Shown piece by piece: positions 1 through 64,000 of a stretch of DNA of 64,000 nucleotides (within the stretch, counting starts at the first letter, position 1; the number at the start of each line of letters is the position of its first letter). Both the position numbers and the translations under genes were made by a program. Source of the stretch: Cloeon dipterum (taxonomy: Eukaryota > Arthropoda > Insecta > Ephemeroptera > Baetidae); assembly GCF_949628265.1 (NCBI RefSeq), contig NC_088789.1:5882886-5946885 (forward strand), read 5' to 3'. The notes below the pieces were generated by a model. It did no database searches. It saw only the letters and a program-made list of their open reading frames with translations, and was not told where the DNA came from.

Positions 1-3000
1 AGCGCGCATATTATGAACCGCACCGGTCGGGGCCCTCTCTCAAACGGGCCACCTTCGAAATATATTACTTCATTTTTATGAGAATCAATCACGGTTCTTT
101 GAAATTCAAAGTAGGGCTATTTGAGAAAGAATTAACGACGAATAAGAATTGAAGGCTAATGATCAAAATTATTTATTGTATCTACAGAGTGGCGTCGCCA
201 CTAATAATCAGGTTGTGATTTCAGCTCTTTCGGATTCTACTCCGAATGCAGGAAGCGTTTTGGCGACCAGGCCCGTGATGGAGGGGGACCCGAATCCATA
301 TAATAATATAAACTGGTCGCCGCCGCCGCCACCTTATCGGCCGCGCGGCCTTTCAATTCGCTTGTCTACAACCAGGGACAGCACTTTAACTCGATTAAAT
401 TGAAATTCCTAATACACATGTCACCCGGCGTGTACGCCGCGCTCTTTTTCGGAGCGATCCTTTTCCCGCCTCTCCAGTCTTCCTTGATCCTCCGGCCGAG
501 CGAGCAGAAATATGCTAAAATTTTCTATATTTTATCTAGAGTGTTTTCGCGAAAGAAGACTTTTCTCTCCTCAAGATGAATAAAGGCGCAGCGTTCTGTA
601 TGTGTATCAATGTTTTTAAAATTTGATGGTCTAGAAAATTTTACTTTGCACAAATTTGATTACAACGAGCAAGCTGCCTTTAATTCTTCTAACAGTAATT
701 TTTTTTAATTGACTATAAAAATCTACCATGACACTTCATTATATCAATATTCTTTTGCAAGAACGAGTTTCATACATTCTTGATTTTAATAATTATTTAT
801 TTAGTACAAAAACAGGTGGTTGGAACAGGGACAAAATAATGAAACCCACTTCAAAAGCGTTCAAAAAGTAATTTAGATGGAGATATGAAGAGGAAGAGCG
901 AAAAATCACTCTGTGTACATTTTATTACTGGAAAATTGATAAAAAAAAGCGTCCTGGAAGCAATAAATCAATTTTATATTTCCCGGCTAACGTAATTAAA
1001 AATCAATTACGGCTCGCACCAACGCAGCAGTGTCATTATTCAAAATCAGGGCGCCAGCAGCACCTTCCTTAATATTCCCAGGCGGTCTAGGCCTGCTTTT
1101 ACGTGACCAACCCGCAGCGGACGGACGAATTTCCGAGCGGGCCGAAAATCTGTTAGCTATTATTTCGCAATTAAGGGTAATTAAAACGCGAGGCAATGTC
1201 GACGGCGGCGGCGACGAGTGTGATAAGCGTGCACCTGCGCGCCGCGTGGAGCCGCTGAAATGTAATGTACAAAGGAGAGTCGGAGGAGTCGAGCGAACTA
1301 TGCAGGCTGCCGCCAGATAAAATTTAATTTACAGGCAAGCAGACTCGCTATTAGCTAAACACACATTACGAGCGGGAAGACGCGCGCACTTCCGCCGCCT
1401 GCAAAAAGCGCCTCTTCCTCTCCTAATTGCTGTGACTGTTAATTAAATATTTTGATCGCCCTCAATTAGCGTTTCATCGGTGATGGCACAGGCAGATTAG
1501 AAAGCGATTAAAAGCACTTTAATTGAATGTGTCCCAGTGGATAGAAATAATGCTTTTCAAACTTGTTTAGTTTATTTCATGCAGTAATATTTTGACGACA
1601 CTATATTTTGTATCAATTTGGAAAATTTTAATATAGACTGTGGATGTTGATAATGACACTTCAGGATTCGAATACAAAATTCAGACGAAACGCGAGAAAA
1701 ATCTAAATATCTAATTTGGCTTGGGTACCTTAACATTTTAATTAGCAAGATCTATCGGTTAAAAGTACTGACAATGCAGTGGCGTTCTCAATGCACATTC
1801 ATTGCTAACTTTTAAAAAAAGATTACCCATATTTGTGGTGTTTATGTTTTAAATTTGTATTATGTATTAAATTAAAAATAAAAATAAAAATATATTAAAA
1901 TAGTGTACATAATATTGGTGCTATTTTTTATAAAGACTTTCCTTGTTTATATTTTTGTGTCCAGAAACCACCCTGACGCCTGGGCTATAATACTAAAATC
2001 TGTTTTGATGGTCTTGTCCCTGCGTCAAAACAATCTGGTCGTGCGATTTCTAATTTCTCACTATTCACCGAAAACAGAAAATGCCGATATTTCAAAGTTT
2101 GACCCTCAAAGTACCTCAAAAACTGGTTCATCTAAACATTTTCTAGACACGAAACACGCTTGGGGCGAAATTTTTTCCTATGCAAGAAAAACAAATTTAA
2201 GATGAAAACTATTTTGGGCATTGGAAATAAATTGGGAATAAATTCAATTATTCCTCAAATTTGAAAAATTCGAATATTAAAAAAATGAGAAAGTACAATA
2301 AATGGGCGACGGCCATTTAATATGACATCTTTTGATACCAAATTTAAGGTTCCTTTATTAGATACAATTTTTTAACTCAGGCGAGCCCGTTTCTAAAAAT
2401 TTTGCATTGGTTTTCTGGGAGAGATACTTCGATTTTTCTCGCGAAATTTGGATAATATGACACCACTATATGACCCAAACAACACATAAAAAGTCAGAAA
2501 ACCCGATTTGAAAATTGCAGACGATATCAAATCTCTCATGAAAACACCCAATTTGCATCCTTATCAACCAGTTGTTTCGATTGTACTTCAAATTTCCTTT
2601 ATTGACGAGTGACAATGTTCTCAGTTCAGCTCTAGATTGGCTTATGCCATCAAGCTGATAATTGCTATCGGCTGGATTGATGTGTATACTCACGCCAGAT
2701 CACGGGGATTAAACAACAAGTCGCACCGGGTCAGGGGTTCCTCCTTAATTCATTAAAAAAAATATGAATCAAAAATTACAGTGTGCGGAGCAGCTTTTGA
2801 CGAGGTATGGACGGTTAGAAATAACAATCTATCGTGCTGGACCGCCTCCTTTAATTAAAGCTGCCACAGCAAAAGGCCAGAGAGAGGGAAAAGACCAATT
2901 CCGGCAGCAGCAATCTCATTATTACACGCGGCGGCGGCGGCAGCAGCAGCTTTATTTATTCTATTATTATTTTTTTAATTTCCCATTTTGAACACGGTGT

Positions 3001-3597
3001 TTTCCTAATAAGTAGTTAGCCGCTCCGTCACTAATTAGTGCGCGCGGTGCACCGCGTGTGTGCGCTCTAATGAGCTCAAATTAGGAGAATAAAATGTTCG
3101 AGAGCAGAGAGACTTGAATGAACGGTTCAATCGGACACCCGAGGAAAAAACTGTGGTCGAAAGACCAAAATTTTCTGACTCAAAGTGAATGTGAAGGGCC
3201 CCTGATGAAATAATTATGAATGAATCGAGTCTCGCACGCGGATGAATGAACATCGAGATGTTATTTTTCTCATCGAGCTACCTGATGGAAATTTCATTTC
3301 ATATTTTATAGGTCCGTAAGTGGTGTGCGTGGTGGATTGTGTAATTTGTTGTGACAGCGGCGGCTATACAGTCCCGCCGCGACATTTCACTCTCCCTATT
3401 GACTCCTCACTGTGTCGCAATGCCATTCATAACTGATGATTTTGGTATCGAACAGACGAAGGAAAGAAACCAATACACGAAGGGTAAATCACACATTTTT
3501 TTTTTAAATTTGACTATAGTTGAAAAATTGAAAATTTATAGAATAGCTCTGTCTCCTCATGATTCAAGTAGAGCTTTACAGGCCAAAAATGAAGAAA
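1..3597. other. Noncoding stretch, no gene seen
   Basis: AT-rich sequence with GC- and CpG-richer blocks at about 970-1500 and 2690-3260 that contain many TAATTA/CAATTA words and CGG/CAG trinucleotide runs (for example 2930-2950). Frames are short and without domains. It may be intronic or regulatory. Confidence 0.5.
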
Positions 3598-4052
3598 GTT
3601 TTGCATTGTTGACTATAGCAAGTAGTTCATTGAGTTAATTTATTGCTATTTATATACATAGCAACAATTTATCTCTATTATGTGCGAAAATGTCAAGGAC
3701 CAAGGAACAGTTAAATTTCAATTTCATTTAAACTTTGTCAAATTTCTAGAAAAATTAAACGGATTTTCCATTGATATTTTTGCTTTGCTTCAATTACTCT
3801 CGTTGTGGTCTATCCAATGGATTGCAAATTTGGAGGAAAAATTCGCTTTATTGTAAAAAATCATGATTTCCAATAAAGAGGCAAGTGTGCTCGCCGCTTG
3901 ATTAGCATGCAAACTTTTGAACTGATTTTCTCAAAAATTTAAGCGGCAACCTGGGAAATTTTGAGCTTTTTCCTCATTTTTAGAATAGTATTTCAAGCAA
4001 AGGGGAAAAGGATTTTTCACAAAAATAAAGCTTTTACATTATTTTGTGTAAT
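3598..4052. repeat. Dispersed repeat family A, copy 1 (about 455 bp)
   Basis: Collinear with 9249-9737: shared blocks include TAGTTCATTGAGTT/CAGTTCATTGAGTT, AATTTCT[AC]GAAAAATTAA, AATCATGAT[TA]T, GGCAACCTGGGAAAT and AAAAGGATTTTTCACAAA, in the same order and orientation. The copies are well diverged and have no ORF. Confidence 0.8.
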
Positions 4053-7000
4053 CCTTTTATATAGTTCATTATCAGAAGGGGCTTGTCTTTCTTCTTAGCC
4101 ACATAAGTAAGTGAGACGTTCTAAAATAATGACAAAAGATTTTTAAAAAGCTATGAAAATTATGTAACTTTATTTTGAATTGTAACATACTTATTTAAAA
4201 AGTTTAAATATATCTTCTGTTGAGTGCATATTTGCTCGATCTTTTAATTGGCTGGCTCTGCGAGACGCCATTTTTAATGCAGACCGCAGAGGAGTACGAA
4301 ATCAATGCCATCCAAGATAAAAAATTCATCTAGTTTTTGCTATTTATTTTAACTACTATAACGCATGAAATGGTTTTGAATGTGGTGTTCGTAAATATAG
4401 CAAAACTGGAAGGGTATATTTATTGAAAGGCGATAAGTAACGTTTAACTAGAAAAATCCGCCTATTACTGGCCGCCTAAATGAAATTTGCACGCGGATGG
4501 TAAGTGCGAAGGTGGAACTCACGTCACAGCGCCACATGCAGCGTAGGCGAAGGCCCCGCGTGCGTCGTCAGAATTAATACGGGCGTCGCGAAAATTGTTT
4601 TGGCCAGACTTATTTTCCGCTTGATTTGCTTGCTCGCCGGGGAAAATTCAGCATCTCATGTAAATGTGGTGTGAGCGCACACGCAGACGCGCGCGGCGGC
4701 AGAAGAAAAATTATAACTGCACCTTTTGCGGTATGGGAGTAATTGCATTTCGTTTTTGCTCTACCTGGAAACGATTATAATTGCTTTGCCAGAGAAAAAT
4801 TGTACTAAAACTCTCCTAAAATTACAGATGAGCCAGCATTCAGGAATTCGTACATTACAAAGTTGTTTGGTTGTTTTTGAAATATTTTGCAAAAATCTGA
4901 ATTTCTAGGAAGTTTTAGTAAGGGTGCCACTCTAAAAGGATAAAAAATGAAGTTAAATTAAAATTTTAATCACTCTCATCCTTCCATTAAATTCAAGAGG
5001 CTAAGATGGCTCTTGATGTTCGAAATTATGAAAAAAATCGTTTCTGTGACTATTCTCTACCTAACAACGAGTTAGTTAACCAAAATACCACTGAAATAGA
5101 AAATTTTAAAACAAAACAAAGAATCACTCTTTGTGTCTCAGGTGTTGACTAAATAAGTTTGGTTCTGTAAAACAACCAAAAAATATTTACTTAGCGCGTG
5201 AAAGGGACAAGCATGCACTCTAAAAGCAGTATTTTATGCTTTACGAGCGCGTCTCAGCGTATTTTGTAACCTTTTTATCAGTTTGCCTATTAATGGTAGA
5301 CGACCTTCGTCAAGGAAAAGTAGTGTTCAAAAGTCTCCCGGAGACCACGAGATGGTACATGATCTTTATTTGAAAGGCCTCTCCACTGCTGGAAAGCCAT
5401 TTCGAAAAAAATTCCTGCTCAAGCGAAACTGTGCGACAAAACGAGCAGTGCGGCGGGCGCTGTGGCTGCACGTCCGGTTGTGTACATTTTCGAGCGCGCG
5501 AGAGGAGCAAACGAGATTTTTCGCCTCGTAAATTTGACCAATTAATTACACACACGGTCAGAGAAACCTATTATTACGCTGCCAATCATAATTATATTGG
5601 CCGAATATCCAGCAGCCACCACCAGAGAAAAGGTTGCTCGCTCAGCAGATTTATGCTTGTCCAGTGAGCCTCGAGTGGTGAAAAGTTTATTTGGTATTTA
5701 ATGAAATTTTTCATTAGCAACTACAGAACACAACACTCATATAAATAATGGGAAAACGACAGATATGGTGGTTCCTTTTTCCTGTCCGCAACATGTGAAA
5801 CTACGTGACGACGGAAGAGGCACACGAGCAATGCATTTGTTCTCGTTTTGCGCTTTTCATGCTGGTGAGCGCGGCTTTTCCACAAAATTGAAATGACGTG
5901 CGTTCAATTAAAAATGCTCTCTAAAGAAATATCTTTTGCACTATTAATTAGAAAGATATGTTTCAACCAATGATGAACATCACTCGGTTAATTGTTAATG
6001 TATTCAATAATTTCCCATTTTTTAATATAGAAAGACATAAACAAGTAGAAATATTATTTTAATTTTTTCGGGATTTTTTCTGCCTCTCAAATGCGAAATA
6101 TATTAGAATTATTTTATATAAAATTAAAAAAGTCACTCTCTTGACAATAATGTACCTATATTGAGTCTGGTTTGTAATACACAATTTTATTTCCTCAAAA
6201 TTACAGACTCCACGTGCATTCCGAATGAAGATTATTTTACTAAAAGGTTAAGCAAAGAAAACTTTAACATTTTAAGACAAAGTAAGATACACACACAGGT
6301 TTAATTTTTAAATTTAAGAAAAACTGAATGGCTATCTACTCTGTTTGAAAAATTAATTCTGATTCAGAACTCTCAGCAGCTATTAATACTCATATGTGGT
6401 TATGAATTGAAAGAACATGTTATATGATTTTTCCTCCACTATTAGCTAACCGTCTAGAATTAATTTTCCACACTGTCTCAAGCCATCCAGTTTTCTTTAA
6501 ATTTAAATTAACCAGCATACTATTGAAATTGAGGTCACCCGTAAATGAAACTTTCAAATACTCAATTCTGCTTTTAAAATATTAGGTATATCATTTAAAA
6601 AAATATAAATATTTCTGAAAAATATTATTGCTCACTTGCTAGTCCCCTTGACATGATAATTATGTGGATCACGATTTATTTTGTCAAGCGAGATTAACAT
6701 CACATTTATAACTTTCCCTCGATCAACTTCCTTGTGCGCGTCCGCCGCGCGTTTTGGAGACGCGAATTAGGGGCACCTGTTGATTTACGACCGGCGAGCG
6801 GTGGAATTTACGGCCCATATAACAATTACGCGCGCCCATGCATTATTAATAGTGGAATACACACAACACCCAAACACTCATCGGCACAGCAGCGTTTTAC
6901 AAGAATTTCGGCGTGAGGCTCGTATGTGCGAATGGGCCTTTCAATTATTTGCTCCCGCGGCTCGCGTGCTTTTTCGCTCAGACAGGCAATAAATAAGAGA

Positions 7001-7979
7001 CAATAATTAAATGAGCAAACTATTCTGCTCTAGAACCAAAAAGTCAAACATGAAACTATCAACGAACATCGTGATAGTTAATCTATGGTGCTATTTTGAA
7101 ATTGCCAAAATTATGATAGTTATTGTGTTCTAATTGGATCTTTATGTAAATTTTCGAAATGATTTTGACGAATTGTGAATTTAGCACTCGAATCAGACAA
7201 ATAACATAATTAAAAACAAATCTAAAATCGTTCAATTCAATTATTATACATAGTGGGAATCATTTAAATAATTTATATTTGTTTATAATTGTTAAGCTTT
7301 GAATAAAATTAAATTACTCTAAGAGCTATGATTTATTTATTTTTCTAATTTCAATCGCAATCAGGCGAATAAGAGGGATTATGTAAAATATTATTTTACC
7401 AGCTTTTCCGCCACTTGTGGCTTTTTCCTTTAAAGCTTTTTTGGTCTCCAGCTTCAGAGCTTGGTGAATCACAGGTTTTTAAATTAACTGTAGAAAGAGA
7501 GAGGAAATTGAGGTCCCATTTTTGCTGATTTGGAAACAAGGAATTAGAAACACAATTTTTCTTTGTTTAAGACATGACCGTATCCGAAGAAAAATTAGAC
7601 AAGTCATATTTCTCTTCAGGATTTTGATTCAAGGAAAATTTCTAAACAAAATAAAGTGAATCTCACTTCCTGGCACCTTAAAATCGACCGAGAATATCTA
7701 ACAAACCGCCAAACTGTATCAACAAACAAAATACGTTATTATTAACTAAGAGCACAATTTCTAATTTATGTAATAATGGGGCGTGACGTTTTTTTCGCGG
7801 AAACCCCGCCTCAAACGACGTTTCCAGGATTTGGCAAGAGAAACGAAACTTCTCCGCAGCAAATTTCGAGCTGATCTATACCACGAAAAGCAGCAAATGC
7901 GGCAAAAGCGAAAATATAGTTTGATTCTTCCGAGTACGTAAGCGCGCGAGTCGAATTTCCTCACACCTGAACGCGCCGC
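4053..7979. other. Noncoding stretch with CpG-richer blocks
   Basis: Blocks at about 4480-4740, 5200-5900 and 6700-6990 stand out from AT-rich filler. Apart from repeat B (6441-6510), nothing recognisable is present. Confidence 0.45.
6441..6510. repeat. Dispersed repeat family B, copy 1 (about 70 bp)
   Basis: TAACCGTCTAGAATT[AT]ATTTTCCACAC...AGCCATCCA is shared with 8690-8755. Confidence 0.65.
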
Positions 7980-8450
7980 GGCTAATTACACTTAATCACC
8001 TTCCGCGTACTCATTAGGTCGTAGAGACGGCCTTGGCCGCTCTTGAACTGGGGCCCGGACGGGGCCCGGGTCCGCGTGGGACCGTGGGACTGTCACTCAC
8101 CTTCTTGCGGGTGCAAAAAGCAGCTGTCCGTCGTCGTTTTTTTGAAGCCGAGAGGAAGCGGGCGCAGCGAGAGGCAGAAACGGCGGCGGCGGCTGCTCTT
8201 GCACTCACGTCAGGTCGGCTGCACGACTCGCGCTGCGTCAGGGTCGGCGAGTACCTGCGCCGGACCCCAGAGGGCGTGGGCCCGCCCCTGAGCGCGGGGC
8301 GGGCGTTCTCCGGACCAATCGCCGCCGCCGCGCACCGATCGCAATTAAAGCCGGCCGCGGCGTGTTTGCTTAATTAATTACAACGCGCGGTTAATTGCAC
8401 GCGGCGACGGCCTGCCGACGAGCCATAAATTGCAATCAGATGAAGTTGTG
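7980..8450 (-). promoter_or_regulatory. CpG/GC-box island, candidate minus-strand promoter and leader exon
   Basis: A strongly GC- and CpG-rich block in AT-rich DNA. Reading the minus strand it has ATTGG (inverted CCAAT) near 8320, GC boxes (CCCGCCCC and GGGGCGGG) at about 8279-8310, and then two donor-like sites, GAC/GTGAGT near 8206 and AAGAAG/GTGAGT at 8101/8100. That order fits a housekeeping-type promoter with a noncoding or short coding first exon transcribed leftward. No downstream exon was recognised, so this remains tentative. Confidence 0.35.
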
Positions 8451-8689
8451 TCTTAATTGGACTTTATTATCCAAATAACCATTTTTATTATTGGTCCCGC
8501 TGACCGGGGGGTGCCAGCGCTTCTTTTTGGGCATAACTCCTGCTTATTATGCGCTGCCACCACAAATCTGACTTCTTCGTGCCTCCGCTCGTCAAGATTT
8601 TAGTGTCACTAAAATTTTAAAAATTGATTCTTTTAAATTAGAGTTTTAAAATATTTAATTTTACCACGTAGAATTTTCACTGTTAATTA

Positions 8690-8755
8690 TTTGATTAACC
8701 GTCTAGAATTTATTTTCCACACAGGTGAGAGCCATCCAAATTTTTTAAATAATTA
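8690..8755. repeat. Dispersed repeat family B, copy 2
   Basis: Matches 6441-6510 in the same orientation; only about 70 bp can be aligned by eye. Confidence 0.65.
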
Positions 8756-8894
8756 AACCTGTGTGCACATTTCTTTTTTTTGTGATAATATAGTCCATTT
8801 TTTTAAAATTTTTTGTTTTAATTTTGACAGTTGCAAAATATTTAAGTAATAAGATTATTGAAAGTAAGATGCGCTTATTTGCTTTTAGTCTGTT

Positions 8895-9045
8895 CTCCAT
8901 GGGCCAACCCCTAATAGCGAACCACTCGTGAAAGACCTCATTGAAGAAGCCCGCAGTAAAGGACGAGCAGATAATTTTACTGCTCATTTCGTCGCGTAAA
9001 ATTTACTCACGCAAGCTGGAGAAGGTATAAACCAGCAAGTAGCGA
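8895..9045. repeat. Dispersed repeat family C, partial copy
   Basis: Aligns over about 150 bp with 15660-15806, best at the end: TCACGCA[AT]G[CT]TGGA...AAGGT.[ACT]AAACCAGCAAGTAGCGA. Confidence 0.6.
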
Positions 9046-9248
9046 ATCGGACTGCCAAAAGCAATCCTCCCAAATCCAAATGAACTCTTTACTTGCTATG
9101 CAAGACATTAAAAAATGTATAGGCGCATATATTATATCAGCCCGCACTCGACCTTTATATATATAAACATTCTCTCATAATAGCAAAAGTGCACGAAATA
9201 TAAGGTTGGTATACCTACCTTGAGGTTTACTAGCCAAGAATTAAAAAT

Positions 9249-9737
9249 ATTTAGCATTACTGACTGTAGAAAGCAGTTCATTGAGTTTATTGTGTGTAAA
9301 ATTTTGCAACAGACTATCTCTATACAATGTGCAATAATGAAATCAGGATTTAAAACAGTTAATTTTCACATTTTGCCGAATTTCTCGAAAAATTAATAGT
9401 GGTTTATATGATTTTTTTGCTTGATTTCGATCTCTCTCGTCGCTTAATCTAATAGTTTGCGAGCTGTGAGGCAAATTTACCTACTGGCGAAACAAATCAT
9501 GATATTCAATAAGGAGACAGTATATATATAGCATTGCTTGCCTCTTGATTAGTCTTTAAAGCCAATTTTTTTTTATCAAAAATTGAAATGGCAACCTGGG
9601 AAATAATTAGCCTTTTCCTAATTTTGGCAATTAACCATTAATTAATTTTCCTAATTTTTAAATACTACACATTGCAACATTAGGTAGAAAAGGATTTTTC
9701 ACAAATTTTCCGTGAAGCTTTATATTATTATGTACTT
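9249..9737. repeat. Dispersed repeat family A, copy 2 (about 490 bp)
   Basis: Second copy of the repeat at 3598-4052, same orientation, with small insertions (for example a TA-rich tract near 9523 and a duplicated AATTAACCATTAATTAATT stretch near 9630). Likely an old transposon relic of unknown class. Confidence 0.8.
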
Positions 9738-11639
9738 AAACGCCAAGCATGCACTTAACAATGCAAGCCAACAGGTTATTTTTGCGTGGTCAATATTATA
9801 ACACATATATACTCATACAAATTATTAAAGGAAATATGTAAACTTTTCAATGTACTATTTTTGTGCGCAGGTAAAATGACAAAAATAGCGTCACAAAGAG
9901 AAACGATTTTGTTTTGCTTTATATAGATTATCCATGACCCTGTGTTTTACGTTATCGTGGCTTACAAAAGCCAAAAGCGTATAAGTTATACCCCAAAACT
10001 CACAGCGAGGTGCTTTGCAAGTACAAGTACAGTCGGATTGGCGGCTAAAAATGATAATAAGTGGCAACCGAAACACTTTTGATTCAATAGCCTAAAATAA
10101 TTTCAATTCATGGGGAATCACAGTAAAATAAAACCAGCATGCTCTTTGTAAAGCAATTTTTGTCATTTTCTTGTGCTCAAAATTGACAAGCTAAAATTAC
10201 CCGTGAGAAACGTTTACCAAAGCTATATATATACTTTATAACTTAGCACATATGTAATAGATTTTATATAATCTTTCAAGCTTTAGTTAACTATGATTAT
10301 ATATTTTATAAATGGAAATACATTTATTGAATTGAACCCTTCATCCTCTTTCCCTCTTAAAAAGGTAAAAAAGAAATGTAAAACAGAAACACAAATTTTA
10401 AATTACAAAAAAAAAAGTTTGGTGAGACAAGGAGAAAATTAAGGCATTCTAATCTCGCGCCAAACATCTTCAGATTCTGCGAATGTTTAAAGAAAGAATT
10501 TTGCCCAGCGTCGTCAATTATCCTGCTTTTTTATTTACAATTTCCCAAAGTGTTTTTGACCATGATCAAACACACGTACACGCATGCACAGCAGCAGCAT
10601 TAGGCTGACGAGACGGAGGAATTTTTAATTGCATTTCGCGGCCATTAACGAGCCTCATTAAAATAATTAAGTTATTTAGACGCACCACGAGTTCTTCACA
10701 GAATTTGCAATTGAAGTTGGGCATTTAAGACGCGAATTCCGCGCGCGATGAAGACGGCAACAACGCCACTGCCACTCCGCGCCGCGGCGAATTAGTATTT
10801 TATTATTGTTCTCGCGTAAGCATTTTATTGCCTGGCTGCTCTCGCGCACTCGGTCACAATTATGTGTGTGTCTCTTTTTCGCGCACAAGCCCCAAGAGAT
10901 CGTTATGCTCCTCTCGCGAGAGCTTATTAACCAGCCGCGCGAGTCTCTTTTCATTTTCTGCACTTTGCCACACATCTTTTGGTTTCCACACCGTTTGGTT
11001 TCCATCTGATGCATGCGCGGCGTAAAGTTCAACTCCTGGAATTCGGCTGCTATTTCTCAATTGCCTCTCGTTACACTTAATTATTATAAGGTTTCATTTT
11101 GCGCGTGCTGGAAATGATGACAATTAATCGACTTGAGCAGAGAGCTAACTACGTGTTAAGCCGTGATAAGCTCTGCGTGTCTCAGCTGCGGTAATGAGAG
11201 TGTAATTTTTGCCTATTGTTTATGTAATTTGCAGTCATGCAATATTAGTATCATTATGCTAAACTCACACAGTTTTCTCAAGTGCCAAAATTAAAGTCTT
11301 AATTACGGAGGATTGCCACAAGATAAAATTATTCGTCATGTTCGTTATCTTTTAACTGTTGCATTTGACAATTATTTAATGAAAAAAGATCTAAATATTT
11401 TGACAATAGAACATTTTCGCTTCGCAAAGATTTTATTGATACATTTTTAAAGTTTATGGGAGATAGAGCAAAAAATTTAAAGCATTCTTAGATTAATAAA
11501 TCTCGAAATCACACAAATCAATAGATTGAACTGCATTGAATTGAAGTAAGATTTGACAGATTTTTGTAATGTTCCTACTGAATGTGAGAGTGTAAACAAC
11601 GATATATATAAAACATGATATTGTTGAGATGTCTGAACG
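9738..11639. other. Noncoding stretch
   Basis: AT-rich to about 10540, then a GC-moderate block (10540-11240) rich in CTCGCG and AATTA words. The open frames there overlap on both strands with no domain, which points to composition rather than coding. Confidence 0.45.
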
Positions 11640-11780
11640 AAAAATTGCAAAATGTCCTAACGAACATGTCCTGAAAACAACGTCCCTACAGGTCCCCCCC
11701 CCAAAAAAAATGTCCTAAAATGAATAAGATCCTAAATAAAAAAAAATCGGAAAATGTCCTAAACATCACAAATAAAGCCC
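11640..11780. repeat. Cluster of TGTCCTAA words left of the TIR element
   Basis: TGTCCTAA or close variants occur several times here, next to AAAAATCGGAAAATGTCC. The opposite orientation, TTAGGACA, is clustered at 14264-14420 on the other side. Confidence 0.5.
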
Positions 11781-12227
11781 TTTGATATTTAAACATGAAC
11801 TAAATTGGATATTGGAATGCATAAAATTAAAGTAAGGTTTACAGAATTTTTGCTGAAATCCGACACAAGCATCAGTTTTAAATTATGTATAGTTGTAGTT
11901 GTTGTTGACCTTATTGCCTAGGTTTCTTTGAATTTTAGGAATTTTCTCGCATTAAAGTGTGTAACAATAAAAAGATCTCGAGGAAAAATTTAAAATATAA
12001 ATCACAAAAATAGCAATATATGGAGTGTAAAAAAGTGTTCAAAATAAAGGCATTATAGGACATTTTCCGTTACACTGTAACTAAATAATCTCAATTTGAC
12101 ATGGATAAAGCATGTCAACGACATTTGACAAGGTTTATCCTTGTCACGACAAGGATTAAACTAGTCAACGACCTGATGACAAGTTTTACCCTTGTCATGA
12201 CAAGGATAAAACTAGTCAAAGTTCTGT

Positions 12228-12690
12228 GACATGTTTAAAACGTGTTGCGATGAGAGGTTTTAACCATGTCAAAGTTTCCTGATCAAATTGACATGGTTAA
12301 AACGTGTCAAAAACGTGATGATAAGTTTAAAACGTGTTGCAATGAGAGGTTTTATCCATGTCAAGATTTCTTGCTCAAAATGACATGCATAAAACTTGTC
12401 AAAGGTCGTTGACATGTTTAAACAGTGTTGCGATGAGAGGTTTTAACCATGTCAAAATTTCCTGGTCAAATTGACAAGGTTAAAACTTGTCAAAAACACG
12501 ATGACATGTTTGAAACGTGTTGCAACGAGAGGTTTTATCCATGTCAAATTATCCTACTCAAAATGACAAGTTTAAAACTTGTCAAAACGCGATGACATGG
12601 TTAAGACTTGTTTCAACGACACGTTTTATCCATGTCAAAATTTCCTGCTCAAAATGACATGTATAAAACTTGTCAATGATATGACGCGGT
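12228..12690. repeat. Five tandem copies of a 91-92 bp unit inside the TIR element
   Basis: The marker GTGTTGC (TTGTTTC in copy 5) recurs at about 12242, 12334, 12425, 12517 and 12608, spacing 91-92 bp. Each unit contains GACATGTTTAAA-like, GAGAGGTTTTA[AT]CCATGTCAA and TTGACA[AT]GGTTAAAACTTGTC-like segments. Confidence 0.85.
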
Positions 12691-13385
12691 TTAAACTTGT
12701 CAAAATGACATGTTCTATCCTGCTTCTAAAGCTTTTCTTTAATTAAAAATGATTAATTTAATTGATTGGATTGCTCAGAACTAATGAAGAAATTGGGGAA
12801 AGGAAATCAACTCTGTAACTACACATGACTCAACTTGTGGCACTATAGGGTTAGCGGGCTAGCAATCCAATTTAGAAAAGCATAGGATGAAAAGGAGGCA
12901 AAAGCATCAGTGGCGCTAGTATCGATATAGTAGGCGTAACATTGGAAGGGACAAAGTGAGGAAAACGGCAACCTCGCGTGAACTTCAAATCTCAGATGAA
13001 AGAGAAGCCCAACGGTCGACAGCGGAAAACCATGAAGAATTTGGCTGCGCGAGAATGTGCGGTGCTCGTTGTGAAAGCCGCGCGATGCTTGATTAAGATA
13101 TAAGAGGTAGGACGTCAATGTTTCATAAATATGATTTATTTTGTAATTCGATATAATGCAAATAAATGTAATATTGTAATGTGGCGGCCAGCATGCACCA
13201 TGGGCGATGGGTGGCGGGGCGGCCGCAGCGGTGTCGGCCACTAGCGGGGGCGGTGGGCCAGCGTTGGCGGCCAGCACTGGGTCGGGGGCTGCGAGCATTG
13301 GGGTGGCCGCAGCAGTGGCGGCCAGCGTGCGGCGGCCAGTACCGGGAGCGGTGGGGCAGCAGGCCGGCAAATGACGCTTCTCAAT

Positions 13386-13433
13386 TTGACAAGTTTGTTC
13401 CTTGTCAAATTGACAAGTTTGTTCCTTGTCAAA
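13386..13433. repeat. Two perfect 24-bp palindromic repeats
   Basis: TTGACAAGTTTGTTCCTTGT followed by CAAA occurs twice in direct tandem (13386 and 13410). Each unit is itself an inverted repeat, TTGACAAG...CTTGTCAA. Confidence 0.85.
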
Positions 13434-13573
13434 TTGACAATTTAAGTACAGGGAAGGCGGCCGCATTGGCAGCGGCCAGCGTGCAGCGGCGGCGGGTTGG
13501 CAGGCCAGTATGTATGTCGCGGCGGCCAGCGGCCAGCGTGCGGCGGCGGCGGGGCGGCTAGCAAGCATGCAGT

Positions 13574-13613
13574 GACTAGGATAAAGCTTGTCAATTTGAC
13601 AAGCTTTTTCCTA
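13574..13613. repeat. Palindrome with 20-bp arms inside the TIR element
   Basis: CTAGGATAAAGCTTGTCAA is followed at once by TTTGACAAGCTTTTTCCTAG, its near-perfect reverse complement. Confidence 0.85.
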
Positions 13614-13675
13614 GAGTCTAATTTACCCATTTTAAATAGGGTTAATGCGGGCGCTATGGAAGCGTAGGTCACAGC

Positions 13676-13773
13676 GGCCAGCGTGCGGCGGCCAGCGTGC
13701 GGCGGCCAGCGTGCGGCGGCCAGCGTGCGGCGGCCAGCGTACGGCGGCCAGCGTGCGGCGGCCAGCGTAGCAG
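13676..13773. repeat. GC-rich minisatellite, seven copies of a 14-bp unit
   Basis: GGCCAGCGTGCGGC repeats at 14-bp intervals from 13676, with minor variation in the fifth and seventh copies. It lies within the GC-rich centre (about 13180-13790), where GGCCAGC-like words are scattered. Confidence 0.9.
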
Positions 13774-13830
13774 TGACAAGGATAAAGCGTGTCAAATTGA
13801 CAAGCCTAAGGCTGGTCAGCGACCATCTTT

Positions 13831-14130
13831 GACAAGGATAAAGCATGTCAAATTGACATTTACCGCTTGACATGCTTAAAGCATGTCAGCGACCGTCTTT
13901 GACAAGCCTAAGGCTGGTCAGCGACCATTTTTGACAAGGATAAAGCATGTCAAATTGACATTTACCGCTTGACATGCTTAAGGCATGTCAGCGACATGAT
14001 GCTTTGACAAGCCTTAAGCTAGTCAAGAACTGTCGTTGACAAGTCTTAAGCTAGTCTAAAGCACAATGTCGCTGACAAGCTTTAAGCATGTCAAGCGGTA
14101 AATGTCAATTTGACATGCTTTATCCTTGTC
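13831..14130. repeat. 102-bp direct repeat with palindromes, right part of the TIR element
   Basis: The block beginning GACAAGGATAAAGCATGTCA at 13831 recurs at 13933, including the palindromic TTGACATGCTTAA...CATGTCAG and GACAAGCCTAAGGCTGGTC segments; a third diverged set runs in inverted order into the right terminus. Confidence 0.8.
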
Positions 14131-14263
14131 AAATTGAGATTATTTAGTTACAGTGTAGGATTTTTTGGGTCAGAGCAAGATTGAGTACTGTCGGTCTGTG
14201 CCCTTATGGCACTGCCCATTTTTTTCAGTATATTATTATTATTTTGCCATGGCTTAGAACATA

Positions 14264-14420
14264 TTTGTTAGGATATTATTTCAAATTTTCTTATAGGACA
14301 GTATATTTTAGGACATTTTCCGTTATAAGACAATGTGTGTTAGGACAAATTATACTGGCACCCGAGAGGAGAATAGGATAATTTTTGCCATGTCATATTT
14401 TCTTATGAGAAAATCGGACA
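14264..14420. repeat. Cluster of TTAGGACA words right of the TIR element
   Basis: Several TAGGACA/TTAGGACA words, one within TAGGACATTTTCCGTTA, which also occurs immediately left of the left terminus (about 12056-12072). Together with the left cluster this outlines a larger inverted arrangement of about 2.8 kb. Confidence 0.5.
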
Positions 14421-15570
14421 AAGTAAGGAATAGTAATTCTTGCAAATAGTATTTCATAATCATAAATTTGCTTTATACATGGAATACAAATACTCTTAAG
14501 CTCTCATTTTTTTCGATTTGTGGACTCGATTAGTTTAACAGGATTTATAAAGATTAACAAAATTAAACGAGATCATGCAATGGTAAAAATGACGAACAGT
14601 CATTTAATGGAACTGTTTGTTTAAAACAGCAAAGTATATGGCCGAAGATAAAAAAACGTCGGTTATGGAAAAATAAGGTTGGTTTTAGGTTCATGGTTAA
14701 CCATCGTGGGGGACATTCACTTCCTTATCAAATTTAAAAAAGAAAACGGTGGAGCATTTATCAAATTAATTGTTCAATAGATAAGAACGCAGCACTAATG
14801 GAAATTAATTTCTCGAGCTTTAAATTGTGATAGGAAAGTACAAAATTCAAACAGCAAACTATTGAAACAGAGGAAATGAAAAATTTGATTTTGTCATTAA
14901 ATTTGGAGAGAAACTATCGTGCCCAAACTTAGATTTTTCAATTAATTGTACTGCTGTGCTTGGAAATGTTATCAGCGTAATGTGTTGTTGCAAAATGTGT
15001 TTGTGACGCTCGTGCAAAATTTATGGAAACTGCTCGTCGACAAATGTGAGTATTTGCACGGCCATCGACACGCCAATGAGACATATGCCTATATAGTCAT
15101 AATAAAATCAAGCGACAGCGCTGCGCAGCAACATGGTATAGTTCCCACGTATACGCGGCGGCAAAATTTTCCCACAAGCCATTTCCGCTTTTCCAATTAG
15201 TGGAGCTTACTTTTCCCTGAATTGGCTCAGTAATTGGGTCGTGATTTGCATGAAACCAGAGGTATTTTGTCGTCACAGAAAATGTACACAGCGTTTCTCG
15301 CTTCTAATGAGCACGTTCGCATGTCCATAAGGCCGAGTTTGAAAACCAATTAAAATAAAATTAGTACAAAATTTATAAAGCATTTTAAACTCTCTTGATG
15401 TATACAAAACAAAATATCCACCCCAATTTTTACAGCACACCAGCAATGACAACTGAGAACTGGTGGCTTCCTCATTGTAGAGATCGTTATGTTTTTACTT
15501 GACACTCCTTCCATTGGTTATCATTTCCTTATGTGTAAAGACAAACAAACGTTCCATCTAGATATATTTT

Positions 15571-15815
15571 GCTTTTTATTCCTGTCCGAGGACCGGGAAG
15601 GGCGTGTAATAGCACGAATGCTGAAACCCGAGTCCCAAATAACACCGCGAACGGCGGATAACATGGGCGCACCAGGCCGCACAGGGACCCAGCCCACTGA
15701 AGGGCCACTTGCATCCGCACCGACGACTTTTTTAAACGCTAAGACATTCGTCCCGTGATGCCAAATCACGCATGTTGGAAAGGTGCAAACCAGCAAGTAG
15801 CGAGAATCGATTGAA
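15571..15815. repeat. Dispersed repeat family C, longest copy (about 245 bp)
   Basis: The first part (CCTGTCCGAGGACCGGGAAG, GCACGAATGCTGAAACCCGA) matches 31958-32049; the second part (TCACGCATG...CAGCAAGTAGCGA) matches 8895-9045. GC-rich against AT-rich flanks. ORFs across it are short and without recognisable domains. Confidence 0.7.
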
Positions 15816-17849
15816 AATGCCAATTTTGTGATGAAGAATATATTGATTTACTCAATTGTAAAAATAGTATTATTTCATTATTCCATGATATATTTGTTCA
15901 CGCACTTTCTCGCGGTATTTGAATAGAATAGGGTAGGTAATTGATAGGGGCAGATTTGCAAGCTGCTAAATATAAAAAGATTTGCCGATCTCTATAAATT
16001 TTGTAAAAGGACAAATTTCACGTGTTGTACTCAGTATTGGTGTCTAATAAAATATTCACATGAAAATCATTTTTATCTGGGGCGTATATACAGGATGCTA
16101 AATATGCATGGAATTATCAAATTTAATTGATAAAATGGCTTGGAATGTTTTAGAATATGAAAGAGAAAAATACCTTCGTCCAAATTACAAACTCTTTTTA
16201 ATATAATGTCATCTCTGGCCCTGTTCTAACTTAGCATTTTCCGGAGCATCTCTTCAGTAAAATTAACCTGGTGGAAGGATATTTGCGTGACAAATGAAAC
16301 TGATTGATTTATATGAATGTTGAAATTGAATTGCCAGGAAATTGATCTTGTCGAGAGTGAAAATAAAAAGTCAGTCTGTGGGCGAGTGCGGTCTGCTAAT
16401 CTCATTTGCCGAGCGGCTGCTTGTGAGAATGGTTTATCAGGTGGAAAAATCGAGCCGTGTCAGCAGCTTCCACAAGCGAGTGTCTGTTGTTGTACAAAGA
16501 AAAATTAAGAAACACGTCGGTTGCTGCAGCAGCGAAAACAACAACAGCAGGAAAATCATTGTAATCAGCTGACGATAATTATTAAAAATAATTCTCCGAG
16601 GCGGTTGTTTGAAATTGCTTTTGCCGCCGCCGCCGCTGCCGTTGAGAGCTGCCGTTGTGATATTACAATTTAATTTCTGTATTGTGCGCCGATAATGGCG
16701 TATCAAGTGGAGTATAAAAGACCTTTTTACGTTCCATTTGGCTGCCGATCATGCCGAGTCACCGCGTCAACAATAGCGCGTGAAATGAGTGCTTTCAGCG
16801 GCAACAATGGCCGTCGTATTGTCGAGAAACACGCCTGAAATCGAATTATCCGGTGTGGCGAGAAACCCTTTGCCTCCGCCGTGGCTAATTGCTGCTCAAA
16901 TTCCACCAGCTCCTTTTTCCCGCAATCGATAGTTTACACGCAAATTCGCTGCCTAAGGGCAAAAAACGCACAATGGACGAGAACAACAAATCTAATTTCG
17001 ACCAGACTGCTGAATTATGAGAAAAGCGGCGAATCATCTCTCTGCTCCAAGGGTTTAATCGCTTTTCGTCGCTTTTTGCTCTGTGCTGCTGCCGCATGAA
17101 AAACAATTACGGCCCATTGTGCGACTCCTAATTGGAAATCCTCGCTCCACTGTTTGAAATTACTTGCCCGTGCGGCACTCGTTTGCGTCTAATGTCTCTA
17201 AACAGGACACCCATTATCGCTTTCATTGTGTTTCGGGCTCAAAATGGAAACGGCTAGTCACTTCTAACACTTTGCTCACCTCCAGTAAATGGTATTCATC
17301 TGGAGTGAGAAAATCTGTTATCGAGGCTTCTCATCGACTGCTTCCAAACAATTTATGACTTGCTACAAGCAGATTTTGGGTCACGCAAAAATCAGTAAAT
17401 TGATGGATTTTTTAAGTAAAGCTGCCTTTTTCTAAAATTTCTTGATAATAACGAAGACAGCAGCAATAACGCGCAGAGAAGTAAACGTTTTTAATGGCGA
17501 AACACTCTTTGGACTAAAATAAATAACAGAAATTGTCCAAGATGCTCCTGTCTAATTTTTTTAAAGACTCGAAGGAAAAAGACATGAAATAATTAAGGTA
17601 TATGATGTGTACTAGTGGAATGAAGTGTATTTGGGTGACAAATTTTAGATATGATGTTTTGATACTCTGAAAATCACTCCTGAATTTTCAAAACTGTACA
17701 GTAAAAAGCTTGGCACAACTCCACCAGCTTTGTTAAATTTTAATAATAGTATATATACCAGCTATAATATTGGGATGACAGTCAAAATGTTACAAAATCG
17801 AAATAATAAAATTAAGGCACTATTATAGCAAATACCCAAACAAGTGACA

Positions 17850-17852
<3 letters not shown>

Positions 17853-17888
<36 letters not shown>
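17853..17888. repeat. (AT)18 microsatellite
   Basis: Uninterrupted AT dinucleotide run of 36 bases. Confidence 0.97.
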
Positions 17889-17892
<4 letters not shown>

Positions 17893-20800
17893 CATTTAAA
17901 TAATAATAATAATATGACATTTTCCATCCCAGTGGTTTTTCTCCTGCAACAAGAATGTATTTTACTTTAAAGAGAAAATTCAATAGCTCGTAAATTACTG
18001 CTTGAAGAGCAGATTAAGTGCTTAAGAGCTGAAAATGTGCTCGCGGGCAGCCTGTGTATAATTATAATCAGGGGCCGCGCTCGCTGATTGAGAATCTATT
18101 TATGCGTGCAGGTCTCGAGAAACCCAAGAAAGAGCAGCAGCAGCAGAAGAGAATTTGAGCTCTAATTGAACTGTGATAAATGTTGCAGCTCTCGCGTGTG
18201 ATTAATGATTCCATTTCGACGGCGGCAGCTTGTTTTTGTCTTTTTGTGCTCTGGCATGACTGCCCACATTTCATCGCACGCAATTTACATTAGCTTGTGT
18301 GCCTTAATGTATGGCTTTCTTATGCAAAACACCAGGTAAAATGGTTTCCTCAAATGTAAATATGCTAATCTGCGGAATTTTAATTAACTTTTTCTGATTA
18401 GCTCAATGAAAAAATTTATTTATTTGTTTATTTTTTTCGTACTCCATAGTCTCAAAAATCATTGAGCTTGTGTGGTTCAAATTTCGGTTTAAGTAAATAT
18501 TTTGTGTCGATGGCAAATTCCGCTCTGCAATAATAATGATGGCGGAATTTTATGAAACCCTTTCTAACCATTTCAAACACATGAACACAGGTAACAGGAT
18601 GTTTCTGGTTTATGATATTTTCCAAAAATCAACACATCGTATCATGATTACAAAATTTGAAATCGTTTTTGACATATTTTGTGAAAAAACGTGAAAACAA
18701 GGGACCCTGTTCATCTCCTATAACGTGTTTTGACATGATTTTTCCTATTCATTTTAAAATTCATATTCGATACGCTTCATCAAAACATATATGCATATAG
18801 CTCGTGTAAGATTTAAACTTTCCTGACATTTTAGGGAAAAAATCCACAAAAAAAGCATCTCACATCTGTTATCAAGCCAATTTTCAATTTATTGTAACGT
18901 TATAATAATTTGATGATTATAGAGCACGCACGGTGACATCTTTAATTGCACTTTTCATCAAGCTTATCTGCGTGGAAAAAGTAAATGGCAACGCGCGGAC
19001 GTTTGTTGGAGCAGCCAACGAGACTCGAAAAGGCGTATACAACGCCAGTTTTTTAATTGATGCCAACGAGTCGTGGTAATTGGGCTGATGTATAGAGTCT
19101 TCCAATTTCGTGGAACGGCGGAAAACAATAAAACGACGCGCGGCTTGTGTGCATGCGTGTAAACATTGCAGTCGAAACCAGAGACAAACGGAAGCAAAAG
19201 AGAGTTTCTCATCGTTTTCCAGCTTGGAGCATTTCCAATAAATATAATAAATAAAAGCTGCGTTTGGCCCAATTAGCACACTAAAAATAGTTACATTATG
19301 AAGTTGATGGTTATTCAGTTGGGCAAACATCTCATTGATTTATTCTTTTTTGGAATCTTGCTGTTCTATTTAACATCTTACAATTTAGGTTATCGGTCTA
19401 GTTTTTATTCCTTTTTGAATTTTATTATCATGCATTCTATCAAATATTTAAATTTAGTTCAATTAAAATAGCAGCCATAGCAGCTATTTTTTCAATATCA
19501 ATAACAAGAGTTTTCCCAAATTTAATTTTAACCGGACACACTGTAATGCAATTCAACCTTATTGAGTGCATTCACTATCATCTGTTAAACCAACAGATTG
19601 AGTGTAATTCATTACCTGAACTCGAGCAGCTATATCTCGAGTAGTGGTATTATACGTGTTAAAATAATAATACAAGTTATCAGTCAGCTAGAATGAATGG
19701 CTTTTCAAGCAAATTCTGTTTCAGTTTTAAGAAAACGCCATCAAAATTAACTAACTACAAGAAAAAATGGCTTTAGTCTGAATTCAACCTTTTCAAATTG
19801 CGTTTTGACAGCCTTGAAAAATCTCTGTGAGAACAATCAGTTTGTATCAAAATTTGTTTCGTGTGAGAACCTTTTGAGAAAAAACGCGAGATCCATTCAT
19901 TCATTCTGCTTGGATTGGAAACAAGAGCAACACTCATCTAATTCCTGGTATTTTAGAGAGAGGATGCGGCTGCGATGCGGATATCTGGAGGCGTCGTGGG
20001 TGTGTTTTTAGCCGCGCAACGCAGCAATTTCGTGTCTCTTTCTATCTTTGTGTTCCTTTCCTTTCGCGTTATTTCCGTGCTGCTCGTCGATTAGCCCAAA
20101 GTGTGCAGGCAGGCAGGCATGGTTTTGCTGCAGCAAACGCAGCAATTTGGTTCTGGCTCTCTCGATGCTGCGCGTGTTTATTCGGGCAATAAAGCCCCGA
20201 GGACGCGACCCTTCATTATACTTGTGCACAGTGTGTGCGTCTGTGTCTTTCTTTTTCTCTTCGAGAGATGAAACCGCAAATCGACATGCCGCGTCGTTGT
20301 TATTAGCCGCGCGCCGGTGTAGTTTACATTCGCGGCCGGCTCCAGATAAATTGGAATAATAGCAATAATTTAATAAATTATCACCGCAAGTCGGTGTTTT
20401 GTTTCTCCTCCCCAGCTCCGACCAGCCTGCAGGGTCATTATGCTTTTTTCACCGTTTCCGTCCGCCACCAGATACGATTGCGTCTTGTAATTTTATTAGT
20501 GCGCCTTCTTCTCTCCCTTTTTCCGCTCAAGCCAACAATTTTCCTTTATGTGTTGTTTGCAACAATGTAAGTTTATGTTTCTAAAATTGTGCTCTGTGTG
20601 TTTCCTATCGTAATTTGCTGTCGATATATTTTTCTTTCAGTTAAGTATAAAAATTGAATTATATAAATTAATGGGGATTGATACAGTTGGCTTATTCACG
20701 AAGCGATCGATTCAGTTGAGACAATTACAGAATCCAAATAAAGTTCAAAATGTGATATTATGAATCCAACACTCAATTTGTTTTATTTCTACAAAGTAAA

Positions 20801-23800
20801 TCATCATAAAATTTAAAATAAAGTAAATCACATTTACGGAAAATTATAGGGAATTTCTAGTTTTAGCTAAAATAAAACGAATAAACTCTTGCAAAATTTA
20901 CCATGACTCTGATAGCTCTCCACACTACACAGCATAATAATACTACAGAACAGGAGAGCAAGTTCAAGTAAAATTTAGATCTAGCCTATTTCATTGAAAA
21001 TTTAAAGCGTACCATTTTAATGGTAGATTTTGATTCCTCTTCACATTGAGTCAAATCACACATTCAAATTGATATATATGTAACACAAAAATATTCAAAG
21101 GAAAGAAAATATGACTGACAGAAACTGTTATTATGCTAGTTGTTGCCTGTACTCACTCACTGTCAATGTCAAATTTCATCTCAAGCCGCACGGTGTGTCA
21201 GTTTCATTTAGTGTATGTGTACTGTTCGCATATTCTTAACACAAATATTTAGTAAAATTGTTGAAAGTATTAATCATTATTTAATATTTGAATCACTTGA
21301 GCTAGTAACAATCCTTCCCCTTTCTCTATTTCGTTACAACGAATTTTGTCGAATTCCACGTGCACGCATGAAACAGTCCAATAAAAGTAAAAATCAACAG
21401 GTGCTCCAAGTGTGGCCTTTATACATTTTATATATCCTTCAATTTGTTGCTCAGCCCGTTTTCACCGGCTTTGAAGGGGAGTGAGAAGAGAATAAACGCC
21501 TGCATCATAAAATTCTATTGCCGTATTCTTTCTTATTGTTTCGCAATTTGCCTGTCGACAATGTTGAGTGCGGCGTTTAGAAATGCTTGGATGTGGCGCG
21601 CGCATAATTCATAATATGTATATTATATTGAATTATATTACTGTTTCCGCCACGATTTGCATGGCCTCGGGGCTAGCCAATTATTCTGCAAACGGTATTT
21701 ACCATATGCATTTTGATTGCTCTTATATTTTAATACGATTTTTACCTTTGTTTATGCGCAGAAAGAAATAATTCACATTAGATTGGAAACTCTATTAAAA
21801 TAATTTTAAGTTATTATGGTCAGCTTTCCCTCCAAGGTCAAAAGCGAATGCAGAAAGAACTGAAGATTTTCTCGGCGAAACCATGAATTTCAAGGAAACA
21901 GCCGAGCACGCCGAGTGGGAAGAACACACATACATATGTGCATATTTGGCAAAGCGTACTGTCAGAGCTGCGCGTTGTTGGACGTCTCTCTGTCTTTCTC
22001 CACGCGGCGGGGATAATTAATCAGCTCGAGAGCGTCAGCTTGCAAATGATTCCAATTTGTCGTCGCGCGAGCGATAGTTTCCAGCAAAAGATCCAGTGTA
22101 ATTGCGTCTGGCACGTGAAACACCAAGAAGGATAGAAACTCCGACGATGCTCTAGCTCTCTCTCGCGCAACGCGCGATAGAGTCATTTGCATAAAATCGT
22201 GCCGCTGACAAATTGCTTTGTCTCAATGCCACGTGTGCTCTCCTCTCATCCTCTCGCTTCGGGTTAGGAATTGTCTCAAAACTCGAGAAGTGAAAGATTA
22301 TTGACCACTTTAAAAACAGTTTTTTTCCTTTTCACATATTTTAAACTTTTTTAAATGTATATAGAGGTAAGATTTAAAATGTATAGTTGCAACAGTGATG
22401 CCTCTATATAGTTTATTTTAGGCGCCACAAGTAGAATTTTGCAAACGTGCTTCGTGCTCCTCATGATATCTGAATCTGATTTAGATATAATTTTGGTTCA
22501 TAATGTTTAATGCTCACATAAAAAAAATGAACAAAAAATATTAGATGAAAAAAGAGGGAAAAACAGTCGGTTCAGTTTGTTGTGAAAAACAATATTTGTC
22601 AAAGTTTTTATTTGAATGCATAACTTGCGTACTCGTTAATACAATTAATTCAGTAACAAGTATTGTTCCGTTATTGATAGTGTAGTTATGCAAAACATAA
22701 TATATCAAATTTCCGTTTAATTTTTCCCTCTCAAGAAGGCCATCAATTAAGTGCGAATGATTTATTTGAATTGGCTAATTTCTCTATTTCTACGTTGTCC
22801 AGTCTAATTGAAAACTGTTGCGTGAGAACATAAATTTATCACATATCCCTATAGCTGAAAAGCAGACAACACAATCAGCAGAAACAAATGTTCTGGCAAT
22901 TACGACTGACGACGCGAGAGAGCAGATGCGCCACGCTACTTTCATAATTTCCAATTAAGCCATAAAGACAGGCAGAGTGACCCGCCGACCATCGGCCAGG
23001 GTTTTGCATTATTTTCCGGGGCGGATGGCTGTCGAAATTTACGATCAATGTCAGGTGTGCGTCCAGCAGCAGCAGCAGCCAATCGGCCCGGCGCGTGATA
23101 ATTATTTTAAAGGAACAAAAAGGGGCCGAGTTTATAGCGCACGAAGTTAATTTGTTGTTTCACGGCCCACGGGTAGAGAGAAAAACGAAGGGGCTATTAG
23201 CCATTGTTTGCTCTTAATGATCTGGCAGGCCGCGCAATAAAACATGGAATAATCTTTTCTTCTTCATTTCGGATGCCTGCCAGCCAGAGCAACATGCATG
23301 TTCGCTCAGCTAAACACAACATAATAAATGAATGCGCGCCCGGCCGATAATTAATTAAATATATATTTGCCTCATCTCTGAAGTCAGAAGAGCGTGTGTG
23401 TTTTATCGGACCGCCTGCTCCAAGCACAATTCCCAAGCGACTCTGATTTAATTCGAATTAATTGAAATAATGAGCTGAATCCTTGTGTTTCGTTTATTCA
23501 ATTTTATGGACGAGCCAGACAACATATATTCCATGCTCTCACCATGCTCGCGGCGAGATTCGCTCTTTTGTTACAGACGCGCGCTTTCAAAAATACATAA
23601 ATAAAAACGCTTGCTGTCGATATATAAAATTTAATTGCGCAATTGTGGCCACAAGAGTGTCAGCGCCGACTCTTTTTTTAGGGGTACACTATAACTGAAC
23701 GTGGACTAGAGATTTTATTGTTTTTTTTTAATACCTGTTTGTTTTTAAACCTATTAAAGTGGTTGTAGAAGAAGTAAATAATAGCATTGAAATTAATTAA

Positions 23801-23888
23801 AAATCAAGAGGTAAATAAACTAACACAAAAATAAAAAAAAATTGTAATGACTGTGAAATTTTCAATGGACGAGGGAAGCATATCTATG

Positions 23889-24079
23889 ACGATGAAGAAA
23901 TAAACTGACTTGTCCTCGTATGTTTAAAGGTGAGACTTTTTATTATTCTCGACGTATTATAAATTAGGTTACGTACTCCGTAACGGATATCGACACTTGC
24001 CACCTTCTAGGGTGCCCGGGGAACAAGAAAATGTCTCAACTTTAACCAACGAGGACAAGTCCGTTGATTTCTTGATCGT
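23889..24079. repeat. 191-bp hairpin/MITE-like inverted repeat
   Basis: The left arm 23889-23936 (ACGATGAAGAAATAAACTGA through GTGAGAC) and right arm 24033-24079 are inverted copies at roughly 80 percent identity, both containing GACTTGTCCTCGT or its complement. The 96-base centre has further short palindromes. No ORF. Transposon hairpin or long dsRNA source. Confidence 0.75.
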
Positions 24080-26364
24080 TAGAAATGTTTGCCACCTTGC
24101 AAAAAATTTCACTACAACTGATCAGTGCATGCCAGCACTTTTTCTCATGAGTGCAAAATACGGCTAAAGTGCAGTCCTCAATATTTCTGAAGAACAAAAT
24201 AACTATGTTATTAGGAGGCATTTTCCATCCTAACTTTTAATTATTTTTGATGAATGCATTATATTATTTTAGGTATATGTGGATTAAAAGGATGGTAGAA
24301 GTTCTCTAAATGTCTTTGCTGTCCACAAATAATTCTCCTGGTTCCGCAGTTTCAGAGTTTATATTTTTAAAATTTCGTCAGAAGTGGAAAGAAGTGTCAG
24401 TTTCTTAATAACAATGTTTAGCTTTTTATCATTTGCCATTTTGTGACATTTAAATTACTTAGATATGAGCTGTCACTAACAATCAAGTGCATCAAGCATT
24501 TTGCAAAGCGAAACGCACGCGGCGGGTTAATAAAGATGTCACTCGTCACACTTCCTGCGCGTCGTGTCAGTTCTTTGAGCAATGAGCAAACCTCCCCTTT
24601 CTGCACTTCCAACACTCGTGAAATATATTAAGTACTCTGCACTGCACTTGCGATTGACAAGTATTTGAACGAGAGGAAACAACTTGTTTATCCAACAGTC
24701 GCAAAAAATAAATCAAATCTTAATCCGTCCAAAAAACCGTATAATTGGCCAGGAAAATCTGCAACACGGCGTGATTAAGATCGGGCAAATGATTTAATTT
24801 AGGGGATAATTGCTTTTAATGGGGTGAACGAAATGTTTAGAATAATTAGGTGCAATAATTTAGCTCCCTAATTACTCTAATACCTCCCTTCCTGTCTCTT
24901 GCTGCGAGGAAGAGATTTGATTAGTTAATTGCGTTTGCCCAGCTCGTACAATAATTTTCAGGTGATTTTTATCGCGGCAGCGCAATTTTCAATGCTTCAA
25001 TAATTGCCGTGAGCTGCGGCGGGTGACGGACTAAAAAACGACGACAGCGGCAACAATGTATAATGTCCCGGGACCGTGCCTTTTCTTCCTCCAGCAAGCT
25101 CGAGTCCGCTGAACGAACGCTCTTGCTTACTTTTTGTCAACGCCGGTGGTTTTTGCTCACTCGCGAGTCGAGACCGCACCAGAAATCAAATAATAAAATG
25201 TGCGCTCCTCGTTCCCACTGATTGCACTCGAAATTTAATGACGCACACGCTGCCATCCTCAGCATCGTGGCACTGCGAAATTGCACTCTAATGTTTTACT
25301 CCTAAACACAATTTTAGTACGTTTTACTTGTAAGGCGTGAATATTAGTTTCCCTCATTGCCACACTATACTGACATTTAGGCGGAAATATTTTTGCCACA
25401 CACGAGGAAAACTGGGCTTTCTTAGAAATTGTTTTCCACATATTTACTAATGAGATATATAATTTGGTTTATGGATAAATTCAAACTGTGCCCTTAATTT
25501 AGGTCAATTTTTAATAGCCATTTGGTTTTTCACACTTTTTCACTCGATTTTGTCAGACGATAAATTCTAATAAAGAATTTTCTTAAAATCTAATATCTTA
25601 CATTGCACTTATCAATTCACTTAAAGTGCTAAAATTTCAATAAACCATTAATTAACATTTGAGGGATGAAATTTAAATCTTTTAAGTAAGTATTAATATA
25701 TAAATTAACTCAGTTAAAAACCTTGTAAAAAGATTAGCTATGAGGAGGCTATTAAATTTAAAGATTTTAAACCTGTGTGTGTATTTCTTTCTTTGTCTTA
25801 AAACTAAAGGGTTGGTTTATTTTTAAATTCAATCTTCTGTGAGAGTGTTTTAAAATGCAATTCTGTTCCCTATCAAAAAGATTCACTTACCTATTTCAAT
25901 TTGTATTTTAAGTAAATGTGATACAGAAAATTTGTTTTAAAATTTGTGAAATATTGGTTCATAAAATTTTCATCTTTGAAAGTCTGATTGACTCAAATTT
26001 ATTTGCAGAAGGAACTTATATCCTAGGTGTATTTTGGGCCCGGGAAAAATTAAAAATACTTAAAAATTATAGATGATAAGGAGAGAGATAATAAAAAATC
26101 ATGGGCATGTACAGCAAACAAAGCAAAATGCTCGAATCTCAATTTTGCTACCTTGTGCTGCAAAATCTTGGAGACTAAAAATACGCAGAAATTATGGGCC
26201 AGATTGTTCTATAGCAGTTCATAATAGGAAAATGAGAGAAAATCCCTTTGGATATCAATTCTGTATATCCCACAATTGGTTACAAACCAACCCGATTTAA
26301 CCTCCGCATATTTTTCACGGCTCCACTTTGGATACCAACACAAATATTCTGAAGTAATTATTAT

Positions 26365-26427
<63 letters not shown>

Positions 26428-29104
26428 TCAAAGATTTACTTTTTTCAGAGAGTAATTCCATTGTCCTTGATAGAGTAAGGTAACCTTTCAATAAGAATGA
26501 TACCCTGACTTTTGACCATTTTCAGTCGTTTTAATAAAATTTAGATTTGACCATACCATATTTTAAAATTGAAAGCTAAAATGCTGGATACTTTAAATTT
26601 TTGCATGCAATAATTTTTTTCCATCACCTCAGAAAATTCAGTTTTAGAATTCATGCTTTTATTGCGGCTCTATAAGAGTATCCTTCTGCCGAGGTAAACC
26701 GTGAGAGGGTCAGCATAAATTTGATATGCATTCCCCGCAGCCATTACTCGCACCGCCAGGCTGTCATCAATTACACGGCAATTATTGTCTCTCTTATCTT
26801 TACAGTCCATTATTTTGAATGCAGTGCTGATAAAACGGCGGCGGCGGAGAAAATATACGCGTTTCGCCTATACCATCGAGTTCCTTTTCCGAGCACCGCT
26901 GCCGCTCTTTTAATTTTTAAAAATTTGTCCTTTACGTGGACTGTTTGATTTCTGACGCAAATCGTTTCCACAAAAGGCAAGGCGTACGGAAGCCGATTTC
27001 TACGTCAACGAAATAGTTCTAATTGCATGCTGGTATGTTATAATATTTTTTGTGCGTGCAGTGCTGCTGGCAAAGGGCGATAAGAAAACCTACGTAAAAG
27101 GCTGATGTGTCCCTTTGTCGTGTTCCCTGCACTCCACCTCGCGCTTATCGAAATTTAATTTTCTTTTTATCGCCACGCACGTTTCCTCGTAAAATAAAAA
27201 TAAAAAAAAAAATTGAAGAAAGGGAAGAAAAGAAACTCACGTCAAACCATTCGAAAAATTTATTTAAAATCTATTTATGAGGAGCAAAATGGATTGCAAA
27301 AAAAATCAGTATGACGCGTTTTTTCTCAAAAACCTATTAAAAAGTCAATATTGCGGAGCAGTCGAAGCGTCGCAGCAGAGAAATGAAATAAACATTGTTT
27401 GTTAAATGTAATAATATATGCAATTTCAGGGCTGGTTACGCACATTGTTTGTAGTATAATAACAATAATAACTTTATCGCCGCCTATAATGAAATTAATC
27501 TCAAAATCTAAAGAGGAACAAACTAATCCACTTTATAAAGTATATATATATACGATGTGAAATACAAAAACCTGGATGGATTTGCATTTTATCTGGAGCT
27601 GTCATCAAGCCGTCGCGTTTTATTTAACAAAAACGCACTGTTTTGAACGGAATTCGATGCCTGTCGTCTCTAATTTGACGTTTTGACGAATACTCATAAT
27701 TTAAATTGCCGCTGAGATAGTAAAATACGCACATTACAATGTCAATGGTTGGGATCTGATAAACAGGGTCGCGCCGGCGGAGACTTGAATGCCTGCTGAA
27801 AACCTCTTGCTTGCGGCCGCTCGTAATCGGCGCTCCTCATCATCCAACCCCCTAACACGCAAATTAGCTGGTCACGATACCAGACGGAAGTGTAACTCAT
27901 TTCCTGCCCACGTGCATCGGCCGCGGCACAATTAGCGAAACAAACACTTAAAATACTGCTTTTTTGCGTTTGGTGGAATGAAGGGGTTTAAACGGAATAA
28001 AACGGCTTGTCAGACCGTGCACGAATAATTTTGCTTGTTATCACGTACGTCAAATTTAGCAGCATGTAAATTTTCAGCTTAATTATTCTTGATGAAAAAA
28101 TAGTGGCATGCGTTTCTCAGCTTTACAAGTTAGTTAGCAGTGTTTCTAAATGTGCTAATTTGCTTGTTCATCAAAATATTTTCCTTTTGAATTTTTATTT
28201 CTATTTTATCTATTTTTAGATGATCGGTTAACCTCTTTTGAGATGAGTGACCTCCTGATAACGAGAAACTCACGGAGACTTGCGCCCCATAATATCATCA
28301 AGAACACATAACATGGGCCCATATATAGTACAGAAAATAAGGGCCATTCATGCACGCATGTTATTGCCTCACTGTGAGGTCTTTTAATTAGGAAGCTAGA
28401 CATCATCATCCAAACAAAAGATAGTCAAATTAATACATTTATTTATTTTTTGCTCAGTTAGATTTTGCTGGAAATTTATAAAAAAATAAATAAATAAAAA
28501 TGCCATTGCAAAAACAGATCAATTCAAAATATTATATTTGCTATAAATACTTGTTATAAAATCTTAACCGATATGATAAAATTAACTAAAACTCCAATTT
28601 AACCAGCAAAGGAACTTATTGAGTATAAGACTAGACCAAATATTTGTAAGATAGATATGTTGAATAATAGGAAATAGGGTGCGGCCACATGTTATTCGTT
28701 CGCGATGTTATTAGAATACATTAAGTATTCGCGAGTTGCTGTTCGCCCATCTCAAAAGATGAACCGATAAAAAATAAATAAAATAAAATTCAAATAAATA
28801 AAAATACTAAATATTTTTGCTACATTAGACGACCAGTATTTTAACAAATAAATTTTTCTCAAACCATCTAGAGATCTATTTTCCTATTTTACATATTAAA
28901 AAATATATATCTAAGACATACATTTTTAAATAGAACAAAATGTTGTAATCTTAAAAATATAAACAAAATAAAATTTCATTTAAAAATGTCTAACAGCGTT
29001 TTTACCCAAACTGTTTGAAATCTTAAGCTCAAACGAAGCTCAAGCTGTGCTAGGGGTTGGCAGGTGGTATGGGGATGAAAAGAGGGTATTATGGCGCTCT
29101 TTAC
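24080..29104. other. Long noncoding stretch
   Basis: Contains a compound microsatellite and CpG-richer blocks at about 24470-25300, 26690-27190 and 27560-28040. No gene recognised. If the candidate exon at 29105-29294 is real, this would be its intron. Confidence 0.45.
26369..26426. repeat. (AT)24(AC)5 compound microsatellite
   Basis: Uninterrupted AT run to 26416, then AC repeats; preceded by TTATTATTAT. Confidence 0.97.
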
Positions 29105-29294
29105 CTTCAAGAGGGGGCTCGTGCACGATAAGCCGGCTGATGGAGAAGAGGCCCTTGGCGGGCCGCTGTTCCGAGGTCGGCTTGCTGCTCAGGTCCATTG
29201 GATCATTTCCCAGAAGCACGAAACGCCGACTGGCACGGATCCGTGGTGGCCGGGCCGCCGCCGCCACCGCGGCCCCCGCCCCGGCCGGCCCCAT
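29105..29294 (-). CDS. Candidate coding exon of a transcriptional repressor (PxDLS + eh1-like motifs)
   Basis: A minus-strand open frame begins at ATG 29294 (in-frame stop 9 bases upstream) or ATG 29198 and runs into a good splice donor (GAAG/GTAAAG) at 29104. It encodes an Ala/Arg-rich lead, then NDPMDLSSKPTSEQ and AKGLFSISRLIVHEP. PMDLSSK fits the PxDLSxK motif by which repressors bind CtBP, and FSISRLI fits the FxIxxI/L-type engrailed-homology-1 motif that binds Groucho. Having both within 25 residues in an otherwise noncoding GC-rich block suggests the first coding exon of a repressor-type transcription factor. No homeodomain or other DNA-binding exon was found to the left, so the rest would lie outside the window. 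It could still be a chance ORF in a CpG-rich block. Confidence 0.35.
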
Positions 29295-31957
29295 TGGTGC
29301 TCAGAGAACACGCCTCCGGGGTCCGCCTCCCGCTAATTAGCACCTCGTTATGGCGTGCCGAGAAATTTAATTGTGCTCTGGGTTTGTATGCTGTGTTTGC
29401 TTTGCCAATCTTGGAGAATTTGTGGTCCCTCATGCAGAGATCGCGCATCATTTGCTTAAGAATCGCCTGCCGGCCTGGGGCCTGCCCTGTGCACCAGATG
29501 TCCCGCGAACACAACTGTGAGCGCCGCACCCTTAGGGGATGTGAAAAGTAGATCATGCTTAAAGACTCATTGATCAAAATAGCGGACTTGTACGGTCAAA
29601 AATTTATTTTTGAATATTTTTTAAGTCCTACTGTTTAAATTGGTGATGATTATTTATAAGCTTGAAAGTATAATTGAATCGAACATCTAAAGCAGCCTTG
29701 TTTTAAGTTAAATAAACTCATAGTTCAAGGAAAGGTTGTCTCTATTGAAAAGTCTTTTAATGTTAATATTATATCGCTGTGACACGCCAGAAAATATTTT
29801 AATATAGGATTGAAATTGTGCGTGCTCTTGCAACGCGCTAGAAAAATTATCTGTATAGCAGAATGTTTCAGCGTTATACAAGGAATAATAATAATCCTTC
29901 AGCAAAGCACAGTTAATAGTTCGTTCGATAAAATTTTCCCACTTTAAAGTAAAAATTGGCTAGCATTCCGGCGACCAAATGAAAATATATCAGACAATCA
30001 AGGAATATCAAAGGGAGGTCAACCATTTTTAGGTTCTTCGCTTCATTCATCTGCAATTACGCCATTTTCAAGGAAACCCCAAATAAACGTGAACAAGCAG
30101 TTTTAAATTTAAACTAATATAAAATATTATTTTTTATTTCTTGTATAAGTTCTAATATATACTCAACAATAACGTTTTGTCCCAAGACTATACAAGTTTC
30201 ATGGATTTTGTTTTTTCTAAAATAAATATTTTTCCTAGATTAATTCACCAAGAGTCTCTGGTATCAATGCAAATAACATAAAATTGTACTGTTCTGAAAT
30301 GAAATTTTTAAAAATATTTTTCTCCTGTGCTAAATATTACTTTGAATATATTGCGAACATTTTAAAACCAGTATATATTTGACTTCGACTCTTAAATCGT
30401 TTTAATTTATGAAAACATTCGTCTGATAATTCCAAAAAGCGCCAACTGATGGGAATGGAAACAAGAAATGTTTTGGAGAGCTAGACAGATTTTAGAGTGA
30501 TCTTATATATTTTATCTCTTATATTTTTTTGTAATAAAAAAGGGACACTTTTGGGAAGTTAAACATGTTCAAAGAGCTGAAATTCAACACAGATATATAC
30601 GCAATTCCAAAAATGAATCCTCTCATTAACATGAATATTCAACAATCCAGCGATAAAAAATGCAATTTATTTTAGTGCAGTCGAAGGAAATGTTGGAATG
30701 CAAATTGATTTTTGCGTACCGTGCAAGGATCTTATCTTATTGAATTTTTTAATTTTACGATATTATGCACAACTCTCCTCGCTCCACATTCGTGTGTGAC
30801 GACCGCAGGTATGCGCGGAGAGTTGAGTTGATTATCTGACGTGATCATTAAACTAAATCTTATTGGCAAATATTTTAGTTTCATTAAGTGACGTGCCAGT
30901 TTCGACAACGGCGTGAAAAGCTCGGAATGAACTGCTGAATATGCTAATTTTGTTTTTACAGCAGGTGCTAGTACGATTTAGTCGGAGTTTTATGACTGTG
31001 CGAATGTTTCAATCTTACCTCGTAACATGTTGATAAAGAATTTGACTTTATATAAATTATAATTTTTAACAAGGTGGAACTCGAAAAATGAATATGGAAA
31101 GAGAAAAAACTCTTGACAACATCTAATTAACGAATCCATGCAAGGATGAGATTTTACTTTTGACAGATGCCATAATTTACACGTCTAACCAAGCATTTTT
31201 TACTATTGGCATAATGATATACATATTATATCTGAGCCAATATCCACAAGTTTTATGATTATGACCCATTAAGACCGACCGTGAAAAACCAAAAGGCTTA
31301 AAAATAAAACGTGCAGAGTTAAAATTATATTTGGTAGTAAATGAAACGAAGTTTTTGAAATTAATAAATTATTTTGCGCATTTCAACTTGGACAAGTTAC
31401 GGAAAAATCTTTATTAAATTTTTCCAGAAAATAATCGGACATTGAAATAACAAAAGTACGTAAATTTGGATATTGTAAGCTAAAATTAACTCGTGGTTTT
31501 AATCCATAAAAAATGTTATTCTTAAGAATAACAAAAGCGCTGACCCAGTGAATTGGAAGAAAGATATATTATATGCTGATCTTAAAAGTGGCCCACTAAA
31601 GACTCAGCAAGCCCCGCAGGCGAGTGGACCCGTGAGAATTCCCTTTAATCCCACCCCCGTGCTAATCCGTGTCATTTTGCAAAATCTTGCATTTATTTAT
31701 TCATGTTTAATGTGCAAACAAGTTTCATTTGTACCAAAATTCTCCTTTCTGTGCTTGAGGGGATTATCGTAACGACCCTTGAGTCCTCGATCGACGTCCG
31801 CACAGACCGAGGAAGCGCGGTTGCACCCTCCTCTCACATGTACGAATCCCTTGAATGTGTGTAATCTCTAATTGTTTCATTTAAGTAATATGCCTTAGAA
31901 GAGTAATGCCAAGAAGGCTTTTCAGTGACCTCTCTATTTTTATTATTATTTTTTTTT

Positions 31958-32049
31958 GCTTTTTTTATCCCTGTCCGAGGACCGGGAAGGGCGCGCACTG
32001 CACTAGCACGAATGCTGAAACTCGGGTCCCAATAACACCTCGAACGGTG
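31958..32049. repeat. Dispersed repeat family C, 5' partial copy
   Basis: About 90 bp sharing CTGTCCGAGGACCGGGAAGG, then AGCACGAATGCTGAAAC[CT]CG and AATAACACC.CGAACGG with 15571-15658. Confidence 0.7.
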
Positions 32050-32934
32050 TTATTGTACGTTGAATTTTTTGGATATTCTTATTTTGTTTATGTACATACT
32101 GGTATAACTACCAGATTTGCAAAACTAAACAAGTAAACCGTTGTATCATCACATTACAATTTTCAGAGAGGTTTCGAAATTTTAATATCACAACGAAAGA
32201 ACAATTTTTAAGGTCTAATAATTGGAAGTATCTGTGTCTGTCTACAAAAAATTGATAGTTTCAGTTGATTTTAAACTTTGAACTTCTAAAATATTTGGTT
32301 TTGTTTAATTTGGCAGCGTTCTGTTCTAAAAATATTACTACCAGATTAAAATGATGGGGTGCTTACATTTTTTTAAGGATTAGGCCAAACCATCCAAACC
32401 GGCTAATATTTTTGTTTTAAATAACCAACAAATTGAAATTAAGGAAACTTAAAATTTTCTATATTTACTGTGGTTTTGTTGAAAAATCAAAATATGAAAA
32501 CATGATTTTTTTTCTCTAGAGAGTATACTATAGCTGGACATTGATTTTCTCTTGGAAGCAAAATAAAATGCCAATGTTTTTCTGCATGAAAACAATTATT
32601 TTTATCTAACAACAACTGTTTTATTTTTTGTCTCCTTATGATTCCAGAGTGAATTGGGCGTGATTTACTGGACAATTGCAAGTAAAGTAAATCATTCTCT
32701 TTGTGATGATTTTTTTTATCTTTGAAGCAGAGGGTAAACCGAAAGGGACGAATATTCTGACTCCTTTTCACTATTTTTGTTTCATAATAATGTTATCTAG
32801 CACGTAATCAATAGAAATTTAGAAACAAAAATTGTTTTTTTCAATTCCTAAAAACTGGCAACATTTTTTATTCAAGCAAAGATGGTGATATTATCCCGAA
32901 AGAGAAACAATCTCTGATAAACTTTTCATCCTCA

Positions 32935-33060
32935 GCGGCCCACCTTGGCCACCAAGGCCCATGGTGGGCCTTGACAGCCTTTCCATCCCGGGCATGTGCG
33001 AAGGCGCTGCTCTATACGGGTAGTGAAAACCTCTCGAAATAGTACGGCGGGAAGTGTTTT
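32935..33060. other. GC-rich palindromic island
   Basis: GGCCCACCTTGGCCACCAAG followed by GCCCATGGTGGGCC forms nested short inverted repeats in otherwise AT-rich DNA. The minus-strand frame across it is open (61 codons) but shows no domain. Possibly a transposon end. Confidence 0.4.
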
Positions 33061-33769
33061 GTACTTAACTCTCATAAAAATATTATATTTGATCAATTCA
33101 GTTATTAAAAACATCAATGTTTCTAACGGTTTTTAATACCTGAATTCGATATTAAATTAATCAAAGGCGATCAAAGGGTAAAGTAGGAGCGGTTAGGGGG
33201 CTGGAGGTCACGGCAGATACGCATAATTTTGTCAATTTTAATTAAAATCTATAAATTAATGTTGCAACATTTTCATATTCAGACACTTGCGAATTATACA
33301 TATGTATAAAATCGATAAAAATCCTACTCGTATATATATAATCATGTAATTTAAAAGGTAGTTGATTGTCTTTTCTACTATGCGTTTTAGCCAGGTTCTC
33401 GCGCATTTACGTGTGTAATTATTCAACTTGCTGACACTCGCTGAATTTCATCTGTTTTCTTTACCCCAGCATCTATCTCTTACAATTGAGAGGACACGAC
33501 ATCAGACTGCACCAAAATATAACCGCTGTATTCAAATTGGAGGCAAACCAGCCAATCTGATCATTTCAAAATAAGAATCCACCAATCCCCTTGCGCCATG
33601 CCCGTTTTCCAATATGGCTGTCGGTGTTGCTCTGGCTCTGACGCTTCGAGTTAGAGTTATCTGAATCTGTTGTGGTGTTGTGGTTAAGGGCTGTGACAGC
33701 CAGGTGTCAGCCGATCGGTGATTTCCATCGGTGTGCAGACGGCGGGAGGCTGTTCGGTAAAGTCGGACA

Positions 33770-36304
33770 ATGGGGGCTGTTCTCGAGGGGCTGCGCTCGC
33801 TGGATGCCTACCCGAAGCCGGACGAAGAGCAGAGCGTCAAGACAGTCACCGGCGCAGTCGGTAAGCTGCCAAGTCCTCATAGGTTTCGCTTGTGAATACA
33901 AATTTTTGACTTAAATATCATAAATGAATTGCAGTTTCGGTGATAAGCCACATTATCATGCTCCTGCTGCTTTTGACCAATCTCACTGAGTACCTGTCCA
34001 ACCCCGGCTTGTCTGAAGAGATTTTCGTCGACGTCTCCCGCGGCTCTAAACTTAACATCAACCTCGACATTGTTGTTCCCGGCATCTCATGCCAGTGTGA
34101 GTTCTGCTTCTGTTTTGTGCTGTCAGCAATTTTTAACTTTCGTAATTTGTGTTTTTGGCATTCCTTGCCTTTCTGATTGATTTTTTTAAATACATCGTTC
34201 AATAAACTTAATAATGTGTATGAAATATCCTTAGTTCTTGGGCTGGATGCCGTTGATACCTCAGGTGACCAGCATTTGCAAATTTCACACAACATATTTA
34301 AGCGACGCCTAAACGCACAGGGCCAACCAATTGAAGATCCTCAAAAAACAGAAAGTAAAGTTGTCAGATTGCTCTCGACAAGTTGGTTACAATTCTTTGA
34401 TATTTCAGGTCTAGGAAGTTCCAAGGCTGATGAATTTAAGGTTTGCTTCTTACTTTATAAATTTGTCGGTAAATTGATGTTTAAACGTAACAGAAAGCAA
34501 TCGAAAAGTTAGCAGAGAAAAAAGAAGAGGGCGGCGAGGAAAAGAAGGAGAAGGAGGTTAAGTGTGGCAGTTGTTATGGAGCCGAGTCCGAAGACTTAAA
34601 GTAAAATATTTTGGGCAAAAATTTGAAGCTGAGTAAAAAAACAAGGATCCTTCCAGGTGCTGCAACACTTGTGCTGATGTGAGAGAAGCTTACAGAAACA
34701 AGCAATGGTCTCTGCCTGAACCAGATAAGATCGAGCAATGCAAGAATGAAAACTTCTCTGAGCACCTAAAGACAGCTTTCACAGAGGGCTGTCAAATTTA
34801 CGGGTACTTGGAGGTTAACAGGGTAAGTTTTCTCAATATTTCAATCCCGCTGTGCGCTTGGGAAAATTGCTTTTAAAGAGGGGATTTAAAATAAAATTTT
34901 CCAGGCTGGAGGAAGCTTCCACATTGCTCCTGGACAAAGTTTTTCCATCAACCATGTGCATGGTAAAAATATAAACATTAAGGATGTGGCAGAATTTAAA
35001 CCTTAAATTTTCTTCAGTTCATGACGTGCAGCCCTTCTCGTCATCAAGCTTCAACATGTCTCACAACATTCGTCACTTATCTTTTGGACAGAGCATTGAA
35101 GGCAAGGGAAGCCCCCTTGATGGACATTACGAAATCGCCTCTGACGGTATAGTGTTTCTTGAATCCTAATTTATGATGAAAATCTTAGTCAATTTCACGT
35201 TGGGTATTTTGGGAGAATTATCTAGAAAACAGGCCATACTTTCAGTTCGTGTTTATTTTAGTTTAAATTAAACTTGAAAAATATAGGACTACAGACAGCA
35301 TTGAAACCCAACAAAAGCGAATTCTGCTCATTAAGTGTCTATTAGAGTTGAGCCAAATGCACACTCGCTCTTGCACAGCAGCATCCAAGTCAAGGTTCGG
35401 TCAACATCTGATTCCGGAGCCAATGGCCATGAACGTGCCAAATGTGCCTCCACCCTGCAGCATCACCTTTCCAACGTTGTTGATAAGTTCCCTGCCTCTC
35501 ATCCCGTACCTTTTGAAGTTCAAATATATATTTTAATACACCATGCCGGTCATTGGGATTAGTGTGTATACGTACCGGAGCGCCGAGAATCCGCCGAAAA
35601 TAGCGCCGCTCGCCATTCCCACGCAAAAGCCCATGGTGAAACCCATTTTAACGCGGTCCCAGCAACTGGGGCCTGAGTGAAACGATCCCGCGGGCACTGG
35701 CATCGTGGTTAAACACGTAATATTACTGATATTACTCAAGCGTGTCGTTCCTTGACAAAAATAGCGGCCATATTGAATTTTCCAGTTTTGTTGGCACCAC
35801 TGTGAAATATTAATTTGTCCCTTTTGGCGGCTAGGGAAAATTTGCGTGTCTATGCGTAGACTTGATAGATCATCTTACGAGAGATTTAATCTGTGTCATA
35901 TTTTTATTTCCGCAGGCTCAACTATGTTTCATTATTACATCAAAATTGTGCCTACAACCTACAGTGCTCTTGACGGAAAAGTTTTCCACACAAACCAGTA
36001 CGCAGTTACCAAGCACAAGAAAGTCGTGTCTCAGAGTCTCCTTGAGTCCTCAGGAATGCCAGGTATTTTCTTCAACTATGAACTCTCTCCGATGATGGTG
36101 CGCTACTCTGAAGTGAAAAGGTAAAGATTCCGGACGGTTGTTGGTTGGTAGATTTGTTAATAATTATTTGATTTTGGCAGGTCGTTTGGTCACTTTCTCA
36201 CCAATGTGTGTGCTTCGATTGGAGGAGTGTACACAGTGGCCAGCATTGTCGACGCAATCATCTTCCGCTTGAGTCAAAAAGCAATCAAAGTTCAGCTGGG
36301 CTGA
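33770..36304 (+). CDS. ERGIC3: ERGIC3-like ER-Golgi intermediate compartment protein 3, 10 exons
   Basis: ERGIC3 is a two-pass membrane protein that cycles between ER and cis-Golgi and acts in early secretory transport. Exons that join in frame: 33770-33860, 33935-34096, 34235-34354, 34409-34440, 34494-34600, 34657-34822, 34905-34962, 35018-35146, 35916-36120, 36181-36304, giving 397 aa (human about 383). Visible family marks are an N-terminal LDAYPK segment, a first membrane segment around residues 32-48, a lumenal CGSCYGAE...CCNTC cysteine cluster, [16 protein letters not shown], and a C-terminal membrane segment ([16 protein letters not shown]). The start has a good context (A at -3, G at +4). 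All introns are GT-AG and most are 53-140 bp. The 769-bp intron 35147-35915 contains Romo1 on the other strand. The 54-bp intron 34355-34408 is a multiple of three with no in-frame stop, so retention would add 18 residues. Confidence 0.93.
35401..35703 (-). CDS. Romo1: Romo1, reactive oxygen species modulator 1, nested in an ERGIC3 intron
   Basis: Romo1 is a small mitochondrial inner-membrane protein linked to ROS production, cristae and TIM23-dependent import. Two minus-strand exons, 35576-35703 and 35401-35509, join across a 66-bp GT-AG intron to give 78 aa (human 79). Visible marks are the MPV start, [10 protein letters not shown], a glycine-rich helix ([19 protein letters not shown]), [16 protein letters not shown], and a [17 protein letters not shown] terminus followed by TGA. 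I chose the ATG at 35703 because family members begin MPV; an in-frame upstream ATG at 35739 would add 12 residues unlike the family. The whole coding region lies inside the 769-bp ERGIC3 intron on the opposite strand, so its promoter and terminator probably do too. Confidence 0.95.
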
Positions 36305-37090
36305 GTCAACTCCAAAAGCATCCTACTGACTTCCGTTTTGTGATTGAAGGGTCTCAAGCAGCGCCCACTTAATACATTAATGTTTTTGTGGCCTCATATT
36401 TTGTGTTAGCTGTGTCAATATGTGTGCTCTGTTTTGTATAAAATCCTCTAAAGTCACCTCATATGATTTTATTTCAGCTTTTATGCTTGATAATTTATTC
36501 CTTGAGATCTTTTCAAACGCAATTGAGAGGAAAATTGTAAATTGTGAACTTAGTTATTATAATTGCTCAAAGGTATATTATTATATTATATTCTGTTTTG
36601 ATCAAGATTGAGGTTACTTACAATGAGGTAGCACAGCTTCTCCTTCGTAAGGGTTAGTTGTTCGTCCTTCATTTTGACAAATAATCAAAGCATGCTCTGG
36701 GGACCACTTAAATTTGTTTGCCGTATTTTTTTCTGGATTGAATTAATTTTTTTCGTTATTTCAAAATACTCCATTATGTTACTAAAAGAGCAATCTGAGA
36801 TCTGATTGTTAAAAAGTATCTTTTCACAAAATTATTTTAAGTTAAAAATTCTTATTAATTTCACCAAATTTAATGCGGAATAAATAAGTATAAAATAAAA
36901 CATTCATTAAAAAAGCACAGGAATATTTTTTCTAATCATTTCTATATATTTTAAAATAAAAAATGCTGTTTTAACGAAACAATTGGATCAACTGAATCTT
37001 GCAGCACTCCCTCGTATTTGCTCGTATTGGCGAAAATTGTTGGCATGTCCTGGGTGTGGCGACACTAGCGCCACCACTACCAGTTTGATT
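36305..37090. other. ERGIC3 3' region and TBC1D25 upstream region
   Basis: AT-rich. The first canonical AATAAA after ERGIC3 is at about 36879, so the 3' UTR is either long or uses a variant signal such as AATACA near 36371. Confidence 0.4.
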
Positions 37091-37209
37091 TTTCAGTCGG
37101 GTGTCGGGTCAGTCCTCTGCGTGTGAAGTGAAGATCTGGCTCCGCAGTGGTTTCTTCGGGTGTCATGAGCTAAATGAGGGTATTGGTGACATCGTGGCCT
37201 TCTTGCTGA
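37091..37209 (+). promoter_or_regulatory. TBC1D25 initiator and two upstream ORFs
   Basis: The sequence TTTCAGTCGG at 37091-37100 contains the arthropod initiator TCAGTC (A at 37095); a second TCAGTC lies 15 bases on. The inferred leader of about 114 nt holds two upstream ORFs: ATG AGC TAA at 37165-37173 and an 11-codon ORF at 37174-37209 whose stop overlaps the main start by one base (TGATG, 37207-37211). That layout suits termination-reinitiation control of the weak-context main ATG. The initiator is a prediction; the ORFs are read directly. Confidence 0.45.
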
Positions 37210-40200
37210 TGGCTGGGCTCTTCGACTATAGCAAGGAGGCCGTTCGGGTCAAGGCCAAGGTACTGCCCTTCATTGAATTTGAGACAAAAACATTTTCACC
37301 CACCTGATTTCAACTAGAAATGCGACGGCGACGCAGAGCCCGAGTGGAGGAAGTTCAGCGTGGACCCCCAAATCACCACCTACGATGTCCTGCGTTCCAT
37401 CCTGGCGAAGGCGTTCGAACTGCGCAGGTGGACCATTCAATATTGTAGAAATTCATGGTTAAAACGGGTCAACTCTGTAGGGACTTTTCCGTCAGCTACA
37501 GAGTCATCGATGACTTGGGTCAAGAAACGTTTCTTCCCTTGCTCTCGGATTGGGACCTCGATGCTGCTTTCCTTGGTGCCTGCGATCCGTGCCTCAACCT
37601 TCTGGTGAATTTAAACTTTAAACTTTTATTCACATTGAATAGCTGCTGTGTTGATAATTTGTGTATGGGTTTTCGCTTTCACTTTTAGTGCACTACTTGA
37701 CCATTATCTCTACTCGACCACAACCTCGTCGTTTTATCAGATCTGTTTAAAACTGTTGCAATATTAAGGAAAGTGTGTTAATAGCGAATCAAGCCTTGAA
37801 TGGGTGGTGTAAATTTTGTAGACCTTTATATTTTGACAGAAAATCAAAATAAAATTTTCTTTAAACATGCTTACGTCAGAGAAAGAATAATAACATTATT
37901 CAGGATAATAATTCATTTTTAAAAGTCAAATTAAACTATCAGATTGACGTGACTGGCGCCGAGGAAGCATGGGAGCCCGAAGAGCCACCGGTGAGCGTGA
38001 TTAAGAGTCTGAAACCGCTGCTGAGACTGGGCAAGCCCAAGGCGGCGCAGCTGCAGGGCCTGTTCAAGAGCCAGATGGAGCGTACCTTGGGCATGGTGCA
38101 GCGTGCCCTGAAGCCTGAGGAGGCACCCGACTACGACCCGGAGCCGCCTGAGGAGGCGCCGGTTGACGACGTTTGCTTCCGCAGCTTTCTCGATCCTCTT
38201 GGCACGCTTGAGGAGCCGAGAGCAATGCGTGCCGCTGTCTTTGCGTCTGGAGTTGAGCCTTCCTTGCGCAAGGTAGTCTGGAAGCACTTGCTCAATGTCT
38301 ACCCTGAAGGTCTCAAGGGCAAGGAGCGGATAGAGTACATGCGCCAGCGTCAACAGCAGTACAATGCGCTCAAGGACGAATGGATGAAACAGGCGGTGAG
38401 AGCTAACATTTATTTGATTTTAATGTGTTATCAGTGTAAATCATACCAAACAGGATTTAAAACCAAAGAATTTTAATTCAACAAAAATGTAGTGATAAAA
38501 ATCTATTAAATTTTTAAACCTATTTCAAAATTTAATTTTGGACAGTGCCTTGTGCACAAGATATATTAACCTTGGTCCGACCATAAAGTAAAAAATCAAT
38601 TAGTTCTGAAGGTAAGACATTTCTAGATCCTCTAAACTTCATAGATGTTTTAAAGATTTTTTCAGTGAAATCTTTACTGAACACAAAAAGTATAAAATAT
38701 AAATCATTGGAATATTAAAATCATCAAGGTTAAAGATTTTTGGATGAACAATAATTGCCACAATTTTTAAGTTTTCTTTTTCATGATTTACAAAGTGATT
38801 TGATATTACTTGATAGCTTGATACAATAAAAATCATTTTAACGTAGAGACACACTAATTTGCGTTTTTTTTTATTATCTCGTGTTTCTTTATTTTAAGAT
38901 TATTTTGTGATAATTGGTGATATCTAGGAAACGCCTGAACTCGTGGCCATTACCACGATGGTTCGCAAAGACGTGCTACGCACAGACCGCCACTTGGTGT
39001 TCTATGCTGGTAACGATGACAATAAAAATGTGGCAGCCTTGTTCAACGTGCTCACGACGTAAGTCTTTCGTCAGAAGCAGAAGAAACTTGCTTTAGCAGA
39101 GAATCACCACAGGTACGCTGTGAACCACCCTTCCGTGAGCTATTGCCAGGGCATGAGCGACTTGGCCTCGCCCCTGCTGGTCACCATGCAGGATGAGCCG
39201 ACGGCGTATGTCTGCTTTTGTGCCCTCATGCGCAGGCTGCACAACAACTTTTCCTTTGACGGCGCTGCCATGGGTCTCAAATTCCAGCACCTCTCCATCG
39301 CCCTCCGACACTACGACCCTGACTTCTACCTCTACCTGCAGCAGCAGCAGGTAGAAAAAGCTGTCATATTGGACTGCTGCTATTTTTTTTAAAATTTGAT
39401 AAGTGAATGTTTTAGGGTTGCTTAGTTACAATTAAAATGGTTCAATATTTTTTCAATTTAATTTTTTTCTCATCATTGTCTCTGCTGATCATAGCTAAGA
39501 CAGTGTTTTTCGAATTTCTATAAAATTAAATAACTTCAATTAAAATTTTAGGCTGGTGACCTGCTCTTCTGCTACCGCTGGCTCCTGTTGGAGCTGAAGC
39601 GCGAGTTTGCCTTTGAAGATGCACTGCGCATGCTGGAGGTGCTATGGGCCTCCCTAGAGCCGGACTGGCCACCCCCAGATGGCCTCCAGCTACAGGAGGC
39701 GGCACTGCGCCCGTCAACGGCCCCCAGCCGTCACACGGCCTACACAAGACTTTGCGCCTTGCGGAGGCAGCGCGGCCTCCCATCCAACAAAAGTCTTGAT
39801 GAGCTTGGACAGAGGGCTCAGTTGACCACTGGCCGCCGGCCCTTCCTCAGCCTTGATGACTCAGACCTTGAAGCCGTCGTTGAGTGCACTTCGCCACGCA
39901 AGGTCGTCAGAAACCTCAAGGAATTCCAGGCGCTCGCGCCAACTGTCGTTGAACCGAAGAACGCAAAAGATGAAATTTTCGTCTGGGAAAATCCACTGCC
40001 GCCCTCTCCGGCGCAGCAAGCCGTTGAGGATGGACCATGGTGGGGGGACCAGGTGAGGCATGCTTTCTGGGAGGACTTTCTTTAATGATCCTCTTGCGAT
40101 TGGAGGAAAATAATTAAATTTTAACTTACAAATAATAACGATGCAAGAATTTACAAGATTTCAAATTTATCAAGCTTGCATTGCAAAACCGAATAGTTAT

Positions 40201-40474
40201 ATATATTTTAAAAGAGAATAATAAATTGCAGGCAAACGACTTGAGCAGTCCAAAAGCACTTCCATCGCCAACTAGTCTGGGCGGCGGATCCGCGTTCTTG
40301 ATCATGCTATGCGTGACGCTGCTGCGGCAACACAGGGACCGCATCATGAGCGCCCGGATGGACTACAACGAGCTGGCCATGCATTTGGACCGAATGGTCC
40401 GCAGACACAATGTCCGCTCGGTGTTGCGCGAGGCGAGGGCTCTCTACAGGGACTACCTGGCCCAGTACGGCTGA
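37209..40474 (+). CDS. TBC1D25: TBC1D25-like RabGAP with N-terminal PB1-like domain, 8 exons
   Basis: TBC1D25 (OATL1) is a Rab GTPase-activating protein acting on autophagosome-related Rabs. Exons 37209-37259, 37318-37427, 37481-37604, 37943-38395, 38928-39058, 39113-39350, 39552-40052, 40232-40474 join in frame to 616 aa (human about 688). Residues about 10-95 form the PB1-like region (VRVKAKKCDGD, FSVDPQIT, LPLLSDWDLDAAF). The TBC domain follows with both catalytic fingers: arginine finger in VRKDVLRTDRH (near residue 260) and glutamine finger in SYCQGMSD (near 300). The start at 37209 is the first ATG in this frame after an open stretch lacking ATG, and matches where homologues begin the PB1 region; its context is weak (C at -3). 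Two upstream ORFs precede it. An intron of only 53 bp (37428-37480) splits the PB1 region. Confidence 0.92.
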
Positions 40475-40584
40475 ACTGTGATATGACCAACCATGATGAT
40501 ATACATGACTTTTTACTTTTGATTTGCGCGCACACTTCACACACTTGAATCTCTCTGGTCGTGCATTTGTAACCACCATTCCTT

Positions 40585-40590
40585 AATAAA
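40585..40590 (+). terminator. Polyadenylation signal of TBC1D25
   Basis: AATAAA 110 bases after the stop codon, the first on this strand. Confidence 0.6.
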
Positions 40591-40675
40591 ACCAAAGACA
40601 CCAACCTTTGCAAATGAATCGAGTGAATGTTGAATCTTTAAAATAATTAAGTGGTTAATGCATTTTTACAAAACT

Positions 40676-40681
40676 TTTATT
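40676..40681 (-). terminator. Polyadenylation signal of TMEM14
   Basis: AATAAA on the minus strand 137 bases after the TMEM14 stop. About 85 bp separate it from the TBC1D25 signal, so the two 3' ends nearly meet. Confidence 0.55.
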
Positions 40682-40817
40682 TATCTGTAACAAAATAAAA
40701 CATGAAATCATTGGCAATAAACTGTAAAGTTGAAGTGAAAATTTCCAATTTCAATGCATTTGAGCAATTTTGAATTGCCCTGTAGTTTGTGATGCATACT
40801 GGCATATCTTCATTTTC

Positions 40818-41710
40818 CTATTGCTGGACCAGGCCCAAGCCTCGCGCGCCATATCTCAAGACCATGGCCAAACTGGAAGCCAAAATAGAAAAACAATGAA
40901 AACGATTGGAGCAGCTGTACATGGGTGCAGTTTTTAATGTTTCCAGGAGGTTATAATGGTCTGCAATTTTGAAATATTTGATCATAAATGACTTAGGTGT
41001 GTTGGGGTCATTTAGGGGTCTCATAATAACCGTCAGGTTCTCTAGTTAAAACTAAGTGCCTTTCCCAGAAAATCAGTGACGTTTGTAGAAAAATTTTGGA
41101 GTTAAAAATTTAGTGAAAATGTTGAGACATCCCTGAGGTAAGGAGAGATCATAATTATATCAAACCTCTTCTGGAAACACTATTTTTATTCTTTAATTTA
41201 TTCAGAATACCAATGATATAAGAGAGATATAATTGAGCTAACTTGCACAGGAATGACGCAAAAAAATTAACTTGATTAACTTTTGCGGGTAAACTAATTT
41301 AATACAAGCTGTATAAAAACTCAAAACAATAAGCAAGAACCCCAAGCCGGTTGGCGAGAGTAAATATTATGTAACCATTCAGCGATAGCAAAAAATAGTA
41401 AGACAGTAATTTAACAGCAGTTTTTGTATCTGATCACCTACCTGAGTGTAGCTACGAGGCCTGCCGGCATAAACTTGGCGTTTTGGAACAGGAATCTGTT
41501 CCCCATGACTCCCATAAGGAGCGAGCTGGCGCCAAGAGAGAGTGCGTAGTTGTTAGGGTTCTGACTGGTCTGGTAGGCGCCAAAGCACATGACCGAGCCG
41601 AATAGCAGACCTGCACCCAGGGAGGCTGTACTGCCCGCCTTAGCGTAGCCCAACACCCCTCCGGCCGCGATTGTTGCCGCATACGCAAAGCTGATGTAGT
41701 CGATGGCCAT
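40818..41710 (-). CDS. TMEM14: TMEM14 family small mitochondrial/membrane protein, 2 exons
   Basis: TMEM14 proteins (UPF0136) are about 110-aa multi-pass membrane proteins; vertebrate TMEM14C acts in mitochondrial heme synthesis. Exons 41442-41710 and 40818-40872 join at a split serine codon to give 107 aa. Marks include an N-terminal FAYAATIAAGGVLGYAKAGS helix, AGLLFG, YALSLGASSLLMGVMGNRF and KFMPAGL, with the short last exon encoding SLAMVLRYGARGLGL, the usual final helix. The 569-bp intron has good sites (CAG/GTAGGT and TTCCAG). The gene is convergent with TBC1D25 (344 bp between stop codons) and sits directly downstream of RAD54 on the same strand. I cannot say which vertebrate paralogue it matches best. 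Confidence 0.9.
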
Positions 41711-41809
41711 TGTGCAGAATAGTTGCAGAACGTAAACAACGTGAGTGTACTCTAGGCAGGGGTGTGCACAAAGGAGCTATAGGGAATATTTTCTATGCAC
41801 TTAGCGGAG

Positions 41810-41815
41810 TTTATT
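41810..41815 (-). terminator. Polyadenylation signal of RAD54
   Basis: AATAAA on the minus strand 134 bases after the RAD54 stop and only 100 bp before the TMEM14 start codon. Confidence 0.55.
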
Positions 41816-41948
41816 GCGGAAAAATATTGCGTCTCTTTGAGACTAAACGTAAAAATCTATCTGCGTGAAGAAATTTACAAATTAAAATATAAATCACAGA
41901 ATGCTGGAAACCCTCATATGATTCGAATTTTGGCGGGAGAGCGGCACT

Positions 41949-44948
<3,000 letters not shown>

Positions 44949-45771
44949 AATGCTAAGGATTGCTAGATATCATACGCTGTGGTAGCGGCGACTACCTGTA
45001 TCTGCTCACAACGAAACTCGAATTTACGAGTTGCGGAAATCGCCGTACAATTCAATAGTCAAACATAAATTAAATTTCAACCCTTTGTTAAAAGTTTCTG
45101 CGTTACTGGTAATCGCCGCAACCATAGTGAGCTATATAGCTCGTCCGCTCCCGCCACCGCCAGCTTGTTTGGGAAATGTTTACATTGTTTACATTCTGCC
45201 ACATGTTCGATCCCGCCCTGATCCCGCCGATATTCCAAGACGCATGCTCATGCACGCATGCTCGCTCGGTGCTCGGCTCCTTGGCAGTGACTGTGAATGT
45301 TGGAGCACTGTATTTTCTTGTAAGAAAATAGCAATTTTGACCTGGTTTTAAGAGCCTGGTTTTATTTTTTTCGAGTTTGTGATGTAACATTTAGTTTGAC
45401 GCGTTTGACAGCCACTTTCAGTAATCAAGTCAATGTAATCGCTGCATAATGAACTATTTGATAGATTTTTGTAGCGCATAGTTCCAAGAAGGTTTGAAAG
45501 CATGGATTGCATTGTTCTCTCCTTTCAGTCGGTAGCGTTAGACTAAAGGCTGCGTATTTCCAGTGTTTTACTGCCGCATTTTTTTTAGAAATTTAAGCAA
45601 ACATCTGCTAAACTTGTAAGATTGTGTTAATTAAGCAATCTGTTTGTGCAGCTGGATTTGACCCTAAAAAGCCCTTAGACAGTCTATGGTAGCAAAATTG
45701 TGCGTCACTAAAGTTAAAATGCTTTGCATGTTGTTGTCATTATATAAACTTTCACTTGTCAGGCTGCCGCC
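44949..45771. promoter_or_regulatory. Divergent intergenic region between RAD54 and the zinc-finger gene
   Basis: This 823-bp stretch separates two divergently transcribed start codons (RAD54 at 44948 minus, zinc-finger at 45772 plus), so it must contain both promoters and the zinc-finger leader. A moderately GC-rich patch lies at about 45120-45310. No coding potential was seen. Confidence 0.6.
45525..45771 (+). promoter_or_regulatory. Predicted initiator and 5' UTR intron of the zinc-finger gene
   Basis: TTTCAGTCGG at 45523-45532 carries the initiator TCAGTC (45525-45530), the same 10-mer seen before TBC1D25. A donor-like CTT/GTAAGA at 45615/45616 and the acceptor CTTGTCAG ending at 45762 would remove a 147-bp 5' UTR intron and join to GCTGCCGCCATGG. 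The acceptor directly before the start is convincing; the donor and start site are inferred. Confidence 0.4.
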
Positions 45772-48700
45772 ATGGACGCCCTAATACCCGGGATGCTAGA
45801 TGTGTGCGACCCCGATCTGTCATCAATGATCGAACTGCCGGCACCACCTGAACTGAACATAAACACCTTTTGTCGGGCAACACCTGAAGACGACGTGACC
45901 AAAGAAAATGTCCGCCCGGCTGGCATGGAGTCGGGAAACATGACTCCCATGTTTATGCTTGATGGCAGCTACGAGCAGGATCAGGAGAAAAGAATCGACG
46001 GCCCGCCTGCTGTGTCTGCTGGCAGTGACAACCTGATCAAAAACAACGATTGCAACAAAGTCAACCCCCTGAATCTGGAAGGTAAAAATGTAGCCTATGA
46101 AGAGTGCCGAGAGGCCTCTACAGACGAAACCAGCTTTCATTCAGCATCAGGGGAAGATTTTCCTGTAGAAATGGTAGACATCGACGAGAATGAGAAACCG
46201 GCAGAGGTTGATGCCATTGAGGAAGCTGCTGCCCTGCTGAAGGTTGAGGAGGAAGCAGCATTAGGCGAATTTCAAGATGAGGCCGTTGAGAAAGATGGAA
46301 TGTCTGTTGAAGGCATGGTACCACCTGAAGAGGAAAACGATGACGTGCCCGAAATCAATGAAGATGACCTTGGCATCAAAATTGAAGAGGACGTGAATGA
46401 AGTGAGTAGAAATGAGAAAGTAAAATTACTCGCTATACGTTTGCGATTTGACTCATTTGATTTTTTTTCTTGTCTTACAGTCTCCGAGGAAAAATCGCTC
46501 CACCAATTTGGGAAATATATACTTGAAGGCGAACAAAAGAAACCTACGGGGGCACACAAAATCGTATTCTGAGTCTGTTGAATCAACAGATGAGATGGAT
46601 GATGTGAGATCGTCGCGTTCAAGCAGGACCAGCTTGCCCAGTATAACACGAGTATGTTGCCTCAAGTGTGGGGACAAATTCAAAGACGGCCCATCTCTGA
46701 GGGCGCACTTTCGCGTGAAACATCCTAAGTTCACGGAAGATGCCATCTCAATGTGCGGCAAGATCATGCAATATATTGATTGCCCTGACTGCAAGGATCG
46801 TTTCCAGGTAAATTCTTTTCATTGATTTTACTAAATTCCATTTTGTCTACCATAACATAAATACACGTTTGTCAGAAACAATGGCAAAATGTCAGATAAT
46901 TTCATAAAGGTCAACTGGTCACACTGTCGTATTGTTATCTAATATTCTGAGTCCTACAGGTTTTTTATGATCATACAAGGTTTTAAGACTCAAACATGTT
47001 TAAAATTTAGTAAAAATAATTAAGTTAAAAATCCAACATTAGTCCCAGATAGACATCTGAGCAAGCTGATTCTTTTCTCGAGCCGCCAGCCGCCGACATT
47101 TTTTATCGGCTCTGCCAGCGGTGCGGCGCCAGCCAGCCACCTTTAATTTTCATATTTATCAATTTTTCATTTCACGTGCCCTAGACTAAAATTTTCGCGC
47201 CGTTCTGTTTCATGGATTTTTTTACTCTAAAAAGCCAATTACGATGTTTTTGTGCATTCAGAATTCGCAACACCGCATTTTTCCGATAACCCCACTGCAT
47301 TGCATAAAAATGTTTTTAGTGTTTTTTTTTCTGCAATTTTGCGCATTTTTTCGAAACATTTATATAGATAATAAAAATTTCTCATGATTGATGACCAAAA
47401 AAAGGGATTTTAACAAATTCAGTAAAAAAGCCACTCATGGTTTCATCAAAAGGCTGAAAATAATACACCTCGCGCCTTCGTTCATCGTAATTTTCCAAAA
47501 GTTCAGCCTTTTATGGCGCGAAATATGACTTTTTCGGGGTTAAATTTAGGAAAATGCGGGGAACCCCAAAACTGGTGTTTTTTTCCATTTTTAAGCATTT
47601 CATAATTGGCGAATCCTGCAACGTGTTTTTCCAATATGAAAACCAGCTTCAACCTTGTAATATCTCTCTATGCTACTTCAGCATATTTTAAAATAAATTT
47701 TCGCAATTAATAATAGAATGGATATGTAATTAAGTTGATAAGAAGGCAATAATCAGATACCAAACTCAATACATGTGCAATGATTAATGAACAAACGTGG
47801 TGACCAGGTGTCGATAAAATAACACAACAAAGTAGCCGGAAGAGAATAATTTCTTTTGTAAATTTGAAACCGTGAGAAAAGGTCAAAACGATAGTTTCTT
47901 GGGATCATCCCTTTAGAAAAGTCTATTGTGTTAAGAACAGCGGGACATATATTATCCATACGTATTGTTCACTCATAAAAAAGGACATTGTCCGCATGTT
48001 AATCGCAAAGGACCCAAATTCGACACGTACATCTGGTTGTTAGTAGAACAACAATAACGGCAATGTAGATTGATGACCATGTGAGGGTGAGTGACCCGTG
48101 TGACAGGACGCTGTGCTTGGTGGTAGAGAGTTATTTGTTGTTTTTTATAGCACAAAACGCAACTTACAGCTTACCAGGGTTCTCCAATTTAGCAAATTAA
48201 CCACTGTTTTTTGCGTATAATACCAGCTGGAAAATCCAGCGGTTTTAGGTTTTTCTGCATTTTTCCTGAAAACCCCAGAAAAGGTCATATTTCGCGTAAA
48301 AGAGTCAGAAGTTTTAGAAAATTACAATATGTTAAGATTGTCGGTATTTTGGTGAAACCAGTGTTTTTTTTACTGATTTTTAAAAATATATTTTGGTCAT
48401 CCATAATGGTAATTTTTATCTTCAATAAAAATTCACGTGTGTCGGAAATATGCGCAAAATTGCAGAAAAACACGCAAAAATACAGTTTTTTTTTGCAATG
48501 CAGTGTGTTTTTCTGGAAAAATGAGGGTTTTTGCGATCTCAGTAGTTTACAGCTAAGTTTTGAGTTACGACTTTTGAGTTATGCAGTCTTAAATAGCACA
48601 TGAGTGGCTGCAAACCAGCCGCCGATGTCTGGTTTGACGGCTTGGAGCCGGAATGCCAGCCGCCGATCAAATTGCAGGCAGCTCAGATGTCTAGTCGTAG

Positions 48701-51700
48701 ACAAGCTATAAAATCGGAGCTATTAGAACTATCATGAATTTTCTTTGAAGAACATGATTTGCACCATCTGTATTTTTCCATTTTCAAGAAACACCCTTGC
48801 TAGTGTGAAAACTATAAATATAACTTGGGAGGTACATTTTGATATTTCACTACTAATGAAGCGTTTAAGGGCTCTGCCTTATGCACTAAATAATGGAAAC
48901 AAACCAATGCAACCTGATGTGAAACACATTAATGAGTGTCAAATTGGTTGCACTTGCAAAACAAAGGATTGTTTGTTTGAAATATAATATCTAAATAGCT
49001 GATCAATTATTATATTTGATGAAAACGAACCCCAATTTTTTGTTTAAGATAAATAATTTTCTTCTAGGTCAAATCGGCCTTTCTGATGCATGCGTTCAAG
49101 ATTCACTCGCATTCTAAATATCTATTCGACAAAGTCGACGTGTATGACGCTGAGCTGTTGTCCGACTTTTTGAAGACTCTGAAGGTGACGGTCAAATCAG
49201 AACCAAAAGATGCGTCGCCACCGAAGTCAAGCCCAGCAAAGGCGGATAGAGCGCAGATGCACACATGCACCTTTTGCACTAATGCCTACAATAGACGGGG
49301 CAATCTGTACAAGCACATTATGTCCAAGCATCGCAAGACGTTCAAAGAAATTCGGCAGTTTGCCAAAGCTGAGCCGGATACTGAATCTGAAGCGGATCCC
49401 GAATCTGAACCGGAAGATGTTCCTGAACAGTCGGATTCTGAATCTGAACCTGTTCTTAAACCTGAACCTGTTCCTGAACCGGAACCTGTTCGTAAACCTG
49501 CTCCTAAACTTTCTACAAAACCTGCTCCTAAACTTTCTCCTAAACTTTCTCCAAAATCTGTTCCTAAACTTTCTCCTAAACGTTCTCCAAAACCTGCTCC
49601 TAAACTTTCTCCTAAACGTTCTCCTAAGCTTTCTCCTAAGCCTTCTCCTCAGCCTTCCAGAACGTCAGTGGCTCCCAGACCAAAACCCAGACCAAAGAGT
49701 AAGCAAGTGCCGCAAGCACGAAAACCTTCTCCTGCTAAGTCTGTGAGCCCGCGTCCTGTGCAGTCTGAGCCAGTGCCAGTGCCTGTAACTGTGCCAGTCT
49801 TGCCAAAATCATTCAATTGTGAGTGGTGCCGAGATCGCATGAAGACCATGGATCAACTCAACAAGCACCTCAAATCCAAGCACCTCATGCCTGAGAACGT
49901 GAACTCAGATGGCTTCTTCCTACCAGAGTTTTACACCGCCTTAGAGTTGCATTTCGATGTGTACGAGAAGGAGGAGAATTGCTATGAGTGCGTCAGCTGC
50001 AAGGAGACATTTTTTGAGAAAGTCGGTCTGCTCGAACACTTTTCAGGTCAGTTTAGATAGCTATCAAATCTTTTACCTTGTGATTGCGCCCATTAATCCT
50101 CTGATACAAAACAATTTTAAATTCAAGTCACGTATATATCCATTTATATGAAGATTATGAGGAGGGTCGACTTTCATTTGGAATTCCATCATACTAAAAT
50201 ATTTCAGGGAATTGATGATGTTGATTGTAGCCTCGCATTTTTTAATTTCACTGCATAATATCAACGCTTTTAGTGCCCTGGGTAATGGTTGATCATCTCT
50301 TAAATTAATTATGGAATACATGTAATTTGAGGTCTCAGCCGCGTTATTTTACGCAGTCGCCGAATTTTGGGCCGCCGGCGGTGGCTGTTCTTTATTGTTG
50401 GTGGCTGGCACGTTTTGATAGTGCCCATTGGCAGTTTTCGATTTTTTCGACATTTTACTGGCAGCTGGCGTGGCCGACACCTGACACCGCTTGGCCAAAT
50501 TCACGGTGGCTGACCACGGGACACAAAATTGGATATATATATTAGTTTTGGGACATTGGAGAGCATCAGAGATAAAATATTTAATGTTTGATGTCCATTT
50601 CATCAGATAGTTGCAAATTATTAATATTGTTAATTTTTATATTAACTGCTTTCCTGGGTAAATATTGACAATTTGGATGCTAATTACTTGTAGCCCACCT
50701 ATAATTTGTAATATTTAAAGCTTTCAAATTCTTATTAACTAATTTATTCCATGGTAGGCGAGCATCTGAAGAGCCGAGTAGAGAACATGCAGATTAGACT
50801 GGAGTGTAGCATTTGCAGCCACAAGGAAATTGACGTAGGCAAGCTGATTGATCACATGTGGAATGAGCACGCAAACCAGAGGCTGGAAGAGGTGGTGATG
50901 CGTGTGCGCGACGTGAGAATTGGCCATCGCTGCGGCACTGAGTGTCGCTTCCTTTGGAATAAGCCAGTCATGTCAGTTGATGCGGCGCCAAGGGAAGCGG
51001 CGGCGGTAGCTCAGAAGCGGCCCACACGGGTCACACTTGAGCCACCCCAGCTGGAAAAGAGAAGACGAGTGGAGAAGACGCCTGAGGTAGGCTAAACTAT
51101 TGTTTAACTTTGTTGGCCCGCAGTTTTTCAAGGCCTAAAATTTAAATAATGATTTCTATTGCTTTGATTGTGCCTTTTTGATATCAAAATAAAGTATCTA
51201 CTATTATTATTAGGTTGATGCAATGGACTGCGACAATGACGGAGTTGATGATGAAAGGAGTGAGGTGGACAAATTGAAAGAGCAGAACTCACGTAATCTA
51301 AAGAACCGCGAAGAATTATCAAGATTGACCAATCAACAGAAGGAAGAGGAGCGGAGGCGCAAGAAGGAAGATTACTACCAAAGAATCAAGGCTCAGAAGG
51401 TACCAGAGAAAGCTAAGTCCACATCGCCTTCAAATTCTAAACAGCGGTGCCTTGTTTGCAACGTTCTGTGCGCTGATATCCAGAAGCATACTAAAGAAGA
51501 GCATGGTGAAAAAAGAAGCCCAAGGAAAAGGTAAATTGTTTTCATACCATGAATAACTTCTCTGGAAAAGGGCCTTATCTGTAAGCAAAGGATGATTCCA
51601 GTATCCTTTATATGGTGGTGCACTAAAAATCAGTTTAAACTTGGATTTTTTGTCAAGGCTGATTGTAAAGACACAATTCAGGTGCTCAAGTCTAATTCCT

Positions 51701-52960
51701 AGGAGTCTAAATCTATTATAATCCACCCCTGTCCCCCTTATCTTATTCACACAAACCCTACTTAAAAATAAAAACGCTTGATTAACGCACAATTCAGTTC
51801 TAGGACCTTGCAGAGCAATGTAAGGCTGATGGAGACTGCTAGTTCACCAGCCACCAATTCCAGAGCACGATCTCAGCCATCAAAGCCATCAGCGGTGCCG
51901 TCTCCCAAGAGTAAATCACCGGAGGCAATCGCGCGGTGCCGCAACTGCAGGGCCTCATTTCCAGACGTTGTGTCCATGATGCACCACCAATATTACTGTA
52001 CAGGTCGGGACGGTTCCTTGCCGAAAGCACCTGCTGAGCCTGAAGTGAAGGTTCCTAAGAACGGCCAGTTTGTGCTGATGGACCAGGAACCTGCGTTTAA
52101 GTGCACCACGTGCAAGCTGTCCTACGAGACGGTCAGTGAATGGCAGGCGCACATTCAGGAGAATCACCTTGACGAACTTAACTGCGAGCTATGCAACACT
52201 CCATTCCAAGATGAACTAAGACTGGCTAAGCACCTAAACATGGCGCACAATGTCGGCTACCCTTGCGTTCCCTGCGGCTCCAGCTTCTCTAACAAGAAAG
52301 TATTCCTCAGACATGTTTCTCTCGAGCATAAGGTGAGTTTAATCAGAAGGGCGCAAGTGTCCTATACTATCAACTTAAAAGTTGTTCAAAACTTTGCTGA
52401 CATTTTTTCTTGAATAATGGAAATTCCTGATTAAGTAGTAAATATTTTTTTAGAAATATCCTCTGAGGAGAACTTTATCCTGCATTTTATATTTTGAATG
52501 ATATTGATAAATTTTTTCATTTTAATGCATTAGTCAATGGATATCACTAAACGGTCCTCTTCAAGCCGCAAAACGAAAATTTCTCAATGGTTAATAGAAA
52601 TTAGTTTTCTGCATGACGTTTGCTAATTTCTAAAGCTGATATCAAATATTATTTGTTTCCAGATGAATCAGAATTGGTTCAACGGAATCTCACTTGCTGA
52701 CGTGGATCAAATCATCAAAATATTTGGGGACCATGGTTTCAACAATGCAACACAGAGGCATGTTGAGTCATTATAACTTTATATACATTTTCACAGTATT
52801 GATTTGAACGTGTCATTTCAGATGCGCTCCTGCTGAAGCTGGAGGAGCGTTGAAGGATGAATCTCGGGGAATTCTGTACCAATGTGAGTTTTGCAACGAG
52901 TGCTTCACCAGCCGTCTAGAGGTCAATGATCACATAATGTATGCTCACGAAACCAATTAA
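45772..52960 (+). CDS. Large C2H2 zinc-finger protein, 8 coding exons, family unassigned
   Basis: Probable nuclear DNA- or chromatin-binding protein. Exons 45772-46401, 46481-46807, 49068-50046, 50758-51086, 51214-51530, 51798-52332, 52663-52757, 52822-52960 join in frame to 1116 aa. The start has an ideal context (GCCGCCATGG) just after a splice acceptor. Residues 1-210 are acidic with no finger. About ten classical C2H2 fingers follow with C-x2-C-x12-H-x4-H spacing, e.g. CCLKCGDKFKD...H, CPDCKDRFQVKSAF...H (split by intron 46808-49067), CTFCTNAYNRRG...H, CEWCRDRMKT...H, CVSCKETFFE...H (split by intron 50047-50757), CSICSHKEID...H, CTTCKLSYET...H, CELCNTPFQD...H, CVPCGSSFSN...H and a last one CEFCNECFTS...H before the stop; shorter variants occur near CLVCNVLCAD and CRNCRASFPD. 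A basic SPK/APKL repeat lies between fingers (about residues 440-530). Exon 7 ends at a GC donor. I do not recognise the orthologue; a MEP-1-like factor is only a guess. Confidence 0.88.
47041..48705. mobile_element. 1.66-kb inverted-repeat element in a zinc-finger gene intron
   Basis: The left arm (about 47041-47570) and right arm (about 48205-48705) are inverted, diverged copies. AGACATCTGAGC marks the outer end of both arms; inward, both contain CCAGCCGCCGA, CACTGCATTGCA, TCTGCAATTTTGCGCAT, GATGACCAAAA, TTCAGTAAAAAA/ATCAGTAAAAAA and GCGAAATATGAC in the same relative order. The 0.6-kb centre has no coding signal. It fills most of intron 46808-49067. Either a foldback element or two opposed copies of one repeat. 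Confidence 0.75.
49440..49660. repeat. In-frame degenerate 12-15 bp repeat encoding KLSPK/APKL units
   Basis: Repeats of CCTAAACTTTCT and CCTGCTCCTAAACTTTCT encode a basic Pro/Ser/Lys tract (APKLSPK, SPKRSPK) between zinc fingers of the zinc-finger gene. The +1 frame is also open through the array because of the repeat, not because it is a gene. Confidence 0.85.
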
Positions 52961-53114
52961 GAGGACAACAGAAAGATCAGTGGCTTTTGTTGTTTAAAAT
53001 AGTGGATCATCTAAGATTGATCCTTTTAATTTGACTATGGCCTTTTAATTTTCAAACGTAGCGTATTGAAGGATGCAAAATGATACAAATATTTTAGCCA
53101 ATTTGAATACATTG

Positions 53115-53120
53115 TTTATT
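53115..53120 (-). terminator. Polyadenylation signal of trp
   Basis: AATAAA on the minus strand 247 bases after the trp stop. It lies beyond the zinc-finger gene's own signal, so the two convergent transcripts would overlap by tens of bases. Confidence 0.5.
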
Positions 53121-53156
53121 ATGCAAACTGATATCATGTACACTGACCCTCATATT

Positions 53157-53162
53157 AATAAA
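53157..53162 (+). terminator. Polyadenylation signal of the zinc-finger gene
   Basis: AATAAA 197 bases after the stop codon. Confidence 0.6.
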
Positions 53163-53366
53163 AGCCATTCATCTAAAAACGAATGATGTCTGTCTTGATT
53201 TAAGATATTGCTGAGATCGTTTTCATAGGAAGCACAGTTTTGCCCATTCTGATTATCACAAACATCGCTGTGTGACGACTAGTATAGATATTGTACACTT
53301 TTTGGCACTATCGAGAATTCACAGGTTTGAATTAATAAGTGAAATATATATAAAAAGAATGACGTG

Positions 53367-56300
53367 TTACAGCCATCCAGACTTTGGCTGTCGTTTGATG
53401 GTTGCCACGCCCTCAACCTTCTGCCCTACCCTGAGACTGGCATTGTCAGGCGAGGGAGGCTCGCTCTTGCTGATTAGCTGCTCAGTGGAGCTGAAGCGGC
53501 CGCTCTGGTGCGGCATGATTGGAGTCGAGGCTGTAATTTCAAGCGAGGGCACCTGCATGACCCTTGGCTCAGGCTGCTTCTTCTGCTCTATTTGCGGCTC
53601 TGGTTGTTTCTTTGGCTCCTTTGGAGGCTCTGGCTGCATTTTCGCCTCCACTGAGGGCTGCTTGGGGGCGGCAGGTTTTGCCACCTTTGCAGGCTCCGCT
53701 GCGGGCTTGGAGACGTCAACGCGGGGAGGCGGCGGTGCCATCTTGGGCTGATCGGGCGTCGCGGCTGGAGGTGCGGGCGCTGGCGCTCTTTGCTCGAACT
53801 TCTGCGGACGCGGGATGACGATGGATGGCTCGTCCAATGGCTGCTTCTTCTTGATCACCTTTGGAGCGTCCCGAGGGGCAGCTGGAAGTGGTTCCTTGCT
53901 CTCTGTCGTTTGCTGTTTAGTCTCAGAGTGAACCTGCCGAATTCATATATTACAATATAATATGTTATTTACAACTTATTTTTTTGCTGAAACCTTAGCA
54001 ATTGCGGGGGTGTTGGTTGAAAGCTGTGCCGCGGGTGTCTGCTGCTGCTGCTGTTGCTTCAATGCGTTGGTGGCCTGGAAGATAGGTGAGTTGGTGCGGC
54101 TTTTGCTTGCTTCGTTCACTGACAGCATCCTAGGATCGATTGAATTGACTGGTGACCTTGTGTTTCCAGTTTCTTCTCGGATTTCCTGATTTGCAAAATC
54201 GTTGTATCTCCCAAATTAATTAAAATCTGAGGGCCGCACCTTTAGAAGGGTGAGAATTCCATCCCTGGTAGGATCAACCATTGGCATGGGGGAAGGAGTT
54301 GGGGAGTGGCCTCTGCGAGATGGCTTCTCCTGCAGCTTCTTGGCCTCCTCCATGGCTCTCTGCAGGTACTGCTGATTTTTGAAGGACTCTCGGTTGCACG
54401 AGCGACCGATTTGGGACCTGGCATAGTTAATAGTCAAAATACGAACTGTATGATCAAGAAAAATACGCACGACTTGCACGCCTCGCGGACAATTTCTCCC
54501 CACTTGTGAGAGCTGGACTGCAGCACCGCCAGTTTGGCCAGCCTCCTGAATTTGGCCAGCTTGTCTTCGTCTTCAGGTGGAGGTTGCATCTGGAGTTCCT
54601 CGAAAGTTTCTTCACCAGCGACCGGTGATACATGGAAGTCCTTCATTAGCCTCCTCTCCCATACCTTCATTTTTTTGCCGAGAACGACTGAAACACCAAA
54701 TGAATAATTCAAAGCACCACATAAATTAAAGGAAACCCCTACTCTTGTCCTTAGTGGCGGCGTCGGCGACATTCATGCCGTTGTTGGCCAGCGTCTCGAG
54801 AATCTCGCACTTCATGGAGGTGATCTCGGATTTGACCTCGTTGATATCGTCCTCTGTGACCGGGTTGTCGTCCTGCTTCCTCTGCATGGCAGACACGTAA
54901 CGCCAGATAAGCGCGCGCATCACGGCTGTGTAGCGGAAGTCGCGCTCCTTCTCCACTTTCTCCTTCCTCCTTGACGACATGCGCCTCGTCTTGTCCTTCT
55001 CACGCACACCCAGCAGCTTCAGGAAGTGCTTGGGCGTCGGGATAATATTAAATGGCGGTGGCAGGGTGGCGCTTTCCTCAAAGTAGCTCATCCACAGCTT
55101 CGTTCGGGCAAACTTCCACTCGACGTCAGAGTGTTCCTGCAAAGAGTCGTTTATGAATTTATTAAATAGAGGGTAACAAGAATAATAGAGGTTATTAATA
55201 AAAAAAATCAGCAAAGAGACTGACCACGATAGCGGCGTAAGAATTGGACATCATGGCGATGAGGAGGTTCAGCAATACGATCACATTGATCACCGAGTAG
55301 GAACCAAACATGAGCAGGCCCCAGAACCGTGTGTAGGTTTTGATGCCGACAAGCTCAAAGTCATCCAGTCCGACCATACCAAAGGACGCCCAAAAGAGAG
55401 ACTGGGACGACTCAAACAGACTGAAATGTCCAATTAAAAATCTTTAGCAGACTAATGGCTATGGTTTTCTTACTTTCCAAATCGGCGCCACTTCAGGCAC
55501 GAGTCTCCGTGGTTGTTCCAGTCGGGGAGGCCGCCGGGCAGGCTGTAGCAGCGCTGCTTCTCGAGATCGGCAAAATACCAGAGCAGCTGGTTGAGGCCGC
55601 AGGCGAAGGCGAAGAGGACAAGACTGTAAATGAAGAAGAACTTGACAATGTCGATGACCATGCGTCCGAGCGAGATCTGCAGCGGCCCCAGGTGCGGATT
55701 GATGGAGAACAGGTGGACGAGCTTGAGGGCGCTGAAGACATTGGCCGCCGCGCATAAACCCTCAGAGATGAGTTGCGGGTCGAAGTCGTCCCAGTGCTCG
55801 CGAGGCACGAACGCTGACGCAGGGTTCTCAGCGATCTGGTTCTGCTGCTGGTACCAGGCGACGCCTCGAAGCATCATAACGGCCACGTACAGCGAATTGC
55901 GCGTGAAGTCGATGATGTTCCACATGTTTCGTAGGTAACTGCTGATGCCCTCGCGCACGATCTCCTTGGTCTCTTCCAGTATGAAGCCAAACACGTACAT
56001 GCACACCAGCAGCTCAAGGTAAGTGGGCCCGTTTCCGCGTTGTCGCTTTAGTTCTTCCTGCAGATCCGCTTTCATGCTGTCCGTGCCCAGGTACTGCACG
56101 AACAGCACCTCTGCTCGTTGTGACACCAAAATTAACAGCACTGAAAGACAAATTTTAAGTCAGAAGTCTTTTCGTAGCAAATATTTGGAAGATTTAATGA
56201 AAGGGGGCTTTCTGGAAAATCGCGAGCAAGTTTAATATCTAAATACTTGAAAAACTAAAACCGAAAATTATTTGTTACACAATTCTCTATTTAAGAAGGC

Positions 56301-58464
56301 ACAACATTTTGTTAAAGACACAAAGGTTTTTTTTAGTATCCGATAAAAAGTGACTTCTATAATTCAGAAAACAGCAAATTTTGCCAAAAAAATGATGAAA
56401 AAGGAAAGCAGTACTTCTATAAATTTCTCGTAAAAAAGAGGCTGAAAGCTATGGTTACATGACCTTACACGAAAACTGCTAATGGCAAACTATTATCAAT
56501 TATATTTCTAATAAAAAATTTCATATACAATTTTTTTGTTAGCCTATGAATTTTGATAGCGTGTGTTTTTTTAAACACATGATGCACATGAATTCTATTT
56601 TTTTTAACTTACTCAAGAAGAACAAGTATGAAGAAGCGTGGATCAAGAACTTCATGAACGGTTTTCGAACAAATTTGCCAGTTTTGCAGTTGGGGGCCAG
56701 AATGTAGAGCATGCAATAGTAGGGGAAGAGGATTGCCACCTTGATTATCTCAAATAGCTTTTGAGTTGGTTGGAGGCGCCTGAAACCTGGCACGCCTTCG
56801 TACCAGATGGCGGCAAGAAGTTGCTGGATATTCGGGTGAGCCACAAACTGCACCAAAAATTCAATCAAGGGTTTGCGTGAAATGATGACGCGGGTATCTA
56901 ACCGTCTTCTGCTTGTAGTTGATGGCTTGCTCGAGCCTCGCCAGTTTCATGTGCTCGCCGTCCTCGTAGGGCACCTCGCTCTCAGGGTCATGGTTCAGTA
57001 TAATGGCCAACTCGCGTGAGCCTCTTGTATGGGATAGCAGGTTCACTGCGAATTTCTGGCACTGTCTCCTAAGCTCCTGCAAATTCCCCAAAATTTAGTT
57101 TCCTCCATTGCTGGATCAGTTGTCGGTGGCTCACCAGGTACTCGCCCTTGCACTCCTGCTCGGTGAAGGCCAGGTTGCGCAGCTCCCAGGATAGCTCAAA
57201 CGCGGTGAGGATGGGGTCGTTAGACGACAGGGCGATCAGGGACGGGCTGGCCAGTGCCCTGTAAGCGTTCACCCTGGCAAGCGAGTGGCGCAGGGAGTCC
57301 TCCTTGGTCGAGTTCATACACTCATCGCAGCCACACCTTTCGAAATTCATTCATATTATTTAAATGTCCAAAATTGTCGCAAATTTTGTTAGTACTTGAT
57401 GTCGTGAGGCATCGGCAGCGTGGCGCCTCGGTCCAGCAAGATCTTGATGATTTCAAAGTTGTCCTTGTGGGCGGCAAGGGTGAGCGGCGTTATGTCTGGA
57501 GGGAAAGTGGCAATGACTGGGTCCACCATCTCCCAACTCTGAATGGGAAAAATTTTCAAATAAGCTTTATAATTATACGAAATATAACAATTAAAAGTAT
57601 GTACAGCAAATTTATTATTGCAAATAACTAAACCTGTCTGTACCATTTTCAATTTAAAAATTAAAATTCATTTTATTTTCAGATAAATAATAATTTACGT
57701 GAGGTTCTCCCTCCTTGTGGATAAGCTCCTCGTGCTGCAGTAGTAGCTCGACAGCCTCGACAAACTCGGCCTCGATAGCGTGCAACAGGGCGTCCTTAGT
57801 GGCAACCCCCATTACGATCAGCAGTTCGACCATGTCAAGGTTTTCGTTGTCAATGGCCATATGCAGAGCACCACGACCCAGCGAGTCCAAGCAGTCGATG
57901 TTGATGTGCTTTTTCTGGTAGGCCTTCTGCAGGGCGCGCCGGACGTTCGAGCAATCGCCTCGCTCCACGGACAGCAGGTACCGCTTCTCATCCAGTGTGA
58001 GCGGCTTAGGAAGCTTCGGCATCGCGATCGGTGGCATTTTCCGAGGGCCCATTCCTGCCTGATCCGAAAATTGAGAAATTTATTTTAACTTGTGTTTACA
58101 GGAATATTTATTTTCATATTTCATTGATGTGAAATTTTACTTGAAGACCACTTTAAAGGTTTGCAAAATGAGAAGCACAAAAGATAAAATTTGTGTTTTG
58201 ATTATAATTTTGAAGAAAATATATTTAGGAAGGATAAACTTTTTGAACCAATCAAAGGCTATGAGTGACTGCTAGAAAGAAAATTGCTAACAAAAAGCCG
58301 AAAAAATGTTTTTGTTCTCTAAGCCAATTAAAATTTAAAGCAATAAAGGGATAGAAGAAAAATTACAATTATAAGCAACTAGAATAGATGCTGCTTATGA
58401 GTATTGCCAATTATAAGTAATTTACCCTTTCCAGGTCGACAGATTTCTTTTTTATATCTGCCAT
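53367..58464 (-). CDS. trp: TRP-type (TRPC-like) cation channel, most likely trp, 13 coding exons
   Basis: A plasma-membrane cation channel of the insect TRP/TRPL/TRPgamma group; TRP carries the Ca-rich light response in rhabdomeres. Exons in coding order: 58426-58464, 57699-58058, 57396-57538, 57135-57336, 56903-57076, 56613-56847, 55474-56140, 55225-55420, 54743-55136, 54471-54687, 54240-54417, 53994-54185, 53367-53933; all phases agree, 1187 aa. Residues about 35-180 are ankyrin repeats ([28 protein letters not shown]), then a CGCDEC cysteine site and [18 protein letters not shown]. Membrane helices span about 330-670, with pore segment [10 protein letters not shown] and TRP box [16 protein letters not shown]. 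The tail is Pro/Lys-rich and ends KSGWL, a PDZ-type end as in fly TRP. The ankyrin part also resembles TRPgamma, so that is the alternative. The start has a strong context (CAACCATGG). Confidence 0.88.
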
Positions 58465-58554
58465 GGTTGAGGGCTTTCTCTGGTCTCCCGGCAGATCTGC
58501 AAAAAGAACGACGCGCTCGACCAATAAGTATAATTATTATTGGTTTACGCGAGA

Positions 58555-58639
58555 TGTGTGGTGCGAAGCCCCGCAAGGGCTGCGTGCAGGCAGGCTGCAA
58601 TCCCATTACAAACCTGCGTCACGTTCGGGGCTTCACCAC
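58555..58639. repeat. GC-rich imperfect hairpin in the predicted trp 5' UTR intron
   Basis: GTGGTGCGAAGCCCCG near 58558-58573 pairs with CGGGGCTTCACCAC at 58626-58639 (14 bp with a 2-base bulge), and inner GCAGG/CCTGC segments extend the fold. It stands out from AT-rich flanks. There is no tRNA A or B box, so I did not call an RNA gene. Confidence 0.45.
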
Positions 58640-59280
58640 GCGAGACACGTTCTAACAAGTGTCACGCTTGACAGGCGACAAGATTAATTCGTAATAAATT
58701 TTGGGGTACGTGTATATTAATTCGTGAGGTTGCACGTAACACAAGCTAAAAATAATCTATTTTTGTACTGATTATAGTCTACGCTTTATGTAATAGAACA
58801 GGTTATCACGTAACAGAAGCCAAAAAGAGAATTTTTGTAATGTTCTTAATACGGTTTATTTTGATTGACAATTAATAATAAATAACTGCTATCAAGTAGT
58901 CTCACAAAAAATACTGTGTCATAATCACTTGAACCAACACAGGTTAAACAACATTAATAAAACGCTCACGTCTCACTGCACAAAAATCACAAAAGATCGA
59001 AGCCGGAAATAAAACTTAATAAGAGGTGTTTCACACCAATTAACCTTTGGTATGCAAACTTAAAAACACGAAAAAGACGTGAGAAAATTTCCGTCAAGAG
59101 GCACGAGTGTGTGTATATAAAATGGAATTAAGTCGAGTTTGTTTACCCTGAGCAGAGGCTAGGCAAAGAGCAGGGTGGTGTGTTCAGGTTGCATACCAAG
59201 TTTCAGGCAGTCGGCTTGAAACCCTCCACAGTGCTAAAGAAGAGAGAGAAAAATACTCGGAATGTTGCTACGGTACTTAC

Positions 59281-59312
59281 AGTGCACCGGGCACAAGAGA
59301 AAGAGACAGATT
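59281..59312 (-). other. Predicted noncoding first exon of trp
   Basis: Minus-strand segment between the predicted start site and the donor GTAAGTAC at 59280. With the second exon beginning at 58496 it implies a 784-bp 5' UTR intron that contains a GC-rich hairpin. Confidence 0.35.
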
Positions 59313-59343
59313 GAGTCGGCGGCGCGCTAACTAGCCTTTTAAA
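59309..59343 (-). promoter_or_regulatory. Predicted TATA-initiator promoter of trp
   Basis: On the minus strand, TTTAAAAGG begins at 59343 and an initiator-like TCAATC has its A at 59312, a TATA-to-start spacing of 31 bases, the normal distance. From 59312 the transcript would run 32 nt to a strong donor CACT/GTAAGTAC (exon end 59281) and splice to the acceptor TTTTTGCAG before 58496, just upstream of the ATG. The geometry is consistent throughout but is a prediction from motifs only. It lies about 180 bp from the GALNT10-like stop codon. Confidence 0.45.
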
Positions 59344-59521
59344 GAGGATCACGACCGCACTTGCCTGGCTTTTCGCCGATGACACGTGAGGACCTTTCTC
59401 GCATTTTTTTCATATTGTGCGTACATATGTATCAGAGGGCGCCTGCTTTTATAAATAAATATATACAAATTCCCGCTACGCGCGCGCATCACAGACAGTT
59501 TTAATGTGACCGACGCACAAG

Positions 59522-62500
59522 CTACTTCGGGCCGGCGTTGTCCCAGTTGGCCAGCGCCTTCAGGTCCGGCTTTTCGAATTCCCACTTTTGCGTCTCCACG
59601 CCATCTTCGCAGCCCGTCACAAACAACTCATGCGTGACGCGGTCGCAGTCCAGGCACAGACGGTTGCCCCCGTGAACCAATTGCTTCTTCTCCTGCATGG
59701 CAAGAAGTCAGTTTTTTTTTTAAATTTATCAACCATGAAATATAAGAATATAAACTGAATTTTTTGACAAAACAAGAACAACTTTTGAGCAAACAGGGCA
59801 GAATCATCTTAAAATTATGCTTTCATTTAAAGAAAAATTATGTGTTCACAAATAACAATTTCCTTGTTGAATAGGTCAGTTCAAGGAAACCAAAGCAGTA
59901 CGAACATAATCGTAATGCATGCATGCATGCATAAGAACAAAAGCATGTACTTACAGGATAATAGCGCCAGAATTGATTGCCTTGCATACCGTGGCAGCCC
60001 CACAGTTTCACTGGAGATCTTTTTTCTGAGGCTGAAGGCACATCCCAGCACATCGACCTCCCCTTGGGTCTCACATCTTTGTGCCAAGAGAGCACAAACT
60101 CCTAGAACACAGCAAAGCCATCGTTAAATCTTAAATTTCCAACTATATGTTTGAAAATGCTCAGCAGTTTTCTATTTTAAAATTGTAGCACAGTAATAAT
60201 TTTATTTACCTGCTCAGAGTTGCCAGATTGTCCACACTTGTCTAGAGTGACTGTCTCGTCCTTGTTGTGGTGCTTGGTATCAACGCAGTAGTCTGGGATA
60301 GCCAAGCTTCGGATTTTACCTGAGGCGAAATCAGGTGGTTCAATAGGTGGATACTTGAGCGGTAAGTCAAAGGCCACTTCAGTCATGAACCACTTGAAGG
60401 GCTTGCAGTTCAGTCTTTTGCGCACGGCTAACTGATCGGTCAGATCGCCGGGGTCGATCTTGCGGTACTGCGGCCGCCTCTTCAGCAAATACTCTTTGTA
60501 CTCGTCCATCCACACTGTGGCCACTCGCATATAGTTCTGAAATTTATTCCAAATCAGCTATTGTTTGCCTTTCGATGATAAAAGATGGAGATAGAACCCA
60601 AACAAATAATTTGCTTTCATTATGACAATGCTAAAGAATTATTATCTTGGAAGGAAAAAGTGGGTCAAAACACATTTTTTCCTGCAGTTTTTCAACCTGA
60701 GTGATATCTTGTAAATTAATTTCCATGCAATTACTCAGTTTACTACATAATATTTCAAAGCTAATAAATTTATTTCCTTTAATCTACCTTGCCAACAAAA
60801 TCAGTTCCACTGTGTGGGTTGGGGAATGGTGCAAACTTGCGGTAAACGTGTCCAATCCTGGAGCATGGAGCGTCAACCATTTGCCCGCCACACTGCCAAA
60901 TCTTGAAAGATAGCTCATACTGCTCTCCTCCCCAGATCATGAGTCCTGGATCGTAGCCACCCAGCTCCCAAAAGAAGCGGGCGCTGATCGCGAACAGCCC
61001 TCCCGCCATCACTGGACTCCTGCAATGGTTGCATATTTTATTATATTCCTAAAGTGTGAGCTTGGACCTAGTACTTGAAAGGTTCTGTCGGATTTTTAAG
61101 ATCCTCAGGCAACAAAGGCAGCCGCTTGTAGAAAAACTCCCAGTCAAACGCTCCACGAGCCCCCTCATCCTGGGCGCGGTACTGGAATGTGTCAAAGTCG
61201 AGCACATCGATGAACGGACACACGCAGGTTTTGTAGTCCAATGCAATGGGGTCTAACAAGAAAATAAAATACGTAAAATACAAAACGTCTTGTATCTCAC
61301 TGGTCTGATTGAAATTGTGTAAATGCAACACGTTTGAGGAATGTGATTTAAAATTAGTCCTAACAACATGTTAAAAGCAAAAAACCATTAAAAATGCAAA
61401 TAAGGAAGAATATGACTTTGAAGGTCTTTAAATAAATATAGCTTGTTTGAACTAATACTTAATCGATATTGGCTTTTATACTAAGACGCCTAATTTAAGG
61501 AAGAATAATAGAAGGCATTATCTTGACTTAAAAATAAACAACGTATTTAATTTAGATAATAACGTAATTACCATTTTCCTTCGCATTAAAAAACATTTCA
61601 TTATATCTTTCCGTATTAAATATATGATTTTAAAGATCTTAAACGTGCCAGAATAAAGTATCTAAATTTGCACTTACCTAGCAAAGGGGGCAGCCAGTTC
61701 ACATTACACTCTGTGTGCGAGTCTAGGAAGACCAAAACCTCTCCTTTGGCCTCACGGGCGCCGGCAAGACGAGCCAGAATCAAACCAGATCTTTCTGGCA
61801 GTCGGAGAACCTTGACGCGGGGCAAATGCTTGTCGATGTAATCCTCCAAAGGTTTTCGTAGGATGTCTGATCAGATAAAATTAAAAAAATTAAAACCCGA
61901 GTCAGTGTTAAAATTTTCAATTTAACCCTTGTTGCTGAAGTCGTCGACCAGAATCACTTCCCGGACTAACCCTGGCGGAGCTCTGTAGATGGCCGACATG
62001 GCCGTCCTGAGGAGGGTGGACAGGTGCTCGTTGTGGAAGGGAACGACGACGGACACGTCAGGCAGATGGGCCAAGTATTTTTTAGTCTTGCAGCCAGGAT
62101 GTCTTATGTCTGGTAAAGACCGATTTAAGGACATCTTGTCACTGGCCAGCGCGTTGAAGCCATTCACCTTGTACAGCTCCTCCTTCTCGTGCTCATCCTC
62201 TGGCTTCAGGACAACGGACTGGCCTTGCTCGCCAGGTCCTGTACGAGTTCATTGTTTATGGTTAGATTTATGATAAAATTTACAAGAGTTTCTCACCTTT
62301 TCTGAGGCTATCTGCTTTAATTTGAGCATGGTCGTGCCAGTCAATCCGCCCACTCTTGGGCCTGCCCATCTCAGTTACAGAGTTTTCAAGATGCGCCCCT
62401 GCTTCCTTGGTGACGGCAAACACCTGTAAATACTCGATTATGGCAAATTAAAAATTTTAATCAGTTTGAATGCAACCTTTAGGGGGTCGCTCGGCAAGGA

Positions 62501-62617
62501 CTGAGATCGAAGGTCCTCCGCAGGTCCCAGCAGCCTCAGGGTGATCATGGTGGATACGACGGCCAAAAGGGCCACAAGGAGCAGTTTGACAAAGGTCCGC
62601 ACGTTCCTCCGCATCAT
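59522..62617 (-). CDS. GALNT10: Polypeptide N-acetylgalactosaminyltransferase, GALNT10-like, 9 exons
   Basis: Golgi type II membrane glycosyltransferase that transfers GalNAc from UDP-GalNAc to Ser/Thr, starting mucin-type O-glycans. Exons in coding order: 62477-62617, 62297-62423, 61927-62238, 61678-61866, 61075-61252, 60788-61019, 60210-60536, 59955-60101, 59522-59692; they join in frame to 607 aa (human GALNT10 about 603). Residues about 10-30 are the signal anchor. The catalytic domain shows [10 protein letters not shown], the DxH metal motif as DSH in [10 protein letters not shown] (near 242), [11 protein letters not shown] and [13 protein letters not shown] (near 345), GHVYRKF. The C-terminal ricin-type lectin domain (about 460-600) has QFW and QKW motifs. 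WGGEQYE rather than WGGENxE and the [12 protein letters not shown] region match the GALNT10 subgroup. The first of two adjacent ATGs was taken; an in-frame stop lies upstream. Confidence 0.93.
59915..59932. repeat. (ATGC)4.5 palindromic microsatellite
   Basis: ATGCATGCATGCATGCAT in a GALNT10-like intron; the run is its own reverse complement. Confidence 0.9.
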
Positions 62618-63832
62618 CTTTTGGTAAAGATCACGCAGGTCTTTCGCAGTTGAAATCGGCCAATTCCTACTCGATCAAATCACGTCATATCACCACATGG
62701 GCATACAGACAGACACCGCAGCACCACGTCACTTGGGCGGACTCATGCCACTTTACGAATTCCCTGCACGTCGATCGTTTCCCTTGTTTCCAGCACGGTT
62801 TCCACGTTTGCGCCGCTCACGAAAAATTTGCTTCGGTTCCGCCGGTTGTTTAACGCAAACTGCGGGAGTTTTATCTTATCAATGAAATAATAGTATATGT
62901 ATACAATTTTAATTTTCATGCAGCGACCACCTACCAGCCGATGGCAGCGCAGTATCGTTAAATTGAAACACTCAGCTAAATGTTGAACGTTTCTGTTCCA
63001 AATAACAGATAATAGCTGTGGCAAGCAATATTTTTTATTTCGCGTAGGCCGCGAGAGGAAGCAGGGGCAGGACATCTGACAAAACAGCAGGCACCTGCCA
63101 GATTTGATTGGCAAAGGGTAGGGTGCTGCCAACGTGACAAAAACAGAACAAGTCGAGTCATCGCTTGCGAGTAAGATTCTGATTCAAATTAAATCTGGTT
63201 TCTTAAAAATAAGAGAAACACCGTCAAGTCAGGAAATTTTCATTTAAAAGCGAATTGAGTTGATTGCATGATGTCTTCATTTCATTTTGCACACTTCAAG
63301 CAGCTTAGTCATTCAATTAGCGCTATTACACAAGATTACATCCAATTACAATCAAGCGCAAAAAATACATGAGCCATAAATATGGACTAACTTCCAAATT
63401 ATTTGTTGTGTTGATTCTTTAAATTCACAACCATAGACATTCATGAGTATGTCAATTAAATAACAGTTCGTCTCTTTAAAAATACTGAACTGCAGCCGCA
63501 ATGACATAAATGCTCTTGTCTCTATAGCTAGACGTAACGCATTTAATCACTTTAGTGATGACCATTGATAAATGAAAAAAAAAATAGAGGCGGCGATTAT
63601 CATTGACGCATTCTTGAGATAAAAATATTCAATTCAACCTCCAAATCTTTAGCACAAATTAACCAACTTGGAATGATGTTTGTTCTTCATAAAAAGATCA
63701 CAGAAAAATGCATAATCAGTGATGTGATGTACTACATGTGGTAGTGTCTTATTTTGGTCAGAAGCACCTAAATAAAATCAACAAATCAGCTAAAAGTGAA
63801 ATTTCACCGCACACCAGAAAGGAAAACCAGCC
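62618..63832. other. Intergenic region upstream of the GALNT10-like gene
   Basis: Contains its promoter and the 3' UTR of the unknown membrane protein gene. No coding signal and no clear core promoter motif were recognised. Confidence 0.45.
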
Positions 63833-64000
63833 TCAGTTTATGTTGAACTTCGTTCTGTGTCTCCGCCTGTAGATGAACTTGTAGTAGCTGAGTACGAGCA
63901 CAACAGCTGACGCCAGGTAAAGGAGCACGCACAGCCCAATGTCAAAGTAGCTAAAGTCAGCGGCACCCTCCGTTTTTGACATGTCGACTTCAGGAGAAAT
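63833..64000 (-). CDS. 3' end of an unknown membrane protein gene, cut by the window edge
   Basis: An open frame enters at the right edge (codon boundary at 64000) and ends in TGA at 63833-63835, giving 55 residues. It reads an acidic/polar lead (ISPEVDMSKTEGAAD), one strongly hydrophobic segment (about residues 21-41, GLCVLLYLASAVVLVLSYY), and a basic tail YRRRHRTKFNIN. This is the layout of a type I membrane protein with a short cytosolic C-terminus. Support is the length-limited open frame, the clean transmembrane and stop-transfer pattern, and base composition higher in GC than the flank. I do not recognise the family. The next gene on the same strand is the GALNT10-like gene, 1.2 kb downstream. 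Confidence 0.55.
   Translation of the reverse strand: MSPEVDMSKTEGAADFSYFDIGLCVLLYLASAVVLVLSYYKFIYRRRHRTKFNIN

Follow-up and report, generated by a model that had tools for sequence, protein, structure and literature searches.

The termini of CACTA/EnSpm DNA transposons are typically CACTA or CACTG. According to the available text of PMC6004678, CACTA elements have CAC...GTG ends and generate 2-bp target-site duplications, and the combination of CACTG ends, 2-bp duplications and mirrored subterminal repeats is a known design of the CACTA/CMC group in the parts of PMC6004678, PMC8978399 and PMC2613891 that could be consulted. In maize En/Spm, as far as the accessible part of PMC2613891 reports, the subterminal repeats are needed in cis and are recognised by the TNPA protein, while defective copies move in trans.

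The element discussed here lies in a window, i.e., the whole analysed stretch of 64 kb (C4:5882886-5946885), of a 190.1-Mb insect genome assembled in 10 contigs. Five matches above the cut-off to 7tm_6, an insect-specific odorant-receptor family, point to an insect host. It occupies window positions 12073-14155 (2083 bp), has CACTG...CAGTG ends, and is flanked by TA on the left (12071..12072) and on the right (14156..14157). The left terminal inverted repeat (12073..12118, forward strand) starts with CACTGTAACTAAATAATCTCAATTTGACA and is 98% complementary to the right one (14110..14155, reverse strand), which is the reverse complement of the left end and terminates in ...TTAGTTACAGTG. Thus, the 46-bp termini with a single mismatch and the TA flanks that had been claimed in a preliminary description hold, and the 48-nt pair 12071-12118 / 14110-14157, which includes the TA, is likewise 98% complementary.

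Adjacent to the termini are two arrays of a 21-bp palindrome. The left subterminal array (12097..12702) comprises 19 sites with a 7-bp spacer and includes a period-91/92 array of 4.9 copies (12227..12676, forward strand) with several palindrome sites per copy; the right one (13774..14131) comprises 11 sites and encloses 2.2 copies of a 102-bp repeat (13797..14025, forward strand), sites being counted in both arrays at up to 3 mismatches. Between the arrays are an internal low-repeat segment (12720..13180), in which no conserved coding frame was recognised and which is common to all eight genomic copies described below at 98-100% (in two pieces in the 3.9-kb copy), and a GC-rich core (13180..13770; GC 0.54-0.67 in the 150-bp bins that extend over it). 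The core contains 2.7 copies of a 24-bp palindromic tandem (13377..13440), a hairpin (13576..13614; 19-bp arms with a single mismatch, loop of one base) that runs into the palindrome sites starting at 13573 and 13597, and 6.8 copies of a 14-bp GC minisatellite (13674..13768, forward strand), the array length of which varies between genomic copies. The anatomy initially listed was thereby recovered, with the array of 92-bp units measured as 4.9 copies at period 91 and the hairpin arms as 19 bp.

Among the open reading frames checked, no transposase frame was recognised inside the element, in agreement with its earlier portrayal as a terminal-inverted-repeat element lacking a transposase. A 255-aa reverse-strand frame over the GC-rich core was not taken as a gene, because it is repeat-derived; it is shorter in the two other copies listed. 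Across the 64-kb window, no tRNA genes were found and no Rfam model reached its gathering score.

A genome-wide pattern search with the 28-bp end at up to 3 mismatches returned 18 matches (16 exact and two with 2 mismatches) and none in controls. The 16 exact matches are both ends of eight copies, and all 16 ends begin with CACTGTAACT. Six of these copies are 1967 to 2315 bp long, and the remaining two measure 3903 and 12133 bp. Pairwise divergence among the copies (28 pairs) averages 1.65% (0.4-2.5%) in the left 846 bp and 0.8% (at most 2.0%) in the right 257 bp; given this low divergence, the family is young. The lengths of the arrays differ even between near-identical copies.

The two long copies owe their length to other elements nested inside them. 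The 12.1-kb copy (C4:24997286-25009418; L009/L010) looked autonomous by its length; the extra ~10 kb in its right part is read as a nested LTR retrotransposon, with a 649-aa gag-like frame that gives a weak, below-cut-off match to a CCHC zinc knuckle (E 0.00074) and 445-bp direct terminal repeats that are 100% identical, which implies a very recent insertion. Likewise, the 3.9-kb copy (C2:35916582-35920484) was dismissed as an autonomous candidate, its extra length being a different DNA transposon of 1.79 kb (L011:1847-3635) with CCCGCACAG...CTGTGCGGG ends and a TA duplication, for which the window copy serves as the empty site. The CCC ends of this nested transposon (CCCGCACAGAAAA) resemble those of the animal TRC branch of the CACTA superfamily.

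A sister subfamily, the termini of which (CACTGTATCT) differ from those of the window subfamily, was recovered with 50 genome matches to its ends (CACTGTATCTAAAATGRGTCAA) at up to 3 mismatches, compared to one match in controls. Four sister copies of 1280-1887 bp have nearly identical ends (21/22) and matched flanks, and they share the layout of terminal repeat, palindrome array, low-repeat segment, GC-rich core, palindrome array and terminal repeat. Along C5:2.55-2.61 Mb, seven sister right ends are found. A run of long elements was rejected there, since the one stretch read (L046; C5:2552701-2562000) is an 8-kb segmental duplication with one sister right end per unit and 99.9% identity over 1243 bp. 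There may be a third subfamily, judging from ends of greater divergence (CACTGTATTTAAAATAARTCAG and similar) that cluster at C1:40727795-40916285. In the neighbourhood of related-element copies (L017:1-2508; L022:1154-2686 and 6575-8146), there are also long ankyrin-repeat frames, one of which has a NACHT-type domain, and a pair of similar ankyrin frames about 5 kb apart.

The flanks of the element and its relatives define the target-site duplication. Matched 2-bp flanks occur in all eight copies of the window subfamily (TA, CA, TT, AA or TG) and in all four sister copies, the duplications among these 12 being TA in five, CA and TG in two each, and TT, AA and CG in one each. This tally comprises the window subfamily and the sister copies only; two further related copies were left out of it, namely L024 (558 bp, with ends less alike), where the flanks are matched (TA/TA), and L025 (1094 bp, with two good ends), where they are not (TG/TA). 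With both added, 13 of 14 related copies have matched 2-bp flanks of six different dinucleotides, TA accounting for 6 of the 14. Because the pairing of sister-copy ends scored matched flanks higher, these four copies form a slightly favoured sample; the count of eight out of eight in the window subfamily is unaffected. As seven of the 12 copies carry CA, TT, AA, TG or CG, a fixed TA target is excluded, and the TA initially proposed as the duplication is correct for the window copy and not for the family.

Empty sites provide further information on the insertion boundaries. The genome was searched for the joined flanks of each of the 12 sites, and 40 of 3185 candidates were scored. Empty sites were obtained for three of the 12 junctions: that of the 12.1-kb copy (15 matches), that at C1:38131983 (20 matches) and that at C2:1980214 (five long matches). 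The last junction is also crossed by five shorter matches on the opposite strand, and the one remaining match of the 46 crosses no junction. At C2:1980214, where the match extends just 16-31 bases beyond the junction and the aligner had misplaced the right flank, the letters were compared directly. Five paralogous empty places were compared, each having a single copy of the two base pairs between continuous flanks. For the other nine junctions, including that of the window copy, no empty site was present among the 40 of 3185 candidates scored. The ends thus mark true points of insertion, with a 2-bp duplication that has no fixed sequence. The copy count and the alignment of empty sites, which had been proposed as checks, hence turned out in favour of a mobile element, with eight copies and clean 2-bp insertions at three empty sites; these copies and their exact boundaries exclude, for the family, both a single-copy locus and false ends.

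The aligned palindrome sites conform to one odd-length dyad of 21 bp, approximately TGACAWG-NTTWAAN-CWTGTCA. For TGACWWG-N7-CWWGTCA, the element contains 18 exact matches, 30 at up to 2 mismatches and 34 at up to 3, the latter distributed over the left array (19), the middle (4) and the right array (11). Against these 30 dyads, 20 first-order Markov sequences averaged 0.1, in keeping with the earlier notion of dozens of palindromes built on one word; in all of the rest of the 64-kb window there are four. Half-sites at up to 1 mismatch number 79, compared to a Markov mean of 19.7 and a maximum of 31 (n = 100). Among spacings of 0-19, a spacing of 7 accounts for 30 matches and spacings of 12 and 15 for nine each—which are probably cross-matches between neighbouring sites—while all others yield 0-3 each. 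At up to 2 mismatches, the four sister copies hold 16, 23, 23 and 27 dyad sites; spacing was tested in one of them, where 27 of 33 matches have the 7-bp spacer.

Constraint on the palindrome arms was assessed from the variation between copies. In the left array, with sites defined on any copy, 8 of 309 columns vary in the arms versus 15 of 195 elsewhere (Fisher p = 0.014); when the mask was shifted circularly, 32 of 657 positions gave a value as low. In the right array, no difference was seen between arms and other positions (1/98 vs 2/110 with eight copies; 2/140 vs 1/150 with seven copies). An earlier count of 3/266 in the arms vs 20/261 elsewhere, for which the sites had been defined on the window copy alone, is biased and is not relied on. 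Constraint on the arms is suggestive at best.

Transposase_21, when searched against the genome, had a single weak match, which lies inside an uninterrupted 693-aa CACTA-type transposase-like frame at C4:32404567-32406489 (L029:844-2925); its matches to DUF1258 (E 0.0012) and Transposase_21 (E 0.0014) are both below the curated cut-offs. Searching the genome with 641 residues of this frame returned 28 matches of 24-100% identity, most of them divergent. Judging from these 28 matches and the below-cut-off resemblance of the query frame, putative CACTA-type transposases are many in this genome. All 28 are more than 100 kb away from each of the 68 end matches (18 of the window subfamily and 50 of the sister subfamily), the nearest distance being 103.7 kb, and around the five of the 28 for which the surroundings were read, there was neither a CACTGTA/TACAGTG end pair nor an array of the element's own dyad. 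Within these 28 matches and five surroundings, no autonomous partner with the element's ends was found, nor, accordingly, the autonomous relative with the same terminal inverted repeats that the preliminary description had proposed to look for. The 693-aa frame and its relatives at C1:42674365 and C3:9650743 were discarded as partners, as no CACTGTA-type end pair is nearby; in addition, no CAC-type terminal-repeat pair occurs within ~3.4 kb on either side of C4:32404567, apart from an unread gap of 184 bases. Possibly, this frame and the related matches are host-held genes.

Two other findings concern the surroundings of transposase-like frames. An apparently intron-bearing transposase family (L050/L051, two fetched of four look-alike matches) has a right end that reads inward CCCAGCAG, also given as CCCAGCAGAAAATC, and at this end, the one visible (L050:5798-6274), a GAGCAAG/CTTGCTC word recurs in both orientations in 102-bp and 62-bp arrays. 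This CACTA-like family thus seems to have a subterminal array of similar architecture, in which another inverted word is repeated. Beside the frame at C3:9650743, the piece L052 contains four dyads at up to 2 mismatches, compared to a Markov mean of 0.33 and a maximum of 2 (n = 100), and the 1.5 kb neighbouring it contain four more. Seven of these eight dyads are one 2-mismatch look-alike word, close to TGACAAATTTCAGGCTAGTCG, that is carried in both orientations by a 177-bp satellite-like repeat (C3:9645501-9647770; L058 and L052:1-770) about 3 kb from the transposase frame, with no CACTGTA/TACAGTG pair there. The repeat is taken, without proof, to be unrelated to the element's palindromes; it may be the own subterminal array of the C3:9650743 transposase.

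The CACTG ends, the 2-bp duplications and the subterminal direct and inverted repeats together lead to the CACTA/EnSpm (CMC) group. All 16 ends of the eight copies have the form CAC...GTG, and a duplication in the 2-3 bp range without fixed sequence is present in 13 of 14 copies and confirmed at three empty sites. The element fits CACTA/CMC on every structural feature tested, with the link to a transposase missing. It is, therefore, very probably a non-autonomous cut-and-paste transposon of the CACTA/EnSpm (CMC) type, the palindromes of which are putative protein-binding sites. By analogy with the CACTA system, a CACTA-type transposase made elsewhere would cut and rejoin the CACTG ends in trans; the same or an accessory protein would bind the 21-bp palindromes of both arrays as a dimer, and the dimer-bound arrays would bring the two ends together. 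The arrays and minisatellites may grow and shrink by slippage or unequal exchange, as suggested by the different array lengths of near-identical copies. Counting against this placement are the failure to find a partner, the look-alike repeat near C3:9650743, the unmatched flanks of L025, the CCC instead of CACTG ends of the animal CACTA relatives in PMC1636069, and the weak constraint on the arms.

The last point bears on how the palindromes act. While the element would still move as a transposon, its palindromes could operate through DNA or RNA hairpins or through repeat expansion rather than as protein sites, which we regard as unlikely, albeit with an appreciable residual chance that is raised by the weak arm constraint. 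Both ends fold very strongly as single strands (z -12.2 on the left with 20 shuffles, z -17.1 on the right with 100 shuffles), and array lengths vary between copies; however, palindrome arrays must fold strongly, so that folding by itself does not show hairpin use. Selection for hairpins would also tolerate other loops, whereas the odd-length dyad has a dominant 7-bp spacing that is kept in the sister subfamily—an argument that is not decisive, since the spacing could also have been preserved simply because the arrays have a common ancestor. The preliminary description had offered the palindromes as possible transposase-binding sites; their arrangement fits such putative sites.

As to the class of the element, membership in another superfamily, such as Tc1/mariner with its TA target or Chapaev proper, is improbable. 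It is true that TA is the commonest duplication (five of the 12 copies, the window copy included, and six of 14 with the two additional ones), but the other dinucleotides in seven of the 12 copies are at odds with the fixed TA of Tc1/mariner. Chapaev belongs to the CMC group and shares the CAC...GTG ends with the element; however, the accessible text of PMC4079192 gives duplications of generally 3-4 bp (TWA for Chapaev3), as opposed to the 2 bp at the empty sites described here. In part, this alternative is a question of naming, since, according to the available part of PMC4455052, Chapaev and Mirage have become part of EnSpm in Repbase. A slightly smaller, slim chance is assigned to maintenance of the family by a CACTA-type transposase outside any element with these ends, e.g., a stationary, host-held one such as the C4:32404567 frame, in which case the ~34 dyads per element, including those in the middle, would be an adaptation to capture a scarce protein in trans. 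An assembly artefact or an immobile single-copy repeat is of negligible probability and is refuted by eight full copies at different places, with flanks and duplications of their own, and by the empty sites for three of 12 junctions.

With the reading as a non-autonomous CACTA/CMC-type transposon, the family offers a clean and young case of CACTA subterminal repeats in an insect; the consulted portions of the papers cited here deal with such repeats mainly in plants. The 21-bp dyad at its dominant spacing is a specific prediction of where an animal CACTA-type transposase or its helper would bind; apart from that, this is an ordinary non-autonomous transposon family. In the accessible parts of the literature on animal and insect CACTA elements, subterminal repeats and palindromes, no description of the family was found. 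The label "undescribed-looking" is justified at the family level at most, while the design is the known CACTA/CMC one (available parts of PMC6004678, PMC8978399 and PMC2613891).

Among the described systems, the CMC-NA_1 and CMC-NA_2 elements of wasps and polydnaviruses resemble the family in having CAC...GTG ends, a 2-bp duplication, no coding capacity and no autonomous partner found, and for CMC-NA_1 also a paralogous empty site, as far as the text available from PMC6004678 goes; the miniature elements reported there are 116-422 bp long, whereas the present one is ~2 kb with extensive palindromic arrays and a GC-rich core. With the animal TRC element SmTRC1 (accessible text of PMC1636069), the common features are membership in the CACTA superfamily, an animal host, 2-bp duplications, terminal inverted repeats and a tandem-repeat region; SmTRC1, in contrast, has a CCC core at its ends together with Transposase_21, while the CACTG ends of the present element place it outside TRC. 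Plant CACTA elements produce 3-bp duplications in the part of PMC8978399 consulted, unlike the 2 bp found here. The putative binding arrays are likened to the TNPA repeats of maize Spm/En by description and not by letters (available text of PMC2613891). Unlike in maize En/Spm, the unit of the present element is one 21-bp dyad, repeated ~34 times and found also in mid-element.
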